NCBI RefSeq assembly: GCF_017104565.1
Contig: NZ_JAAGPD010000005.1
Span: 124,001-188,000, forward strand
Direction of reading: 5' to 3'
DNA from: Paraburkholderia sp. Tr-20389
Lineage (GTDB): Bacteria; Pseudomonadota; Gammaproteobacteria; Burkholderiales; Burkholderiaceae
Length of the DNA: 64,000 nucleotides
A program made the translations under genes and the position numbers. The notes beneath the pieces are model-generated. The model did no database searches, was not told where the DNA came from, and worked only from the letters and a program-made list of their open reading frames with translations. How positions within the stretch are numbered: position 1 is the stretch's first letter; every line of letters starts with the position of its first letter. Positions 1 through 64,000 of this stretch are shown piece by piece.

Positions 1-79
1 CGTCAAACTCTGTGGGATAAAGCATCGCGGATCTCACGCTGGATCCCGCGTGAGCCTTAAAAAGAAAAGTATGGGCGAA

Positions 80-85
80 ATTATA
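80..85 (-). promoter_or_regulatory. -10 hexamer of a leftward gene beyond the edge
   Basis: A perfect TATAAT reads on the minus strand here. The -35 at 17 bp spacing (ATTCGG) is poor. It would drive a gene lying left of the window. In related genomes parS sites and mnmG/rsmG/parAB lie near each other, so that gene could be mnmG, but nothing in the window shows it. Confidence 0.35.
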
Positions 86-129
86 GCGGTTTCGCTTTTG
101 GCCCGAATTCCGTCCGAACGGCATAAGAC

Positions 130-162
130 AAAAAAACGGCGTGTTTCACGTGAAACACGCCG
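130..162 (-). terminator. Rho-independent terminator of the first liv operon, with parS in its stem
   Basis: Positions 137-162 form a perfect 26-bp palindrome. On the minus strand it is followed by seven T residues (positions 136 to 130), the layout of an intrinsic terminator, 37 bases after the livF stop. The core of the palindrome is the parS site listed separately. Confidence 0.8.
142..157. other. parS: parS centromere-like site
   Basis: TGTTTCACGTGAAACA matches the canonical bacterial parS consensus at all 16 positions. ParB binds such sites close to oriC to segregate the chromosome, and in Burkholderia this sequence type belongs to the main chromosome. No other perfect copy was noticed in the window. 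The site places this DNA in the origin region. Confidence 0.9.
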
Positions 163-198
163 CTCGTTTGACAGCCAACTCGCTGAAAATTTCGTCGA

Positions 199-951
199 CT
201 AGGCGACTTTTTTCGTCAGTCCCAGATAAGTTTCAATCACGCGTGGGTTCTGGGCCAATGCTTTGGCTTCCCCTTCCAAGGCAAGCTCTCCTGTCTCAAG
301 TACATAGCCGTAGTCCGAAATCTGCAGCGCGGCCCGTGCATTCTGCTCGATCAACAGCGTCGCGACGCCCGTCTGTCGCAGCGCGCTAATGATGTGAAAA
401 ATCTCCTTCACGATCAACGGCGCCAACCCCAAGCTCGGCTCGTCGAGCATCAGCAGATCAGGTTTGCCCATCAGCGCGCGGCCGACCGCCAGCATTTGCC
501 GCTCACCACCCGACAATGTTCCGGCCGCCTGCTTGCGCCGCTCCTTAAGCCTCGGGAATAGCTGAAACACCGGTTCAAGCTGGTCCAGATAATTGCGCTC
601 CCCTGCGCGCTTGCGGCGATACGCACCGAGGATCAGGTTGTCCTCAACGGTCATCGCAGCGAACAACTCCCGCTTTTCCGGCACGAGGCACATACCACGC
701 GCGACGCGCTTCTCGACCGGCACATGGCTCACGTCTTCGTCGCGATACATAACCGCGCCCTTTGCGTGTCCCGTGACCGGCAACGCGCCCATGATCGCGT
801 TGAGCAGCGTCGACTTCCCTGCTCCATTCGGACCAATCACGGAGACAATCTGCCCGGGCCGTACGGCTATTTTCGCGCCGTGCAACGCCTCCACCTTCCC
901 GTACCGAACGGAAAGACTGCTGACTTCGAGAATCGGCTGATCTGCCATCAT
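199..951 (-). CDS. livF: Branched-chain amino acid type ABC transporter ATP-binding protein LivF
   Basis: This 250-residue cytoplasmic ATPase powers import by the HAAT (hydrophobic amino acid) ABC family. It has Walker [10 protein letters not shown] near residues 40-48, the signature LSGGERQ, and Walker B LLMLDEPSLGLAP, followed by the switch His region. Its start overlaps the end of the LivM-LivG fusion gene by 4 bp, so the two are translationally coupled. It is the last gene of the operon and is followed by the parS terminator. The substrate cannot be read from the ATPase; the family imports Leu/Ile/Val but also amides, urea and aromatic compounds. Confidence 0.92.
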   Translation of the reverse strand: MMADQPILEVSSLSVRYGKVEALHGAKIAVRPGQIVSVIGPNGAGKSTLLNAIMGALPVTGHAKGAVMYRDEDVSHVPVEKRVARGMCLVPEKRELFAAMTVEDNLILGAYRRKRAGERNYLDQLEPVFQLFPRLKERRKQAAGTLSGGERQMLAVGRALMGKPDLLMLDEPSLGLAPLIVKEIFHIISALRQTGVATLLIEQNARAALQISDYGYVLETGELALEGEAKALAQNPRVIETYLGLTKKVA

Positions 952-2732
952 TCCACCCCACCCAGATAGGCTTCCAGCACCGCAGGATCGTTCTGCACGT
1001 CCTGTGGCAAGCCTTCCGCAATTCGCGTCCCAAACTCCATCACCACCAGCCGATCCGTCAGATTCATCACGAAGTCCATATCGTGCTCGACTAGCAGCAC
1101 GCTCATGCCCTCCTCCCGAAGCTTGCGCAGCAGCGTCCCGAGTTGCTGCTTCTCCTGATAGCGCAATCCGGCTGCCGGCTCATCCAGCAACAACAGCGTC
1201 GGATCGCAGCACAGTGCTCGCGCGATTTCCAGAATCCGCTGCTTGCCTAGCGCGAGACTGCCTGCTTCGTCGTACATATGCTCTTCGAGGCCCACACGGC
1301 GAATCTGCCGCGCCGCTTCCGCCATCAGACGCGCCTCTTCAGCCGTATTCAGACGAGCCACGCTACGCCACACGCCCGCATGACCCCGCAGATGTGCACC
1401 GATCGCAACGTTCTCGAGCACCGTCATCCCCGGCAGCAGCTTGACGTGCTGAAACGTGCGCCCAATGCCGCGTTTAACAATTTCACGTGAATTGAGCGCA
1501 TCGATACGCTCGCCTCGGAACGAGATCGCACCGCTCGTTGCTTGCAGTACGCCCGTGACCAGGTTGAAAGTGGTCGACTTGCCCGCGCCGTTAGGACCGA
1601 TCAAACCGATGATCTGCCCCGCCTTCACTTCGAAGCTGACGTCATTCACGGCGACCAGGCCGCCGAACTGCTTACGCGCCTTATCGACCACCAGCAGTGG
1701 TTCGCCGGCCGCCGGCTTGCTGCGCTGCGGCAACGCATCCGCGTGATTGGGGACATGCGCACGCGGCCCGCGCGGGAAAATACGCGCCACGAACGGCCAC
1801 ACGCCTTGGCGCGCGTACTGCAGCAGCAACACCATCAGAATGCCGAAAACGATGATCTCGAAGTTGCCGTTCTCACCCAACAGCTTCGGCAGCAAAGTCT
1901 GCAGATAGTCCTGAAGGAACGTCAGAATCGCCGCGCCCAGCACGGCGCCCCACACGTGCGCGACGCCGCCAACTACAGCCATGAACAGAAACTCGATCCC
2001 GTGATTGAGACCGAACGGCGTCGGGTTCACAGCACGCTGCAAATGCGCGTACAGAAAGCCCGAAATCGCAGCCAGCACCGCCGCATAGACGAAGATCACG
2101 ACCCGCATCCACGCCGTATTCACGCCCATCGCCTCCGCCATCTGGCCACCGCCGCGCAGCGCGCGAATCGCGCGACCCGGCCGGCTATTAAGCAGATTTT
2201 GAACAGACACGACCGCACCGAGCACGACGATCCAGATCAGGTAATAGATATGGCGGCCGGATTCCAGGTTGATGCCCAGCACGTTGAGCACGGGAATCCC
2301 GTTGATGCCGTCGTACTTGCCGAGCATCTCCATGTTGCCGAACAGGAAGAACAGTGCGAGGCCCCAGGCGATCGTTCCGAGCGGCAGGAAGTGCCCTGAC
2401 AGCCGCATGGTGACTGCCCCCAGCAGCAGCGCTATCAACGCCGTCAGCACGACGCCGGCGATCAGCGCAAGCCACGGCGAGACGCCCAACTGCGTCGTCA
2501 GATACGCCGTCGTATAGGCGCCTACGCCGACAAAGGCCGCCTGCCCGAAGCTCGTCATGCCGCCGATGCCCGTCAGCAGCACGAGACCGATCGCGACGAT
2601 CGAATACAGCCCGATGTAGTTGAGCAACGTCACCCAATATTCGGGCACGCGGATCGGCTGCGGGAGCACGGGCAGCGCGAACATCACAACGAGGAAAAGC
2701 CAGAAGAACTTGTTTTTCATGATGCGGTTCAT
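948..2732 (-). CDS. LivM permease fused to LivG ATPase
   Basis: This 594-residue protein joins two subunits that are usually separate. Residues 1 to about 325 are a LivM-type permease with many hydrophobic segments. Residues about 343-594 are a LivG-type ATPase with Walker [10 protein letters not shown], an unusual signature LALGKQR where LSGGQ or LAYGQQR is usual, and Walker [12 protein letters not shown]. The linker, roughly residues 325-343, is proline- and arginine-rich. The start has a strong ribosome-binding site (GAGGAGTGACGCG before ATG) that lies inside the poly-Glu end of livH. It sits 4 bases after livH and overlaps livF. Such fusions are known in Burkholderiales. Confidence 0.93.
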
Positions 2733-2736
2733 CGCG

Positions 2737-3792
2737 TCACTCCTCCTCTTCTTCCGTGTGTGGGCTGGCGAGACTCCGCCAGAGCAGCACCGGAATGATC
2801 AGCGTGAACACGATCACTTCCTTGTATGAGCTGGCCCAGAACGACGAATACGACTCCAGCAATCCGACGAGTATCGAACCCGCGGCAGCCAGCGGATAGC
2901 TCACCAGCCCGCCGATGATCGCGCCCACGAAGCCCTTGAGACCGATCAGGAAGCCCGAGTCGTAGTAGATCGTCGTCAGCGGTGCGACGAGAATCCCGCA
3001 GAGCACGCCGAGGCCGGCCGCGAGCGTGAATGCGAGCCTCCCTGCCTGCGTCGTGCCGATGCCTACCAGTCGCGCACCGAGCCGGTTCACCGACGTCGCG
3101 CGCAGCGCCTTGCCGGAGATCGAGCGGTCGAAGTACACGTACAGCACGCCGATCAGCACCACGGCCACGCCGATCACCCACACGCTCTGCCCCGAGATCG
3201 ACAGCGTGCCGATGTTGAACGTGGAATCGGTGAAGGCGTTGGTACGCGAGCCTTCTGCACCGAACATCACGAGCCCGAGTCCGACCATCGCGAAGTGCAC
3301 GGCAACGGACACGATCAGCAGAAGCAATGTCGTCGCTTCGGCAACCGGTTCGTAGGCGAGGCGATAGACGAACGGCCCCATCGGTACAACGATCAGCAGC
3401 GTCAGGGCGATCTGCGCGATCATCGGCAGCGGCTGCATGAATACGCCGCGCGTGACCGCGTAGACGGCAATCGGAAACAGCAGATACTTGCCGACCAATG
3501 TCGCGAGCGTGCGCGCCGCATGCCGCCGCCGCTCCGCATGCCGCACCATGCCGACCACGTCGACCACGAAGCACGCGAGCCCCATCGCCATCAGCAGCCA
3601 GCACGTCGCCGGAAACTTTTGCGTCTGCAATGCGGCGAGCGTCAACGCGCCGTACGAAACGAACTCCCCTTGCGGGATGAAAATGGCGCGCGTCACGGAG
3701 AACACCAGCACCAACGCGAGCGCGAGCAATGCGTAGATCGCGCCGGTCGTGATGCCGTCCTGCGCGAGGATCGCCGCAATTGATAGATCCAT
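2737..3792 (-). CDS. livH: Branched-chain amino acid type ABC permease LivH
   Basis: A 351-residue inner-membrane permease starting MDLSIAAILAQDG. The ATG at 3792 was chosen over an upstream in-frame start at 3870 because it has a GAGGAAGT ribosome-binding site and matches the usual LivH N-terminus. The central part is longer than in most LivH proteins (about 290-300 residues), with a charged loop rich in Arg and His near residues 80-95. The protein ends in five Glu residues whose codons double as the ribosome-binding site of the next gene. It pairs with the LivM domain of the fusion protein. Confidence 0.9.
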   Translation of the reverse strand: MDLSIAAILAQDGITTGAIYALLALALVLVFSVTRAIFIPQGEFVSYGALTLAALQTQKFPATCWLLMAMGLACFVVDVVGMVRHAERRRHAARTLATLVGKYLLFPIAVYAVTRGVFMQPLPMIAQIALTLLIVVPMGPFVYRLAYEPVAEATTLLLLIVSVAVHFAMVGLGLVMFGAEGSRTNAFTDSTFNIGTLSISGQSVWVIGVAVVLIGVLYVYFDRSISGKALRATSVNRLGARLVGIGTTQAGRLAFTLAAGLGVLCGILVAPLTTIYYDSGFLIGLKGFVGAIIGGLVSYPLAAAGSILVGLLESYSSFWASSYKEVIVFTLIIPVLLWRSLASPHTEEEEE

Positions 3793-3890
3793 ACTTCCTC
3801 GTCCTGGAACGTCGAAATCGAAACTGAGAAACAGTGAGAGCTGGCTGAACGTCCACCAGCCACGAAGCAAAGCCGAAACACATAAAACAA

Positions 3891-3918
3891 CTGCCGCGCC
3901 TAAGATACGGCGCGGCAG
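3891..3918 (-). terminator. Attenuator-like hairpin between binding-protein gene and livH
   Basis: A 10-bp perfect stem (CTGCCGCGCC / GGCGCGGCAG, 8-base loop) is followed on the minus strand by TTGTTTTATG. It lies 95 bases after the binding-protein stop and about 100 bases before livH. It probably makes the binding protein more abundant than the permeases by partly stopping transcription or protecting the upstream mRNA. Confidence 0.55.
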
Positions 3919-4012
3919 AGCTTGCCATTGTTATCGATCAGAATTGGCAGTGTGACTTAAGAGCTTTCTCATACGCTCGTCGTCACGCCTTGCGCGAGAG
4001 GCGCGTACCTGC

Positions 4013-5173
4013 TTAGTCGTTTTGGAGTTTCCACTTGCCATCGGATATCTCGACGATCACGCGTGCGCGCTTGTCGAGACCGTTATGATCGGTGGCCGTG
4101 GTGTTCATGATGCCGTGCGAGAGTGGCAAGTCCTTGACGTTCTCGAGTGCTTCACGCAGCGCGACGCGGAACGCTTCCGTACCCGGTTGCCCCTTCTTCA
4201 ACGCCTCGGGAATCGCGCGCTGAAGCATCTGCCCCGCGTCCCATGCATGGCCGCCGAACGTCGCCACAGAACCCGCGCCATACGCCTTCTCATAAGCGTT
4301 CTTGTACGCCAGAGAGGACTTCTTCACAGGGTTCGAATCGGGCAGCTGATCGGCGATGAGAATCGGGCCTGCGGGCAGCAATTCGCCTTCGCAATCCTTG
4401 CCGCACACACGCAGGAAGTCGTTGTTCGCGACACCGTGCGTCTGATAGATCTTGCCCTTGTAGCCGCGCTCTTTAAGCGCTTTTGCAGGCAGCGCCGAAG
4501 GCGTGCCCGAACCGGCGATCAGCACCGCATCCGCGTTCGACGCGACGAGCTTCAACACCTGCCCCGTCACCGATGCATCGGTGCGGTTATAGCGCTCGTT
4601 TGCGACCAGCTTCAGATGATGCGCATTGGCCGCCTGGCTGAACACGTTGTACCAGTTCTCGCCGTATGCATCCGAGAAGCCGATGAACGCCACCGACTTC
4701 ACGCCGTGCTTCTCCATGTACTCGGCGATCGCATCGGCCATCAGGCCGTCGTTTTGCGGCGTCTTGAATGCCCACGAACGCTTCGCATCCATCGGTGAAA
4801 TGATGGCAGCCGACGCAGCGAGAGAAATCATCGGCGTCTTGCCTTCGGAAACGGGATCGAGCATCGCGAGCGAATTCGGCGTGACTGTCGAGCCGATGAT
4901 CGCATCGACGTGGTCTTCGTCGATCAGCTTGCGCGTGTTCTGCACCGCGCGGCTCGTGTCCGATGCATCGTCGAGCACGATGTACTGCACGCTCTTGCCT
5001 GCGATCTCTTTCGGCAGCAGCGCAATCGTGTTTTTCTCGGGGATGCCGAGCGATGCGGCGGGCCCCGTCGTCGACAGCGTCACGCCGATCTTCACCTGCG
5101 CGATCGCCGCACTCGCCCCACACACGAGCGCCATCGCGATCGCTGTGCGGACCCACAGTTTTGTCATTTTCAT
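4013..5173 (-). CDS. ABC transporter substrate-binding protein (Peripla_BP_6 type), copy 1
   Basis: A 386-residue periplasmic binding protein. Residues 1-25 form a Sec signal peptide ending ASAAIAQ. The mature part begins VKIGVTLSTTGPAASLG, the typical opening of amino-acid/amide binding proteins of this fold. Cys residues in the RVCGKDCEG stretch may form a disulphide. It lies directly upstream of livH with an attenuator between, so it is the likely cognate receptor. The ribosome-binding site is TTTGGAGACACGCA before ATG. It is closely related to the next gene upstream, which suggests tandem duplication. Confidence 0.9.
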   Translation of the reverse strand: MKMTKLWVRTAIAMALVCGASAAIAQVKIGVTLSTTGPAASLGIPEKNTIALLPKEIAGKSVQYIVLDDASDTSRAVQNTRKLIDEDHVDAIIGSTVTPNSLAMLDPVSEGKTPMISLAASAAIISPMDAKRSWAFKTPQNDGLMADAIAEYMEKHGVKSVAFIGFSDAYGENWYNVFSQAANAHHLKLVANERYNRTDASVTGQVLKLVASNADAVLIAGSGTPSALPAKALKERGYKGKIYQTHGVANNDFLRVCGKDCEGELLPAGPILIADQLPDSNPVKKSSLAYKNAYEKAYGAGSVATFGGHAWDAGQMLQRAIPEALKKGQPGTEAFRVALREALENVKDLPLSHGIMNTTATDHNGLDKRARVIVEISDGKWKLQND

Positions 5174-5372
5174 TGCGTGTCTCCAAACGCTTTAAATGCG
5201 TGTCGTAATCCGGTTCGAGAACCGGGTAACTGAATCTAGTTATCGGGTATAAGCCTGCCAAGCATGGTTTTCCCTGCTCGTTGCAATCGTGACAAATGAA
5301 GCGTCAAACGCAGGCTCTACCGCTTTAGCGATCTCCCTTCTGCTGCCTTATTCAAACATCTCGCGTGCAATA

Positions 5373-5403
5373 AAAAAGACGCGTCAACTGCTCGCGTCTT
5401 TTT
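5373..5403 (-). terminator. Terminator after binding-protein copy 2
   Basis: An 11-bp stem AAAAAGACGCG / CGCGTCTTTTT with a 9-base loop lies 30 bases after the stop of the 5433-6599 gene. The ends give a T-run on either strand. It separates the two paralogous binding-protein genes into different transcripts or allows limited read-through. Confidence 0.8.
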
Positions 5404-5432
5404 GTTAATTCGAATCCGTCAATTCGCCTCGC

Positions 5433-6599
5433 TTAGTCGGAAGCAAGCTTCCATTTGCCGTCGACGATCTGCACCATCACGCGCGCCCGCTGATCGAGGC
5501 CTGCGTGATCGTTCACGCTCATGTTGAAGATGCCGTGCGAGCCCGGCAGATCTTTCGTGCCTTCGAGCGCAGCGCGCAGCGCTTCGCGGAATTGCGGCGT
5601 GCCGGGTTGGCCCTTCTTCAATGCGATAGGAATGGCGTGTTGCAGTAGCAGACCGGCGTCCCACGCATGGCCGCCGAACGTCGAAATCGAGCCCGCGCCA
5701 TTCGCGCCTTCATACGCATGTTTGTACGCAAGCGAAGCCTTCTTCACAGGATTCGAATCGGGCAGCTGATCGGCGACGAGCAGCGGACCAGCGGGCAGAT
5801 ACGTGCCTTCGCAATCCTTGCCGCACACACGCAGGAAGTCGTTATTCGCGACGCCGTGCGTCTGATAGTACTTGCCCTTGTAGCCGCGCTCGCGCAGCGT
5901 CTTTTCCGGCAATGCCGCCGGCGTGCCCGCGCCGGCGATCAGCACGGCGTCCGGGTTCTGCGACATCATCTTGAGCACCTGCCCCGTCACGGACGCATCG
6001 TTGCGCGCGAAACGTTCATTGGCGACGACCTTGATCTTCTTCAGATCCGCGGCCTTGGTGAATTCCTTGAACCAGCTCTCGCCGTATGCATCTGAGAAGC
6101 CGATGAAGGCCACCGTCTTCACTCCGTGATTCGACATGTGCTGCGCGATGGCAGTCGCCATCAGAATGTCGTTCTGCGGCGTCTTGAAGACCCATGAGCG
6201 CTTCGCATCCATGGGCTCCACGATCGATGCCGCCGCGGCCATCGAGATCATCGGCGTTTGCGTTTCATTCGCGATGTCGATCATGGCCAGCGAGTTCGGC
6301 ACGACGGTCGAACCGATCAGTGCGTCGACGTGATCTTCGCTAGTGAGCTTGCGTGCGTTCTTGACGGCTTGCGTCGAATCCGTCGCGTCGTCGAGCACGA
6401 TGTAGTCGATTTTCTGGCCCGCGATTTCCTTCGGCAGAAGCGCGCTGGTGTTCTTCTCCGGAATGCCGAGCGAGGCCGCTGGGCCCGTCGCCGACACCGT
6501 CATGCCGATTTTCACGTCTGCGAATGCCGCGCCGCTATATGTTGCGCACACGCCCGTCGCGACCAGTGCCGCGCTGATCCACCGCAATGCCGACTTCAT
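5433..6599 (-). CDS. ABC transporter substrate-binding protein (Peripla_BP_6 type), copy 2
   Basis: A 388-residue paralogue of the 4013-5173 product; most blocks align without gaps, for example the VKIGMTVSATGPAASLG opening, the RVCGKDCEG pair and the FGGHAWDAG segment. A signal peptide covers about residues 1-27, ending GAAFA before DVKIG. Its own terminator follows at once, so it can be expressed independently of the permease genes. Two receptors feeding one permease set would widen or tune substrate range. Ribosome-binding site: GTAGAGGAGCGGA before ATG. Confidence 0.88.
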   Translation of the reverse strand: MKSALRWISAALVATGVCATYSGAAFADVKIGMTVSATGPAASLGIPEKNTSALLPKEIAGQKIDYIVLDDATDSTQAVKNARKLTSEDHVDALIGSTVVPNSLAMIDIANETQTPMISMAAAASIVEPMDAKRSWVFKTPQNDILMATAIAQHMSNHGVKTVAFIGFSDAYGESWFKEFTKAADLKKIKVVANERFARNDASVTGQVLKMMSQNPDAVLIAGAGTPAALPEKTLRERGYKGKYYQTHGVANNDFLRVCGKDCEGTYLPAGPLLVADQLPDSNPVKKASLAYKHAYEGANGAGSISTFGGHAWDAGLLLQHAIPIALKKGQPGTPQFREALRAALEGTKDLPGSHGIFNMSVNDHAGLDQRARVMVQIVDGKWKLASD

Positions 6600-7090
6600 T
6601 CCGCTCCTCTACGCCCCGATGTTCGAATTGATTCGAGTATTTGAAAGCCGACCCGATGGTCGGTGAATGGCGAGTGTAGCGGACGCATACCACGCGCGGC
6701 AAGCGCTTTGAAGGCTTTGAATCTTTGGGGAAAAATGCTGTGCGGAGCGAAGGGAAAAGCGCCAGATTTACAACATGACGCTACGCGCAGTTGAGCGCTG
6801 AGAAGCCTGGTTTTGAGCAGAAAAGTAAAAAGCGCTGTTGGACCCAGTCCAACAGCGCTTTCGTATGGGCACTTTTGTGCCTCATGTCTCCTCGTTCTCC
6901 ACCTGCAAAATTCGGTGCATCAGAACTGTGTGAAGATTAAACGGGGGCAGCTTCGCGAGCAACTAGCATTTACCCTAGTGGTGCAGTGCCGCACAAAATT
7001 GGGGCGCGTTCTTGTAGTTTCGCTCCGCGTTCGCATCATTTCGCAGCAGCTAGCCGTTACTTCGGACGGCGAAGCAGATACGCAGCCCGC
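6600..7090. other. Intergenic region between binding-protein gene and livM
   Basis: 491 bases without a convincing protein gene. It holds the terminator at 6821-6859 and, just before it on the minus strand, a second small hairpin (6866-6882) and a strong ribosome-binding site before an ATG (6888-6902), discussed under findings. The 6600-6820 part is presumably the promoter and leader of the 5433-6599 gene. Confidence 0.6.
6821..6859 (-). terminator. Terminator of the second liv operon
   Basis: A 13-bp perfect stem AGCGCTGTTGGAC / GTCCAACAGCGCT with a 3-base loop is followed on the minus strand by TTTTTACTTTTC. It lies about 230 bases after livM, so either livM has a long 3' leader or a separate short RNA ends here. 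Confidence 0.85.
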
Positions 7091-8065
7091 TCAGGCCCGC
7101 AGCAGCTTGACCCGCTGCACGATCTCGCCGACGATGCCGCGCCGGAACGCGAGCACACATGCGATGAAGATGAGACCCGTCACGATCGTCGCGGATTCGC
7201 CTAACGAGCGGAACCACTCGACTCCTGTCATCGATGCCAGCCCGCTGCCGATATCCCCGAGCCTGTCTTCTAGAGCAACGATCAACGCCGCGCCGAGCAG
7301 CGGCCCGAACAGCGTGCCCATGCCGCCCACCAGGGTCATGAGCACGACGAGGCCCGACATCGTCCAGTACGCATCACCGAGCGTCTCGAAGCCCAGCACG
7401 AGTACTTTGAGCGACCCCGCGAGGCCTGCCAGACCCGCCGACAGAATGAACGCGAGCAGCTTGAAGCGGTTCGTGTCATAGCCGAGCGAGATGGCACGCG
7501 GCTCGCTCTCCTTGATCGCAATCAGCACCTGCCCGAACGGCGAATGCACGATCCGCACGATCAGCAGGAACGCGAGCACCATCACTGCGAGCACGACGAA
7601 GTACAGCGTCAGATCCGACGACAGACTCAACACGCCGAACAGTTTGCCGCGCGGCACGCCTTGCAGCCCGTCCTCGCCATGCGTGAACGGTGCCTGCAAA
7701 AACACGAAGTAGACCATCTGCGCGAGCGCAAGCGTGACCATCGCGAAGTAGATGCCCTGTCTGCGGATCGCAAACAATCCCACGATGAGGCCGAGCACCG
7801 TCGCCGCCACCGTCCCCGCCACTACACCGAGTTCCGGCGACAGTGCGAGCGTCTGGATCGCGTAACCGGTGACATAGCCGGCCGTCGCGAGAAACATCGC
7901 GTGACCGAACGACAGCAGGCCCGTATAGCCGATCAACAGATTGAAGGCCCCCGCGAAGAGCGCGAAGCACAGCACCTTCATCACGAACACAGGATACGCA
8001 CCGGCGAACGGCGCAACGATGAGCGCGATCAGCAGGAGAACGTAGAGCGCTTTTCTCTGCATCAT
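7091..8065 (-). CDS. livM: Branched-chain amino acid type ABC permease LivM
   Basis: A 324-residue inner-membrane permease with about ten hydrophobic segments, starting MMQRKALYVLL. It contains the LivM hallmark GYTGLLSFGHAMFLATAGY. The start at 8065 overlaps the livH stop in an ATGA arrangement, so translation is coupled. It is the last gene of the livG-livF-SBP-livH-livM operon. Confidence 0.92.
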   Translation of the reverse strand: MMQRKALYVLLLIALIVAPFAGAYPVFVMKVLCFALFAGAFNLLIGYTGLLSFGHAMFLATAGYVTGYAIQTLALSPELGVVAGTVAATVLGLIVGLFAIRRQGIYFAMVTLALAQMVYFVFLQAPFTHGEDGLQGVPRGKLFGVLSLSSDLTLYFVVLAVMVLAFLLIVRIVHSPFGQVLIAIKESEPRAISLGYDTNRFKLLAFILSAGLAGLAGSLKVLVLGFETLGDAYWTMSGLVVLMTLVGGMGTLFGPLLGAALIVALEDRLGDIGSGLASMTGVEWFRSLGESATIVTGLIFIACVLAFRRGIVGEIVQRVKLLRA

Positions 8066-8946
8066 TTTTCCTTGCCGAAGAGACCCGCCGGACGCACGAG
8101 CAACACGAGCGCCATGATCACGAAGACCACGGTCGCCGAGGCTTCCGGATAGAACACGCGTGTGAAGCCTTCGATCACGCCAAGCAGCAGGCCCGTGAGA
8201 ATCGAGCCCATGATCGAGCCCATACCGCCGATCACGACGACCGCGAACACGGTGATGATCATCGGCTGCCCCATCAGCGGCGACACCTGGATCACGGGCG
8301 CCGCGAGCACGCCCGCAAACGCCGCCAGTGCGACTCCGAAGCCATATGTGAGCGTGACCATCATCGGCACGTTGACGCCGAATGCTTCGACGAGCTTCGG
8401 GTTCTCCGTGCCTGCGCGTAGATACGCGCCGAGGCGCGTCTTCTCGATCACGAACCACGTCGCGAAACATACGATCAGCGACGCGACGACGACCCATGCC
8501 CGATAGTTCGGCAGGAACATGAAGCCCAGATTGGTTGCGCCCGACAGCGCCGACGGCACGTCGTACGGTTGTCCGGACGAACCGTAGATCGAACGGAACA
8601 CGCCTTCGACGACGAGCGTCAGTCCGAACGTGAGCAACAGGCCATAGAGGTGATCGAGCTTGTACAGCCAGCGCAGCATCGAGCGTTCGATCGCGATGCC
8701 GAACAGCCCGACGAGGATCGGCGCGAGCACCAGCATCACCCAGTACGGCAGACTGAAATACGACAGGCCCATCCACGTGAGCATCGCACCCAGCATGAAC
8801 AACGCGCCGTGCGCGAAGTTGATCACGTTGAGCAACCCGAAGATCACGGCAAGCCCCAGACTCAGGATCGCGTAGAACGAACCGTTCACGAGACCGAGCA
8901 GCAACTGGCTGAGCATCGCCGGTAGCGGAATGCCAAAGATATCCAT
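8062..8946 (-). CDS. livH: Branched-chain amino acid type ABC permease LivH
   Basis: A 294-residue permease beginning MDIFGIPLPAMLSQLL and containing the LivH motif GLAVIFGLLNVINFAHGALFM (written here from the family block at residues 30-50). The ATG at 8946 matches the family N-terminus; an in-frame GTG at 8979 would add 11 residues, and neither has a good ribosome-binding site. It is followed by livM with a 4-bp overlap. Confidence 0.9.
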   Translation of the reverse strand: MDIFGIPLPAMLSQLLLGLVNGSFYAILSLGLAVIFGLLNVINFAHGALFMLGAMLTWMGLSYFSLPYWVMLVLAPILVGLFGIAIERSMLRWLYKLDHLYGLLLTFGLTLVVEGVFRSIYGSSGQPYDVPSALSGATNLGFMFLPNYRAWVVVASLIVCFATWFVIEKTRLGAYLRAGTENPKLVEAFGVNVPMMVTLTYGFGVALAAFAGVLAAPVIQVSPLMGQPMIITVFAVVVIGGMGSIMGSILTGLLLGVIEGFTRVFYPEASATVVFVIMALVLLVRPAGLFGKEK

Positions 8947-9076
8947 TGAAGCCGTCGTCAAAGTGAAAGCGGCATGCACGCGTCAGGCCGATTAAGGCCC
9001 GACACGTCCAGCACGCAGAACATCGACGCCCGCTGTCTCTATTGCAAACGAACCAGCAGGCGATCCTCGGCGCCGC

Positions 9077-10291
9077 TTATTTCCACAGCGCGCAGCGCGT
9101 TTCCTGTTTGGTCGTAAAGGCCTGTTCGCCCGGAATCGTGGCGGTGATCTTGTAGTAATCCCAAGGCTCTTTCGACTCGGCCGGCGTCTTCACCTGCATC
9201 AGGTACATGTCGTGGATCATGCTGCCGTCCTGACGGATGTAGCCCTTCGCGTAGAAGTCGTCGATCTTCTGCTTCTTCAGTTGCGCCATCACCTTGTCGG
9301 CATCCGTCGAGCCGACAGTCTGCACGGCCTTCAGATACGTCATCGTGGCCGAGTAGTCGGCGGCCTGCAGGCTCGACGGCATCTTCCTCATCTTGTCGAA
9401 GTAGCGCTGCGCCCACTTGCGCGTCGTGGCGTCCTTGTTCCAGTACCAGCTGTCCGTCAGCACGAGGTTTTGCGTCGTCTCGAGCCCGAGGCTGTGGATA
9501 TCGTTGATGAAGACGAGCAGCGCGGCGAGCTTCATCGTCTTCGTCACGCCGAATTCCTTCGCGGCCTTGATCGCGTTGATCGTGTCGCCGCCGGCATTAG
9601 CGAGGCCGAGAATCTGCGCCTTCGATGCTTGCGCCTGCAACAGGAACGACGAGAAGTCCGATGCCGACAGCGGATGACGTACTTCGCCCAGCACCTGACC
9701 GCCGTTCGCCTTGACGACGTCGGCCGTGTTCTTCTCCAGCGCCTTGCCGAACGCGTAGTCGGCCGTCAGGAAGTACCACGTCTTGCCGCCCTGCTTCGTC
9801 ACGGCCGAGCCCGTGCCTTTTGCGAGCGCCGTCGTGTCATACGCATAGTGGATCGTGTACGGCGTGCATTGCTCGTTCGTCAGCGTATCGGCACCCGCGC
9901 CGATGCTGATGTAGACCTTGTGCTTTTCGCCCGCGACCTGGTTCATCGACAGACCCGTTGCCGAGTTCGTGCCGCCCACCAGCATGTCCACGCCATCGCG
10001 GTCGAACCATTCACGCGCGCGCGACGCTGCGATATCGGCCTTGTTCTGGTGGTCCGCGTAGACGACCTGAATCGGCTTGCCGTTCACCTTGCCGCCGAAA
10101 TCGGCCACTGCCATGCGGATCGCTTCGAGACCGCCCTGCCCGTCGATGTCGGCGTAAAGACCCGACATGTCCGTGATGAAACCGATCTTCACTGCATCGT
10201 CGGCAGCTTGCGCGCTGCCCGCCGTGAATGCGACGCTTGCTGCGGCCGCAAAGCAAATGGATGCGAACCGCGCGAGTGTCTTCCTTTTCAT
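9077..10291 (-). CDS. ABC transporter substrate-binding protein (Peripla_BP_6 type)
   Basis: A 404-residue periplasmic receptor. Signal peptide residues 1-29 end SAQAADD; the mature protein starts VKIGFITDMSGLYADIDG, like the large group of Burkholderia binding proteins for amides, amino acids or aromatic acids. It is unlike the two binding proteins at 4.0-6.6 kb, so this operon probably carries a different substrate. The ribosome-binding site AAGGAGACAGTA before ATG is one of the GGAGACA sites discussed with the small RNA at 58.1 kb. Confidence 0.9.
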   Translation of the reverse strand: MKRKTLARFASICFAAAASVAFTAGSAQAADDAVKIGFITDMSGLYADIDGQGGLEAIRMAVADFGGKVNGKPIQVVYADHQNKADIAASRAREWFDRDGVDMLVGGTNSATGLSMNQVAGEKHKVYISIGAGADTLTNEQCTPYTIHYAYDTTALAKGTGSAVTKQGGKTWYFLTADYAFGKALEKNTADVVKANGGQVLGEVRHPLSASDFSSFLLQAQASKAQILGLANAGGDTINAIKAAKEFGVTKTMKLAALLVFINDIHSLGLETTQNLVLTDSWYWNKDATTRKWAQRYFDKMRKMPSSLQAADYSATMTYLKAVQTVGSTDADKVMAQLKKQKIDDFYAKGYIRQDGSMIHDMYLMQVKTPAESKEPWDYYKITATIPGEQAFTTKQETRCALWK

Positions 10292-10351
10292 TACTGTCTC
10301 CTTCGTTCTGCGTTGTGGTTGTCAGAGGCAATCAGGTCCGCACTCCCCGGC

Positions 10352-11107
10352 TCATACCCCGAGCAAATCGTGCAGCACCGGCATTTTGCTTTCGAGTTCT
10401 TTTGCGCCGAAGTGCTCGACGATGCGTCCATGCTCCATCACATAGAAACGATCGGCGAGCGGCGCGGCAAAGCGGAAGTTCTGTTCGACCATCACGATCG
10501 TGTAGCCGCGAGCCTTCAGCGTCACGATCATGCGCGCGAGCGCCTGCACGATCACAGGCGCGAGACCTTCGGAGATTTCATCGAGCAACAGCAGGTTCGC
10601 GCCCGTTCGCAGGATGCGCGCGACGGCGAGCATCTGTTGCTCGCCGCCCGATAGACGCGTGCCCTGGCTCATCCGCCGTTCCTGGAGATTGGGAAACATC
10701 TGGTAGATCTCGTCGATCGACATCATCAACGACTTGTCGCCGACGGGCGGCGGCAGCAGCAGATTCTCTTCGCACGACAGACTCGAAAAGATGCCCCGCT
10801 CTTCCGGGCAATAGCCGACACCGCAGTGTGCGATCCGATGCGTCGGCATCGAAATGGTCTCGCGTCCGCCGACGCGAATCGAGCCCGTGCGGCGCCCCGT
10901 CAGGCCCATGATCGCGCGCAGCGTCGTCGTGCGGCCCGCGCCGTTGCGCCCGAGCAGCGTAACGACTTCGCCGCGGCTCACGGTCAGATCGACGCCGTGC
11001 AGGATGTGCGATTCGCCGTACCACGCCTGCAATCCGGCGATCTCCAGCGCCGGCTCGCCGCTCACGACACTGACCGAGGCGTTTTCCTGTTCGCTCACTG
11101 TGCTCAT
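10352..11107 (-). CDS. livF: LivF-type ABC ATPase with a substituted Walker A
   Basis: A 251-residue ATPase. Walker A reads GRNGAGRTT at residues 53-61: residue 59 is Arg (codon CGC) where almost all ABC ATPases have Lys. Other motifs are intact: signature LSGGEQQ, Walker B LLLLDEISEGLAP and the following Gln/His region. It starts inside the end of livG (4-bp overlap). The N-terminal 20 residues are a Ser/Glu-rich extension. Activity may rest on the partner LivG, which has a normal Walker A. Confidence 0.9.
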   Translation of the reverse strand: MSTVSEQENASVSVVSGEPALEIAGLQAWYGESHILHGVDLTVSRGEVVTLLGRNGAGRTTTLRAIMGLTGRRTGSIRVGGRETISMPTHRIAHCGVGYCPEERGIFSSLSCEENLLLPPPVGDKSLMMSIDEIYQMFPNLQERRMSQGTRLSGGEQQMLAVARILRTGANLLLLDEISEGLAPVIVQALARMIVTLKARGYTIVMVEQNFRFAAPLADRFYVMEHGRIVEHFGAKELESKMPVLHDLLGV

Positions 11108-11895
11108 GCATGCGCTCCGGCAAGCGCTGCGTCCGCACTGCCCATATAGGCTTGCATGACGAGCGGGTTCTTCGAGACTTCCGCGTACGTGCCTTCGGCG
11201 AGCACCTCGCCGCGTTGCAGGACGGTAATCGTGTCGGAGATGCCGGCAATCACATTCATGTTGTGTTCGACCATCAGGATCGTGCGACCCGCCGATACTT
11301 TTTTGATCAGCGCGGTCACACGGTCGACGTCTTCATGACCCATGCCTTGCGTCGGTTCGTCGAGCAGCATGAGTTCGGGTTCCATGCCGAGCGTCGTCGC
11401 GATTTCGAGCGCGCGCTTGCGGCCATACGACAGCTCGACTGCGGGCACATCGGCGAAATCGGTCAGTCCGACCTGTGTGAGCAAATCGATTGCGCGGTCA
11501 TCGAGTTGGCGCAATGTGCGTTCGCTTCTCCAGAAATGAAACGCCGTGCCGAGCTGACGTTGCAGACCGATGCGAACGTTCTGCAATGCCGTCAGATGTG
11601 GGAATACAGCGGAAATCTGGAAAGAGCGGATGATGCCGCGACGCGCGATCTGCGCAGGACGCTCGCCCGTGATGTCGATGCCGTTAAAGACGATCTGACC
11701 CGCTGTGGGTACGAGAAATTTGGTGAGCAGATTGAAGCAGGTGGTCTTGCCCGCGCCGTTGGGGCCGATGAGCGCATGGATCGAACCGCGCTTCACGCGC
11801 AGGTTCACGCCATTGACTGCGGTAAAACCCTTGAACTCACGTGTGAGCCCGCGCGTCTCGAGTATCGTATCGCCGAGAATCATGTTCCCTTCCAT
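11104..11895 (-). CDS. livG: Branched-chain amino acid type ABC ATPase LivG
   Basis: A 263-residue ATPase with Walker A GPNGAGKTT near residue 43, family signature LSYGRKRALEIATTL and Walker B LMLLDEPTQGMGHED. It is the first gene of the second liv operon. A second in-frame ATG four codons in (11883) has a close GGAAGGG ahead of it and could be the true start. The upstream 230 bases contain a sigma54-like element, discussed under findings. Confidence 0.92.
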   Translation of the reverse strand: MEGNMILGDTILETRGLTREFKGFTAVNGVNLRVKRGSIHALIGPNGAGKTTCFNLLTKFLVPTAGQIVFNGIDITGERPAQIARRGIIRSFQISAVFPHLTALQNVRIGLQRQLGTAFHFWRSERTLRQLDDRAIDLLTQVGLTDFADVPAVELSYGRKRALEIATTLGMEPELMLLDEPTQGMGHEDVDRVTALIKKVSAGRTILMVEHNMNVIAGISDTITVLQRGEVLAEGTYAEVSKNPLVMQAYMGSADAALAGAHA

Positions 11896-12127
11896 GCGAA
11901 GTAAGGCGAAGCACTACCGCGTTTTATACCGCGCAGATTCGGCGCGACTGTTATTGGCGATGACACCCCCGTGCCAATCGTGGCGTGGTGCACCAATGAG
12001 GACGGTAATCCATGCCGCACCACGCAGCATGGCTGCCATTGTCGCGCCAATGATGCAGCGCAATCATTGGGATTTGCACTTAGTGTTTGATGCGACCTTC
12101 GCCGCGCAAAACGTTAAACGTTGCGTG

Positions 12128-13822
12128 TCATGCAACCGACATCGGCGACGCGACGCGTGTCTCGATCGAGAGACTGTCTGCACGCGCACGACGGTCGGCG
12201 CGAATCATGTCGCTCGCGCGCTCGGCAATCATCAGCGTCGGCGAGTTCGTGTTGCCTGACGTGATGGTCGGCATCACCGACGCATCCACGATGCGCAGAC
12301 CTTCGACGCCGATCACACGCAGGCGGCTATCAACGACGGCGCCAGGATCGTCTGCCGTGCCCATGCGGCACGTGCCGACAGGATGGAAGATGGTCGTGCC
12401 CACGTTTCCTGCTGCGAGCTGTAACTCTTCCTCGGTCTGAAACTGGATACCAGGCAATATTTCTTCGGGCCGGTAACGCTTCAATGCAGGCGCGGCAGCG
12501 ATACGGCGCGTAAGACGCAATGCGTTAGCGGCCACATGTCGGTCGTAGTCCGTCGACAGATAATTCGGCGCAATCAACGGCGCCACATGCGGATCACGCG
12601 ACCCGATATGCACACTGCCGCGTGAGGTGGGACGCAAATGACAGACCGACGCGGTGAATGCATTGAAGCGATGCAGCGGCTCGCCGAATTTGTCGAGTGA
12701 AAGCGGCTGCACGTGATACTCGAGATCGGGACGCGTCAGCGATCCATCGTTCGTATCCGACTTCGCGAACGCGCCCAGTTGCGACGGCGACATCGACATC
12801 GGTCCGCTCTGCATCAGCAGATACTGCAGACCGATCATCATCTTGCCCCACCAATGCGCCGACGCCGTGTTCAACGTGCGCACGCCGTGCACCTTATACG
12901 CCATCCGCAACTGCAAATGGTCCTGAAGATTCTCGCCGACACCGCGCAGATCGTTGACGACTTCAATGCCGAGATTCTGCAAGCGTGCGCCATTCCCGAT
13001 GCCCGACAGTTCGAGCAGTTGCGGCGAGTTCACCGCGCCCGAACTCATGATCACTTCGATACGCGCCTTCGCGATGTACTCGACACTGTCGCCGCGATAT
13101 TCGACACCCACGCAGCGCTTGCCTTCGAAGACGACGCGCTGCGTGTGCGCGCCCGTGATGACGGTGAGATTCGGTCGTTGCATCGCGGGCCGCAAGAATG
13201 CCTTCGATGCATTCCAGCGTATGCCGCGCTTCTGGTTCACGTCGAAGTAACCAACACCTGTGTTGTCGCCGCGATTGAAATCGTCGGTGGCGGGAATGCC
13301 GGTTTCCGTTGCGGCTTGCGCGAACGTCTCGAGGATCTTCCATTTGAGCCGCTGCTTTTCAACGCGCCATTGACCACCCGCACCATGAAATTCATTCGCA
13401 CCGCCGTGATGGTCTTCGCTGCGTTTGAAGACGGGCAGCACGGCGTCCCAGGCCCACGATGAATCGTTCGTCACGCGCGCCCATTCGTCGTAGTCTTCGC
13501 GCTGACCGCGCATATAGATCATGCCGTTGATCGACGAGCAGCCGCCCAGCACGCGGCCACGCGGATACGACAACGCGCGGCCATTCAAACCCGGTTCCGC
13601 CTGCGTTTTATAGAGCCAATCCGTGCGCGGATTGCCGATGCAATAGAGGTAGCCGACAGGCACGTGAATCCAGTGATAGTCGTCTTTGCCTCCGGCTTCG
13701 AGCAGCAGCACTGTGACATCGGGATCTTCCGTCAGGCGATTCGCCAGCACGCAACCCGCTGTGCCCGCGCCGATGATGATGTAGTCGAATTCGCCTTCGA
13801 GCTTTCTTGCTGTCGTGCTCAC
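12128..13822 (-). CDS. GMC family FAD oxidoreductase, probable 3-hydroxypropionate dehydrogenase
   Basis: A 564-residue flavoenzyme of the choline-dehydrogenase/GMC family. The FAD-binding motif GAGTAGCVLANRL lies near residues 18-30, the GMC block PRGRVLGGCSSINGM near residues 88-102, and the C-terminal active-site region (FHPVGTCRMG, then NTNSPTLMIAER) is present. The start is GTG with an AAGGAGACAACG ribosome-binding site. The neighbours mmsA and a divergent LysR match the 3-hydroxypropionate locus of Pseudomonas denitrificans, where the GMC enzyme makes malonate semialdehyde. Choline or another alcohol remains possible because the family is broad. Confidence 0.8.
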   Translation of the reverse strand: MSTTARKLEGEFDYIIIGAGTAGCVLANRLTEDPDVTVLLLEAGGKDDYHWIHVPVGYLYCIGNPRTDWLYKTQAEPGLNGRALSYPRGRVLGGCSSINGMIYMRGQREDYDEWARVTNDSSWAWDAVLPVFKRSEDHHGGANEFHGAGGQWRVEKQRLKWKILETFAQAATETGIPATDDFNRGDNTGVGYFDVNQKRGIRWNASKAFLRPAMQRPNLTVITGAHTQRVVFEGKRCVGVEYRGDSVEYIAKARIEVIMSSGAVNSPQLLELSGIGNGARLQNLGIEVVNDLRGVGENLQDHLQLRMAYKVHGVRTLNTASAHWWGKMMIGLQYLLMQSGPMSMSPSQLGAFAKSDTNDGSLTRPDLEYHVQPLSLDKFGEPLHRFNAFTASVCHLRPTSRGSVHIGSRDPHVAPLIAPNYLSTDYDRHVAANALRLTRRIAAAPALKRYRPEEILPGIQFQTEEELQLAAGNVGTTIFHPVGTCRMGTADDPGAVVDSRLRVIGVEGLRIVDASVMPTITSGNTNSPTLMIAERASDMIRADRRARADSLSIETRVASPMSVA

Positions 13823-13876
13823 CGTTGTCTCCTTCGCATGGGCATCGTTCTAGTGCTCTTGTTTGGCCCGCTATCG

Positions 13877-13908
13877 CGGCATTGCCTCTATCGAACGAGG
13901 CAATGCCG
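13877..13908. other. Intercistronic hairpin between mmsA and the GMC gene
   Basis: CGGCATTGCCTC and its exact complement are separated by 8 bases. No T-run follows on the minus strand, so it is more likely an mRNA-stabilising or processing structure, or a weak attenuator, than a full terminator. Confidence 0.5.
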
Positions 13909-13937
13909 TTGCTTGAATCACTACCTTCCAACCCGCG

Positions 13938-15455
13938 TTACTTCGCAACCGGCATCGTGAATTCGGCGCCCTTTGCAATGCTGTCCGGCCAACGCTGCAT
14001 CACGCTCTTGTAGCGCGTATAGAAGCGCACGCCTTCTTCGCCATAAGCATGGTGATCGCCGAACAGCGACTTCTTCCAGCCGCCAAACGAATGCCACGCC
14101 ATCGGCACAGGAATCGGCACGTTGATACCCACCATGCCGATCTGAATCTGCCGCGAGAACGCACGCGCGACGCCACCATCCGACGTGAACAGCGACACGC
14201 CATTCGCAAACTCGTTCTTGTTGATCAGTTCGACGGCAGAAGCGAAATCGGGCACACGCACGACGCACAGCACGGGACCGAAGATCTCTTCGCGATAGAT
14301 CTTCATGTCGGTCTTCACATCGTCGAACAACGAGCCGCCGAGGAAGAAACCTTTCTCATGACCGGTCACCTGATGACCGCGCCCATCGACGACGAGCTTC
14401 GCGCCTGCATCGACGCCCGCCTCGATATAGCCCGACACTTTCTCGCGATGCGCCGCTGTCACGAGCGGACCCATTTCCGCTTCGCCTTCCATGCCGTTCA
14501 TGATCTTCAGTGACTTCACACGGGGGGTGAGCCTGTCGATCAGTTCGTCGGCGATATGGCCGACGGCGACTGCAACGGAAATCGCCATGCAACGCTCGCC
14601 GGCCGAGCCATAGGCCGCGCCGATCAATGCATCGACGGCCTGATCGAGATCCGCATCCGGCATCACGACGAGATGATTCTTCGCACCGCCCAGCGCCTGC
14701 ACGCGCTTGCCGTGTTTCGTGCCTTCCGTGTAGATGTATTCGGCAATCGGCGTCGAGCCGACAAACGACAGCGCGCTCACGTCGGGATGTGCGAGCAGCG
14801 CATCGACTGCCACCTTGTCGCCATGCACGACGTTGAATACGCCCTCAGGCAAGCCCGCTTCCTTCAATAGCTCGGCAAGACGAATGGATGCCGACGGATC
14901 GCGCTCCGACGGCTTCAACACGAACGTGTTGCCGCATGCGATGGCGACGGGAAACATCCAGCACGGCACCATCATCGGGAAATTGAACGGCGTGATGCCC
15001 GCGACCACGCCAAGCGGCTGACGCAGATTCCAGTTGTCGATTCCGCCGCCGATCTGATCGGTGAAGTCCGTCTTCAACAGATTCGGAATGCCGCAGGCAA
15101 ATTCGACGATCTCGATGCCGCGCATTACTTCACCCTTCGCATCGGAGAACACCTTGCCGTGCTCGCGCGTAATCAGTTCGGCGAGTTCGTCGTGATGACG
15201 GTCCAGCAATTCCTTGAACTTGAACAGCACGCGCGCGCGTTTGATCGGCGCCGTTTCGCTCCATGCGGGAAACGCAGCGTTCGCTGCTGCAACGGCGGCA
15301 TCCACTTCGGCGACGCTCGCGAGCGGCACACGCGAGGTCACGTCGCCCGTCGCCGGATTGAACACGTCGCCGAAGCGCTGGCTCGTGCCCTCGACGGAAC
15401 GGCCGTTGATCACGTGTGTCAGCGCGCGCACTTTGCCTTGATCTGTCTCGCTCAT
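13938..15455 (-). CDS. mmsA: CoA-acylating methylmalonate-semialdehyde dehydrogenase
   Basis: A 505-residue NAD-dependent enzyme turning malonate or methylmalonate semialdehyde into acetyl- or propionyl-CoA. The catalytic Cys is C289 in [12 protein letters not shown]; the NAD motif and the family block [20 protein letters not shown] lie near residues 158-177. The ATG at 15455 has an ideal CAGGAGACACC ribosome-binding site; an in-frame start 18 codons upstream lacks one. It is followed by the GMC oxidoreductase and divergent from a LysR gene, so it likely completes 3-hydroxypropionate or beta-alanine breakdown rather than valine breakdown, since no other valine genes are near. Confidence 0.9.
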
Positions 15456-15560
15456 GGTGTCTCCTGATGTAGGACTTGTGAGGGTCGATGCTGCAGCGCA
15501 ATGCGTCACGCCTTCGCATGATGTTCTTTAGGTTAATCGCGGGGTGCGCTGCAAATCCAA

Positions 15561-15573
15561 TGAGTAATGCTCA
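15561..15573. promoter_or_regulatory. Candidate LysR operator between mmsA and its regulator
   Basis: TGAGTAATGCTCA is a T-N11-A dyad (TGAG-N5-CTCA) centred in the 149-bp divergent gap, 33 bases from the LysR start. LysR-type proteins usually bind such dyads upstream of both genes. Confidence 0.55.
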
Positions 15574-15604
15574 AATGCGATATAAGGCGCGTTAATATCA
15601 GCGG

Positions 15605-16504
15605 ATGGATCTCACCCTGCTCCGCGCATTTGCAACGGTCGCACGCGAAGGCAATCTCACGCGCGCCGCGACGCAGTTGCATCTGACCCAGCCCGCCGTC
15701 AGTCTGCAGATCAAGAACCTGCAGACAGCCCTCGGCGTGACCCTCTTCACGCGCACATCGCACGGGCTCGCGCTGACGCGCGACGGCCAGGCGCTGTTGC
15801 CTCATGCCGAGCGCGCGCTGGCGGCCGCAAGCGATGTCGAACGCGCGGCGGCGACGCTGCGTCAGGAAGTGCGCGGACGTCTGCGCATCGGCACCATTCT
15901 CGATCCCGCTTTCCTGCGGCTAGGCGGCTTCCTGAGACAGCTCGTCGAAACGTGGCCGCATGTCGAAACGCAGCTCAGGCACGGCATGTCGGGCTGGGTG
16001 CGCGATCAGGTGCGTGCCGGCGAACTCGACGTCGGCTATTACATCGGTCAGCCCGATGACGACGACACGCGCGACGCGCCGATCTTTCACGCCGTCACGC
16101 TCACGCACTTTCAGTATCGCGTGCTGGCGCCGCCCGGCTGGAAGGACCGCATGAAAGGCGCGCGCGACTGGCGCGCGCTGGCTTCGTTTCCGTGGATCTG
16201 GACGCCGCCCGCGTCCGCGCACAACCGGCTGCTGACACGCCGTTTCGCCGACGCCGGGGTCAGGCCCATCAAGGTCGCGGAAGTCGATCAGGAACCGTCG
16301 ATGCTCGATCTCGTCAAATCCGGCATCGGGCTCACGCTCGCGCGCGATTCGATTGCACTCGCCGAAGCGCACGCGCATGCGCTGACGATCGTCGAAGACG
16401 TCACGGTGCCGACGGAACTCACTTTCATCACGCTCGCCGCGCATCGGGACGAGCCTGCGATCGCCGCGGCGTTGAAGCTGATCGAGTTGCAATGGTCGAC
16501 GTAA
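15605..16504 (+). CDS. LysR family transcriptional regulator
   Basis: A 299-residue LysR protein. The helix-turn-helix is at residues 1-60 (MDLTLLRAFATVAREGNLTR onward, with the AATQLHLTQPAVSLQIKNL recognition part), followed by a substrate-binding domain. It diverges from mmsA and probably activates the mmsA-GMC transcription unit in response to the substrate; in Pseudomonas denitrificans LysR proteins at such loci respond to 3-hydroxypropionate. Confidence 0.88.
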   Translation: MDLTLLRAFATVAREGNLTRAATQLHLTQPAVSLQIKNLQTALGVTLFTRTSHGLALTRDGQALLPHAERALAAASDVERAAATLRQEVRGRLRIGTILDPAFLRLGGFLRQLVETWPHVETQLRHGMSGWVRDQVRAGELDVGYYIGQPDDDDTRDAPIFHAVTLTHFQYRVLAPPGWKDRMKGARDWRALASFPWIWTPPASAHNRLLTRRFADAGVRPIKVAEVDQEPSMLDLVKSGIGLTLARDSIALAEAHAHALTIVEDVTVPTELTFITLAAHRDEPAIAAALKLIELQWST

Positions 16505-16754
16505 CTGACTTCGTGCGATATGAGCCGACCTCATGACGCTGCGGTTTCGGCACCCGTTTTTGGTCCCCTTCGCGCGCCGTGGACTTTAACCACATCGTCA
16601 CGGGCTTTTTGCTAGATTGACGCTTTGCCCGCTTTTCCCCGCTGTCTTCCGTATGCCCTTTGGCCCCTGACGAGCGGCTTGCGCATGCAGGCCATCGACG
16701 CCGGTCCCGTCGTCGTCAGAAGCCGTCCACGTTCTCTTTCGACAGGAGCTTCAC

Positions 16755-17285
16755 ATGGCACGCAACATCGAAATCAAAGCCCGCGCGCAGCAGTTCGAGC
16801 AGCTTCGCGAGCGCGCCGCCGCCCTTGCGCCTGACGCTCCGTTGATCTTCCGCCAGCAGGACTTTTTCTACGACGTACCGCGCGGGCGTTTGAAGCTGCG
16901 CCAGTTCGACGACGGCACGCCCGCCGAGCTGATCTTCTATCAGCGCGACGACCGCGACGGTCCCAAAGCCTCCTACTACACGCGCAGCCCGGTGACGAAC
17001 CCCGAAGCGATGCACTCGCTGCTCGCCACCGCACTCACGACGCGCGGCATCGTCACGAAGGAACGCCACGTGTATATCGTCGGGCGCACGCGGATTCACC
17101 TGGATCGTGTCGACGGTCTTGGCGATTTCGTCGAACTCGAAGTCGTGCTCGCGCAGGATGACGACGAAGAAGGCGGCGAAGCCGAAGCGCATGCCGTGTT
17201 TGCGAAACTCGGCGTGCCCGAGTCGGACCTCGTCGCCGTCGCGTATGTGGATATGCTGAATGAGGAACCGCTGAAGGCCGCCTGA
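16755..17285 (+). CDS. CYTH domain protein, class IV adenylate cyclase-like
   Basis: A 176-residue cytoplasmic protein starting MARNIEIKAR, close to the ExExK signature of CYTH proteins, although the first Glu of the motif is replaced (NIEIK). The later strands carry the expected charged residues, for example RGRLKLRQF, ELIFYQR and HLDRVDGLGDFVELEVV. CYTH proteins act on nucleotides or triphosphate compounds (CyaB adenylate cyclase, thiamine triphosphatase). Good ribosome-binding site: GACAGGAGCTTCAC before ATG. Its substrate is not known. Confidence 0.8.
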   Translation: MARNIEIKARAQQFEQLRERAAALAPDAPLIFRQQDFFYDVPRGRLKLRQFDDGTPAELIFYQRDDRDGPKASYYTRSPVTNPEAMHSLLATALTTRGIVTKERHVYIVGRTRIHLDRVDGLGDFVELEVVLAQDDDEEGGEAEAHAVFAKLGVPESDLVAVAYVDMLNEEPLKAA

Positions 17286-17304
17286 TTTATCTCACACCGC
17301 GCGG

Positions 17305-17796
17305 TCACTCAGTGGGCGCGCCCGGCGCCAGATGACCGAGCGGCAACGGCCCGTTGCGCTTGAACGTCGTCAGCACGATGTTCGAGCGCACGCTGTCGAC
17401 GCCCGGCACGCGCATCAATTTCTTCATCACGAACGACGACAGCGCGTTCAGATCCGGCGCGACGATGCGCAGCAGATAGTCGGCATCGCCCACCACCGCG
17501 TGACATTCCAGCACCTCCGGCAGCACGTCGATCTGCTGCTGAAACTGCTCGATGATCGAATCTCCGTGATGCTTCAGTTTCAGGCTTGTGAACGCCGTCA
17601 CGCCGAGCCCGAGCTTTTCTGGCCGCAGCACGACGCGATAGCCGTCGACCACCCCGATCGCCTCCAGCCGCTGCAGCCGGCGCCCGATCTGGGAGGGCGA
17701 CAGCGGCACCTGCTCGCCGAGCTGCTGATGCGTCGCGCGTCCGAAGCGCTGCAGGACGTCGAGCAGCGCGAGGTCGAAGTGATCGAGTTCCAACAT
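17305..17796 (-). CDS. Lrp/AsnC family transcriptional regulator
   Basis: A 163-residue regulator: an N-terminal winged helix-turn-helix (MLELDHFDLALLDVLQRFGR onward, with SPSQIGRRLQRLE as recognition helix) and a C-terminal RAM ligand-binding domain (VLECHAVVGDADYLLRIV). Start at 17796 chosen for the AGGAACACC ribosome-binding site and family match. It converges with the CYTH gene, 19 bases apart. No adjacent amino acid gene points to its target. Confidence 0.88.
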   Translation of the reverse strand: MLELDHFDLALLDVLQRFGRATHQQLGEQVPLSPSQIGRRLQRLEAIGVVDGYRVVLRPEKLGLGVTAFTSLKLKHHGDSIIEQFQQQIDVLPEVLECHAVVGDADYLLRIVAPDLNALSSFVMKKLMRVPGVDSVRSNIVLTTFKRNGPLPLGHLAPGAPTE

Positions 17797-18179
17797 GGTG
17801 TTCCTACACGAATACAGGGCAAACGTGCATCTTATTGCATGGGTTCGCCCTCCGTGCAAGGGCGTGCCTCCGGCCGCATACGCGCAATGAGACCTACGCA
17901 GGCAGGGACATCCAAGGGCCGGCTCGGCGCACTACATCCTTTACAAGCGGCATGTCGGCGTCTATAACCAAACAACCTATCAATACATTCAAGACGCATG
18001 TTTTCAGCTCGGTCGACAACCCAACTCGACCATGCTCCATTCGTCTCACGCCCAGTCCTCGCCGCAAGAACCATGATGCTTCAGCGAAGCCGGAACTTCG
18101 CGGTGAGCATGTCGGCCACTGCCTGATCGATTTGGTCGAAGCGGTCGTCATCAATTGCATAAAACATTGAGGGCGCGTC
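17797..18179. other. Intergenic region ahead of the TIR-PCD gene
   Basis: 383 bases with visibly lower G+C than the flanks. No complete gene was supported. On the minus strand 18081-18167 reads a 28-codon frame (MFYAIDDDRFDQIDQAV and on, ending AKFRLR) with GC-rich third positions, which may be the remaining end of a gene cut off by the inserted TIR gene. Confidence 0.4.
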
Positions 18180-19037
18180 ATGGGTTCCAAAGACTTTTTA
18201 GCGTTCATCAGCTATCGGCGCGTCGATAGCTGGGCGGCGTCTCGTTGGCTCGCGGACAGCATCGGCCGGACATTCGGCCCACAAAGCGTATTCATTGACT
18301 CCGAGGCGATCCGTGTGTCCAACAACTGGAAGGATCGAATCAAAGAGGCTCTGGATTCGGCAACCGTCGTGATCCCAGTGATTGGGCCGAGATGGCTTTC
18401 CACAGCAGACGAAAACAGCAAACGGCGCATTGATAAAAAAGACGACTGGGTGCGAAACGAAATACGCCACGCCATCGAATCGAAGACCCGCGTCGCTCCC
18501 GTGCTTCTTTCGAAGACACCTATGCCGACGCAAGGCGCACTTCCTGATGCAATCCGCAAACTCGCGGATTTTCAGGGATTCGAGTTGCGTGACGATCGCT
18601 GGGAAAGCGATCTGCAAGCGCTATTAACGCAAATGGAAAGTTTTGGTTTTGTGCGTCTGTCGCAAGATGCCGTCCGGTACCCGACGCCCGCGCTAAAAAT
18701 CCGCGGACTCGATCCTATCGAATTACAAGCCGGACTTAACCGGCTACCCGGCTGGCAGTGCCTCACTTCGGATCTTCCCAACGCACCGGGTCGTCAGCGC
18801 ATCGAATTGCACCGCAACTTCGTATTCGCTTCTTTTCTGGACGCGGTCGAATTCATGTCGAAGGCTGCTTTGGAAATCGACCGACGCGACCATCATCCTC
18901 GATGGCAGAACCTTTGGCGCACGGTTTCCGTCTGGCTAACGACCTGGGACATCGGGCATACACCGTCCACCCTGGACCTCGAGCTCGCTGCCTACCTCGA
19001 TGAGCTACGCACGCAGTTTCGCGCAGTTGCGAACTGA
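18180..19037 (+). CDS. TIR domain fused to pterin-4a-carbinolamine dehydratase domain
   Basis: A 285-residue soluble protein with two domains. Residues 5 to about 150 are a TIR domain of the bacterial TIR_2 type: FLAFISYRRVDS, VFIDSEAI, VIPVIGPRWL (residues 64-73) and DDWVRNEIRHAI, where E94 is the likely catalytic Glu of NAD-cleaving TIRs. Residues about 178-276 are a pterin-4a-carbinolamine dehydratase (PCD) domain with HHP at 238-240, W246, W256 and D266, which keeps the family's active-site spacing; a Trp replaces the usual third His. The next gene is a stand-alone PCD. G+C is lower than the flanks, suggesting transfer. I know of no characterised protein with this pairing. Confidence 0.85.
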   Translation: MGSKDFLAFISYRRVDSWAASRWLADSIGRTFGPQSVFIDSEAIRVSNNWKDRIKEALDSATVVIPVIGPRWLSTADENSKRRIDKKDDWVRNEIRHAIESKTRVAPVLLSKTPMPTQGALPDAIRKLADFQGFELRDDRWESDLQALLTQMESFGFVRLSQDAVRYPTPALKIRGLDPIELQAGLNRLPGWQCLTSDLPNAPGRQRIELHRNFVFASFLDAVEFMSKAALEIDRRDHHPRWQNLWRTVSVWLTTWDIGHTPSTLDLELAAYLDELRTQFRAVAN

Positions 19038-19165
19038 TGCGATCAACATCGAAGACTCGCGGCTCGTACGGCATGCGCGTATTCGTGGAAGAATGAACGT
19101 GCGGTCTGACGCCTCCGTCGGCGCCACTGACACGCCCCTTCCTGCCAACACCACAGGTAAGCACG

Positions 19166-19471
19166 ATGACGCGTAAATTGACTGTTGACGAACGCTCGGC
19201 GCTCTTGAGCGAATTGAACGGTTGGCGAGCATCCACGGATCGCGAAGCGATTCAGTGCGAATATAAGTTCCGCGACTTCAACGAAGCGTTCGGCTTTATG
19301 ACGCGGGTTGCAATCAAGGCGGAGGAAATCGGCCACCATCCAGATTGGTTCAATGTCTACAACGAGGTGAAGATCACGCTACGAACGCATGACCTCGATG
19401 GTGTCACTGAACTCGACGCGCAACTTGCGCGGTTCATAGACGAAGTGGCAAGAACCATGCAACCGAGCTAG
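19166..19471 (+). CDS. phhB: Pterin-4a-carbinolamine dehydratase (4a-hydroxytetrahydrobiopterin dehydratase)
   Basis: A 101-residue complete PCD. It has the full active-site set: E53 or E54, HHP at 57-59, Y65, H75 in LRTHD, and D84. PCDs dehydrate 4a-hydroxytetrahydropterin to recycle the cofactor of aromatic amino acid hydroxylases, and can dimerise or act as transcription partners. No phhA (phenylalanine hydroxylase) is near. Instead it lies 128 bases downstream of the TIR-PCD fusion and aligns along its whole length with that protein's second domain. Ribosome-binding site: CAGGTAAGCACG before ATG. Confidence 0.9.
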   Translation: MTRKLTVDERSALLSELNGWRASTDREAIQCEYKFRDFNEAFGFMTRVAIKAEEIGHHPDWFNVYNEVKITLRTHDLDGVTELDAQLARFIDEVARTMQPS

Positions 19472-19544
19472 TCAGTCGAATCCACGAAAAATGCTGCTGC
19501 GCCGAATTTGAAAGCGTATTGCAGGTAATCAGGCCACCAAACCT

Positions 19545-19775
19545 TCACTTCTTTAGGCCATTTTTAAGGGACACGTAAGAATCCCATGCAGTACGTGCGT
19601 TCGCGTCCAAACCTTCCTGCGACACGGTGGTCTGTCGCTGTACAATCATCAGCGCATACGGCTTGGAGAGCGCGCTTGCCTCCTTGCACAGAACGAGTTC
19701 GTCGCCGGCTGAAGGCGAGCGGGTACGCCAGAAATTGATCGCGGCTTCCAGTTCGTAGATCGTAATATCGGACAT
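19545..19775 (-). CDS. DUF3717-like protein
   Basis: A 76-residue acidic-to-neutral protein starting MSDITIYELEAAINFWR, a pattern I recognise from the DUF3717 family found mainly in Burkholderiales. No membrane segment or signal is visible. Function unknown. It diverges from the response regulator gene with 117 bases between. Confidence 0.75.
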   Translation of the reverse strand: MSDITIYELEAAINFWRTRSPSAGDELVLCKEASALSKPYALMIVQRQTTVSQEGLDANARTAWDSYVSLKNGLKK

Positions 19776-19892
19776 GGCTGGCTGGTCTGTTGAAGGCCGC
19801 ATCGAACGGCACGCCGCATGGCATTCTGTGCAGCAGGCGCCCCGGCGAACCGCGTGCCTCTTGCCTAAACCCATTGTACTTGAGCGAAAACC

Positions 19893-20579
19893 ATGCGACT
19901 CCTTCTGATCGAAGATGACCGCCCCATCGCACGCGGCATCCAAAGCAGTCTCGAACAAGCCGGCTTCACGGTCGACATGGTTCACGACGGCATCTTCGCC
20001 GAACAGGCCCTCACGCAAAACCGCCACGAACTCGTGATCCTCGATCTGGGCCTGCCCGGCATCGACGGCATGACGCTGCTCTCGCGTTTTCGCCAGAGCA
20101 ACCGTCATACGCCCGTGATCGTGCTGACCGCGCGCGACGAACTGAACGACCGCGTGCAGGGCCTCAATTCCGGCGCCGATGACTACATGCTGAAGCCGTT
20201 CGAACCCGCCGAACTCGAAGCACGCATTCGCGCGGTGATGCGCCGCAGCGGACCGCATGGCGACATGCCGCGTCCGGAAGTGTCGCTGGGCGGCGTACGT
20301 CTGTCGGGTGTCGATCGCCGCATTTTCAACGACGACAAGCCGCTCGAACTGTCTCCGCGCGAATTCGCGGTGCTCGAAATGCTGCTGCTGCGTCATGGCC
20401 GCGTGGTCAGCAAGGCGCAACTGCAGGATCACCTGACGCACTTCGGCGGCGATCTCGGCGACACCGCGATCGAAGTCTATGTGCACCGTGTGCGCAAGAA
20501 GCTCGAAAACTGCCGCGTCGAAATCGTCACGGTGCGCGGCTTCGGCTATCTGCTCCAGGAAATCCGCCAGGCGTCATAA
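19893..20579 (+). CDS. OmpR/PhoB family response regulator (TctD-like)
   Basis: A 228-residue two-component regulator. Receiver domain residues 1-118 with phosphoacceptor D51 in LVILDLGLPGIDG and K103-type Lys in the MLKPFEP stretch; winged-helix DNA-binding domain residues about 130-225. It is followed by a sensor kinase gene 174 bases downstream, most likely its partner. TctD/TctE systems control tricarboxylate uptake, but no tricarboxylate transport gene is adjacent here. Confidence 0.9.
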   Translation: MRLLLIEDDRPIARGIQSSLEQAGFTVDMVHDGIFAEQALTQNRHELVILDLGLPGIDGMTLLSRFRQSNRHTPVIVLTARDELNDRVQGLNSGADDYMLKPFEPAELEARIRAVMRRSGPHGDMPRPEVSLGGVRLSGVDRRIFNDDKPLELSPREFAVLEMLLLRHGRVVSKAQLQDHLTHFGGDLGDTAIEVYVHRVRKKLENCRVEIVTVRGFGYLLQEIRQAS

Positions 20580-20753
20580 TAGTCGTCGAGACCGTTGTGG
20601 TCTGACGGCGTCCGGGTTGTCCGACGGGCGGCCGCAAGCGCATCTGCCGATGCGCGGCGGCCGCCTGTGTCATTCAGCCCGGCAGCGGCGAGGCAGGGTC
20701 GCGCGTTCGTCGAGATCCTCCGCCGGCGTCAATCTTTTATCGCGGGTTCGACC

Positions 20754-22253
20754 ATGAACTATCCCGCCGCGAATAGCCTGCGCCGCCAGTTGCTGCGCCG
20801 GCTCGCCGCTCCCCTTTCGCTGCTCGCGCTGATGAGCGGCCTCATCGCGTACTGGCTGGCGTGGCAATACACGCAGCATGTCGTCGACCGTTCGCTCGCC
20901 GATCTCGCCACAGCCATTTCGAAGCAGATCCAGATCGCCGGCCCCGACGCGCCCATCACCGTGCCGCCTCTCGCGCAGGCGATGTTCTCCGACCCCGTCG
21001 AACAGTTGGTCTACCGGATCAGCAACGGCGAAACCGAAATCGCCGGCGACCCAAAGTTGCCGCTGCAGGGCACGAACGTGCGCCGTATGCACTACGCGTA
21101 TGTGTTCGAGACGCATCACGAGGGCACAGCGGTGCGCGTCGCGCAGGTTCGTGTCGATCAGCCGACGGGCAATCCCGTCGTCATCGAAGTCGGCCAGCCG
21201 GTGCATCATCGTTTTCGCATCGCCGCTGAATTTCTGATTGCGATCATGATGCCGCTGCTGCTGTTGCTGCTCGCGGGCTGGGTGATCGTGTGGCGCGTCG
21301 TGAATCAGCAGTTGAACCCGCTGACCGATCTCGCCGATTCGCTGAACCGCCAGACGCATACGTCGCTGGAACCCGTAGACGAAACCTTCGTTCCTGTCGA
21401 AATCCGTCCGCTGACGGGCGCGCTGAATGGCCTGCTCGACCGCTTGAAGTCCGCGCTCGATGCACAGCGCAAGTTCATCGCCGACGCCGCGCATCAGCTG
21501 CGTACGCCGCTCACCGCGATCAAGCTCCACGCCGAGCAGGCTGCCATCGCGCGCGATCCGCAGCAGACGCTCGCGGCCGTCAAGGAGCTGCGTGCCGCCG
21601 CCGATCGCGCGGTACGTCTGTCGAACCAGCTGCTGTCCCTCGCGCGCGCCGAGCCGGGTGAACAGGCCGCGCGTTTCGTCAATCTCGACGTCGCGTCGCT
21701 CGCCTTCGACACGGGCGCCGAATGGGTCCCGCGTGCGCTCGCCGTGCATGTCGATCTCGGCTTCCAGCGGCTCGACGATCCATCGAACGATCACCCGTTG
21801 ATCGCGCGCGGCAATCCTGTGCTGCTGCGCGAAGTGATCGCGAATCTACTGGATAACGCGCTGAAATACGTGCCGCCGTCGCGCATCAACGGCGCGCGCA
21901 TCACGATGACGGTCGCACAATCGGTCGTGGATGGCGTCGCGATGGCGGAAGTCGCCGTCGAGGACAACGGTCCGGGCGTGCCGCTCAAGCAGCAGCCCGA
22001 GCTGTTCAAGCGTTTCTTCCGCGGCGACGGTCAGGGGCAAAGCGACAGCAGCGTCGACGGCGGCGCCGGCCTCGGCCTTGCGATCGTGCACGACATCATG
22101 GCGCTGCATCGCGGCAGCGTGCATTACGAAGATGCCGTCGAAGGTGGAGCGCGCTTTATCGTGCGGCTTCCCGTCGCGACGGGCGCCGTGCTGCGCGAAG
22201 CCGAACCGGCTCGCGAAACAAAAAAACCGGCGCATGCGCCGGTCGATCTCTGA
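20754..22253 (+). CDS. Sensor histidine kinase (TctE-like)
   Basis: A 499-residue membrane kinase. Transmembrane segments lie at about 17-37 and 161-181 around a periplasmic sensor part of the TctE N-terminal type; then HAMP-like linker, HisKA with H247 in DAAHQLRTPLTA, and HATPase_c with NLLDNALKY and GAGLGLAIV. The ATG at 20754 was chosen because the family N-terminus (basic residues followed by a membrane helix) starts here. The last codons (KKPAHAP) coincide with a minus-strand terminator. Confidence 0.9.
   Translation: MNYPAANSLRRQLLRRLAAPLSLLALMSGLIAYWLAWQYTQHVVDRSLADLATAISKQIQIAGPDAPITVPPLAQAMFSDPVEQLVYRISNGETEIAGDPKLPLQGTNVRRMHYAYVFETHHEGTAVRVAQVRVDQPTGNPVVIEVGQPVHHRFRIAAEFLIAIMMPLLLLLLAGWVIVWRVVNQQLNPLTDLADSLNRQTHTSLEPVDETFVPVEIRPLTGALNGLLDRLKSALDAQRKFIADAAHQLRTPLTAIKLHAEQAAIARDPQQTLAAVKELRAAADRAVRLSNQLLSLARAEPGEQAARFVNLDVASLAFDTGAEWVPRALAVHVDLGFQRLDDPSNDHPLIARGNPVLLREVIANLLDNALKYVPPSRINGARITMTVAQSVVDGVAMAEVAVEDNGPGVPLKQQPELFKRFFRGDGQGQSDSSVDGGAGLGLAIVHDIMALHRGSVHYEDAVEGGARFIVRLPVATGAVLREAEPARETKKPAHAPVDL
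22218..22243 (-). terminator. Terminator of the SET-domain gene, inside the kinase coding sequence
   Basis: ACCGGCGCATGCGCCGGT is a perfect 18-bp palindrome (22226-22243) followed on the minus strand by TTTTTTTG. It lies about 70 bases after the minus-strand SET gene and within the final 12 codons of the plus-strand histidine kinase. Confidence 0.75.
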
Positions 22254-22311
22254 AGTTCATCGCCAGAGCGCGCTGCCGTACCATTGCGGAACGTCCGGCA
22301 GGGCGCCTGAA

Positions 22312-22794
22312 TCACTTCTTCTTCTTCGATTTCTTCTCGTCTTTCTTGTCCGGCCGCGCAAGCATCGTGCCGCGGCACTTGCGCGCGCCACAGCGGCATT
22401 CGTATTCCTTCTTCAATTTCTTCGTCTGACGCGCGTCGATCACGAGCCCGTAGTCGTAGAACAGCTCCTCGCCGGCTTCGATATCGCGCAGCGCGTCGAT
22501 ATAGACGTGCCCGTCGATCTCTTCCGCTTCGCAGTTCGGCGCGCACGAGTGGTTGATCCAGCGCGCGCTGTTGCCCTTCACCTTGCCGTCGATCACGTCA
22601 CCGCTATCGAGCGCGAAGTAGAACGTGTGATTCGGTTCGTCCGGGTTATGGGGATGCCGTCGCAGCGCTTCTTTCCACGAGATCCGTTCGCCCTTGTATT
22701 CGATCAGCCGGTCGCCGGCAGCGAGCGGTTCGAGTGCAAACACGCCTTTGCCGTGCACACCCGATTGACGCACAGCGATCCTGCGTGAACTCAT
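22312..22794 (-). CDS. SET domain protein-lysine methyltransferase-like protein
   Basis: A 160-residue protein with a complete SET domain: GKGVFALEPLAAGDRLIEYKG at the start, ARWINHSCAPNCEA (the NHSC S-adenosylmethionine block) and EELFYDYG near the end, followed by a post-SET CRCGARKCRG zinc motif and a Lys-rich tail (KKDEKKSKKKK). Bacterial SET proteins of this size exist in Burkholderia and are thought to modify DNA-binding proteins. Start at 22794 chosen for AAGGATTGATTCA before ATG. Confidence 0.85.
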   Translation of the reverse strand: MSSRRIAVRQSGVHGKGVFALEPLAAGDRLIEYKGERISWKEALRRHPHNPDEPNHTFYFALDSGDVIDGKVKGNSARWINHSCAPNCEAEEIDGHVYIDALRDIEAGEELFYDYGLVIDARQTKKLKKEYECRCGARKCRGTMLARPDKKDEKKSKKKK

Positions 22795-22901
22795 TGAATC
22801 AATCCTTGTAGAACGGTGGATGAGCAAACTCTTGTTCGCCGATGCTTCCGCGTTTCGCGCCATCTCCAGCGATGCATGGCTTTTCTGACGCGGATAGCAA
22901 A

Positions 22902-22924
22902 CGCGGCGCCTTGCTGGCGCCGCG
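22902..22924 (-). terminator. Terminator-like hairpin after the OYE gene
   Basis: CGCGGCGCC and its exact complement around a 5-base loop, followed on the minus strand by TTTGCT. It lies 135 bases after the stop at 23059. Confidence 0.5.
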
Positions 22925-23058
22925 TCGACATGTGACGCAAGCAACGTCACAACCGAAATCGTACACGGATGATGTGGATTCGTTCAACCGTCAGACGCGC
23001 AGATCCGCATCGCATTGCGTGCAATGCGTGATCCGCATCGACAATCGAACGCCGCGTG

Positions 23059-24171
23059 TCAGCGCTGACCGAACGAAATGTCGCCGAACAACGCTTTCTG
23101 GTCGCGCGGCTGCGAGCGCCAGTATTGCGGCGGCGCCTCGACGGTCGCGCCGAGCTTCGCGGCCGCGTGCCACGGCCAACGCGGATCGTAAAGCATCGCG
23201 CGCGCCATCGCGACGAGATCCGCATCGCCCTTTTCGATCAATTGATTGGCGTGCTCAGGGTCCGTGATCAGACCGACGGCCACCGTCGTCAAGCCCGTCG
23301 CTTCCCTGACCGCCTTCGCGAACGGCACCTGATAGCCGGGTTCGAGCGGAATCTTTTGCAAAGGCGATACGCCACCCGACGACACATCGACCCAATCGCA
23401 ACCGCGCTTCTTCAGCTCTTGCGCAAACGCGATCGTGTCTTCGATCGTGATGCCGCCTTCGACCCAGTCGACAGCCGATACGCGCACGCCGACGGGCTTG
23501 TCGGCAGGAAATGCCGCCCGCACGATATCGAAAATTTCGAGCGGGAAACGCATGCGGTTTTCGAGCGAGCCGCCGTATTCGTCGGTGCGCTGGTTGGCGA
23601 GCGGCGACAGAAACTGATGCAGTAGATAGCCATGCGCGGCATGCACTTCGAGCGCATCGATGCCGAGACGCGCGGCACGTCGCGCCGTCGCTGCGAAGGC
23701 TTCGCGAATCCGGTTGAGACCTGCGTTGTCGAGCGCGAGCGGTGCTTCTTCACCCGCCTTGTGCGGAATCGCGGACGGCGCGTGCGGCAGCCAGCCGCCG
23801 TCGGCGACGGGAATCAGTTGTCCGCCTTCCCACGGCACATTGCTCGATGCCTTGCGGCCCGCGTGCGACAGCTGCATCGCGATGTGCACCTTCGAATGCT
23901 TGCGGATCGCGGCGATCACCGGCTTAAGCGCTTCTTCCGTCCTGTCGTCCCACAAGCCGAGATCGGCAGGTGTGATCCGGCCATCGGGTTCGACAGCCGT
24001 CGCCTCGATGCACAGCATGCTCGCGCCCGAGAGAGCGAGATGGCCCAGGTGGATCATGTGCCATGCCGTCGCTTCGCCGCGCTCGGCGGAGTACTGACAC
24101 ATCGGCGACACGACGATGCGGTTCGGCAGCGTCACGCTACGCAGCGTGAGCGGGGTGAAAAGTGCGCTCAT
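23059..24171 (-). CDS. NADH:flavin oxidoreductase, old yellow enzyme family (NamA/YqjM-like)
   Basis: A 370-residue FMN-dependent ene-reductase. The N-terminus MSALFTPLTLRSVTLPNRIVVSPMCQYSAERGEATAWH is the YqjM type (residues 1-38); HVQL-like substrate residues appear as AMQLSHAGRKAS, and the FMN block EVHAAHGYLLHQFLSP is intact. It reduces activated C=C bonds such as in enones or nitro compounds. An ATG six codons upstream (24189) is an alternative start. The ribosome-binding site is weak for both. Confidence 0.88.
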   Translation of the reverse strand: MSALFTPLTLRSVTLPNRIVVSPMCQYSAERGEATAWHMIHLGHLALSGASMLCIEATAVEPDGRITPADLGLWDDRTEEALKPVIAAIRKHSKVHIAMQLSHAGRKASSNVPWEGGQLIPVADGGWLPHAPSAIPHKAGEEAPLALDNAGLNRIREAFAATARRAARLGIDALEVHAAHGYLLHQFLSPLANQRTDEYGGSLENRMRFPLEIFDIVRAAFPADKPVGVRVSAVDWVEGGITIEDTIAFAQELKKRGCDWVDVSSGGVSPLQKIPLEPGYQVPFAKAVREATGLTTVAVGLITDPEHANQLIEKGDADLVAMARAMLYDPRWPWHAAAKLGATVEAPPQYWRSQPRDQKALFGDISFGQR

Positions 24172-24281
24172 GGTTGGGGTGTTACCCATCGAAACTCAAG
24201 AGCGATCGAGCATAGCACCGGGTCTGAAATGCTGCAGACGGCCTGGCGCGCCGCGCCATGACCGGTTTTCAGCGGCGCGAA

Positions 24282-25013
24282 TCAGCTTTGGCCAGCAGGT
24301 CCGTCCAGACGCTTCGTCCACGATTCGACTTCGCCGCTCTCCAGTCGCTTCGTTGCCGTCTTGCGCCACGACGGCGATAGCGTGTCGAGTTGCGCCATGC
24401 TTTCCAACGCCTGCCGATCGTCGCGATCGACATAGAGCACGCGCAGCAGCCGCTCGACACTCCACTGCGCATGCGGACGCGCGAGCCGCTCGATCGTGTC
24501 GCCCGCACCGATCTCGCCGGCTTCCAGCACCCGGTAGTACCAGCCCGTGCGGCGCGTGTGCTGCACGGCGCGCGACATGTCCGCGCGCGCGAACCGCAGG
24601 TTCAGTTTCCAGCACGGCTGCCGGGGCTGCGAAACCTGCACGATCGCCCCGCCGATGCGGTAGACATCGCCGACGCACACATCCGCTTCCGTCAGTCCCG
24701 ACGTGCTGACGTTCTCCCCGAATGCGCCGGGGTGAGCGAGCGTCGCGAGACCGGATGCGCCTGACTGCCATTCGTGTCGCCAGGTCGTGTAGTGATCGAA
24801 CGGATAGTGATGCAGCGCCTTTTCCAGGCCGCCGTGAATCTTGAGTTCGGCCTGCTGATCACCTTCGAGTCCTGTTTCTCCGAGCCACACGCGGCCATCC
24901 ACACGCGTCTTGGCGATCGCGCTCGTCTTGTTCGAGCCGTCGTCGCCGAGCGGCGCGACTTTGCCGGTCAAAACGGCATCGACGGTCAAGACACGGTGAT
25001 CCACGGCATTCAT
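24282..25013 (-). CDS. MOSC domain protein (YiiM-like)
   Basis: A 243-residue protein with the MOSC core: KIHGGLEKALHHYPFDHY, GAFGENVSTSGL, VCVGDVYRIG and the conserved Cys of QPRQPCWKLN, followed by a YiiM-type C-terminal 3-alpha domain. MOSC proteins carry activated sulphur or act with molybdenum cofactor; YiiM is a hydroxylaminopurine reductase in E. coli. It begins 9 bases after the glutamine amidotransferase gene, so they form one operon. Confidence 0.87.
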   Translation of the reverse strand: MNAVDHRVLTVDAVLTGKVAPLGDDGSNKTSAIAKTRVDGRVWLGETGLEGDQQAELKIHGGLEKALHHYPFDHYTTWRHEWQSGASGLATLAHPGAFGENVSTSGLTEADVCVGDVYRIGGAIVQVSQPRQPCWKLNLRFARADMSRAVQHTRRTGWYYRVLEAGEIGAGDTIERLARPHAQWSVERLLRVLYVDRDDRQALESMAQLDTLSPSWRKTATKRLESGEVESWTKRLDGPAGQS

Positions 25014-25022
25014 CGGCGACGT

Positions 25023-25736
25023 TCAGGATTTCCCGGCCACTTGATCGAGCCATTCCCCGAACATGTGGGTCGCCGCGACTTCGAGTTTCGGACCGTGTTT
25101 CGCGGTGTCGGCGCGCAGCGTGCGCACATCGATGCCGTGGCTCGCGATCTCGCCGGCATTGCCGATCAGCCAGGGCTCGAAACGGTCGGTGCGGATTTCA
25201 GGGTGGCATTGCAGGCCAAGCACATGCTTGCCCCACGCGAACCCCTGGTTTTCACAGGCAGGCGTGGACGCGAGATGCACGGCGCCTTGCGGAAGATCGA
25301 ATGTATCGCCGTGCCAATGAAGCATCGACGTGTGCGCCGCGTCCAGATGACGCAGCGGCGACTGCTTGCCGGCATCGGTGAGCGTCAACGGTGTCCAGCC
25401 GATTTCCGTTTGCCCCGATGGATAGACTTTCGCGCCCAGCACGCGCGCGATCAATTGGGCGCCGAGGCAGATGCCGAGCGTCGGCAGGCCGGCTGCGATG
25501 CGTTTCTCGATCATCGCGACGAGCGGCGCGATGGTCGGATAGCGATCGTCGTCGTAGGCGCTGATCGGGCCGCCGAGTATCACCATCAGCGACGGCATCA
25601 CCGGGTTGGGCGCCTCGATGCGCGCAAAGCCGACGTCGAGATAACGCACGGGACGACCGCGTTCGCCGAGCACCCGTTCGAGACTCCCCAGATCCTCGAA
25701 GTGCACGTGGCGTATGGCCAGAACTTCGTGAAGCAT
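25023..25736 (-). CDS. Class I glutamine amidotransferase-like protein
   Basis: A 237-residue cytoplasmic protein with the triad of class I amidotransferases: Cys in LGICLGAQLIA, His in LGLQCHPEI and the following Glu. Such stand-alone proteins (related to YfeJ/GuaA-like) may deamidate gamma-glutamyl compounds. A start at 25751 would add 5 residues. It is the first gene of an operon with the MOSC gene. Confidence 0.85.
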   Translation of the reverse strand: MLHEVLAIRHVHFEDLGSLERVLGERGRPVRYLDVGFARIEAPNPVMPSLMVILGGPISAYDDDRYPTIAPLVAMIEKRIAAGLPTLGICLGAQLIARVLGAKVYPSGQTEIGWTPLTLTDAGKQSPLRHLDAAHTSMLHWHGDTFDLPQGAVHLASTPACENQGFAWGKHVLGLQCHPEIRTDRFEPWLIGNAGEIASHGIDVRTLRADTAKHGPKLEVAATHMFGEWLDQVAGKS

Positions 25737-25881
25737 CGGCGAATCCACCATCAGGTTGACTGGACACGCCCCAAGGCATGCCGGAAGACACGTCGTCTGC
25801 CGATGCGCAAGACGGCGCAAGCTCACCCGCCACCGTTCGCGAATACCCGCGAGCGGCGGCCGGCTCCGCAGTTTAGCCGAC

Positions 25882-26526
25882 TCAGCCTTGCTGCGCGAAG
25901 ATCTTCCAGGTCTTTTTCTGCGTGGCGGCGTCGGCCGTTTCGTGCACCGAGCAATCCAGACGCAGATCGGTATCCGACATCGACAGATCGAGCAGCATGC
26001 AGCGATGCGGCGTTTTCTTCGGGTTCTTGCTCGCCTCGAAATGCGTGCAGGTCACGCACATCCGGTGCGGCGGAATATGGCCTTGCACTTCGAGCTGACG
26101 CACGGTCTTCAGCAGCGTGCGATAGAAAATCGACTGCTCTTCGTCGCGCAGCGTGCCGACCGCCTTCGCGAGAAAGTCCGGCCATTGCGCGGCGCGCTTT
26201 GCAGCCGTGCGGCCGCGTGCCGTCAGACGCACGGCAAGCGCCCGCCCGTCGTCGAGCGCTCGGCGCTTTTCCACAAGGCCCTTGCTTTCGAGCGTGCTCA
26301 CGGCATCGCTCGTGGTCGCGGCCGTCAGCGCGGTTTCACGGGCGATTTCGCCGAGACGCATCGGCCCCTTGCGCTGCATCAGCAGCACCAGGATTTCGCC
26401 TTGGGTAGGCGTCAGACCAGCGCCTTCCGCCCATTCCCATGCCTGGCTCCGCATGGCCGTGCTGAGTCGCAGCAGGCTGTGGGTCACCCGCCCGGTTGCC
26501 TGCTCTCCGTATACGCCTTCGCTCAT
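25882..26526 (-). CDS. MarR family regulator with cysteine-rich C-terminal extension
   Basis: A 214-residue protein. Residues about 10-145 are a MarR winged helix domain (LTPTQGEILVLLMQRKGPMR, TSDAVSTLESKGLV, DDGRALAVRLTARG). Residues 157-195 form an extra segment with C157, C160, C176 and C192 plus H162, H174 and H195. The spacing CxxC-x15-C-x15-C suggests a zinc, iron or Fe-S site, or redox switch. No target gene is adjacent on the same strand; it faces an AT-richer 670-bp region. Confidence 0.85.
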   Translation of the reverse strand: MSEGVYGEQATGRVTHSLLRLSTAMRSQAWEWAEGAGLTPTQGEILVLLMQRKGPMRLGEIARETALTAATTSDAVSTLESKGLVEKRRALDDGRALAVRLTARGRTAAKRAAQWPDFLAKAVGTLRDEEQSIFYRTLLKTVRQLEVQGHIPPHRMCVTCTHFEASKNPKKTPHRCMLLDLSMSDTDLRLDCSVHETADAATQKKTWKIFAQQG

Positions 26527-27196
26527 AGTCTTTCGTTCGTTGTTGACAGCATGCCGTCGCCCGTCGACACCCGATATCCGATGCCCGCGCGCCGGCAGTC
26601 TGTGGGGGGAAGCTTCGCCGGAAAATCCGGCTCGCCGAATCCTACTATCTCAAAAATTTCCTGCGATGCGGACCTGTCCCGGCCGCTGTCACAGGCGTTG
26701 CACTGCTCCGTATGTGCTGCGATCCCTGCATGTCAGGCCACGCATCGGCGTGATCTCAGGCAGGCCGCAACGACGAGAAACGACATTCTATTCGAGAGCG
26801 GCGAATCGTACAGCTAAGTTATCCAATGCAATCTGTGGATAACTACGGGATAAAACAGGGGATGACATGTGTGCCGATTCTTGATAACACGCGCGGTGCA
26901 GCGAATCTGAGAATCATTCTCCCAGGTTCCCGCTTGCGATGCACGGCTGTTCCGCGTGGTTATCGTTTACGCAGCCTCTTGAGTTTGCTAGAAATTATTC
27001 GGTTGTCCACAGGCAAACGCAATGCTTGTTAACTACTACTACGTTTGTATACGTAAACTTTGAGAAAAGCTTAGGGACGCGCTACCGGAAATCGCGCAAA
27101 TAAAAAAAACCCGCAAAAAGCGGGTTTATTCGAGGTTCGCTCATTCGCAACGCGGTTGCTTGCCGGATAAAAAGGCAACACACCGCATCGCCCGGC
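26527..27196. other. 670-bp intergenic region with DnaA-box motifs
   Basis: No protein gene supported. It holds a perfect DnaA box on the minus strand at 26834-26842 (TTATCCACA), a one-mismatch box on the plus strand at 27003-27011 (TTGTCCACA), and the motif TTGTTAACTACTACTACG at 27027-27044 followed by GTATACG. This arrangement recurs at 30.3 kb. A terminator for the upstream-reading ybdK gene is at 27107-27127. Confidence 0.6.
27101..27127 (-). terminator. Terminator of ybdK
   Basis: AAACCCGC-AAAAA-GCGGGTTT stem-loop; on the minus strand it is followed by TTTTTTTATTT. It is 70 bases after the ybdK stop. Confidence 0.85.
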
Positions 27197-28312
27197 TCAC
27201 GCGCGCCACTGCAGACATTGTTGTCGAACGGCTTCATGCAGCGACTTTTCGTGTTCGACCACGCTGCGCAGCCACGTTGCATCGTTCACCTGACCGCGTG
27301 CAATCGCGCCGATTTCTTCGAGCGCCTTGCCTGACCCCAGCGCGTCCGCGTGCGGCGCAATGCGCTCGAGGGTGTGGATGATGTCTTCCGAAATCGTGCG
27401 GCGCTCGCCCGTCTGCGGATCAATACACGTTCCGGCGAGACCGAAGCGGCAAGCCTCGAAGCGGTTGAACGTGTAGACGAGGTAGTCATCTTCCTTGGGC
27501 GTCAACGGCTTGTCGAGCAGCAGGTGACGCGCGAGCGTCTGGATGTAGCAGGCAATCGCGGCCGCGCGATCGACGGACAACGGCGTGTCCATCACGCGCA
27601 CTTCGATGGTGCCGAAGCCGGGCTTCGGCCGGATGTCCCAGTAGAAATCCTTCATGCTGTTGACGACGCCCGTGTGGACCATCTTCGAAAAGTATTCTTC
27701 GAAGCTGTCCCACGTGAGCACGAACGGCGCGCGGCCCGACAGCGGAAATGCGAACACGGAATTCAGGCGTGCCGAGTGAAAGCCGGTATCGACGCCCTGC
27801 ACGAACGGCGATGAAGCCGACAAAGCGATGAAGTGCGGAATGAAGCGCGACATCGAATGCAGCAGGAACAACGCGCTGTCGGCATCCGGGCAGCCGATGT
27901 GCACATGCTGGCCGAACACCGTGAACTGCTTCGCAAGGTATCCGTAGAGTTCCGAAAGGTATTGAAAGCGCGGCGTGTCGACGATCTGCCGCTCGCTCCA
28001 TTGCTGGAAAGCGTGCGTGCCGCCGCCGCACAGCCCGACGTTCAGACGGTCGGCCGCGGCGACCAGCACGTCGCGGATCGTGCGCAGATCGGCGACGGCC
28101 TGTTCGTGCGACGTGCAGATACCCGTCGACAGCTCGATCATGCTTTCGGTGATTTCCGGCGTGATGTTGCCCGGGATCTTTTCGTCCTTGATGAGCCGGA
28201 GCAGGTCGGTTCCCGCTTTGGTCAGATCATAGTCATGGGTGTTGACGATCTGCATCTCGAGTTCGACACCGAAGGTGAACGGTTTCGAATCGACGAAGGC
28301 TTCGAGTGACAT
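27197..28312 (-). CDS. ybdK: Carboxylate-amine ligase of the YbdK family
   Basis: A 371-residue GCS2-family protein: [12 protein letters not shown] at residues 12-23, [20 protein letters not shown], and the family block [21 protein letters not shown]. YbdK has weak glutamate-cysteine ligase activity in E. coli. It is separate from the true gshA at 54 kb. Its ribosome-binding site is weak (GCCATGTC context). A terminator follows. Confidence 0.88.
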
Positions 28313-28464
28313 GGCGTTTCCTGATTCATGTCGGCGCAGGCGCAGCCGTTGCTGGCGGCGCCTCGCCGGAGTGACTGTCGAATGCTGCAGCCGGACGCGC
28401 GAGCTGCATCAAAATCCTGTGTGCTGTCGTGCCGGATCGCACCGGCGGGTTTCGACTCGCCGCT

Positions 28465-29667
28465 TCACTCGCGGCGTTCATCCACGAGCGCCAGCGAGCG
28501 GTACACGAGCCACGGGCCGACCAGCTGCAACACCACGATGGAACACATCGTGACGGCGCGCAGCGTCGGGTCGAAATTCGGATAAAGCTGGTACGTGTCG
28601 TCGACGAGCAGATAGGCGAGCGCCGACATCGGCGACAGGGAAAGACCGAGCGCCACGCCCTGCTTCATGTTCAATCCGCTCGGTTTCGCGAACGCGAGCA
28701 CGCCGACCAGCTTCGCGACCAGCCGCGCGACGATCAACCCCAACGCGGCCAGCCCGCCCATCGCGATGTCGCGCCATTCGAAGGTCGTCAGCGTCAGCAC
28801 GAACAGGATCACCGTCAGCAGCCAGCCGGCCGTGCCGAAATGCTGCGGCCACAATTGCGGACGGGCTTCCAGATTCTTCACGATGATGCCGGCAGCGAGC
28901 AGGCTGAGAATCGTCGACAACTTGAAGATGTGCGCCAGCGCGATTGCAAGCAGCACGAGGCCGAACAGCGCGACGAACGAGTGTTCGTCCTGCAGATTCA
29001 CACGCTTATAAAAGAACGTGATGGTGCGCGCGAGCAGATACGCGAGGATCAGCGAACCGATCAGCAGATAAAGCGGCTGAAGAATCGTCGCGAGCAGATT
29101 GCCGTACGCCTCCTGATGCAGCCAGCCCGCCGCGAGCTTTTCGATGACCACCGCATACATGCTGTTGAGCGCCGTCAGCGTCATCAGGCGCTGCGTGACC
29201 TGGCCTTCCGCGCGCAACTCCGTCTTCAGCTGGATCACCATTGCGGGCGAGGTCGCCATCGCGATCGACGCGAGCACGAGCGCCGTCACTGTCGACACGT
29301 TCAGGAACAGCAGCACCAGCAGCACGAGGATGAACGTCAGCGTCGACTCCGCAACGCTCGACACGATCAGCCATGTATTGCGGCGAATCCAGCGCAGATC
29401 CAGCCGGCTCCCGAGCTCGAACAGCAACAGGCCGAGCGCGACATCGAGCAGCGGACGCGCGGTGCTCGCCGATTCCGCGTCGATCACACCCGATCCCGCC
29501 GCGCCGGCGATCAGACCGATCACCGCATAGCCGGAAATGCGCGGCAAATGCCACGCGCGATAGCACAGCTCGCCGACGAGACCGGCAGCAAGCAGCGCGA
29601 GGCCTGCCCAGAAAATCGCATCGGGCGTGAGCGGCCAGCCTGGAAAAAATGAAAACGCCGACTTCAT
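28465..29667 (-). CDS. Cation:proton antiporter (KefB/NapA type, CPA2 family)
   Basis: A 400-residue inner-membrane protein with about 11-12 hydrophobic segments and the CPA2 pattern ISGYAVIGLIAGAAGSG near residues 34-50. No C-terminal RCK/TrkA domain is present, so gating is not by nucleotide as in KefB/C. Start at 29667 chosen for GGAGAAGCCACCACG before ATG; an upstream extension of 51 residues has no membrane character. Cation specificity (Na+ or K+) cannot be read from sequence. Confidence 0.85.
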   Translation of the reverse strand: MKSAFSFFPGWPLTPDAIFWAGLALLAAGLVGELCYRAWHLPRISGYAVIGLIAGAAGSGVIDAESASTARPLLDVALGLLLFELGSRLDLRWIRRNTWLIVSSVAESTLTFILVLLVLLFLNVSTVTALVLASIAMATSPAMVIQLKTELRAEGQVTQRLMTLTALNSMYAVVIEKLAAGWLHQEAYGNLLATILQPLYLLIGSLILAYLLARTITFFYKRVNLQDEHSFVALFGLVLLAIALAHIFKLSTILSLLAAGIIVKNLEARPQLWPQHFGTAGWLLTVILFVLTLTTFEWRDIAMGGLAALGLIVARLVAKLVGVLAFAKPSGLNMKQGVALGLSLSPMSALAYLLVDDTYQLYPNFDPTLRAVTMCSIVVLQLVGPWLVYRSLALVDERRE

Positions 29668-30563
29668 CGTGGTGGCTTCTCCTTTGCAGCAACCGCAGAC
29701 AACGCGAACGGGCAGACGCCGGCAGCACGCAAGCCGCGGGCCGCATCCGTTGCCGCGATCGGTTCGCGTTCGCCGGCGTTGCGAGTTGTCAACGATCGGA
29801 TGAAAAACTGAAACGACCACGCCGATGCCGCACGGCTACGGGCGGCACGACGTGAGTGAAAAGAGCGCCGTCGACTTTTGAATCAGATTCTTGAGGTCCG
29901 GCAACCGTTCCATTGGCGCGTCGGTTGCGGGGGCAAAACACGACGCGAAAGAACGGCGATTGTGCCATAGCTTCTTTGCGCTTGACGGAAAAGCGTCGAA
30001 CAAGCGCTCAAAGCGGTAAAACGTACGCTAACTAGATGACAACAGGAAAAAGCGACCGGAAAAAGCGCGCATTTCGGCTGAAAACGGCCCGTTCCTGGCG
30101 CTGTGGGTAAGGCTGGATACGTCTTCCCAAAGCAAGCTGGCGGGTGTCTGCGTTTGAGTCTCGCTGCGCCCGAGCGTTCCGGTTATCGGTCGAGTATGGA
30201 CAGAACGGTTTGCCTGGGAAGTGCGGTTCTGTACAGAAGGATGATGCCCGCTGCCGGCCGGCCGACCGGCCACTGGCTTCTCAACAATAGGTTTACCTGT
30301 ATGTATACGTAGTAGAAGTTAACAAAGCCCCTGCTTTTCTGTGGATAACCCCGGTTTACCGATACGAATCAGCGCTTTGCCGAACGCATAACCGGATGTG
30401 TTTGATGTGCGCGCCGGTTTGGGTTCGAAGGATAACTTTTGGGGCTGCGTTAACGTCTGTCGAGTTACCCCGTTTACGTCCACATCGATTCCACACGAGT
30501 TTCGCCTGCAATTTCCCAGGTTATCCACAGTGCGCCGTGGATAACTTTTCCACAGGATTCGAG
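29668..30563. other. 896-bp intergenic region with a DnaA-box cluster
   Basis: No gene supported. It carries perfect DnaA boxes at 30340-30348 (minus) and 30521-30529 (plus), a one-mismatch box at 30536-30544 (TTATCCACG on minus) and TTTTCCACA at 30546-30554. A minus-strand stretch around 30300-30325 repeats the GTTAAC/CTACTACG motif found at 27.0 kb. It also serves as the upstream region of the antiporter gene. Confidence 0.55.
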
Positions 30564-32531
30564 TCAGCAGGCCGTGCCTTGACGCAGCGCACGCAGCAGA
30601 AAGCGCGCAGGGTCGAGCGCCTCGGCGAGATCCCGCTCGATCGGCCAGGGCTCGCCTTCGATCTGCGAAGCAATCAGCTCCGCGCCGAGCGACGCCCACA
30701 CGAGTCCGCGCGATCCGAATGCGAACGCGCCGTACAATCCGGTCGCGCGAGGCAGATCCAGCGGCCAGGCGCCGCATAATCTGCCGGCATCGCGGGTTGC
30801 GGCGGCTTCGTCGGCGAATGTGCCGATCATCGGCAGACGGTCGCTCGTCACGCAGCGAAACGCGACGCGCCCGGTTAGCGTCGAAGGTGCATGCGTATTC
30901 ATCGCGTCGCGCATGTCGGGCAGCATCTGCGCAACCCGCTCGATGTTCTCGATGTGCGCGTCGTCGCGCAGGCGAGTGTCGGGATCGTCGATGTCGTACG
31001 TCGCGCCCGTCAGCGTGACGCCGCCAGGCAGCGGCAACGCATACCCTTCGCCGATAACGGGCAGGCGCGGCGCCTTGGTGGCGTCGGCGGGCAACAGCGT
31101 CAACTGGCCGCGCACGCTGCGTGTCGGCGCATGTCGCAAGCCGGCGATGCGCGCCGCTTCATGCGCGTTCGCAAAGATGACGACGGGTGCACTCGCAATC
31201 GCGATGCCGTCGTCGTCGAACACAATCCATTGATTTTCAAAGCGTTCGATGCGCGCCGCGGTGACATTGAAGCGCCGTTCGAGCAAGCCCCCCGCCGCCT
31301 CGCACTGTGCCGCGCACAACGATGCGGGATCGATCCAGCCGCCGTGTGGAAACAGCCAGCCGCCTCGCGCGACGTGCATGTTGGCGATGCGCTGTGCATC
31401 GTCGCGAGTCACGGGCGTCACGTACTCACGCGGCCAGCCGAACGAGGCGAACGTGTGCGCCATCGCGGACGCTTCCTCTTCGTCGGCGGCAATTTGCAGC
31501 AGACCTTCGGGACCGCGCAATGGACGATGTCCGCGACGCTCGAGCGCAGACCACTGCCGCAACGCATATAGAAAGCCCGCGCGCGTGATGCGCGAGCCGA
31601 CGCTGTCGTCGCGCGACATCATCGGATGAAACACGCCTGCGGGATTGCCGGATGCATCGCGCGCGACACCCGCATGCCGTTCGAGCGACGTGACACGCCA
31701 GCCACGCGCCGTGAGCCGGTCGATTGCCGCGCAGCCCGCGAGTCCCGTGCCGATCACGACGGCGTGTCGTTCGTCGACGGCAAGCGGCAGCGGCGGTTCG
31801 TGACGTCGCACGCGATAGCGCGGCGCAAAGCGTCCGACGAGCATCGCGCGTTTCCACCCGAAGCCATCGACTTTTCTGTACTCGAAACCGGCTTGCTGCA
31901 AGCTTCGTTTCACATCGCCCGAACTCGTGTAAGTGGCGAAGGTCGCCTGGTCGCCGGCGAGTCGGGCTAGCGACTTGAAGACCGCCGGCGTCCACAACTC
32001 GGGGTTCTTTACGGGCGAGAAGCCGTCCAGATAGAACGCGTCGGCGCGCAGCCAGAGCGTGGGCAGCGTCTGAACGGCGTCGCCGAAAACCAGCGTGAGG
32101 GTCACGCGGCCTTCTTCGAACTCGAGCCGATGCGTGCCCGGAACGAGCGTCGGCCATGCGTCGGAGAGCTGCTGCGCGAGTGCGGCGATCGATGCATCCG
32201 CAACGGACGCGGTAGTTGCCGCGATCAGATCTTTACGTGAAAGCGGGTGTTTTTCTGTCGACACGAAGTGCAGCCGCTCGCATCGATCGGGGTCCGCACG
32301 CCACGCCGCCCACGTCACGAGGAAGTTGATGCCCATGCCGAAGCCCGTCTCCAGCACGGTGAAGATGCGCCGTTTCTGCCAGCGTGAAGGCAGATCATTG
32401 CCGTTCAGGAACACGTATTCGGCCTGCGCGAGGCCGCCGACGGCACTGTGATAGATGTCGTCGTGGAGCGGCGAATAGGGCGTGCCGTTGTCGCGAAACG
32501 CAAGGACGGCGGGAACGAGCGGGTCGGTCAT
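30564..32531 (-). CDS. mnmC: Bifunctional tRNA (mnm5s2U34) methyltransferase/FAD-dependent cmnm5s2U34 oxidoreductase MnmC
   Basis: A 655-residue enzyme that finishes the mnm5s2U wobble modification of tRNAs for Lys, Glu and Gln. Residues 1 to about 240 are the methyltransferase domain (ETGFGMGINFLVTWAAW near residue 60, LWLRADAFYLDGFSPVKNPELW). From about 250 the FAD-dependent oxidase domain follows with AVVIGTGLAGCAAIDRL and DASGNPAGVFHPMMSRDD. Start at 32531 chosen by family length; an upstream in-frame extension of 64 residues lacks homology. Its partner MnmE is at the right edge. Confidence 0.9.
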   Translation of the reverse strand: MTDPLVPAVLAFRDNGTPYSPLHDDIYHSAVGGLAQAEYVFLNGNDLPSRWQKRRIFTVLETGFGMGINFLVTWAAWRADPDRCERLHFVSTEKHPLSRKDLIAATTASVADASIAALAQQLSDAWPTLVPGTHRLEFEEGRVTLTLVFGDAVQTLPTLWLRADAFYLDGFSPVKNPELWTPAVFKSLARLAGDQATFATYTSSGDVKRSLQQAGFEYRKVDGFGWKRAMLVGRFAPRYRVRRHEPPLPLAVDERHAVVIGTGLAGCAAIDRLTARGWRVTSLERHAGVARDASGNPAGVFHPMMSRDDSVGSRITRAGFLYALRQWSALERRGHRPLRGPEGLLQIAADEEEASAMAHTFASFGWPREYVTPVTRDDAQRIANMHVARGGWLFPHGGWIDPASLCAAQCEAAGGLLERRFNVTAARIERFENQWIVFDDDGIAIASAPVVIFANAHEAARIAGLRHAPTRSVRGQLTLLPADATKAPRLPVIGEGYALPLPGGVTLTGATYDIDDPDTRLRDDAHIENIERVAQMLPDMRDAMNTHAPSTLTGRVAFRCVTSDRLPMIGTFADEAAATRDAGRLCGAWPLDLPRATGLYGAFAFGSRGLVWASLGAELIASQIEGEPWPIERDLAEALDPARFLLRALRQGTAC

Positions 32532-32999
32532 GCGCGATGAAATGCTATGCGAGGAAGAGAATCGGGCGGCATCGAAGCGCTGGCTGAACGCATCGATCTG
32601 CACCGCAGATGATCTGCCGGCACCCGTCAAAGCCCCTCCAGACGGGGTTCGGAGCCACTTCGACAGGCGCCGAACGTTGGCAAAAACCAACGCTGACAGG
32701 GCTTCCGGCGACGCGGATCGCATCTATTCGATGCCCGACATGGCAAAAATGCTGTTTTCCATGCTGTATCAGGCGTTGCAGCGTGTAATTCTTCGAAACC
32801 CTTATCCAGATTGGGTTTGCGCTGCGCTATCATAGCAAGCGCCGCGAGGGAAGCGGCAGCACGGTGCTCTGCGCGGTGCCTGGCGCGCCGCGGGAGTCGG
32901 GGGTATTCCCGAGCCGTCGCTGCTCGACGGCGCGGCGCGCGCACGTATAATCGGCGCGTTCGCGCTGTTCGTGTCAACCTAAACCAGAAAGGAACCTTA
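32532..32999. other. Promoter region between mnmC and hupB
   Basis: 468 bases without a supported gene; it contains the start regions of the divergent mnmC and hupB. TATAAT lies at 32946-32951, 49 bases before the hupB start, with a poor -35 (CTCGAC). Confidence 0.5.
32946..32951 (+). promoter_or_regulatory. -10 hexamer of the HU gene
   Basis: TATAAT in front of hupB at normal distance. The -35 hexamer is not clear, which fits growth-phase-dependent control by Fis-like factors as in other HU genes, though no such site was identified. Confidence 0.5.
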
Positions 33000-33278
33000 A
33001 TGAACAAACAGGAACTGATCGACGCCGTCGCAGGTCAGACGGGCGCCAGCAAGGCTCAAACCGGCGAAACGCTGGACACGCTGCTTGAAGTCATCAAGAA
33101 GGCTGTGGCGAAGGGTGATGCAGTCCAGTTGATCGGCTTCGGCAGCTTCGGTTCGGGCAAGCGCGCAGCACGTACGGGCCGCAACCCGAAGACGGGCGAA
33201 ACCATCAAGATTCCGGCTGCAAAGACCGTCAAGTTCACGGCTGGCAAGGCGTTCAAGGACGCAGTCAACAAGCGCTAA
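33000..33278 (+). CDS. hupB: DNA-binding protein HU
   Basis: A 92-residue nucleoid protein starting [15 protein letters not shown] with the HU arm [22 protein letters not shown] at residues 46-67 and [22 protein letters not shown] at the end. The ATG at 33000 has an AGAAAGGAACCTTA ribosome-binding site. Monocistronic, with a strong terminator. HU bends DNA and supports initiation at oriC. Confidence 0.95.
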
Positions 33279-33302
33279 GCTTCAGCAGCTTGAGTTGTTG
33301 AC

Positions 33303-33328
33303 ACCCGCCATTGGCGGGTTTTTTTTCG
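33303..33328 (+). terminator. Terminator of hupB
   Basis: CACCCGCCATTGGCGGGT stem followed by eight T residues. Confidence 0.9.
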
Positions 33329-33372
33329 TCTGCGTTTTCTATGATGCGTGCGGAATCACGCTTTCATCGCGC

Positions 33373-34638
33373 TCAGTGATGATGATGGTGATCATGGCCG
33401 TCATCGTCGTGATGGTGATGATGATCGTGGTCGTGGTCGTCGTCTTCGAGGTCCCATGCGGGGAACGGATCGGCGAGCGCGAGCCATCCTTCAGCGCCCA
33501 ACGCATATTCGCCGTCGGTCAGAAGGCAGGCATCGAACTTCGCGCGCCATTGCGCCGGATCGATATCGACGCCGATCAGCACGAGTTCCTGGCGACGGTC
33601 GCCGATCGTGAAGTCGTCGGCATCGCCATACCAGTCCGCAGCGATTTCTTCGAGTAGCTCGTCATCGCCTTCGGGCCATTCACTGCGATCCTGCGCAGCC
33701 CACCAGGTGCCCGCAGGCGCGGGCCGGCAAGCACCGCCCGCTTGCGACAGCGAGCCGCCGATCTCATTGCGCGTCGCGAGCCAGAAGAAACCTTTGCCGC
33801 GCAGCACGCCCTTCCACTCTTCGTGCAGCAGCGCCCAGAGACGCTCGGGATGGAACGGTCGACGCGCGCGATACACGACGTGCCCGACACCTCGCCCAAC
33901 GCTTTCGTCTGCATGGCTCGACGGATCGTGCAGCAATGCAAGCCACCCTGCCGCGTTCGACGTCGCATCGTAATCGAAGCGCGCGGTGCCGAGCACTTCC
34001 TCGACGGGCGCATTGCCATAGCTGCTCACGATCTGCGCAGCACGCGGATTGAGCGCGGCGAGCACGGCTTGCAGATGCGCGAGATCGTCGGCGGATACGA
34101 GGTCCGCCTTGTTGATGACGAACACGTCGCAGAACTCGACCTGTTCGATCAGTACTTCGACGATCGTGCGATCGTCGTCTTCGTAAGCGGCGAGGCCGCG
34201 CTCGGACAGCGCATCGGTCGATGCATAGTCGCGCAGAAAACCGGCAGCGTCGAGCACGGTCACAGCGGTGTCGACACGTACGAGCGTCGCCAACGATTCA
34301 TCCTCGAGCATCGACTCGATGACGTTCATCGGCTCGTCGGTCGCGGCGGCTTCGATGACGAACGCGTCGAAGCGATCTTCCGATGCGAGCCCGGCCAACT
34401 GTTCGAGCAGATCCTCATCGGCCTGGACGCAGGCACAACCATTCGGCAAATCGACCCGCAACGTCGGCGAGGATGCGGGCACAGCATTGTCGATATCGAG
34501 GCGCACGGCGGCCAGATCGGTGACGATCGCGGCGACGCGCGGCCCGTTGCGGTTCGACAGAATCTGTTCGACGAGCGCGGTCTTGCCGGCGCCCACAAAA
34601 CCGGAGATCACGGTGACGGGCAAAAGCGGCTGATTCAT
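33373..34638 (-). CDS. G3E/COG0523 family GTP-binding zinc chaperone-like protein with His-rich tail
   Basis: A 421-residue GTPase. Walker A GFVGAGKT is at residues 13-20; the metal-binding loop reads GCAC at 67-70, with V71 where the usual CXCC motif has the last Cys. The C-terminus, about residues 398-421, holds 13 His and many Asp residues. COG0523 proteins deliver metals, often zinc, to partner enzymes and are commonly induced by zinc shortage. No Zur-like dyad was identified upstream. Start at 34638 chosen by the family N-terminus MNQPLLPVTVISG. Confidence 0.88.
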   Translation of the reverse strand: MNQPLLPVTVISGFVGAGKTALVEQILSNRNGPRVAAIVTDLAAVRLDIDNAVPASSPTLRVDLPNGCACVQADEDLLEQLAGLASEDRFDAFVIEAAATDEPMNVIESMLEDESLATLVRVDTAVTVLDAAGFLRDYASTDALSERGLAAYEDDDRTIVEVLIEQVEFCDVFVINKADLVSADDLAHLQAVLAALNPRAAQIVSSYGNAPVEEVLGTARFDYDATSNAAGWLALLHDPSSHADESVGRGVGHVVYRARRPFHPERLWALLHEEWKGVLRGKGFFWLATRNEIGGSLSQAGGACRPAPAGTWWAAQDRSEWPEGDDELLEEIAADWYGDADDFTIGDRRQELVLIGVDIDPAQWRAKFDACLLTDGEYALGAEGWLALADPFPAWDLEDDDHDHDHHHHHDDDGHDHHHHH

Positions 34639-34775
34639 CGCGGTACGGAAAGCTTGAAGGTGAATGACGCATGCGCGCGTCGGACGCTCGAGTGGACGCG
34701 GGACGGCAGCAGCACGAAGCCGCATTGTGCATCAACTGGAATGCAGCGACCGCGCTTCCGGACGAAGAGGCCCAA

Positions 34776-35219
34776 CTATCGGGCCGGCATCAGGTTCCAC
34801 TTGCGCAGAATGGCGACGATCTGCCGCGCGTATTCGTCGCGCAGCGACGGTGTTTCCGAATGGTACGCACCGACGGCCGCCCACGTGTTGCCGTACTTGT
34901 TCATCTTCTGCCGCAGATGCCACGCGGCGATGTACACGTTCTTGCACGGCTCCATCAGCGTCCCTTGCGAGATGCCGTATTGCGCCAGCACAGGTAGATG
35001 AACGGAGTTGATCTGCATGACGCCGTAGTCGGTTGAACCATTGGCGTTCTTGTGGACTGCTGCGGGACGGTTGTGCGATTCCTGCCAGGCAATGGCGCGA
35101 AGAATCAATGGGTTGACCTTCTGGTAGCTGGCCGCCTCGTCGAAGCAGTCGGCGCGTGCGGAACCGGCGCCTAAAAGCGCTGCGAATCCTACGGCGAAAG
35201 TGATGGCGGTCAGCTTCAT
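34776..35219 (-). CDS. Lytic transglycosylase, IagB/IpgF type
   Basis: A 147-residue secreted enzyme. Signal peptide residues 1-23 (ending GAGSARADC). Catalytic Glu is in AIAWQESHNRPAAVHKNANG (E47), followed by the DYGVMQINSVH block. Such small transglycosylases open peptidoglycan for secretion systems or pili. The neighbouring type II secretion cluster is 500 bases away, so a role there is plausible but not shown. Confidence 0.85.
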   Translation of the reverse strand: MKLTAITFAVGFAALLGAGSARADCFDEAASYQKVNPLILRAIAWQESHNRPAAVHKNANGSTDYGVMQINSVHLPVLAQYGISQGTLMEPCKNVYIAAWHLRQKMNKYGNTWAAVGAYHSETPSLRDEYARQIVAILRKWNLMPAR

Positions 35220-35716
35220 CGGTCAAGATGACGAACTATATTTGATTCCTAAACAATGGAACGGTAAAGACGACTCGAAACCCTTATCTGGCGGGCTTCC
35301 CCTCGGGAAAACCCGTTGCGCAGGGGATACTCGAACTGTCGATCCGCCCGTATGATACCGGCATGACACGGCGCCTCAAAGTTGGCCAGCCGACATAAGT
35401 CAGTAACTTGCGGCCAAAGGGGGCCCGAAAATAGTTACCAGAGAAAGCGCAAAACTTTCAACGGCGTAACAACTTGCGCAATTGGATGGTCTCCAGAGCG
35501 CAAACGTTAGAGGAATCTCACGAGGCTCGGCCCTTTTGTGACATTTCCGACACGAAAAGCTGTTACTGTTCGTTGTTTTCGGTTACAGGGAGGCAAGGCA
35601 TTCTTGGCACTGATTGCCACGAAGAGCCTTTTCAGACCGAGGACGATTGGTGTCGGCCGGTCGTCCACTGTGCATGACCGTCGGCGGATCACAACGTCGG
35701 CTTCGAAACCATATCC
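35220..35716. other. Upstream region of gspD
   Basis: 497 bases with no supported gene. Lower G+C than the flanking genes. It presumably carries the promoter and 5' leader of the T2SS operon; a possible -35 TTGTGA is at 35536-35541, but no strong -10 is obvious. Confidence 0.4.
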
Positions 35717-38074
35717 ATGAGAAGAAATCGTATGGCATTGCGTCGCGTCGCGATGGCGTTGCTGGTCGCTGGAACGATCACCTCGCAGATCGCTCACGCA
35801 CAGGTGACGCTCAATTTCGTGAACGCCGACATCGATCAGGTGGCGCGGGCGATTGGCGCGGCCACGGGCAAGACGATCATCGTCGACCCGCGCGTGAAAG
35901 GACAACTAAACCTGGTTTCCGAAAACCCTGTTCCGGAAGATCAGGCGCTGAAAACCTTGCAGTCCGCATTGCGGATGCAGGGCTTTTCGCTCGTGCAGGA
36001 TCATGGCGTGCTGAAGGTCGTGCCCGAAGCCGACGCGAAGCTGCAAGGCGTACCCACCTATGTCGGCAATGCACCCGCGGCGCGCGGCGATCAGGTCGTC
36101 ACGCAGGTGTTCCAGCTGAGGAACGAATCGGCGAACAACCTGCTGCCCGTGCTGCGTCCGCTGATCTCGCCGAACAATACGGTTGCGGCCTATCCGTCGA
36201 ACAACACGATTGTCGTCACTGACTACGCAGACAACGTGCGCCGCATCGCGCAGATCATCGCGGGCGTCGATACGGCAGCGGGCCAGCAGGTGCAGGTCGT
36301 GCCGCTGAAGAATGCAAACGCGATCGACGTCGCGACGCAAATGGCGAAGATGCTCGACCCCGGCACAATCGGCAACACGGACGCGACGCTGAAGGTTTCA
36401 GTTCAGGCCGATCCGCGCACCAATTCGCTGTTGCTGCGTGCGTCGAACGCGGGGCGTCTCGCGGCGGCGAAGTCGCTTGCGAAGCAGCTGGATGCCGCAA
36501 CCGGCCAGCCCGGCAACATGCACGTCGTGCCGTTGCGCAATGCCGACGCCGTGCGTCTTGCGAAGACGCTGCGCGGCATGCTCGGCAAGGGCGGCGGCGG
36601 CAACGAATCGTCGTCGTCTTCGGGCGGCAACAACGCTGCGAACTCGTTCAACCAGAACAACTCGCCGTCGTCGACGGGCACCGCCGGCAACCCGCCGCTG
36701 CCGTCGGGTTCGATGGGCGGGCAGTCGTCGTCGATGGGCAGCAATCCGCTGGGTGGCGGCGCCGGCGGCGGCTATGGCGGCCAGGGTAACAACAACAACG
36801 ACTTTCTCGGCGAAAAGGAAGGAAGCAACAACGAGGACAATCAACCCGGCGGCATGATCCAGGCCGACGCGTCGACGAACTCGCTGATCATCACTGCGTC
36901 CGACCCCGTGTACCGCAACCTGCGCACCGTGATCGACCAGCTCGACGTGCGCCGCCCGCAGGTTTATATCGAAGCGCTGATTGTCGAGCTGAACTCGAAC
37001 ACGAACGCCAACCTGGGTATCCAGTGGCAGATCGGCAGCGGCAACGTGCTCGCGGGCACCAACCTTGCCACGGGCAGCGGCAACAGCATCGTCAACCTGA
37101 CGGCGGCAGCGGCCACGGGCGGCATAGCGAGTGCGCTGGCGGCGCAGAATCTCCAGCAGGGTTTGAACGTAGGCTGGGTGCACAACCTGTTCGGCGTGAA
37201 CGGTCTCGGCGCGTTGCTGCAGGCGCTGTCCCAGACGGCCGACGCCAATGTGCTGTCCACGCCTAACCTCATCACGCTGGACAACCAGGAAGCGAAGATC
37301 GTCGTCGGTACGAACGTGCCGATCCAGACAGGTTCGTATTCGAACCTCACGAGCAGCACGGCGACCACCGCGTTCAACACGTTCGATCGTATCGACGTCG
37401 GTCTGACGCTGCACATCAAGCCGCAGATCACCGACGGCGGCATCCTGAAGCTGCAGCTGTACACGGAAGATTCGGCGATCGTGGCAGGCACGACCAACGT
37501 GGCGACCAATCCGGCCGGCCCGGAATTCACCAAGCGCTCGATCCAGTCGACCGTGCTCGCCGACAACGGCGAGATCATCGTGCTGGGCGGCCTGATGCAG
37601 GACAATTACCAGGTCACCAACAGCAAGGTGCCGTTGCTCGGCGACATTCCGTGGATCGGCCAGTTGTTCCGCTCGGAAAACAAGACCCGCGCGAAGACAA
37701 ACCTGCTGGTGTTCCTGCGTCCGGTGATCATCGCCGACCGTGCGACGGCGCAAGCGGTGACGGCGAACCGCTACGACTACATTCAGGGTGTGACGGGTGC
37801 GTACAAGTCCGACAACAACCTGATCAAGGACAAGGACGATCCCGTGGTGCCGCCGATGCCGGCTGGCCCGAACGAAGGTGGTTCCACGTTGAATCTGTTC
37901 GATCTCGACAAGATGCGGCGTGAACAGGTGCTGGGCGTGCCGCAGCAACCGCAAGTGCAGCAGCAGGTTCAGCCGCAAGTCCAGCCACAAGCGCAACCGC
38001 AACCGCTGCAGGTCGAGCCCGCGCAAACCGTGCCGGCGCAACCGGCCACGGGTACGCAAAAGGTGCAGCCGTGA
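35717..38074 (+). CDS. gspD: Type II secretion outer-membrane secretin GspD
   Basis: A 785-residue secretin. Signal peptide residues 1-28 (ATG at 35717; an ATG at 35732 is an alternative start with AGAAGAAATCGT before it). N0-N3 domains follow, with NLVSENPVPEDQALKTL and VYIEALIVELNSNTNANLGIQW (secretin domain start); the secretin core LLQALSQTADANVLSTPNLITLDNQEAKIVVGTNVP is near residues 500-535. The Gly/Ser/Asn-rich loop at residues about 292-380 separates N3 from the core. The tail is Gln/Pro-rich. First gene of the gspDEF operon. Confidence 0.95.
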   Translation: MRRNRMALRRVAMALLVAGTITSQIAHAQVTLNFVNADIDQVARAIGAATGKTIIVDPRVKGQLNLVSENPVPEDQALKTLQSALRMQGFSLVQDHGVLKVVPEADAKLQGVPTYVGNAPAARGDQVVTQVFQLRNESANNLLPVLRPLISPNNTVAAYPSNNTIVVTDYADNVRRIAQIIAGVDTAAGQQVQVVPLKNANAIDVATQMAKMLDPGTIGNTDATLKVSVQADPRTNSLLLRASNAGRLAAAKSLAKQLDAATGQPGNMHVVPLRNADAVRLAKTLRGMLGKGGGGNESSSSSGGNNAANSFNQNNSPSSTGTAGNPPLPSGSMGGQSSSMGSNPLGGGAGGGYGGQGNNNNDFLGEKEGSNNEDNQPGGMIQADASTNSLIITASDPVYRNLRTVIDQLDVRRPQVYIEALIVELNSNTNANLGIQWQIGSGNVLAGTNLATGSGNSIVNLTAAAATGGIASALAAQNLQQGLNVGWVHNLFGVNGLGALLQALSQTADANVLSTPNLITLDNQEAKIVVGTNVPIQTGSYSNLTSSTATTAFNTFDRIDVGLTLHIKPQITDGGILKLQLYTEDSAIVAGTTNVATNPAGPEFTKRSIQSTVLADNGEIIVLGGLMQDNYQVTNSKVPLLGDIPWIGQLFRSENKTRAKTNLLVFLRPVIIADRATAQAVTANRYDYIQGVTGAYKSDNNLIKDKDDPVVPPMPAGPNEGGSTLNLFDLDKMRREQVLGVPQQPQVQQQVQPQVQPQAQPQPLQVEPAQTVPAQPATGTQKVQP

Positions 38075-39618
38075 GTTCGACGCCGCTTTCCGGGCCGCAC
38101 GCGTCTGCCGGATCATCGGACGACGCGCGCGGCGTGCCGGAAACGCCCGCCACCGAGGCGGGACGCGAAGCGCCCTCTCCGCTCGCCGCGCGGCTCGTGC
38201 CGTACGGCTTCGCGAAAAGCGGCCAGATACTCGTCGCGCATCAGCACGCCGATTCGATGGAAGTCTGGATCAGCGAACGCACGAACCAGGCGGCGCTTGC
38301 CGAAGTCGTGCGCAATTTCGGCGCGATATCCGTCGTGCGCATACCGGCTGACGAACTCGCGCAAGCGATCAACCAGGCGTATGCGCGCCAGGACGGCAGC
38401 GCTGCGCAGGTGGTCGGCGAAGTGGAAGGCGAAGTCGATCTGTCGCGTCTGATGCAGGACATTCCCGAAGTCGAAGACCTGCTGGAATCCGAAGACGACG
38501 CGCCGATCATCCGCATGATCAATGCGCTGCTCACGCAGGCAGCGCGTGAACAGGCATCGGATATTCACATCGAGCCGTTCGAGAACGCATCGGTGGTGCG
38601 CTTTCGCGTCGACGGCACGTTGCGCGATGTCGTGCGTCCGAAGAAGGCGCTGCACGGCGCGCTCATTTCGCGGATCAAGATCATGGCGCAGCTCGACATC
38701 GCCGAGAAGCGTCTGCCACAGGATGGCCGTATCACGTTGCGCGTCGGCGGAAGGCCCGTTGACGTGCGTGTGTCGACCTTGCCGACGGGCCATGGCGAAC
38801 GCGCCGTGCTGCGTCTGCTGGAAAAAGACGCGCAGCGCTTGAACCTCGAAGCGCTCGGCATGGCGTCCGACACGCTCGGGCAATTCGACAAGCTGATTTC
38901 GCGTCCGCACGGCATCGTGCTCGTGACGGGCCCGACAGGTTCGGGCAAGACGACCACGCTCTATGCGTCGATGTCGCGGCTCGAAACGGCGACGACGAAC
39001 ATCATGACCGTCGAAGACCCAATCGAATACGATCTGTCGGGCATCGGCCAGACGCAGGTCAACGAGCGGATCGGCATGACCTTCGCTCGCGCGCTGCGTT
39101 CCATTCTTCGTCAGGACCCCGACATCATCATGATCGGTGAGATCCGCGATCTGGAAACGGCGCAGATTGCCGTGCAGGCATCGCTGACGGGCCACCTCGT
39201 GCTCGCCACCCTGCACACCAACGATGCCGCCTCCGCCGTCACGCGTCTGACCGACATGGGCGTCGAGCCGTATCTGCTCGCGTCGTCGCTGCTCGGCGTG
39301 CTGGCGCAGCGTCTCGTGCGGCGGTTGTGTCCCGTGTGCAAGGAACCGCGCGAGGAAGAAGGCGGCCGCAAGGTGTGGCATCCCGTCGGTTGCGATAAGT
39401 GCGGGCACTCGGGTTACGCGGGCCGTCGCGGCGTGTACGAACTGCTGAACGTCGACGAACCGATTCGCGCGCTGATCCACCGCAATGCCGCCGATGCCGA
39501 GATCGCCGAAGCCGGCCGCCAGCAAGGCATGCGCACCTTGCGCGAGGACGGCGAACGGTGGCTGGCGTCGGGTATGACGTCGCTCGAAGAAGTGATACGC
39601 GTGACGGGCGGGGTCTGA
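38071..39618 (+). CDS. gspE: Type II secretion ATPase GspE
   Basis: A 515-residue cytoplasmic ATPase. The start is GTG, overlapping the gspD stop by 4 bp. Walker A GPTGSGKTTTLYA at about residues 287-299, Walker B LRQDPDIIMIGEIRD, and a tetracysteine zinc motif near 419-454 (CPVC...CDKCGHSGYAGR) are all present. It drives assembly of the pseudopilus with GspF. Confidence 0.94.
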   Translation: MSSTPLSGPHASAGSSDDARGVPETPATEAGREAPSPLAARLVPYGFAKSGQILVAHQHADSMEVWISERTNQAALAEVVRNFGAISVVRIPADELAQAINQAYARQDGSAAQVVGEVEGEVDLSRLMQDIPEVEDLLESEDDAPIIRMINALLTQAAREQASDIHIEPFENASVVRFRVDGTLRDVVRPKKALHGALISRIKIMAQLDIAEKRLPQDGRITLRVGGRPVDVRVSTLPTGHGERAVLRLLEKDAQRLNLEALGMASDTLGQFDKLISRPHGIVLVTGPTGSGKTTTLYASMSRLETATTNIMTVEDPIEYDLSGIGQTQVNERIGMTFARALRSILRQDPDIIMIGEIRDLETAQIAVQASLTGHLVLATLHTNDAASAVTRLTDMGVEPYLLASSLLGVLAQRLVRRLCPVCKEPREEEGGRKVWHPVGCDKCGHSGYAGRRGVYELLNVDEPIRALIHRNAADAEIAEAGRQQGMRTLREDGERWLASGMTSLEEVIRVTGGV

Positions 39619-39622
39619 GCGC

Positions 39623-40840
39623 ATGCCGGCATTCCGCTTCGAAGCGATCGACGCTGCAGGCAAGGCGCAAAAAGGCGTGCTCGATGCCGACAGCGCGCGC
39701 GGCGCACGCACGCAGTTGCGCACGCAAGGTCTCACGCCGCTCGTCGTCGAACCCGCGGCGACGCGCACGCGCGGCGAACGCAGCCAGCGTCTTTCGCTGG
39801 GACGCAAACTGTCGCAACGCGAACAGGCGATTCTCACGCGGCAGCTCGCCAGTCTGCTGATCGCCGGCCTGCCGCTCGATGAAGCGCTCTCCGTGCTCAC
39901 CGAGCAATCCGAGCGTGACTACATTCGCGAACTGATGGCCGCGATCCGCGCGGAAGTGCTGGGCGGTCATTCGCTCGCGAATGCGTTGTCGCAGCATCCG
40001 AAAGACTTTCCCGATATCTATCGCGCGCTCGTCGCGGCGGGCGAGCATACGGGCAAGCTCGGACTCGTGCTGTCGCGTCTTGCCGATTACATCGAGCAAC
40101 GCAACGCGCTCAAGCAGAAGATCGTTCTAGCGTTCACGTATCCGACCATCGTCACCATCATCGCGTTCGGCATCGTCACGTTCCTGCTGAGCTATGTGGT
40201 GCCGCAGGTCGTCAACGTGTTCGCGAGCACGAAGCAGCAACTGCCGTTTCTGACCATCATGATGATGGCGCTCTCAGGCTTCGTGCGGAGTTACTGGTGG
40301 GCGATGCTGATCGCCGTGGTCGTCGTCGTGTATGTCGTGCGCTCGATACTCGCGCAGCCGGGACCGCGCCTCGCGTTCGACCGCTGGACGCTGACGGCGC
40401 CCCTTTTCGGCAAGCTCGTACGCGGCTACAACACGGTGCGCTTTGCGAGCACGCTTGGCATTCTGACGGCGGCGGGCGTGCCGATTCTGCGCGCGCTGCA
40501 GGCCGCGAGCGAAACGCTCAGCAATCGTGCGATGCGCGACAACATCGACGATGCCATCGTGCGCGTGCGCGAAGGCACGTCGCTGTCGCGCGCGCTCGGC
40601 AACACGAAGACGTTTCCGCCCGTGCTCGTGCACCTGATCCGTTCGGGCGAAGCGACCGGCGACGTGACGACGATGCTCGACCGCGCGGCCGAAGGCGAAG
40701 CGCGCGAACTGGAGCGGCGCACGATGTTCCTGACGAGTCTGCTGGAGCCGCTGCTGATTCTGGCGATGGGCGGCGTGGTGCTGGTGATCGTGCTGGCCGT
40801 GATGCTGCCGATCATCGAGTTGAACAACCTGGTGCAGTGA
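39623..40840 (+). CDS. gspF: Type II secretion inner-membrane platform protein GspF
   Basis: A 405-residue polytopic protein with the two T2SSF domains (about 70-195 and 270-400) and three membrane segments. The start MPAFRFEAIDAAGKAQKGVLDADSARGAR is the GspF type. It begins 4 bases after gspE. Last of the gspDEF block. Confidence 0.93.
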   Translation: MPAFRFEAIDAAGKAQKGVLDADSARGARTQLRTQGLTPLVVEPAATRTRGERSQRLSLGRKLSQREQAILTRQLASLLIAGLPLDEALSVLTEQSERDYIRELMAAIRAEVLGGHSLANALSQHPKDFPDIYRALVAAGEHTGKLGLVLSRLADYIEQRNALKQKIVLAFTYPTIVTIIAFGIVTFLLSYVVPQVVNVFASTKQQLPFLTIMMMALSGFVRSYWWAMLIAVVVVVYVVRSILAQPGPRLAFDRWTLTAPLFGKLVRGYNTVRFASTLGILTAAGVPILRALQAASETLSNRAMRDNIDDAIVRVREGTSLSRALGNTKTFPPVLVHLIRSGEATGDVTTMLDRAAEGEARELERRTMFLTSLLEPLLILAMGGVVLVIVLAVMLPIIELNNLVQ

Positions 40841-40932
40841 CGGCGCCGGCGGTGCCGTCGGGCGTAAGCGCGAGAAAGAGTTGCAAGCCGGGCCGACGCT
40901 TTCAGGTTGCATCGGCGCGGCAGAGAATGAAA

Positions 40933-41355
40933 TCAGCGCACGTAGATGGTGGGGCCGGGTGCGTTCTGGGGAAGAAACACTTCGGAGTGGGAGCCGTTGC
41001 GGTCGATGATGATCGAGCGGGCGCGCACTTCGCCGAGCTTCACGCCCTGCATGATGGTGCTGCCCAGCGATACGGCGCGCGGCGGTTCGCCGCCCGTGCT
41101 GATGATCGCAGCGGCGCCTTCGCGCAGTGCGAGGATGCCGAACAGATGGATGTCCTGATTCGCAGTGCGGGTCAGCTGGCCGCCGAACAGCACAGCCGCC
41201 TGGTCCGTCGACACGGGCGCGCGCACGGCGGCAGCGGGCACGGGCGCGCCGCCATGCGACGTGAGCGCGACGATCCAGTAAGTGAGCGTCGCGCAGAACA
41301 CGGCGAAGACGGCGAGCGAAATCAGGCGGATCTGGAGTGCGTTCATGCGTGTCAT
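40933..41355 (-). CDS. gspC: Type II secretion protein GspC (short form), opposite strand
   Basis: A 140-residue inner-membrane protein with one N-terminal helix (about residues 10-30, SLAVFAVFCATLTYWIVALT) and the HR domain (LFGGQLTRTANQDIHLFGIL at 54-74). It lacks the C-terminal PDZ or coiled coil of longer GspC proteins. It lies on the minus strand between gspF and gspG. This split is a Burkholderia-type arrangement. An ATG at 41346 is an alternative start. Confidence 0.85.
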   Translation of the reverse strand: MTRMNALQIRLISLAVFAVFCATLTYWIVALTSHGGAPVPAAAVRAPVSTDQAAVLFGGQLTRTANQDIHLFGILALREGAAAIISTGGEPPRAVSLGSTIMQGVKLGEVRARSIIIDRNGSHSEVFLPQNAPGPTIYVR

Positions 41356-41516
41356 TGTACGGATTATTGTGAATTTTGCGGTATAGGGACCGGCGGACGG
41401 AAACCCTTCAACTGCATGACATTAAAATGACCGACCGGGCGTGCAGAGTGCCGCATTCTCAGCGCATTTCGTGACGCCCGACCGATCGACCCTTTATCCT
41501 GGAGAGGAAGCAAGCT

Positions 41517-41993
41517 ATGCAAATGTGGACCACTCGCCGCAACGAGATCGCGGCCTTGCGCGCGGGCGTGCGCACACGTCGTCAACGCGGGTTCACGCTG
41601 ATCGAAATCATGGTCGTGATTGCGATCCTCGGCATTCTGGCTGCGCTGATCGTGCCGAAGATCATGAGCCGTCCGGACGAAGCACGCCGTGTCGCCGCGA
41701 AGCAGGACATCGGCACCATCATGCAGTCGCTCAAACTCTATCGTCTCGACAACGGCCGCTATCCGAGCCAGGAGCAAGGCTTGCGCGCGCTGATCGAAAA
41801 GCCGTCGACCGACCCGGTTCCGAACAACTGGAAGGACGGCGGCTATCTCGAGCGCCTGCCCAACGACCCGTGGGGCAATCAGTACCAGTACCTGAACCCG
41901 GGCGTGCATGGCGAGATCGACGTGTTCAGCTACGGCGCGGACGGTAAGCCGGGCGGCGAAGGCAACGATGCCGACGTCGGCTCGTGGCAATAA
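41517..41993 (+). CDS. gspG: Major pseudopilin GspG
   Basis: A 158-residue prepilin. The class III leader ends RQRG before FTLIEIMVVIAILGILAALI, with Glu at position 5 of the mature helix. The C-terminal calcium-binding region (YEYLNPGVHGEIDVFSYGADG-like, near 125-145) is present. Excellent ribosome-binding site GGAGAGGAAGCAAGCT before ATG. First gene of gspGHIJKLMN, so a promoter must lie in the 41356-41516 gap. Confidence 0.95.
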   Translation: MQMWTTRRNEIAALRAGVRTRRQRGFTLIEIMVVIAILGILAALIVPKIMSRPDEARRVAAKQDIGTIMQSLKLYRLDNGRYPSQEQGLRALIEKPSTDPVPNNWKDGGYLERLPNDPWGNQYQYLNPGVHGEIDVFSYGADGKPGGEGNDADVGSWQ

Positions 41994-42047
41994 GCGGCGC
42001 CGGAATTCATTGCGCTCATTGCATCGACAGAGATCGCTACCGGCACC

Positions 42048-42623
42048 ATGCGACTGCACGACTGCATGCCCCTCACGTTTATCGAGACCGTCAGTGTCGA
42101 TGACGCCGGCGGCTGCGTGAGGCGGCACGCGTCGCGAATGCCGGCGCGTCCGGCGCATACGGCATCGGGCGGCCGCCAGCGCGGCTTCACGCTGCTGGAA
42201 ATGCTGGTCGTGCTGGTGATCGCAGGCTTGCTGGTGTCGCTTGCGTCGCTGTCGCTGACGCGTAATCCGCGCACGGATCTGAACGAGGAAGCGCAGCGGC
42301 TCGCGTTGCTGTTCGAATCGGCGGGCGACGAGGCTCAGGTACGCGCGCGCCCTATTTCGTGGTTGCCGCTCGAAGGCGGCTTTCGTTTCGATATCCACAC
42401 GAACGACGGCTGGCGGCCGTTGCGCGATGACCTGCTCGGACCGCGTCGCTGGGAAGGTGGCGTGACGGGCGTGGCGATCGACTATCCCGGTTCCGACACA
42501 CAGTCGGATCGCATCGTGTTCGGCACCGAGAGCATCGATACGCCCGTGCAGGTCACCCTGTTTTCGGCCGTGGGACGCGTGACGATCGTCGGCACGGGCA
42601 ACGGCCGTTACGAGGTGCGCTGA
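42048..42623 (+). CDS. gspH: Minor pseudopilin GspH
   Basis: A 191-residue prepilin with an unusually long 43-residue leader before RQRG|FTLLEMLVVLVIAG. An ATG at 42138 would shorten the leader to a more usual length, so the start is uncertain. Its stop overlaps the gspI start by one base. Confidence 0.88.
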   Translation: MRLHDCMPLTFIETVSVDDAGGCVRRHASRMPARPAHTASGGRQRGFTLLEMLVVLVIAGLLVSLASLSLTRNPRTDLNEEAQRLALLFESAGDEAQVRARPISWLPLEGGFRFDIHTNDGWRPLRDDLLGPRRWEGGVTGVAIDYPGSDTQSDRIVFGTESIDTPVQVTLFSAVGRVTIVGTGNGRYEVR

Positions 42624-43054
42624 TGGTGCGTGCGCTTCGGGTTCGCCGCTTGCGCGGCGCTGTGGATAACGCGAGCGGACGCCGGGCCGCAGGCTTCACG
42701 ATGATCGAAGTGCTGGTGGCGCTGACGATCATCGCGGTGGCGCTGGCCGCTTCGCTGCGCGCCGTCGGCAGTCTCGCGACGGGCGAAGCGGATCTGCATC
42801 GGCGGCTGCTGGCGGGCTGGAGCGCGGACAACGCGCTCGCCCAGCTGCATCTGACGCACGGATGGCCTGAAATCGGGTCGCAAAGTTTCGACTGTTCGCA
42901 GGGCAACCTGCAACTGATTTGCACGGAAAACGTGAGCGCGACGCCGAATCCGGTGTTTCGACGCGTCGAGGTGTCGGTGACGTCGCCCGGACGGCCGGGC
43001 AACCTCGCGCAGATGGTGACGGTGATCGCGAATGAAACGAATCGCTCGCTCTGA
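42623..43054 (+). CDS. gspI: Minor pseudopilin GspI
   Basis: A 143-residue prepilin; cleavage site RAAG|FTMIEVLVALTIIAVALAAS. GspI forms the pseudopilus tip with J and K. The gspJ gene starts 23 bases before its end, so the frames overlap. Confidence 0.9.
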   Translation: MVRALRVRRLRGAVDNASGRRAAGFTMIEVLVALTIIAVALAASLRAVGSLATGEADLHRRLLAGWSADNALAQLHLTHGWPEIGSQSFDCSQGNLQLICTENVSATPNPVFRRVEVSVTSPGRPGNLAQMVTVIANETNRSL

Positions 43055-43736
43055 GCACGAGGTGCCGCGCGTTCGCCGTTCGCTGCTGTCGAAAAAGACA
43101 GCGGGCGGTTTCACGCTGATCGAGCTGCTCGTCGCGATTGCGATTCTGGCCGTCATCGCGGTGCTCTCGTGGCGCGGACTGGACCAGATCATTCGCGGGC
43201 GGCAGACGATCACGAATGCGATGGAAGACGAGCGCGTGTTCGCGCAGTTCTTCGATCAGATGCGCATCGACGTGCGCAACGCCGCTTCCGACGACGAAGC
43301 GGGCGAACCCGCCGTCGCGGTGAATGGCAATGCATTGCAGATCGTGCGGTACATGCGCACGCCGGGTGCGCCGCCGCGGCTGGTGGTGGTGCGGTATCGG
43401 ATCATGGAAGGGCGCATCATCCGCTATGCGTCGCCGCCGTTGGCGAATATCGGCGACGTACGCCGCGCGCTCGGCGGGGCGGAAAACGGTGACTGGAACG
43501 CCGTGCCTTTGATGGGCGGTGTCGGCGCGATTTCCGCGCGGCTGTATGTGCCCAAAATCGGCTGGACGACACAGATGAAAGACGTGCAGTCGGCGATCAC
43601 GGAGAACGACAATAATCTGAAGGTGCCTCAGCTCGGCAATGCGCCGTTGCCGAGGTCGGTGACGGGGCTGGAGGTGAGCATTGGCGCGAATTCGCTCGCG
43701 CGGCCCGTGACGCGGGTTTTTCTCGTGGGAGAGTGA
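43032..43736 (+). CDS. gspJ: Minor pseudopilin GspJ
   Basis: A 234-residue prepilin; cleavage at TAGG|FTLIELLVAIAILAVIA. The C-terminal domain has the GspJ pattern with LEVSIGANSLARPVTRVFLVGE at the end. It overlaps gspI by 23 bp and precedes gspK by 9 bases. Confidence 0.92.
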   Translation: MKRIARSEHEVPRVRRSLLSKKTAGGFTLIELLVAIAILAVIAVLSWRGLDQIIRGRQTITNAMEDERVFAQFFDQMRIDVRNAASDDEAGEPAVAVNGNALQIVRYMRTPGAPPRLVVVRYRIMEGRIIRYASPPLANIGDVRRALGGAENGDWNAVPLMGGVGAISARLYVPKIGWTTQMKDVQSAITENDNNLKVPQLGNAPLPRSVTGLEVSIGANSLARPVTRVFLVGE

Positions 43737-43745
43737 GATTCGATC

Positions 43746-44846
43746 ATGCGCTTTCGCCCTGCCCGTTCCCGTTCGACTCCTTCCGCTCAGCGCGGCGCTG
43801 CCATCATCAGTGCGCTGCTGGTCGTCGCCCTGTCCGCCATTCTCGTCTCCGGCATGCTGTGGCGGCAGCAGGTGCAGATCCGGCGCATCGAAAACCAGCG
43901 GCTGCTCGCGCAGGCGCATTGGGTGTCGCGTGGCGCGCTCGACTGGACGCGCCTGATTCTGCGTTCGGAAGGCGATACATCGGCGGGAGTTACGTGGCTC
44001 GGTGGCGTCTGGGGCGTGCCGATTGCGCGGACGCGGCTTTCGGATTTTCTCGGCCAGATCGGCGAGGTGCGCGCACAGGAAGGCGCGGCCACCTATATCT
44101 CCGGCTCCATCGAGGACGCGCAGGCCAAGTTCAATCTGCGCAATCTGGTGTCGACGGCCGTGCCCGGCGCGCTGACGTTGAACATCCAGCAGGTCGAGGC
44201 GTTTCAGCGCTTGCTGCAACTGCTCGGCATCAACGGACAACTCGCGAAGAACACCGCGCTGCAGTTGCGCGCGGGACTGCGGCAATCGGCGACGCGTTTT
44301 CAGACGGCGGCCAACCCCACGACGCCCGTCGATCCCACGCAAGTGCAAGGCGGCGCGGCGGGCGGCGGCAACTACACGAATCAGCCGGGCCTCGAAGACG
44401 CCGACGAGAACGCGCCTGTCGCGCCGCTCCAGATGACGGGCGTCGATTCGCTGCTCGATGTGCCGGGCTTCACGCCGGAGACCGTCGCGCGCCTGCGTCC
44501 CTTCGTGACCGTGCTGCCCACGGCGACGCCCGTCAACATGAATACCGCGCCCGCGGAAGTGGTTGCGGCCGTCGTGCCGGGGATGAGTCTGTCGAGTGCG
44601 CAGGCCTTCGTCGCACGTCGCGAGACGGTGTTCTTTCACAACGTCGGCGATGTGCAGCTCGCATTGCGTGGCGCCGGCGTGCAGCAGCTCGTGTTCGATC
44701 CGAACCAGCTCGACGTCAATACCAGCTACTTCCTCGTCCACGGACGCGTCGAGCACGAGCGCGCCGAAGTCGACCGCACCACCCTCGTCTATCGCGACGC
44801 ACTGACGCATACGACGCGTATCGTATGGGGACGAGACCAACTATGA
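43746..44846 (+). CDS. gspK: Minor pseudopilin GspK
   Basis: A 366-residue protein; its N-terminus QRGAAIISALLVVALSAILVSG carries the GspK form of the prepilin site without the position-5 Glu. Followed by the large alpha-helical domain (LNMNTAPAEVVAAVVPGMSL-type block near 255-275). It caps the pseudopilus. Confidence 0.92.
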   Translation: MRFRPARSRSTPSAQRGAAIISALLVVALSAILVSGMLWRQQVQIRRIENQRLLAQAHWVSRGALDWTRLILRSEGDTSAGVTWLGGVWGVPIARTRLSDFLGQIGEVRAQEGAATYISGSIEDAQAKFNLRNLVSTAVPGALTLNIQQVEAFQRLLQLLGINGQLAKNTALQLRAGLRQSATRFQTAANPTTPVDPTQVQGGAAGGGNYTNQPGLEDADENAPVAPLQMTGVDSLLDVPGFTPETVARLRPFVTVLPTATPVNMNTAPAEVVAAVVPGMSLSSAQAFVARRETVFFHNVGDVQLALRGAGVQQLVFDPNQLDVNTSYFLVHGRVEHERAEVDRTTLVYRDALTHTTRIVWGRDQL

Positions 44847-44874
44847 ACCACGCATTTTCCCGAGAGAGTGGCCT

Positions 44875-46248
44875 TTGAGCACGCTGATCGTTCTTCTGCC
44901 GCCGCGTGATCCGGCGGTGCCGTCGCAGGAATGGCAACTGCCGGAGTTGCCGTTTCTGCTGCTCGACAAATCGGGGCGCATCCAGCGCGCCGGCCGCTCG
45001 GCGCCCGGCCTGCTGCCGCGCGCAAGCGCGACCGTGCTGATGCTCGCCGCGCGCGACTGTCTGATGCTGGCCGCAACCGTGCCGCCGCTCAAAGGTCCGC
45101 GTTTGCGTCAGGCATTGCCGAACGTCGTCGAAGATCAACTGATTCAGGATCCGCAGACCACGCACATCGCGCTCGATCCGAAGCCGCTGGACGGCAATCG
45201 TCATGTGCTCGCGATCGTCGACCGCGGCTGGTTCCGCTTTGTCCTCGAGACATTCGCGGCGGCGGGTCATCGCAACGTGAAGGCGGTGCCCGTCGCGCGT
45301 TGTCTGCCGCAGCCGGCGGTGAGCACGATGGCCGCGACGGAAGCGCGCGCGGAAGAAGCCGTGGCCGCCGGCGCGGATTCGGCCCCGCCGCTCGACGAAC
45401 CGGCCGCTGTCGGCATCGCGCCCGTCGTTGCCGCCGTGCTCGGGCATGTGGTGTCGTCTACGGCTGCCGTGCTCGGCGAAGGTGCCGTCGATACCGCTCC
45501 GCCTCGCGTCGAACTGGCGCTCGCGCGCGGCCCGCTCGGCGAAGGACTGGCCGTGCCCGAAGCGGCTGTCGGCGCGACGGTCGCGGCGCTGGCGGGCAAT
45601 GCGCCCGTCACGCTGTACACGCTCGTCGATCTGCCCGGCAGCGAGCCGCGCATGTCGTCGACGACGAAGGGACGTCCGTCCGTCGCGGGCGCATTGCCTC
45701 TGTCGTTCGAGACGCTCGCGCGCAATGCCATCCAATGCCGGTTCGACCTTGCTCAGTTCGAGTTCGCCGTGCAGCCGTGGCGGCTCGATCGCGCGACGCT
45801 GCGCCGTCTGCGCTTGCCGCTGTGGCTGCTGGCGGCCACGGTGGTCGTCGCGATCATCGGTGCGAATGTTCAATGGCTGATGCTGTCGCGGCAGCGCGAT
45901 GCGATCGGCGCGCAGATGACGGAACTGCTGCTCAACACCTTTCCGAAGACGACGGTCGTGCTCGATGCGCCTGATCAGATGGCGCGCCAGTTGCAGCAAC
46001 TGCGGGTGGCGGCGGGCGAACTGTCGCCGGACGATTTTCTGTCGCTGGCGGATGGCCTCGCGCGCTCGCTCGGGCCGATTCCCGTCAACAGCCTTGCCGC
46101 GCTCGATTATCACGACCGGCGCATCGAGGTGACGTTCAAGCCCGAGGTCAAGATCGACCCGGACTTCCAGCAGCGTCTGATGCGTAATGGCCTGAACGGT
46201 GCAATCGACAGCAACACCGGCAAGTGGACCATCAGGAACGGACAATGA
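44875..46248 (+). CDS. gspL: Type II secretion inner-membrane protein GspL
   Basis: A 457-residue protein; cytoplasmic actin-like domain with the Burkholderia GspL N-terminus MSTLIVLLPPRDPAV, one membrane helix at about 322-342 (LPLWLLAATVVVAIIGANVQ), and a small periplasmic domain. The start codon is TTG at 44875 with GAGAGAGTGGCC ahead. It overlaps gspM by 4 bp. An Ala/Val-rich segment around residues 150-200 is unusual and may be flexible. Confidence 0.9.
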   Translation: MSTLIVLLPPRDPAVPSQEWQLPELPFLLLDKSGRIQRAGRSAPGLLPRASATVLMLAARDCLMLAATVPPLKGPRLRQALPNVVEDQLIQDPQTTHIALDPKPLDGNRHVLAIVDRGWFRFVLETFAAAGHRNVKAVPVARCLPQPAVSTMAATEARAEEAVAAGADSAPPLDEPAAVGIAPVVAAVLGHVVSSTAAVLGEGAVDTAPPRVELALARGPLGEGLAVPEAAVGATVAALAGNAPVTLYTLVDLPGSEPRMSSTTKGRPSVAGALPLSFETLARNAIQCRFDLAQFEFAVQPWRLDRATLRRLRLPLWLLAATVVVAIIGANVQWLMLSRQRDAIGAQMTELLLNTFPKTTVVLDAPDQMARQLQQLRVAAGELSPDDFLSLADGLARSLGPIPVNSLAALDYHDRRIEVTFKPEVKIDPDFQQRLMRNGLNGAIDSNTGKWTIRNGQ

Positions 46249-46748
46249 AAGCAGAACTGTTGAACACGTGGGCCGGATTCTGGGAAGCGCGCACGGTACG
46301 CGAAAAAGGGCTGTTGACGTGGGGCGGCGCGGTGCTGGCAGTCGTCATCGTCTGGTCGGTGCTGTGGGCGCCTGCGCAGGACGGCCGCGCGCGGCTGCGC
46401 GAATCGATCCCGAGCCTGCAGCGGCAGCTTTCGCAGATGACGGCGCAAGCGAACGAGGCGCGCTCGCTGTCGGCGGCGGCTCAGGGCGTGGCGCCGACTG
46501 GCGGCGCGTTGAAGGACGCGCTCACTGCGTCGCTGAGCGATCACGGCCTGTCGGCGACGCAGGTGCAGGTGCTCGGCAACGCGGTGCAGATCCAGCTGAA
46601 GAACGCGTCGTTTCCCGCCTGGACGCAATGGCTCGACGACGCGCGCAAGCAGTTCAAGGTGCAGGTCTCCGAGGCGCACGTGACGGCGCTGAAGCAGGAC
46701 GGACAGGTCGATCTGACGGCATCGCTGCAACCGGCCATCATCAAATGA
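46245..46748 (+). CDS. gspM: Type II secretion protein GspM
   Basis: A 167-residue protein; single N-terminal membrane helix (about 26-44, WGGAVLAVVIVWSVLWAP) and a ferredoxin-like periplasmic domain. The ATG overlaps the gspL stop and has AGGAACGGACA ahead, which decides this start over an in-frame one seven codons upstream. It partners GspL. Confidence 0.92.
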   Translation: MKAELLNTWAGFWEARTVREKGLLTWGGAVLAVVIVWSVLWAPAQDGRARLRESIPSLQRQLSQMTAQANEARSLSAAAQGVAPTGGALKDALTASLSDHGLSATQVQVLGNAVQIQLKNASFPAWTQWLDDARKQFKVQVSEAHVTALKQDGQVDLTASLQPAIIK

Positions 46749-46770
46749 CGGCGCTGCCACGGGATCACGC

Positions 46771-47550
46771 ATGAGTTTCTGGATGCGGCGATTGCGCGCC
46801 GCGCTGCCTTGGCTCGTCGTCGCGCTGATCGCGAACGTACTGGTGTTGCTGGTGATGGCGCCCGCCGCGTGGGTCACGCCCCAGTTCACGAAGGCGACGA
46901 AAGGGCATGTCAATCTCGTCGACCCGTCGGGGTCGCTGTGGCATGGCTCAGCTTCGCTGATGCTCGCCGCCGGGCCGGGCGCGGAAGCGGCGACGCTGCT
47001 GCCGGGACGCATCGAATGGCGCACGTCGTTCTGGCCGCTGTTCACGGGTCGCGTGCGGATGCAGATGCGGCAGAGCGAGGCGATGCCCGACCCCGTCTTC
47101 GTCGATGCGACGCTGCGCAGCGCGACGCTGTCGGGCGGCAGCATTGCGGTGCCGGCCTCGTTGCTCGCGGGCCTCGGCGCGCCGTTCAACACACTCGATC
47201 TGCAAGGCGACGTGCGGCTCACATGGACCGACTGGCGCAGCTTCAACCGCCAGGCATTCGGCCAGTTGATCGTCACGCTGAGCGACATGAGTTCGCGCGT
47301 CTCGCGCGTGAAACCGCTCGGATCGTATCGCGTGGTGTTTCAGGCGCAGGGCGCGTCGGGCACGCTCGATCTGTCGACGACCAAGGGTCCGTTGCTGCTC
47401 AACGGTCACGGCACGGTCAGCGAAGCGTCGACGTCGTTCACGGGCATCGCGAGCACGACGCCCGACGCCGTCGACAATCTAGCGGGTCTGCTGAATCTGC
47501 TCGGACGTCCGATGGGTCCGGGCCAGGTCGCACTGACCTTCATGCACTGA
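46771..47550 (+). CDS. gspN: Type II secretion protein GspN
   Basis: A 259-residue inner-membrane-anchored protein with one N-terminal helix (RAALPWLVVALIANVLVLLVM). GspN is not universal in T2SS, but is found in the Burkholderia cluster. It ends the operon; a bidirectional terminator follows. Confidence 0.88.
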   Translation: MSFWMRRLRAALPWLVVALIANVLVLLVMAPAAWVTPQFTKATKGHVNLVDPSGSLWHGSASLMLAAGPGAEAATLLPGRIEWRTSFWPLFTGRVRMQMRQSEAMPDPVFVDATLRSATLSGGSIAVPASLLAGLGAPFNTLDLQGDVRLTWTDWRSFNRQAFGQLIVTLSDMSSRVSRVKPLGSYRVVFQAQGASGTLDLSTTKGPLLLNGHGTVSEASTSFTGIASTTPDAVDNLAGLLNLLGRPMGPGQVALTFMH

Positions 47551-47573
47551 ATTTTCCGCTGCCTCGAAAGACG

Positions 47574-47606
47574 ACGGCCGCCATGTTTGCGCATGGCGGC
47601 CGTTTT
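47574..47606. terminator. Terminator between gspN and the outer-membrane efflux gene
   Basis: A 12-bp perfect stem (ACGGCCGCCATG / CATGGCGGCCGT) with a 6-base loop, followed by TTTTG on the plus strand. It lies between convergent genes and may serve both. Confidence 0.75.
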
Positions 47607-47631
47607 GCGTCGGTGCGGATAACGGGGGCGA

Positions 47632-49233
47632 TCAGCCGGCTGCGGCAGATGCTTTCGCGACGGGGGTGGCGGGCGCCGCAGGCTCGGAAGCCGGCGCGGG
47701 CGCCGCGATATCGCCCGTCTCGCGGTTCATCTGCGACGCATCCCAGCCGCCGCCAAGCGCCTTGACGAGTCCAACCGACGACACCATGCGCTGACCCGCG
47801 ATGCTCGCGAGCTTCTGCTCGGCGGTGAACGCGGTGGTCTGCGCCGTCAGCACGTTCAGGTAATCGACGGTGCCGGACTTGTACTGGTTCGTGACGATAT
47901 CGAGCGCTTGCCGGGCGGACTGGACAGCCTGTTCCTGCACCGTGATTTCCTGTTCGAGGATGCGCAGCGACGACAGGTTGTCTTCGACGTCCTGGAACGC
48001 CGTCAGCACCGTCAGCCGATACGTGGCGACGTCCTGGTCGTAGGCGGCACGCGCGGCGTCCGTCTGTGCCTTGCGCAGACCCGCGTCGAAGATCGTGCCC
48101 GCGAGCTGCGGCCCGAGCGTCCAGAAGCGCGACGGCATCTGCAGCAATTGCGAGAACACCGAGCTTTCGAAGCCGCCGGTCGCCGACAGCGTGAGCGTTG
48201 GGAAGTACGCGGCAATCGCGATGCCGATCTGCTCGTTCGCGGCCGCCGCCTTGCGCTCGGCGGAAGCGATGTCCGGGCGCCGTTCGAGCAGCGCGGACGG
48301 CAGTTGCGCGGGCACGCCGGGCGGCACGGCATCGAGCGGCGCGGGCGGCAGCGAGAACGTCGACGCCGGCTGGCCGACGAGTACGGCGATCGCATGTTCG
48401 TTCTGCGCGCGCGTGACGCCGTTGTCGATGGCGGCGGCCTGTGCCGATTGCAGTTGCGTTTGCGCCTGGATCACGTCGGAGCGTGCAGCGACGCCCTGCG
48501 CGTAGCGGTTTTGCGTGAGCGTGAGCGAGCGCTGGTATGCGGCGACGGTGTCGTCGAGCAGCTTTTGCTGCGCGTCGAGCGAACGGGTGTTGAAGTAGGT
48601 TTGCGCGAGCGTCGCCTGAGCGGAAAGGCGCGCGTTGGCCAGATCGGCGGCGGCCGACTGCTGCCCCGCCTGCTGACCGGCGACGGTGCGACTCACCTTG
48701 CCCCAAAGGTCCGGTTCCCAGGTCGCGTCGAGCGACAGGCTGTAGCTGTTGCTGATCGAACCCGAGCTGCTCAGCGACGACGTGGTACCGCCGCCTCCGC
48801 CTGTCACCGAGCCACTGAAACTGCGGCTCGGCGTGCGCGAACGCGTCGCGTCCGCCGATGCGCTGATCACCGGGAAATACGCGGCGCGCGCTTCGCCGAC
48901 GAGCGCGCGGGCCTGCCGGTACGCAGCGGCGAACTGCGCGATGCTCTGGTTCGATGCATCGAGCTTCTCTTCGAGCGCGTTCAGTTGCGGATCGTTGTAG
49001 ATGGACCACCATGCGCCGCGGTCGTGCTGATCGGCGGGTTGCGCGACTTTCCAACCGTCGGCGGCTTCCTTGTACGAAGCGGGGATGTCGACGGACGGCC
49101 GCTTGTAGTCGGGACCGACGGCGCAGCCGGCGAGCGCGAAGGCCAGCGCGGCGCAAGCGGCGATGCTCAGGACGCGTGGCCCCGCGACGTTCGCGACAAC
49201 GGCGCGTGCGCGCGAAGTTCGATCAAACTGCAT
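47632..49233 (-). CDS. Outer-membrane efflux lipoprotein, NodT/OprM family
   Basis: A 533-residue outer-membrane channel of RND/MFS pumps. Lipobox ALAGC near residues 29-33 marks it as a lipoprotein; OEP domains follow, with two coiled-coil repeats and the DYKRPSVDIPASYKEA block. Start at 49233 chosen for AGGAATTCATTTGC before ATG. It is on the opposite strand to the MarR and EmrB-type genes and may be their outer-membrane partner. No adaptor (HlyD/EmrA) gene is next to it. Confidence 0.9.
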   Translation of the reverse strand: MQFDRTSRARAVVANVAGPRVLSIAACAALAFALAGCAVGPDYKRPSVDIPASYKEAADGWKVAQPADQHDRGAWWSIYNDPQLNALEEKLDASNQSIAQFAAAYRQARALVGEARAAYFPVISASADATRSRTPSRSFSGSVTGGGGGTTSSLSSSGSISNSYSLSLDATWEPDLWGKVSRTVAGQQAGQQSAAADLANARLSAQATLAQTYFNTRSLDAQQKLLDDTVAAYQRSLTLTQNRYAQGVAARSDVIQAQTQLQSAQAAAIDNGVTRAQNEHAIAVLVGQPASTFSLPPAPLDAVPPGVPAQLPSALLERRPDIASAERKAAAANEQIGIAIAAYFPTLTLSATGGFESSVFSQLLQMPSRFWTLGPQLAGTIFDAGLRKAQTDAARAAYDQDVATYRLTVLTAFQDVEDNLSSLRILEQEITVQEQAVQSARQALDIVTNQYKSGTVDYLNVLTAQTTAFTAEQKLASIAGQRMVSSVGLVKALGGGWDASQMNRETGDIAAPAPASEPAAPATPVAKASAAAG

Positions 49234-49508
49234 GCAAATGAATTCCTGTCGATTCGGGTGGCGCCATGCGCCGGGACGATCGCGAGGCGGCTGCTCGCGC
49301 GATGTCCGGTGCATGTTCGCGATGGCTCGAATGGTAGCTCACGCGTCGCCCGGCGAGGAAAACAGAAGAGTAATGCCGGGCACGCCTGGTGTGTGTTACC
49401 GGTGGTGAGGTGTCGGTTACGCGCTGTTACGGCATGGCGCCATACGGTCTGGCGCGCAAAAAAGCCGCCCGATGGGCGGCCTTCGAGGGGAGACAACGTG
49501 CGCAGCGT

Positions 49509-49874
49509 TCAGACGCGCGGATCGGCGGTCGTCTGGCGCGCCTGCTTGCCTGCGGCGGCGCGGCAAGCAGGCGCGTCGGGGCGTGTCCGGCAAACCGTCG
49601 CGGCGGGCGCGATCGACTGATGATTGCCCGCCGAGCGGGCCTTGAGCGGCGCGGCGAGCAGTGCAATCGGTTTCACGGCCCGCGTTTTGGCGCTGAGCGA
49701 GCGCCGACGTTCGAACCACGCGAAGACCAGCACCCCGAGAGACCCGCCCGGCAAGACGAAAATCACCGCGTACAGCGCCACTTTCCACCAGCGGTTGGCT
49801 CCCTGGAAAGTTTGCAGCGCGGAATCGGTGAATGAGCGGCCCCAGCCGCCGAGGGTGTTTTTCAGGTACAGCAT
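49509..49874 (-). CDS. Small membrane protein of unknown function
   Basis: A 121-residue protein starting MLYLKNTLGGWGRSFTDSAL, with a central hydrophobic segment (VALYAVIFVLPGGSLGVLVFAWF, residues about 32-54) and a long basic tail. Start at 49874 chosen for GAGGATTCCCGCG before ATG. I do not recognise a family. It lies upstream of and divergent from the MarR gene. Confidence 0.6.
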   Translation of the reverse strand: MLYLKNTLGGWGRSFTDSALQTFQGANRWWKVALYAVIFVLPGGSLGVLVFAWFERRRSLSAKTRAVKPIALLAAPLKARSAGNHQSIAPAATVCRTRPDAPACRAAAGKQARQTTADPRV

Positions 49875-50125
49875 CGCGGGAATCCTCTGTGCGCCGGCAA
49901 AAGTAGGCGCACGCAAAGTGCGGTCAGAACATGGTCTCCGATGACGCGGATCGCGTAACTCGTTGCCTGTAATAATATTGACCATGCAAGCAATTTTCAA
50001 GATACTGTGCTCCGCAGCATGGTCTTCTGTTGTTTTTTATCGCGCGATTGACTTCGCTGCCTGGGCAGATAGAATCCCGACAATTCGCGCGACATGCGCC
50101 ACCCCGCGATTTTCAAAGAGCTTCC

Positions 50126-50662
50126 ATGACGGATGGCCCCTATCAGCCGGAGTCGATTCACCTTGAGTCGAGCCTCGGCTATTACCTGACGAAAGCCCGC
50201 AACGTGCTGGTCGAGCGCACGGATCGCGCGGTCGCGCATCTCGGGCTGACGACCCAGCAGATCGGTGTGATTTTGCTGCTGTCATGTGGCCGCGCGACGA
50301 CACCGTTCGAATTGTCGCGGGCCATGTCGTACGACAGCGGATCCATGACGCGGATGCTCGACCGCCTTGAAAAGAAAGGGCTGATCGCGCGCTCGCGCAG
50401 CGATACCGACCGGCGTGTCGTGAAGCTTGGTCTCACTGAACAAGGCGAGCATGCCGCGTCGCAACTGCCGGAGCTCGGCGCGGCGGTGCTGAACGAACAG
50501 CTGCGAGGTTTCTCGGACACCGACCTCGCGACGTTGATCGATTTGTTGAGTCGCTTCATCGCGAATGGCATCGACGGTGGCGACGGCGCGGGCGGCTGTA
50601 GCGTCGGCGCGCTCAGCGATGGAGATGAATCCGGCTCGTCGGCTTCACGCGACGAGCAATAA
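50126..50662 (+). CDS. MarR family transcriptional regulator
   Basis: A 178-residue regulator. Winged helix with LTTQQIGVILLLSCGRATTPFELSRAMSYDSGSMTRMLDRLEKKGLIARSRSDTDRRVVKLGLTEQG (residues about 40-106) is the classic MarR/EmrR pattern. The Gly/Ser-rich tail is unusual. It lies directly upstream of the EmrB-type exporter, so it is the likely repressor of it. Confidence 0.9.
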   Translation: MTDGPYQPESIHLESSLGYYLTKARNVLVERTDRAVAHLGLTTQQIGVILLLSCGRATTPFELSRAMSYDSGSMTRMLDRLEKKGLIARSRSDTDRRVVKLGLTEQGEHAASQLPELGAAVLNEQLRGFSDTDLATLIDLLSRFIANGIDGGDGAGGCSVGALSDGDESGSSASRDEQ

Positions 50663-50808
50663 GCGGCCGCGCCTTGGCGCGGCTTTGTAAGATCGATTTA
50701 TCTGTCTGGGCAGAGAGTGTTTGGACATGAAAATGTCGTCCCCTGTGTACACCTTTTTGGTGTCACGGCAAGTTTTTCGTGCGTCAACGTGACAAGGAGA
50801 GCACGCGC

Positions 50809-52413
50809 ATGACCGCTTCCATTTCCTCTTCCGGCGACACGAGCGCCGACGCACCGCCGCCCGCCGTCAACGCGCCGGCTCAATCCACCGCCCCTGCCCC
50901 GCTCGCCGGCGGCACGCTCGCGTTGCTCACGGTCGGGCTTGCGCTGGGCACGTTCATGGAAGTGCTGGACACCTCGATCGCCAACGTCGCCGTGCCGACG
51001 ATCTCGGGCAGTCTGGGCGTCGCGACCAGCGAAGGCACGTGGGTAATCTCGTCATACTCGGTGGCGTCGGCGATTGCGGTGCCGTTGACGGGCTGGCTCG
51101 CGCGGCGGGTCGGCGAAGTTCGCCTGTTCACGCTGTCGGTGCTGCTTTTTACACTGGCGTCGGCGGCTTGCGGATTCGCTCAGAATTTCGAGTCGTTGAT
51201 CGCGTTCCGTCTGTTGCAGGGTTTGGTGTCCGGTCCGATGGTGCCGCTCTCGCAGACCATTCTGATGCGCTCCTATCCGCTGGAAAAGCGTGGCCTCGCG
51301 CTCGGCTTATGGGCGATGACGGTGATCGTCGCGCCGATCTTCGGTCCCGTGATGGGCGGCTGGATCACCGATAACTACACGTGGCCGTGGATCTTCTACA
51401 TCAATCTTCCCATCGGCCTCTTTTCTGCGGCGTGCGCCTACTTTCTGCTGCGCGGACGCGAAACCACGACGACCAAACAACGCATCGACGGCGTCGGCCT
51501 CGGACTGCTGGTGATTGGCGTTGCCTGCCTGCAGATGGTGCTCGACCTCGGCAAGGACCGCGACTGGTTCAATTCGACGTTCATCGTCGCGCTCGCGATC
51601 ATCGCGGTGACGTCGCTGGCGTTCATGATCGTGTGGGAGATGACGGAGAAGGAACCCGTCGTCGACCTGTCGCTCTTCAAGGACCGCAATTTTGCACTGG
51701 GCGCGCTGATCATCTCGTTCGGCTTCATGGCGTTCTTCGGATCCGTGGTGATCTTTCCGCTCTGGCTGCAGACGGTGATGGGCTACACGGCGGGTAAGGC
51801 CGGGCTCGCGACCGCGCCCGTCGGTTTTCTCGCGCTTGTGCTGTCGCCGATGATCGGACGCAATATGCACCGGCTCAATCTGCGGATCGTCGCCAGCTTT
51901 GCGTTCATCGTGTTTGCGATCGTGTCGCTATGGAATTCGACATTCACGCTCGATGTGCCATTCAATCATGTGATCCTGCCGCGTCTCGTGCAGGGCATCG
52001 GCGTGGCCTGTTTCTTCGTGCCGATGACGACGATTACGCTCTCCAGCATTTCCGACGAACGACTGGCCAGCGCGTCGGGACTATCGAATTTCTTGCGTAC
52101 GCTGTCGGGCGCAATCGGCACCGCCGTCAGCACGACGTATTGGGAAAACGACGCGATCTATCACCACGCGGTGCTGTCGGAATCGGTGAGTGCCTATTCG
52201 ACGAGCACGACGTCTTATAGCGACCTGCTGACATCCCTGGGTTTCAAGGGACAAGGCGTGACGGCGCAATTGAACGAGATCGTCACGCAGCAAGGCTACA
52301 TGATGGCGACCAACGATTTCTTCCGGATTTCGTGTGTGGGCTTCGTCGTGCTCGCCTGTCTTGTGTGGATCACGAAGCCACAAAAAGGCGCGGCGGCGTC
52401 AATGGGTCATTGA
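50809..52413 (+). CDS. EmrB/QacA-type multidrug MFS transporter (DHA2)
   Basis: A 534-residue inner-membrane proton antiporter with about 14 hydrophobic segments. Motif near residues 45-64 (LGTFMEVLDTSIANVAVPTI) is the DHA2 motif D1. Start at 50809 chosen for AAGGAGAGCACGCGC before ATG. Typical EmrB proteins need the periplasmic adaptor EmrA, usually the preceding gene; here only 146 bases separate the MarR and EmrB genes. Confidence 0.9.
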   Translation: MTASISSSGDTSADAPPPAVNAPAQSTAPAPLAGGTLALLTVGLALGTFMEVLDTSIANVAVPTISGSLGVATSEGTWVISSYSVASAIAVPLTGWLARRVGEVRLFTLSVLLFTLASAACGFAQNFESLIAFRLLQGLVSGPMVPLSQTILMRSYPLEKRGLALGLWAMTVIVAPIFGPVMGGWITDNYTWPWIFYINLPIGLFSAACAYFLLRGRETTTTKQRIDGVGLGLLVIGVACLQMVLDLGKDRDWFNSTFIVALAIIAVTSLAFMIVWEMTEKEPVVDLSLFKDRNFALGALIISFGFMAFFGSVVIFPLWLQTVMGYTAGKAGLATAPVGFLALVLSPMIGRNMHRLNLRIVASFAFIVFAIVSLWNSTFTLDVPFNHVILPRLVQGIGVACFFVPMTTITLSSISDERLASASGLSNFLRTLSGAIGTAVSTTYWENDAIYHHAVLSESVSAYSTSTTSYSDLLTSLGFKGQGVTAQLNEIVTQQGYMMATNDFFRISCVGFVVLACLVWITKPQKGAAASMGH

Positions 52414-52445
52414 CGCCGCCGCTTTTGATACTTCAACGAAACGAC

Positions 52446-53174
52446 TTACTTGCCGTCGACCTGAATATCGACACGCCGGTTCTTCGCGCGGCCGATGGCC
52501 GTCGTGTTCGGCGCGACAGGCGAGGCGCTGCCATAGCCATGTACGTCCCAGGTCGAAGCACGCAGACCTGCCGTTGCCAGGTAGCCTTGCACCGAGCGCG
52601 CGCGTGCCGCCGACAGACGGTTGTTCAACTCGGCCGAACCCGTCGAATCCGTATAGCCGGCGATCGTCAGGCGATCGATGTCGACGCCCTGGTTTGCCGC
52701 GACGAAGTCATCGAGCTTGGCTGTCGCGACGGGCGTGAGCGTTGCGCTGCCGACCGCGAACGTCGCGTCGCCCTGCAGCGTGATCTTGCGTACGGGTGCG
52801 TGGCGAACGGGAGCCGCGACCGGTGCCACAGCCGCAACAGGCGCGACGACAACCGCGGGCGCCGGCTGAACGGGTTGCTGGACGACAGGCGTCGAGCACT
52901 GGAACGTGATTTCGCGCGGATCGTTTTCGGACTTCAGATCCGAGGTGATGTGATCAACCGACGAAACGCGAGTAGCCGGCTTATCGCCGCAGATGCGCTT
53001 CACTTCGTCCATACAGGCCTTGGAGCTTTCCAGCAGTCCGTGACATTGAACACGATATGCTTGTGCGCCGTTGGACAACGTGACGATATCGGTGTTGTGG
53101 GTGGGACCGGAATACGCAGTGCAGCCTGCGATCGCGGCGGCGAAGGCCGTCGCCGTGAAGATACGAACGAACAT
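52446..53174 (-). CDS. OmpA family lipoprotein
   Basis: A 242-residue envelope protein; signal peptide with lipobox AIAGC (residues 14-18). The C-terminal OmpA domain is at about 135-240: FAVGSATLTPVATAKLDDFV, IAGYTDSTGSAELNNRLSAARARSVQGYL and NRRVDIQV, which binds peptidoglycan. A Pro/Val/Ala-rich linker lies at 100-130. Strong conservation of the OmpA core argues for a functional peptidoglycan anchor. Confidence 0.9.
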   Translation of the reverse strand: MFVRIFTATAFAAAIAGCTAYSGPTHNTDIVTLSNGAQAYRVQCHGLLESSKACMDEVKRICGDKPATRVSSVDHITSDLKSENDPREITFQCSTPVVQQPVQPAPAVVVAPVAAVAPVAAPVRHAPVRKITLQGDATFAVGSATLTPVATAKLDDFVAANQGVDIDRLTIAGYTDSTGSAELNNRLSAARARSVQGYLATAGLRASTWDVHGYGSASPVAPNTTAIGRAKNRRVDIQVDGK

Positions 53175-53277
53175 GAGACTTCTCGCAGATTAGATTGAGG
53201 TAGCGAGACGATAGTGAGCGCTCGTCTCGGCGCCAATCAGAGAAGTCTCAAAGGAGATTTAACGTTTCCGGTTCGTC

Positions 53278-53754
53278 CTACTGCGAGACGGGTTCGCCCG
53301 TAGGCGATGTCGTCGACTGTCCACCTGAACCCGCTGCCTGACCGGATGGCGACGGCGTCGCCACGCTCGCTGAACTGCTCCGCACGAACGCCTTGAAGTC
53401 GGCGCCCGCCTCCCAGGGGTTCGGCTTGCACCCTAGCGAGCTGTCGCAATGCGCGGCGAATCCGATCGTCGACGTGCCGTCGTTGTTCGGCGCCTTCGTG
53501 ATTTCAAACGAGAGATCGCGTTTGCCGCCGTCCGGGCCGGCCGTCTGGATCAGCGTATCGGTCGCCGTCGAGACCTCGTAACGGGAATGCGTAGTGACCC
53601 ATGTATGCGCGCGCGCCCACCAGGCATCGCATTGACTCTTGCTGGTGCAGGTCAGCGGTGCGGTGGCGATCTGCATCACATCGGGATTGACCTGCCCTCG
53701 TGTCGTGCAGCCGACGGCCACGACACAAAGCGCGGCTATCAGACTTTTGTTCAT
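53278..53754 (-). CDS. Hypothetical lipoprotein
   Basis: A 158-residue protein starting MNKSLIAALCVVAVGCTT, with lipobox AVGC (residues 13-16). Four further Cys residues (TCTSKSQCDAW and AHCDSSLGCKPN) suggest two disulphides. Ser/Gly/Pro-rich tail. Start at 53754 chosen for GGAGGAAACCGGTT before ATG. No recognised family. Confidence 0.7.
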   Translation of the reverse strand: MNKSLIAALCVVAVGCTTRGQVNPDVMQIATAPLTCTSKSQCDAWWARAHTWVTTHSRYEVSTATDTLIQTAGPDGGKRDLSFEITKAPNNDGTSTIGFAAHCDSSLGCKPNPWEAGADFKAFVRSSSASVATPSPSGQAAGSGGQSTTSPTGEPVSQ

Positions 53755-53919
53755 AACCGGTTTCCTCCCTGGCATCTATCCGAGCGGCTAAGCGCTGCTT
53801 TATACAGGGTTGGACCGCGACGTCGTGGGCGCGTTTCATCCTGTGCGCATCAAGCAGGCGCGACGTTCGGCCAGCGCTATTCCGTCACAGCAATTTTCGG
53901 CCCTGCGCTGCGCATAACA

Positions 53920-53943
53920 AAAAAGGGCAGCTTAAGCTGCCCG
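53920..53943 (-). terminator. Terminator of gshA
   Basis: GGGCAGCTTAAGCTGCCC is a perfect palindrome (53926-53943) followed on the minus strand by TTTTTTG; it is about 40 bases after the gshA stop. Confidence 0.9.
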
Positions 53944-53981
53944 GTTTCGTTCGTTGTGCGCGGCGCCAACGCCGCGACACA

Positions 53982-55595
53982 TCAGACGCTGAAGCGGTTC
54001 AACGTATAAGCGCGGTATGCGGCAACGAATGCATCGAACGAACCGACTTCTTCACGCTCGAGCTTCGTTTGTTCGGCCAGCGATTCCACAGCAAGCGCGG
54101 CGAACTCATGCGCTTGCGCTTCGTCCAGTGGACGCGCGCGGAAATGCTCCGCATGCGCGCTGCTCTGCGCGAGGCCGAATTCGAGGAAGCTTTGCTGCTT
54201 GTCGCGCATGATCTGCAGCACCCGGGCAGACGGCGTCAACGATGCATCCGCGAGCTTTGCACGTTGCGCAGCCACCGAGCGCGCGTGGCTGTCGTCACCG
54301 CGAATCGAATCGAGTACGGCAGCTGCGTGATCGATTTTCGCGAGCAGTTCGCCGGCCCAGTCGAGCATCTTCACGGGTTGTCCGTCACGCACCAGTTCGA
54401 GGCCCGGCTTGCGCCCTTCCATCGTCACGCGGCCGAAATTCTGATTGGCCTCGCAGTACGCGGGCGGCGGCAGCGTCGCGCTGTCGTCGAGTGCACACAC
54501 GAGCAGATACGCGTCGAGAAAACGCGCCGTTTCGAGCGCGATGCCTGTCGGTTCGAACGGGTCGATATCCATGCAGCGAACTTCGACGTACTGCACGCCG
54601 CGCGCAGCGAGCGCATGCAGCGGACGCTCGCCCGGATAAGTGACACGCTTCGGGCGGATCGTCGAATAGAACTCGTTTTCGATCTGCAGCACGTTCGTGT
54701 TGATCTGCACCCACTCGCCGTCGCGTTGCGTGCCGATCGCCTCGTATTGCGGATACGGCTGGCTCACGGCTTTTGCAAGCGCGTCGAGATAGCCGGGCAG
54801 CGTGTCGTAGTCGGCGTGCAGCGCCGCTTGCGCGGTCGTGTTCGAATAGCCGAGGTCGCTCATGCGCAGGCTCGTCGCGTAAGGACGATAGAGCGTATCG
54901 GCGTCGAGCGTTTCGAGCGTGTGCGGGCGGCCGCGCAGGAAGCGCCGGTCGAGTGCCGGCGACGCGCCGAACAGATACATCAGCAGCCAGCTCGTGCGAC
55001 GGAAATTGCGGATCAGCGCGAGATAGCGATCGGACTGGAAATCGACAGCATTGGCTGTCGATTTCTGGTCGGCGCGCAGCAGGCGCCACACTTCTTCGTT
55101 CAACGAATAGTTGTAGTGGATGCCCGCGATGCATTGCATCGTGCGTCCATAGCGCAGCGCGAGACCCACGCGATATACGTACTTCAGTCTGCCGATGTTC
55201 GACGTGCCGTAGCGCGCGATGGGAATCTCGTCGTCTTCGGGCAGGAGGCCCGGCATCGAGTTGTTCCACAGCAGTTCGTCGCCGATGGCCGAATAGACAA
55301 AGCGATGCAGCGTGTCGAGGCGCTCGATGGTGGTCGACGCGTCCTGTTCGGCGGGCGTGATCAGTTCGAGCAGCGCTTCCGAATAATCGGTGGTCAGCGA
55401 AGGATGCGTGAGCGCCGAGCCGAGCGAACGCGGATGCTGCGTCATCGCGAGATGGCCGTCGGACAGGACGCGCAGGCTTTCCTTTTCGATGCCGCGCAAG
55501 CCGGTCGTCAGCGCGTCACGCTGCGGACCGGATGTCAGCACGGACAGGCGATGCAGGAGCGCGTCGGTCGTGCGGGTGGATGTCGTGTTTGGCAT
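53982..55595 (-). CDS. gshA: Glutamate-cysteine ligase
   Basis: A 537-residue enzyme for the first step of glutathione synthesis, of the proteobacterial class I GshA type (TDYSEALLELITPAEQDAST, LLWNNSMPGLLPEDDEIPIARYG, YVEVRCMDIDPFEPTG). The start MPNTTSTRTTDALLHRLSVLT at 55595 was chosen; a 70-residue upstream extension has no homology. It lies about 250 bases after alkA, separate from the ybdK gene. Confidence 0.92.
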   Translation of the reverse strand: MPNTTSTRTTDALLHRLSVLTSGPQRDALTTGLRGIEKESLRVLSDGHLAMTQHPRSLGSALTHPSLTTDYSEALLELITPAEQDASTTIERLDTLHRFVYSAIGDELLWNNSMPGLLPEDDEIPIARYGTSNIGRLKYVYRVGLALRYGRTMQCIAGIHYNYSLNEEVWRLLRADQKSTANAVDFQSDRYLALIRNFRRTSWLLMYLFGASPALDRRFLRGRPHTLETLDADTLYRPYATSLRMSDLGYSNTTAQAALHADYDTLPGYLDALAKAVSQPYPQYEAIGTQRDGEWVQINTNVLQIENEFYSTIRPKRVTYPGERPLHALAARGVQYVEVRCMDIDPFEPTGIALETARFLDAYLLVCALDDSATLPPPAYCEANQNFGRVTMEGRKPGLELVRDGQPVKMLDWAGELLAKIDHAAAVLDSIRGDDSHARSVAAQRAKLADASLTPSARVLQIMRDKQQSFLEFGLAQSSAHAEHFRARPLDEAQAHEFAALAVESLAEQTKLEREEVGSFDAFVAAYRAYTLNRFSV

Positions 55596-55844
55596 TGATG
55601 CGGGTCGAACAGGGTCGGCCGCCATGCGCCGCACGGTGCTGCTTGAGCGCGGTCGACAACGTTCGGCGGAATTTTCAGTAGCGGGCACTTTAACATCTCG
55701 CCAGAACGGCTGCTTGGCGTTGCCTCGGGCCGCTCCCGCGCCGCTTCCGGCGCGGTTCCCGAGGTTTGTGCGCGTCCTCTCACTGTACGCCGCGCGAGGC
55801 CGCAAAGTCGATTCCCTGCGCGCGTTTCTATGTGCGGAAAACCG

Positions 55845-56768
55845 CTAGCCGCCGCGTGCCCCGCCCGCGCGATCGGCGACTTCATTCCACAGATGCATCG
55901 CCGCGTAGGCGCGCCAGGGCCGCCAGGCGTCGGTGCGGGCGCGCTGCTGGTTGGGGCGCACGAGCGCCGGGTCGCGTGCCGCAATCGCCTGCATCAGCAC
56001 GAGATCCCATGCGGGCCATGCATCGGCGTCGCGCCAGGCGCGCATCGCAACATACTCGACGGTCCACGGGCCGATGCCCGGCAGCGCGAGCAGCGACGCA
56101 CGCAGATGGGCGAGATCGAAGGATGCACTGCCGACGCTGTCGATAGGCACTACGCCCTCCGCCACGGCGCGCGCGAATCCCTGCAGCGCCTGGATGCGCT
56201 TGCCGGGCATGCCGATCTGCGCGAGATCGACGGCGGCGAGCGCGGCGGGCGTCGGAAAGCGCCAGGCGGTGCTTTCGTGCGGATGACCATCGATCCTTTC
56301 GCCCGCCCGCTGCACGATGCGGCCGATGATCGTCGTCGCGGCCTTCACGCTGACCTGCTGGCCGACGATAGCCCGCACGACGAGTTCGAACCCGGACCAC
56401 GCGCCGGGCACGCGCAGGCCGGGCGCCGCGGCGACCAGCGGCGCGAGCCACGGATCGGCGGCAAGGCTCGCGCCGATCGATCGGGGATCGGCTTGCAGAT
56501 CGAACATGCGCGTAATCGGCGTGGCGAGCGCGTCCGCGTGGCGGCTTACCGCGCCGTCGAGCGTGGCGACGATGCAATGACGGCGCGGATGCTTGCGGAC
56601 GGCGAGCGTACCGCTGTCGCCGTTCCAGCCGATCGCGCGACGCCATACGCCGTCTTCGACGGATTCGACGCCCGGCGTCGCGCGTCCGCCGAAAAAGCGG
56701 AGGATGCGCGGCCAGTCATAGGGAGCTTTGAACGGGAGTTCGAGTGTGGCGGTCGGCGTGGTGCTCAA
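55845..56768 (-). CDS. alkA: DNA-3-methyladenine glycosylase II (AlkA-like)
   Basis: A 307-residue base-excision repair enzyme. Helix-hairpin-helix LPGIGPWTVEYVAMRAW near 235-251, and the catalytic Asp in AWPAWDLVL. Overlaps ada by 4 bp, so both are co-transcribed, as in adaptive response operons. No frameshift or missing motif. Confidence 0.92.
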   Translation of the reverse strand: MSTTPTATLELPFKAPYDWPRILRFFGGRATPGVESVEDGVWRRAIGWNGDSGTLAVRKHPRRHCIVATLDGAVSRHADALATPITRMFDLQADPRSIGASLAADPWLAPLVAAAPGLRVPGAWSGFELVVRAIVGQQVSVKAATTIIGRIVQRAGERIDGHPHESTAWRFPTPAALAAVDLAQIGMPGKRIQALQGFARAVAEGVVPIDSVGSASFDLAHLRASLLALPGIGPWTVEYVAMRAWRDADAWPAWDLVLMQAIAARDPALVRPNQQRARTDAWRPWRAYAAMHLWNEVADRAGGARGG

Positions 56769-57895
56769 GCGGCGTGATCCATGTCGGCGGTGGTTGGGTT
56801 GGTTTCGTCGGCATTATGGGATTCGTGCTGCGCTTCCGTGTCGAGCAGTGTCGCCTTGCGCGCAGTGCCCCAGCGGTAGCCCGCGAGTGCGCCGCCCTTC
56901 TGCACGACGCGGTGACACGGTATCGCAAGCGCCACGGGATTCGATGCGCACGCGTTGGCGACGGCGCGCACCGCGCGCGGCGATCCGACTGCCTCGGCAA
57001 TCTGCGAATAGCTGCGCGTCTCGCCGTACGGAATGCGGCGCAGTGCTTCCCATACGCGCTGCTGGAACGCCGTGGCGGCGATGTCGAGCGGCAGATCGAA
57101 GCGCTCACGCTTGCCTTGCAGGTACGCGTCGATCTGTTCGATGAACGGCGCCAGCCGCGCGGGATCGCCGATCAGCTCCGCGCTCGCGAATTCGTTGCGC
57201 AGGTCGTCGACGAGCGGCGCTTCGTCGTCGCCGAAAGCGATCTTACAAATGCCTTTGTCGGTCGTCGCGACCAGCACGAGGCCGAGCGTCGTCGGCGCGC
57301 TCGCGTAGCGGACGCGCAGCCCTGCGCCTTTGCGTCGATATTGGGACGGCGCCATCCCCAGTTCGGCGGCCGCCGTGTCGTACATGCGGGACGGCGAGCC
57401 GAAGCCGGCGTCGACCGTCGCACGCGTGACGTCCGCGCCCCGTTTCAGCGCGTCGCGCAAGGCGGCGCCGCGTTGCGCGGCCTGATACTGCCGCGGCGAG
57501 ACGCCGACCACACGCTTGAAAAGCCGCTGCAGGTGGAACGGGCTGACGTGCACGGCTTCGCTCAACTGCGCGAGCGTGAGGCGCCGCTGCGGATCGGCGT
57601 CGAGTGCCGCGCACGCCCGGTTCACGATTTCGAGTTCGCGCGGCAGGCCACCCGGCTGACAGCGCTTGCATTCGCGATAGCCTGCGGCGCGCGCATCGTC
57701 GGCGGATTCGAAGAAGTCGACATTCTCGCGGCGCGGCAACCGCGACGCGCATGAAGGACGGCAGAAGACGCCCGTCGTGCGGACGCCGTAGAAGAAGGCG
57801 CCGTCGGCGGACATGTCGCGTTTCAGCACGGCCGTCCAGCGGTCGTCTTCGGTGTCGAACGCGGCGGGCACGGCGTGGGAGAAGGCTGTGTTCAT
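56765..57895 (-). CDS. ada: Ada: bifunctional transcriptional activator/O6-alkylguanine-DNA methyltransferase
   Basis: A 376-residue protein with all three parts: N-terminal zinc methyl-phosphotriester domain (C45, C49, C76, C79), AraC helix-turn-helix (LTLAQLSEAVHVSPFHLQRLFKRVVGVSPRQYQ near 105-137), and C-terminal methyltransferase with the active-site Cys in PCHRVV (C327). It controls the alkylation response, here with alkA in one operon. Confidence 0.93.
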   Translation of the reverse strand: MNTAFSHAVPAAFDTEDDRWTAVLKRDMSADGAFFYGVRTTGVFCRPSCASRLPRRENVDFFESADDARAAGYRECKRCQPGGLPRELEIVNRACAALDADPQRRLTLAQLSEAVHVSPFHLQRLFKRVVGVSPRQYQAAQRGAALRDALKRGADVTRATVDAGFGSPSRMYDTAAAELGMAPSQYRRKGAGLRVRYASAPTTLGLVLVATTDKGICKIAFGDDEAPLVDDLRNEFASAELIGDPARLAPFIEQIDAYLQGKRERFDLPLDIAATAFQQRVWEALRRIPYGETRSYSQIAEAVGSPRAVRAVANACASNPVALAIPCHRVVQKGGALAGYRWGTARKATLLDTEAQHESHNADETNPTTADMDHAA

Positions 57896-58087
57896 CGTTT
57901 GCCCCGGGGGACGGTTTTGACGCTTACCACTGTAGCGAGCACCTGCACACAGTACGCTCCGGTTCTTGCTGTGTCATTTGGGCTGCTCGGTCAGTGGGGT
58001 TATCCCACGGCGTTTTTGCGCGCCTTTACCCATTTAGTGGGAGTAATTCGACCCCAAAAAAAGTTGGGGTTTTCCCTTAAAAAGTTA

Positions 58088-58116
58088 TTGCGTCGCATCA
58101 ACCCGGCGTGTATAGT
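58088..58116 (+). promoter_or_regulatory. Sigma70-like promoter of the candidate small RNA
   Basis: TTGCGT (58088-58093), 17 bases, TATAGT (58111-58116). Near-consensus spacing and hexamers; predicted start near 58122. Confidence 0.7.
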
Positions 58117-58121
58117 GGTTC

Positions 58122-58185
58122 TTGTCTCCTCCATGTCTCCTCCTGATATGGATTCAGCCCGCTCCAAGTCGAGCGGGCTTTTTTT
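58122..58185 (+). ncRNA. Candidate small RNA with two anti-Shine-Dalgarno repeats
   Basis: About 64 nt between a good promoter and a strong terminator. It has two copies of TGTCTCCTCC, at 58123-58132 and 58134-58143, and no useful reading frame. The repeats complement the GGAGGAGACA type of ribosome-binding site used by several transport and catabolism genes in this window. Such RNAs usually need Hfq. Identity with any named Burkholderia small RNA is not established here. Confidence 0.6.
58156..58185 (+). terminator. Terminator of the candidate small RNA
   Basis: AGCCCGCTC / GAGCGGGCT stem with a 6-base loop followed by seven T residues. Confidence 0.88.
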
Positions 58186-58275
58186 CGCCTTGTCGTTTCA
58201 TGCGGCGGCAATCTTCGCGCGCGATACCTTCTACACTGGGTCCTTCACCCGAATTCAAAGACGGGACGCGACGCC

Positions 58276-58689
58276 ATGAACTTCCATATTCTCGATATCG
58301 ATCACGTCGTCATTCGTGCTGCGAATCTCGATGTGATGACTCGCTTCTATCGCGAGGTGCTCGGCTGCACGCTGGAGAAGGAGCAACTCGATCTTGGCCT
58401 GATCCAGCTTCGAGCGGGACGTGCTCTGATCGACCTGTTGCAGGTCGGCGGCCGGATCGACCGGCCGGAAAGCGGTATGCCGGGCGCCGGCCGGAACATG
58501 GATCACCTTTGTCTGCGCGTCGAGCCTTTCGACGCAGATGCGCTCCAAACCTGGCTCGCCGCGCGCGACGTACGCATCGGCGAGCAGGCGACGCGCTATG
58601 GTGCGGATGGTTATGGACCGTCTTTGTATCTGTTCGATCCAGAGGGCAACATGGTTGAACTCAAAGGGCCACCGGCTCCAACAGCCTGA
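58276..58689 (+). CDS. VOC family protein (glyoxalase/dioxygenase fold)
   Basis: A 137-residue protein of the vicinal oxygen chelate superfamily: LDIDHVVIRAANLDVMTRFYREVLGCTL at 6-33, MDHLCLRVEPFD at 75-86, and GNMVELKG near the end. The His and Glu metal ligands (H10, H76, E128) are in place. Exact substrate unknown. Start follows a weak ribosome-binding site. Confidence 0.8.
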   Translation: MNFHILDIDHVVIRAANLDVMTRFYREVLGCTLEKEQLDLGLIQLRAGRALIDLLQVGGRIDRPESGMPGAGRNMDHLCLRVEPFDADALQTWLAARDVRIGEQATRYGADGYGPSLYLFDPEGNMVELKGPPAPTA

Positions 58690-58738
58690 TTTTCACACAG
58701 CGTTTTTTGGTACACAGACTGGACGGCACGTCAGCGGA

Positions 58739-59317
58739 TCACCGTCCGCCATGCGCCGCTGGACGCGCATTCGCCGCAGCTTTGAGTACGGTCCACTCGA
58801 TGGGGACGGCATCGGCGGTTTCGCTCCCAAGCCACGCCGCGTGGTCCTGGACGGTGCATTGCAGACGCATCGTCCGTTCGGCCAGCGCACCGAGCGCCGG
58901 CGCAACGTCTTCGCCCAGCGACCACACGGTCACGTTCCGCATGCGCTCGACCTTGTTGCGTACGCCCTGCCACCAGATGTCGGAAGTCCGGCCGCCGTAC
59001 GCGATCACGATCACTTCGTTTGCACGTCCGCTTGCCTTCGCGATGCGGCGTTCGTCGGGCTGGCCGACTTCGATCCAGGTATCGATGGCGCCCGTCAGAT
59101 CCTTCGCCCAGAGATCCGGCTCGTCGATGTCCGACAGGCCTTTGCAGAATTCAAGGCGTTCTTGCGCGAAGAGCGCGAATGCGGCGACGCGAACCATCAT
59201 CCGTTCGTTCGTTTCCGACGGGTGCAGTGCGATCGTCAGCGAGTGGTCGGCGTAATAGTGCCGGTCCATGTCGGCGATCTGGAGTTCAGCCTTATAGATT
59301 GTCGATTTGAGAGCCAT
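58739..59317 (-). CDS. yaeQ: YaeQ family protein
   Basis: A 192-residue protein of the YaeQ nuclease-like fold (PD-(D/E)XK relatives): MALKSTIYKAELQIADMDRHYY at the start, DLTGAIDTWIEVGQPDERRIAKA, and the WSLGEDVA block. E. coli YaeQ affects haemolysin expression, but its biochemical role is unclear. Start at 59317 set by the family N-terminus. Confidence 0.88.
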   Translation of the reverse strand: MALKSTIYKAELQIADMDRHYYADHSLTIALHPSETNERMMVRVAAFALFAQERLEFCKGLSDIDEPDLWAKDLTGAIDTWIEVGQPDERRIAKASGRANEVIVIAYGGRTSDIWWQGVRNKVERMRNVTVWSLGEDVAPALGALAERTMRLQCTVQDHAAWLGSETADAVPIEWTVLKAAANARPAAHGGR

Positions 59318-59831
59318 GCTACAACCTGGTCCCGCAAACGCGGACCGGATAGTGAATAGTGAGTCGGCGTACCTTGCCATGATCGTCCCCTGCCTTGCAG
59401 CGGTCACGCCTCGGTCGCGCGTCTCGCCGGTGAAACACATTTGCCGGGTTGCCGGGACGTCGGGCCGCGAGGCCCCGTCGCATCAACCTTCCTGCTTTCG
59501 CATGTCGTAGGAGCAGCAACATGCGTGCCGAATGGGCGCTGAACGCGTCGCACTGCGAAGGTGGGAGCGTGATGATACCGAATATGCGGGGACGGTATGA
59601 CAGCCTGATGTGGTGCCGGAGGCGGTGCCTATGCGAACACGGAACGAGCGGACGGGGTTTTGACGCGCCGGATGGAGAGATGCCGGGGCAAAAACCCGGA
59701 TCGAAATGAAGATGGCCGGATTCAAAACCCGGCCATGCCGAACCCCGAAAGAGATTCTTTCGTTCGGACGTTGGTTTTTACCCGACATTTAATGTCGGGC
59801 GGCATCCAACTTTAAACGCCTGTTGCCTGAT
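59318..59831. other. Intergenic region with a series of hairpins
   Basis: 514 bases without a supported complete gene. Four stem-loops lie at 59683-59799 (listed separately). On the minus strand 59319-59522 reads a frame that begins MLLLLRHAKAG, like the start of a SixA-type phosphatase, but the match stops there. Confidence 0.4.
59683..59799 (-). other. Cluster of four stem-loops
   Basis: Minus-strand order: CCCGACATT-T-AATGTCGGG (59781-59799); CCGAAC stem with an inner GAAAGA/TCTTTC stem (59738-59767); ATGGCCGG stem (59712-59736); CCGGG/CCCGG (59683-59699). Two of the loops are GTTTT-rich. Together they could form a structured 3' UTR or RNA of the 59832-60173 gene. No T-run marks a clear terminator. 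Confidence 0.4.
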
Positions 59832-60173
59832 CTATTGCTTGATGAAGCGGTCGTTCGTCCAAAGACCTTGGGTATCGCTATTACCGGCATTCACGAATTC
59901 CACATCATGCCCGACCACGCGGACGACACGGAAATCGGAATTCTCCGGCGTGGAAATACACTCGAAACCCGAGAAGAACTCCTGCATTTTTTGCTGCTCG
60001 CCGGCTTGTGCATGCTGGGTGACAGCGTCGAGCTTGTCCCTCGACAGGCAGCCATATGAATTCGCCTTGAACCGAACTGTCTGCTGGGGTTTGATCACGA
60101 CGTCCTGCGCCTGCGCGCCTGCTACTGCAACCAAACCCGTCAGTGCCATCAGAATGGCGACTCGCTTGTTCAT
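59832..60173 (-). CDS. Small secreted protein of unknown function
   Basis: A 113-residue protein with a Sec signal peptide (residues 1-22, MNKRVAILMALTGLVAVAGAQA). The mature part has two Cys residues (YGCLSRD and FECIST) that could pair. It is followed by a hairpin-rich region. I do not recognise the family. Confidence 0.7.
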   Translation of the reverse strand: MNKRVAILMALTGLVAVAGAQAQDVVIKPQQTVRFKANSYGCLSRDKLDAVTQHAQAGEQQKMQEFFSGFECISTPENSDFRVVRVVGHDVEFVNAGNSDTQGLWTNDRFIKQ

Positions 60174-60678
60174 GGTTACCTCCGTGCGGGTTATTGCTCG
60201 GTTTAGCTATGTGTTTAACTGCCAGAAAACAGACACGCTTTTCAATTTAGGAGAACCGCTTTGAAGAGCAAGCACATCTTGTGTGCGCTCGCAACAGCGG
60301 CGATTTGTCGCATGCCAGAATGCACGTAATTGATTCTCCCCTAATGACGCAATTTGGCCGTTATTCGGCGAATTGCGAAAAATAATGCGCGACGCAGAGT
60401 CAGGCCAGATAACCTTTTGCGGACGTTATTCGCGTTTACGCTCAACCGGTTTTTAAACAGTTGGCGATAAACCGGCGGCTCGTTGATGCGTCGCACACAA
60501 AGTCATTCGAAGGAATCATCAAACACGTCGGTCTAATGAAGCATACGCAGAATAAAAAGGATGCCTGAGTGGAAGCGGGCCGCAAGCGGGACGACAGACG
60601 CGAATAGCACCCTTGCGCGGGCGCCGAGTTCGTGGATAAATCGACCGGCCCCAAAACCTTGCAAGACAGGAGATTCTC
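60174..60678. other. Intergenic region upstream of the LysE gene
   Basis: 505 bases. At 60261-60329 a TTG-started 22-codon frame (MKSKHILCALATAAICRMPECT) follows a GGAGAACCGC ribosome-binding site and looks like a signal peptide that stops abruptly, perhaps a decayed secreted protein. Otherwise nothing supported. Confidence 0.35.
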
Positions 60679-61305
60679 ATGACGCTTGCCCAGTGGCTTC
60701 CGTTTGCGATCGCATCGGCGATTCTCGTCGCGATTCCCGGCCCTACCGTACTGCTTGTAATTTCTTATGCGCTCGGCCACGGCCGACGCTACGCGTTGGT
60801 AACGACGGCAGGCGTAGCGCTCGGCGATCTGACGTCGATGACAGCGTCGATGCTCGGCCTCGGCGTGATCCTCGCGGCCTCCGCGACGTTGTTCACCGCG
60901 CTCAAGTGGGTGGGCGCTGTGTATCTGATCTATCTCGGCATCAAGCTGTGGCGTGCGCCCGTGTCGGCCGACGATGCGCCGCCCGCAGGAGAAACGCGCC
61001 CGAGCCGCATCTTCGCGCACGCCTACGCTGTGACGGCGCTCAATCCGAAAAGCATCGTGTTCTTCGTAGCATTCGTGCCGCAGTTCATCGATACGCAAGT
61101 TGCGACCTGGTCGCAGATCGCGGTCTTCGAAGCGACCTTCGTGGCGCTGGGCACCTTGAACGCGCTCGGGTATGCCGTGCTGGCCTCGGCTGCGCGGCGC
61201 GCCATCCGCAGTCCGCGCGTGCAGCGCCGCGTCAATTGCACGGGCGGAACGCTGTTGATCGGCGCTGGACTGCTGGCCGCGGCATGGAAGAAATCGGCCG
61301 CGTGA
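60679..61305 (+). CDS. LysE/RhtB family amino acid exporter
   Basis: A 208-residue inner-membrane protein with six hydrophobic segments and the LysE-type N-terminal ATPGPTVL-like motif IPGPTVLLVISYALGHGRRYAL. Ribosome-binding site GACAGGAGATTCTC before ATG. LysE-family proteins export amino acids or homoserine lactones; the substrate cannot be told. Confidence 0.88.
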   Translation: MTLAQWLPFAIASAILVAIPGPTVLLVISYALGHGRRYALVTTAGVALGDLTSMTASMLGLGVILAASATLFTALKWVGAVYLIYLGIKLWRAPVSADDAPPAGETRPSRIFAHAYAVTALNPKSIVFFVAFVPQFIDTQVATWSQIAVFEATFVALGTLNALGYAVLASAARRAIRSPRVQRRVNCTGGTLLIGAGLLAAAWKKSAA

Positions 61306-61451
61306 ATGCCTTCTGATCGAAGGACGACGACGAAGCAGGCGCGCGGTTTGCATCACGATTCGCGCACCGGGTGTGCGCGGTGGATCACACGCAGTGGCTA
61401 CCAACACGCCTACAATGAAATCGTCGTTGTTCCATCGATCAGGAGATTACT

Positions 61452-61619
61452 GTGATCGAGCATCTGATTCTGGGCGCGTTTTTGATCGTGCCGCTTCTCA
61501 TCGTCGCGTTTCTGTTTTCCGACGAACTCTGGCAGGAGCATCGCCAGGCCTTGCACGATGACGACCATCACAGGCGGATGGACTGGCGGCACCCGATTCG
61601 CAGTCTGTTGCACCACTAG
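61452..61619 (+). CDS. Small membrane protein, 55 residues
   Basis: Starts GTG (MIEHLILGAFLIVPLLIVAFLFSDELW) with an excellent AGGAGATTACT ribosome-binding site. One membrane helix (residues 4-22) followed by a basic His-rich tail. Function unknown. It precedes a second small membrane protein by 36 bases. Confidence 0.6.
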   Translation: MIEHLILGAFLIVPLLIVAFLFSDELWQEHRQALHDDDHHRRMDWRHPIRSLLHH

Positions 61620-61655
61620 GCAGGTTGACGGGATCCGGAGCGGCTGGAGGCGGTC

Positions 61656-61787
61656 ATGCTGGCCTTCTCTTTTTCGTGGACCGAGTACTGGCTGTTCATG
61701 CTGGCGCTGATTCTGGTCAGCGTCGCGTTGACGTCCCTTTGCGGTTCAGCGCCGCGAGCGCCCGAACCGCCGGAGGATGATGCCTAG
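61656..61787 (+). CDS. Small membrane protein, 43 residues
   Basis: MLAFSFSWTEYWLFMLALILVSVALTSLCGSA with one helix (about residues 11-29) and a Pro/Asp tail. Ribosome-binding site GGAGGCGGTC before ATG. Probably in the same transcript as the 61452-61619 gene; function unknown. Confidence 0.55.
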   Translation: MLAFSFSWTEYWLFMLALILVSVALTSLCGSAPRAPEPPEDDA

Positions 61788-62089
61788 CCCTTGCGGCGTT
61801 TTTTCTTCAACTCCCCTTCACGTTTTGCATGGCGTGCCGATGACGGCGCTCAGTGCGATCTCCACAGCTTCATGCGTCACCAAAATGACGCCCAAACCTC
61901 GTTCTGTTCCCGCGATTGCGATGCGTCCCGCATGCGTACGCTTGAGTTCATGCGATGTCGCCTGCTTCACCGTCCGACATCGCCGGGCTACCTATTTGTT
62001 TTTATAGGTAGTGACTGGCTAAAATCCGGCTAAAGTTAATCATCAGATGTAAAAAACTTTGGCCTTGTCGAGACGTCACGGGGGACGGC
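61788..62089. other. Intergenic region upstream of the 97-residue gene
   Basis: 302 bases. Contains the inverted repeat CTACCTAT / ATAGGTAG (61988-62011), a possible operator, followed about 8 bases later by TAAAAT as a -10 candidate. Nothing else. Confidence 0.4.
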
Positions 62090-62383
62090 ATGAACCGATT
62101 GATCGATCAGGAAATCGCGCACATCACGCGCGTTATGTGGCCATCGCTGCTCGGGGACATGGGCGGCGCAATTCTCTCTTCGGAGTACTGGCGCATGCGC
62201 TTGCACGCGCTGCTCGATGCTCCGTCTCTCACGAAAGTCCAGCTGTGCGCGCTCGATAGTCTGTTGCTGCGGCTCGATCACTACGACCAGCACGGACCGG
62301 ATGCTTATTCGACGCCTGCTGACGGGGCATCCGCGGACGATCGCACGGCGCATAATTCGGAGCCGGTGGCATTGCACGGGTAA
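62090..62383 (+). CDS. Hypothetical protein, 97 residues
   Basis: Starts MNRLIDQEIAHITRVMWPSLLGDMGGAILSSEYWRMRLHALLD, mostly helical; no membrane segment. Ribosome-binding site ACGGGGGACGGC before ATG. I do not recognise a family. It lies next to the integrase remnant and could be cargo of the same element. Confidence 0.55.
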   Translation: MNRLIDQEIAHITRVMWPSLLGDMGGAILSSEYWRMRLHALLDAPSLTKVQLCALDSLLLRLDHYDQHGPDAYSTPADGASADDRTAHNSEPVALHG

Positions 62384-62491
62384 TCAGGCATCGCGGCTAG
62401 CAGGCGATGGACGATATTTCTCACCTTTGTAACCTGCTATCTGGAGATCAATACCATTACCATCGGTGATTAACAGGCTTGCATCAAAGTA

Positions 62492-62505
62492 CTGTGTACC
62501 TAAAA
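62492..62505 (+). repeat. TGTGTACC repeat, copy 1
   Basis: CTGTGTACCTAAAA. One of four copies of CTGTGTACC flanking the integrase gene. Confidence 0.6.
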
Positions 62506-62594
62506 GGCCGTTTCCGATGATCAGCGTTTTGAAACCCTCACGAAGCTGCTGATTACCGAGGTTTGATAGGGCTTCCGCCGTGGTGCGTGGATAG

Positions 62595-62609
62595 CTGTGT
62601 ACCCAAAAT
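62595..62609 (+). repeat. TGTGTACC repeat, copy 2 (possible att-like site)
   Basis: CTGTGTACCCAAAAT, 54 bases after the integrase stop; it matches copy 4 on the same strand at most of the first 18 positions, so the two form direct repeats around the integrase gene. Confidence 0.6.
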
Positions 62610-62662
62610 AGAATCGGCCAGCTCTTGAGTGGTTAGCTTGGTTTGGGCGCTTCATAAGGCGA

Positions 62663-63820
62663 CTATGCGCGAAACTGCGCCTCGACGAAATCGGCCCAGC
62701 TTTGCATTGCATATGAACCGACAGCGCCGTCGGATTCGACAACCGCCGCCTCTTCCCCCTTCGCGGACCGCACAAGCTCGCGCAGGTGATGCAAACCCGT
62801 GCGTCGGAAATCGCTCAGCACAAAACGATCGACCTCCAACCCCAGCGTCTTGACGGCCTGATTCAACGTGCCTTTCGCGATCGGCCGGTCGTCGTCGCCG
62901 CGCGTCGACGGAAAGACGTACGTGCGGCTGTTTCTCATGTCGCGCAACTCGCGAAGCATCGCTTGCGTCTGGCCGGAAAGTGCGATGCACCGCGCGCGGC
63001 CATTGCCGGCGCGTGACGCGGGAATCGTCCAGACGCCTCCATCAAGATCGAACTCGCGCCAGGTCGCTTCGATCAGCTCGGATTTGTTGGCCATGGTCAG
63101 CATGAGCAAATGCAGCGCGAGCTTCAATGGACGCCTGATACTCGACGTGTAGATTGCACGCAGCAACGCGCCGATTTCGTCTGCTGTCAGGACGCGCGTG
63201 CGCCCGTCTTGCGTCGCGATCGTGCGCGCTTCGATGGACTCGGCGGGATTGACGGTTGCGAGTTGCCGCCTGATCAGGAATGCAAACAAACGCTTCGCGA
63301 CATTGCGCGTCTGCAGTGCCATCTGCGGCGCGCCCCGGTTTTTGATCGCATCGCAGATGGACTGGATGTCTTTCGTCGTGACTTGCGCGATCGGCTTGTG
63401 GCCGATTGCCGGCAGGATGTCCTTGTCGAGCGCGCGCTGTGTCGTGCGGCGATATTCGTCGGATTTGCGGGCGATTTCCGAAGCCACGTACAGCTCGGCA
63501 CCGTCGCGCAGCACGTCGACGCGCTTTTCTGCTCCGCGGTCCTGCCGCGCAATCGAAACGGGCGACTGGCCCTTCGCCACGATTTCTGCGTACTTCTGAG
63601 CGCGGGCCCGTGCGACCCGCAATGACATCAACTGATAATCGCCGATAGTGACCATCGGCTGCCGAAGCCCGTCGAGCGTGTAGCGGAATCGCCAGACCTT
63701 CTTCCCGGTCGGCATTACTTCGAGGATCAGGCCTTTGCCATCAGCGACGCTGTAGCGCGTCGCACGCGGCTGCAAGGCGCGGATGTGGGATTCGCTAAGG
63801 GGCGTCGCGAGTTTGGGCAT
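62663..63820 (-). CDS. Degenerate tyrosine-type integrase (P4-like)
   Basis: A 385-residue protein with the P4-type integrase layout: arm-binding and core-binding parts (KKVWRFRYTLDGLRQPMVTIGDY; SEIARKSDEYRRTTQR) and a catalytic part. Catalytic residues are altered: the first Arg box reads TMANKSEL (Asn where Arg is usual), the HxxR box reads SDFR (Ser for His), and the region of the Tyr nucleophile is shortened to DGAVGSYAMQSWADFV, leaving Y370 only five residues before WADF. Probably inactive. Not frameshifted. Near the 3' end of mnmE, where integrases are often conserved. Confidence 0.8.
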   Translation of the reverse strand: MPKLATPLSESHIRALQPRATRYSVADGKGLILEVMPTGKKVWRFRYTLDGLRQPMVTIGDYQLMSLRVARARAQKYAEIVAKGQSPVSIARQDRGAEKRVDVLRDGAELYVASEIARKSDEYRRTTQRALDKDILPAIGHKPIAQVTTKDIQSICDAIKNRGAPQMALQTRNVAKRLFAFLIRRQLATVNPAESIEARTIATQDGRTRVLTADEIGALLRAIYTSSIRRPLKLALHLLMLTMANKSELIEATWREFDLDGGVWTIPASRAGNGRARCIALSGQTQAMLRELRDMRNSRTYVFPSTRGDDDRPIAKGTLNQAVKTLGLEVDRFVLSDFRRTGLHHLRELVRSAKGEEAAVVESDGAVGSYAMQSWADFVEAQFRA

Positions 63821-63824
63821 GGCG

Positions 63825-63879
63825 ATTTCGGTACACAGGGCACGTGAAAAGCCGAGTTTACTAGTCTGTGTACCGAAAT
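63825..63879. repeat. Inverted repeat at the integrase start, copies 3 and 4 of TGTGTACC
   Basis: ATTTCGGTACACAG (63825-63838) and its exact complement CTGTGTACCGAAAT (63866-63879) are separated by 27 bases, just upstream of the integrase start. Integrase arm sites or an autoregulatory operator are both possible. Confidence 0.7.
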
Positions 63880-63931
63880 TGAACTGGTCGATCGTCGGAA
63901 TTTTCCGCTAAATGACGATGAAATAAACAAA

Positions 63932-64000
63932 TCACTTTCCGATACAAAACCTGCTGAAAATCACGCCGAGCAGATCGTCGGAAGTGAATTCACCGGTGAT
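63932..64000 (-). CDS. mnmE: tRNA modification GTPase MnmE, C-terminal fragment (runs off the edge)
   Basis: The last 22 codons plus stop, ITGEFTSDDLLGVIFSRFCIGK, are the conserved MnmE C-terminus, including the FCIGK end. The gene continues beyond the window. MnmE works with MnmG and feeds the MnmC pathway. Confidence 0.9.
   Translation of the reverse strand: MTGEFTSDDLLGVIFSRFCIGK

Follow-up and report, generated by a model that had tools for sequence, protein, structure and literature searches.

The window, a 64,000-nucleotide stretch of the Paraburkholderia sp. Tr-20389 genome (9.0 Mb, 129 contigs), was found to encode a protein in which a TIR domain is fused to a pterin-4a-carbinolamine dehydratase (PCD) domain. 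Two more fusions, from other phyla, have both domains in the same order, which argues that the fusion is no chance event.

Domains of the fusion and its altered PCD site

The fusion gene (18180..19037, + strand; 285 aa) is a single unbroken ATG frame of 285 codons. Pfam places TIR_2 at residues 9-149 (18204..18626, +; PF13676, E 1e-14), with 55.5 bits against a cut-off of 28, and Pterin_4a at residues 177-276 (18708..19007, +; PF01329, E 1.3e-18), with 67.3 bits against a cut-off of 26. These matches bear out an earlier note, made from the sequence alone, which had read the gene as a TIR-PCD fusion, and the motifs that it listed (FISYRR, VIGPRWL, DDWVRNE with E94, and HHP at 238-240) were all found at the positions it gave. 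A search for a sigma-70-type promoter gave no match.

The candidate catalytic glutamate, E94 (codon 18459..18461, +), lies within DDWVRNE and is invariant in all 13 aligned TIRs, two of which are fusions, and in 3/3 fusions. The nearest solved sequences to the fusion TIR are SARM1 TIR domains, a weak match (E 0.0018), and in this sequence alignment E94 falls on the Glu of the DWVHKEI segment in the SARM1 structures, which we take to be the SARM1 catalytic residue. The alignment and the invariance are both consistent with the role that had been suggested for E94, which stays a candidate catalytic residue on sequence grounds. The wider segment RRID-x-x-DDWVR-x-E is invariant in the alignment of the three fusions, which also have linker prolines in common. 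The TIR part was predicted poorly (block means of pLDDT 40-69), and the TIR tree, in which the Rhodococcus jostii RHA1 fusion is represented by the C-terminal part of its TIR alone, was poorly resolved and did not group the three fusions.

The domain make-up of the NAD+-processing TIR enzymes SARM1, AbTir and ThsB of Thoeris provides a basis for comparison. The fusion likewise has a TIR_2 domain, an N-terminal FISYRR and the aligned Glu; it differs in its C-terminal PCD, and its own NAD+ activity is putative. It resembles Thoeris little, given a weak and partial match to the PADLOC ThsB model (E 0.0047, 14.1 bits, 64 of 396 positions), a score of 23.8 bits against a cut-off of 220 for NCBIfam ThcB4, and hence no ThsB or ThcB match over most of the model. 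Nor does it have a ThsA-type gene nearby, since Pfam found no such effector among the adjoining small PCD and nine flanking genes.

Varied C-terminal parts appear to be usual among related TIRs, because the seven relatives scanned comprised one with CHASE2, one with BTRD1 and five with no named other C-terminal domain. The TIR-CHASE2 protein (L026:1489-3183) and the TIR-BTRD1 repeat protein (L025:1492-3009) come from other genera of the same bacterial family; their TIRs are 36-37% identical to the fusion TIR, and their C-termini consist of CHASE2 or repeats, unlike the PCD of the fusion. The plasmid search also gave a TIR match on a plasmid of Paraburkholderia sp. PGU19, from the same genus.

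PCDs carry out catalysis with three histidines. Two of these belong to the HHP motif, H238-H239-P240 in the fusion (18891..18899, +), which is present in 82 of 82 distinct PCDs. At W256-D-I-G-H260 (18945..18959, +), however, the third catalytic His is replaced by Trp and a new His stands four residues further on. Among the 82 distinct PCDs, W256 and H260 are each exclusive to the three fusions, while position 256 is His in 79. The motif of an active dehydratase (HHP plus the third His) is therefore incomplete in the fused PCD, which also scores below the NCBIfam dehydratase equivalog cut-off (69.2 against 108 bits). A PCD motif is known that permits Trp at the third position, and some PCDs with this residue may retain dehydratase activity. 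Compared with the PhhB/DCoH enzymes (PF01329), then, the fused PCD has Trp for the third His, the added H260, a TIR partner, scores under the dehydratase cut-offs and, measured against the adjoining small PCD, about 9 more residues ahead of the second strand.

In contrast to the TIR part, the PCD part was predicted with high confidence, and its best structural matches are PCD/DCoH proteins, followed by a PCD-like Rubisco factor (fold match 4low; 20% identity in the structural alignment with that factor). Raf2 and the alpha-carboxysome PCD-like Rubisco assembly factor differ from the fusion in having no TIR and another partner. As described in PMC5859369, PCD folds occur as dimers and tetramers, and in Raf2 and its bacterial homologue, which are inactive dimers, they bind proteins without catalysis. 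Such cases lend weight to a somewhat unlikely alternative, in which the fused PCD is purely a scaffold or protein-binding surface with no small ligand, and a phage or host protein triggers the TIR, by analogy with the capsid that triggers staphylococcal Thoeris. Capsid sensing by TIR proteins is indeed reported (PMC11312562). Against a pure scaffold, the pocket looks kept but changed, because the HHP is retained in 3/3 fusions and the position of the new His is constant.

Recurrence and distribution of the fusion

Two further fusions were found, one on plasmid pRHL1 of Rhodococcus jostii RHA1 and one in a Saprospiraceae metagenome-assembled genome (MAG), so that the fusion does recur in other genomes, as the earlier note would require of a real system, and is present in three phyla in all (Pseudomonadota, Actinomycetota, and Bacteroidota). 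The three are mutually 34-41% identical. The RHA1 fusion (34% identical to that of the window) was the sole match spanning both domains in a tblastn search of 72,556 plasmid records. It is frame-shifted into two overlapping frames, each piece matching its own domain, which points to a disrupted gene or to an error in the record. The Saprospiraceae fusion is 38% identical to that of the window, and its N-terminus is truncated at a contig end. In the PCD tree, the three fused PCDs form one clade (support 100/96) on long branches. If a TIR-PCD family is defined by both domains in this order and a single origin of the fused PCD, these three fusions belong to it. The nearest neighbours of this clade in the tree are PCDs joined to an RNase H-type domain (PF01329 plus PF13456/PF00075), an architecture that Pfam gave for 4/4 proteins scanned, from Saccharibacteria and other MAGs (L032:1757-2590, L033:7977-8681, L034:174-893, and L035:7977-8690).

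Further fusions were rare in every set searched. None was present among the matches listed for the 144 other genomes of the same genus, where a fusion would rank top. There were also none in 397 other genomes of the family (E <= 1e-18) or 397 other genomes of the phylum (1e-15), with the best 6 or fewer candidates per genome considered in each, in 139 other genomes of the order (1e-25), or in 394 others of the phylum of the Saprospiraceae genome (1e-20, again the best 6 or fewer candidates per genome). These genome samples overlap, and Actinomycetota genomes lay outside the survey although the RHA1 fusion belongs to that phylum. The pattern-based scan of genome contigs, which detects only close relatives, matched 44 stretches, with five relatives and one fusion among them. 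Only one of the 72,556 plasmid records covers at least 80% of the fusion, and the RHA1 and Saprospiraceae queries gave just that record at this coverage. No relative of the fusion was seen in 50,697 phages or in four pattern scans of viral contigs. On the sequence comparisons, a small, rare family scattered over three phyla looks like one that has spread horizontally.

This rarity, the frame shift in the RHA1 copy and the lack of a fusion among the matches listed for the 144 other genomes of the genus could suggest a chance, decaying fusion with no function in its own genome. We consider this highly improbable, since fusions that are only 34-41% identical have kept invariant residues in both domains, and the frame in the window is intact, which together require long-lasting selection.

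The surroundings of the other two fusions were also inspected. A HipB/HipA-type pair lies ~1.2 kb downstream of the Saprospiraceae fusion (L031:1985-3639), and its HipA-like protein matches the PADLOC candidate-defence model PDC-M03A (E 3.3e-10), which is a hint only of a defence context. The RHA1 fusion is found near cell-wall hydrolase-type genes and a phage-type integrase, with no PADLOC match in four neighbouring proteins scanned. A 167-aa ORF ~0.6 kb past the RHA1 fusion (L030:7477-7980) had neither a Pfam match at 0.1 nor a PADLOC match.

A foreign block at the phhA-phhB site

To place the locus, we compared it with 20 relatives: the 14 with the best matches to the CYTH gene, the next in rank (G101), one with a partial match (G011), and four with no PCD match. 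The CYTH-domain gene (16755..17285, +; PF01928) served as the anchor in the native left flank and had a match in all 145 genomes of the genus, its own among them. It is followed by an AsnC/Lrp-type regulator (17305..17859, -; PF01037), whose true start lies near 17799 by homology. In the native right flank, a response regulator (19893..20579, +; PF00072, PF00486) is 98.7-100% identical and in the same place in 20/20 relatives. The order CYTH, AsnC, phhA, phhB, a small gene, and response regulator was observed in 15 of the 20; the rest are G070, with no phhA and a broken phhB, and four with neither gene. In the window, the fusion and the small PCD occupy the positions that phhA and phhB hold in relatives. 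G070 (L081 1172-1580) is the closest relative at the locus, and because it has lost phhA and keeps only a broken phhB, phhAB seems dispensable in the clade. A search for Biopterin_H (phhA) gave nothing in the genome of the window itself; of 18 other genomes of the genus searched, 12 have a match.

The block at the operon's place spans ~1.7 kb (17798..19510). On the left, 16 of 20 relatives lose blastn homology at 17797, the AsnC start codon, and the other four at 17805-17842. The right edge is approximate (19500-19520): compared with four relatives, 19461-19520 is 45-60% identical, 19521-19580 is 93-98% identical, the next 60 bases 75-88%, and the sequence beyond them 90-100%. Positions 17798-18190 matched none of the 144 other genomes in the genus at the DNA level (E <= 1e-6), and 17798-19154 gave no blastn match in plasmids. 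Flanking repeats were short only, with no clear pair at both edges of the block. The lower GC content that had been noticed relative to the flanks was confirmed: the fusion and the small PCD have GC of 0.56 and 0.53 and GC3 of 0.62 and 0.63, against GC3 of 0.715-0.866 in nine surrounding genes. Synteny, GC3, and dS together mark the block with these two genes as foreign. On either side, nine genes examined with Pfam are metabolic or regulatory, and neither they nor the searches of phages and viral contigs link the fusion to phage defence. Further to the right, 22312-22950 (-) encodes a bacterial SET-domain protein (PF00856, E 1.2e-23).

The small stand-alone PCD (19166..19471, +; 101 aa) is of PhhB type. 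It was described from the sequence as a full copy of the same dehydratase, and the first part of this description holds (Pterin_4a E 3.4e-33; 152.7 bits against a cut-off of 146 for the NCBIfam 4a-hydroxytetrahydrobiopterin dehydratase). At about 31-33% identity to the fused PCD, however, it is no recent copy of it. Since GC3 of phhB in ten relatives spans 0.63-0.80 (mean 0.73), GC3 alone is insufficient to prove the small PCD foreign. The dS values do so: they run from 1.41 to saturated between the small PCD and the phhB of these ten relatives, as compared with 0.11-0.73 among nine of the ten, the tenth (G101) being 0.71-1.48 from the rest. The low dN to relatives (0.19-0.31, with dN/dS about 0.1-0.2 where dS was computable) indicates purifying selection. 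The best identity for the small PCD among the matches listed from 199 other genomes of the family was 65%, and a pairwise alignment with G101 gave 66%. The PCD tree places it weakly among PhhB proteins of the same bacterial family, and on these comparisons it probably came from some distant relative within that family. We had considered the small PCD as a leftover native phhB, as suggested by synteny and by blastn homology that resumes near 19155 in most relatives; this was rejected on the dS values and because identity to the four relatives first reaches native levels in 19521-19580. The genome has a third PCD (L002, contig C19), which adjoins a GHMP-kinase-type gene (PF00288, PF08544), perhaps part of a tetrahydromethanopterin-type pathway, although this is a guess.

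These features of the locus bear on two further explanations. The first takes the two genes as a functional pair, in which the small PCD acts on a signal read by the fused one (making, removing, or blocking it), or the two assemble into mixed oligomers. Both genes lie in one foreign block with similarly low GC3, and the small PCD is under purifying selection, though foreign and in a genome with no phhA match. It nevertheless sits at the phhB place of relatives, shares little identity with the fused PCD, and has no counterpart beside the Rhodococcus or Saprospiraceae fusions in the stretches examined (one side only for the latter). We regard the pair as unlikely, and the partner or inhibitor role proposed in the earlier note is so far unsupported; in all likelihood the small PCD is an ordinary enzyme of PhhB type that the block brought along, rather than a partner the fusion needs.

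The second explanation is that the fused PCD has kept a metabolic role as an enzyme, in pterin recycling or another route at the old phhAB site, with a passive TIR. The locus itself, the PCD fold, and the intact HHP would fit. This is very unlikely, however, as phhA, the hydroxylase to be served, was not found in the genome, the third His is lost, the dehydratase cut-off is missed, E94 is kept in every fusion, and the stretches examined next to the other two fusions have no phhB-like gene.

A possible ligand-gated TIR effector

Our leading explanation, held tentatively, is that the fusion is a single-gene TIR effector that processes NAD+, whose PCD fold oligomerises the TIR and may bind a pterin-like ligand. 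The TIR would cleave or cyclise NAD+ once TIRs pack together; self-association is required by enzymatic TIRs according to PMC10022894. The PCD fold, which forms dimers or tetramers in known cases, would hold the TIRs in an inactive or primed state. Its changed pocket would no longer work as an ordinary dehydratase and could bind a trigger (a protein, or a molecule resembling a pterin or folate) that would turn the TIR on. The likely outcome would be a loss of NAD+ or a nucleotide signal that halts growth under attack or stress. A ligand sensor is included in this leading explanation because the HHP and the new His argue for a retained, changed pocket; that the ligand is pterin-like is a guess. 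The suggestion that the PCD part is an oligomeriser or a pterin sensor is, by analogy with the dimers and tetramers of other PCD folds (PMC5859369), a fair one. A bolder version, which we consider distinctly unlikely, would make the fusion a new class of single-gene bacterial immune effector: the remodelled, pterin-binding PCD would detect a metabolite of the pterin or folate type, such as one whose level changes through a nucleotide or folate pathway encoded by a phage, and would in response turn on the TIR to destroy NAD+ or make a signal.

A literature search in which most subscription journals lay outside coverage found no paper on TIR-PCD fusions, and none that links pterin cofactor metabolism to TIR signalling was found in the literature searched. 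The main texts of two domain surveys (PMC7159879, PMC8195603) contain no mention of pterin, dehydratase, DCoH, or PCD. The triggers of bacterial TIR enzymes were mostly unknown as of 2024, according to PMC11312562. The fusion is a compact case in this respect, with a TIR placed on a small, well-studied, oligomerising, ligand-binding fold whose pocket has been specifically altered, and it offers one protein, one candidate catalytic residue, and one candidate class of ligand. If the ligand is a pterin, the fusion would connect cofactor metabolism with TIR signalling.
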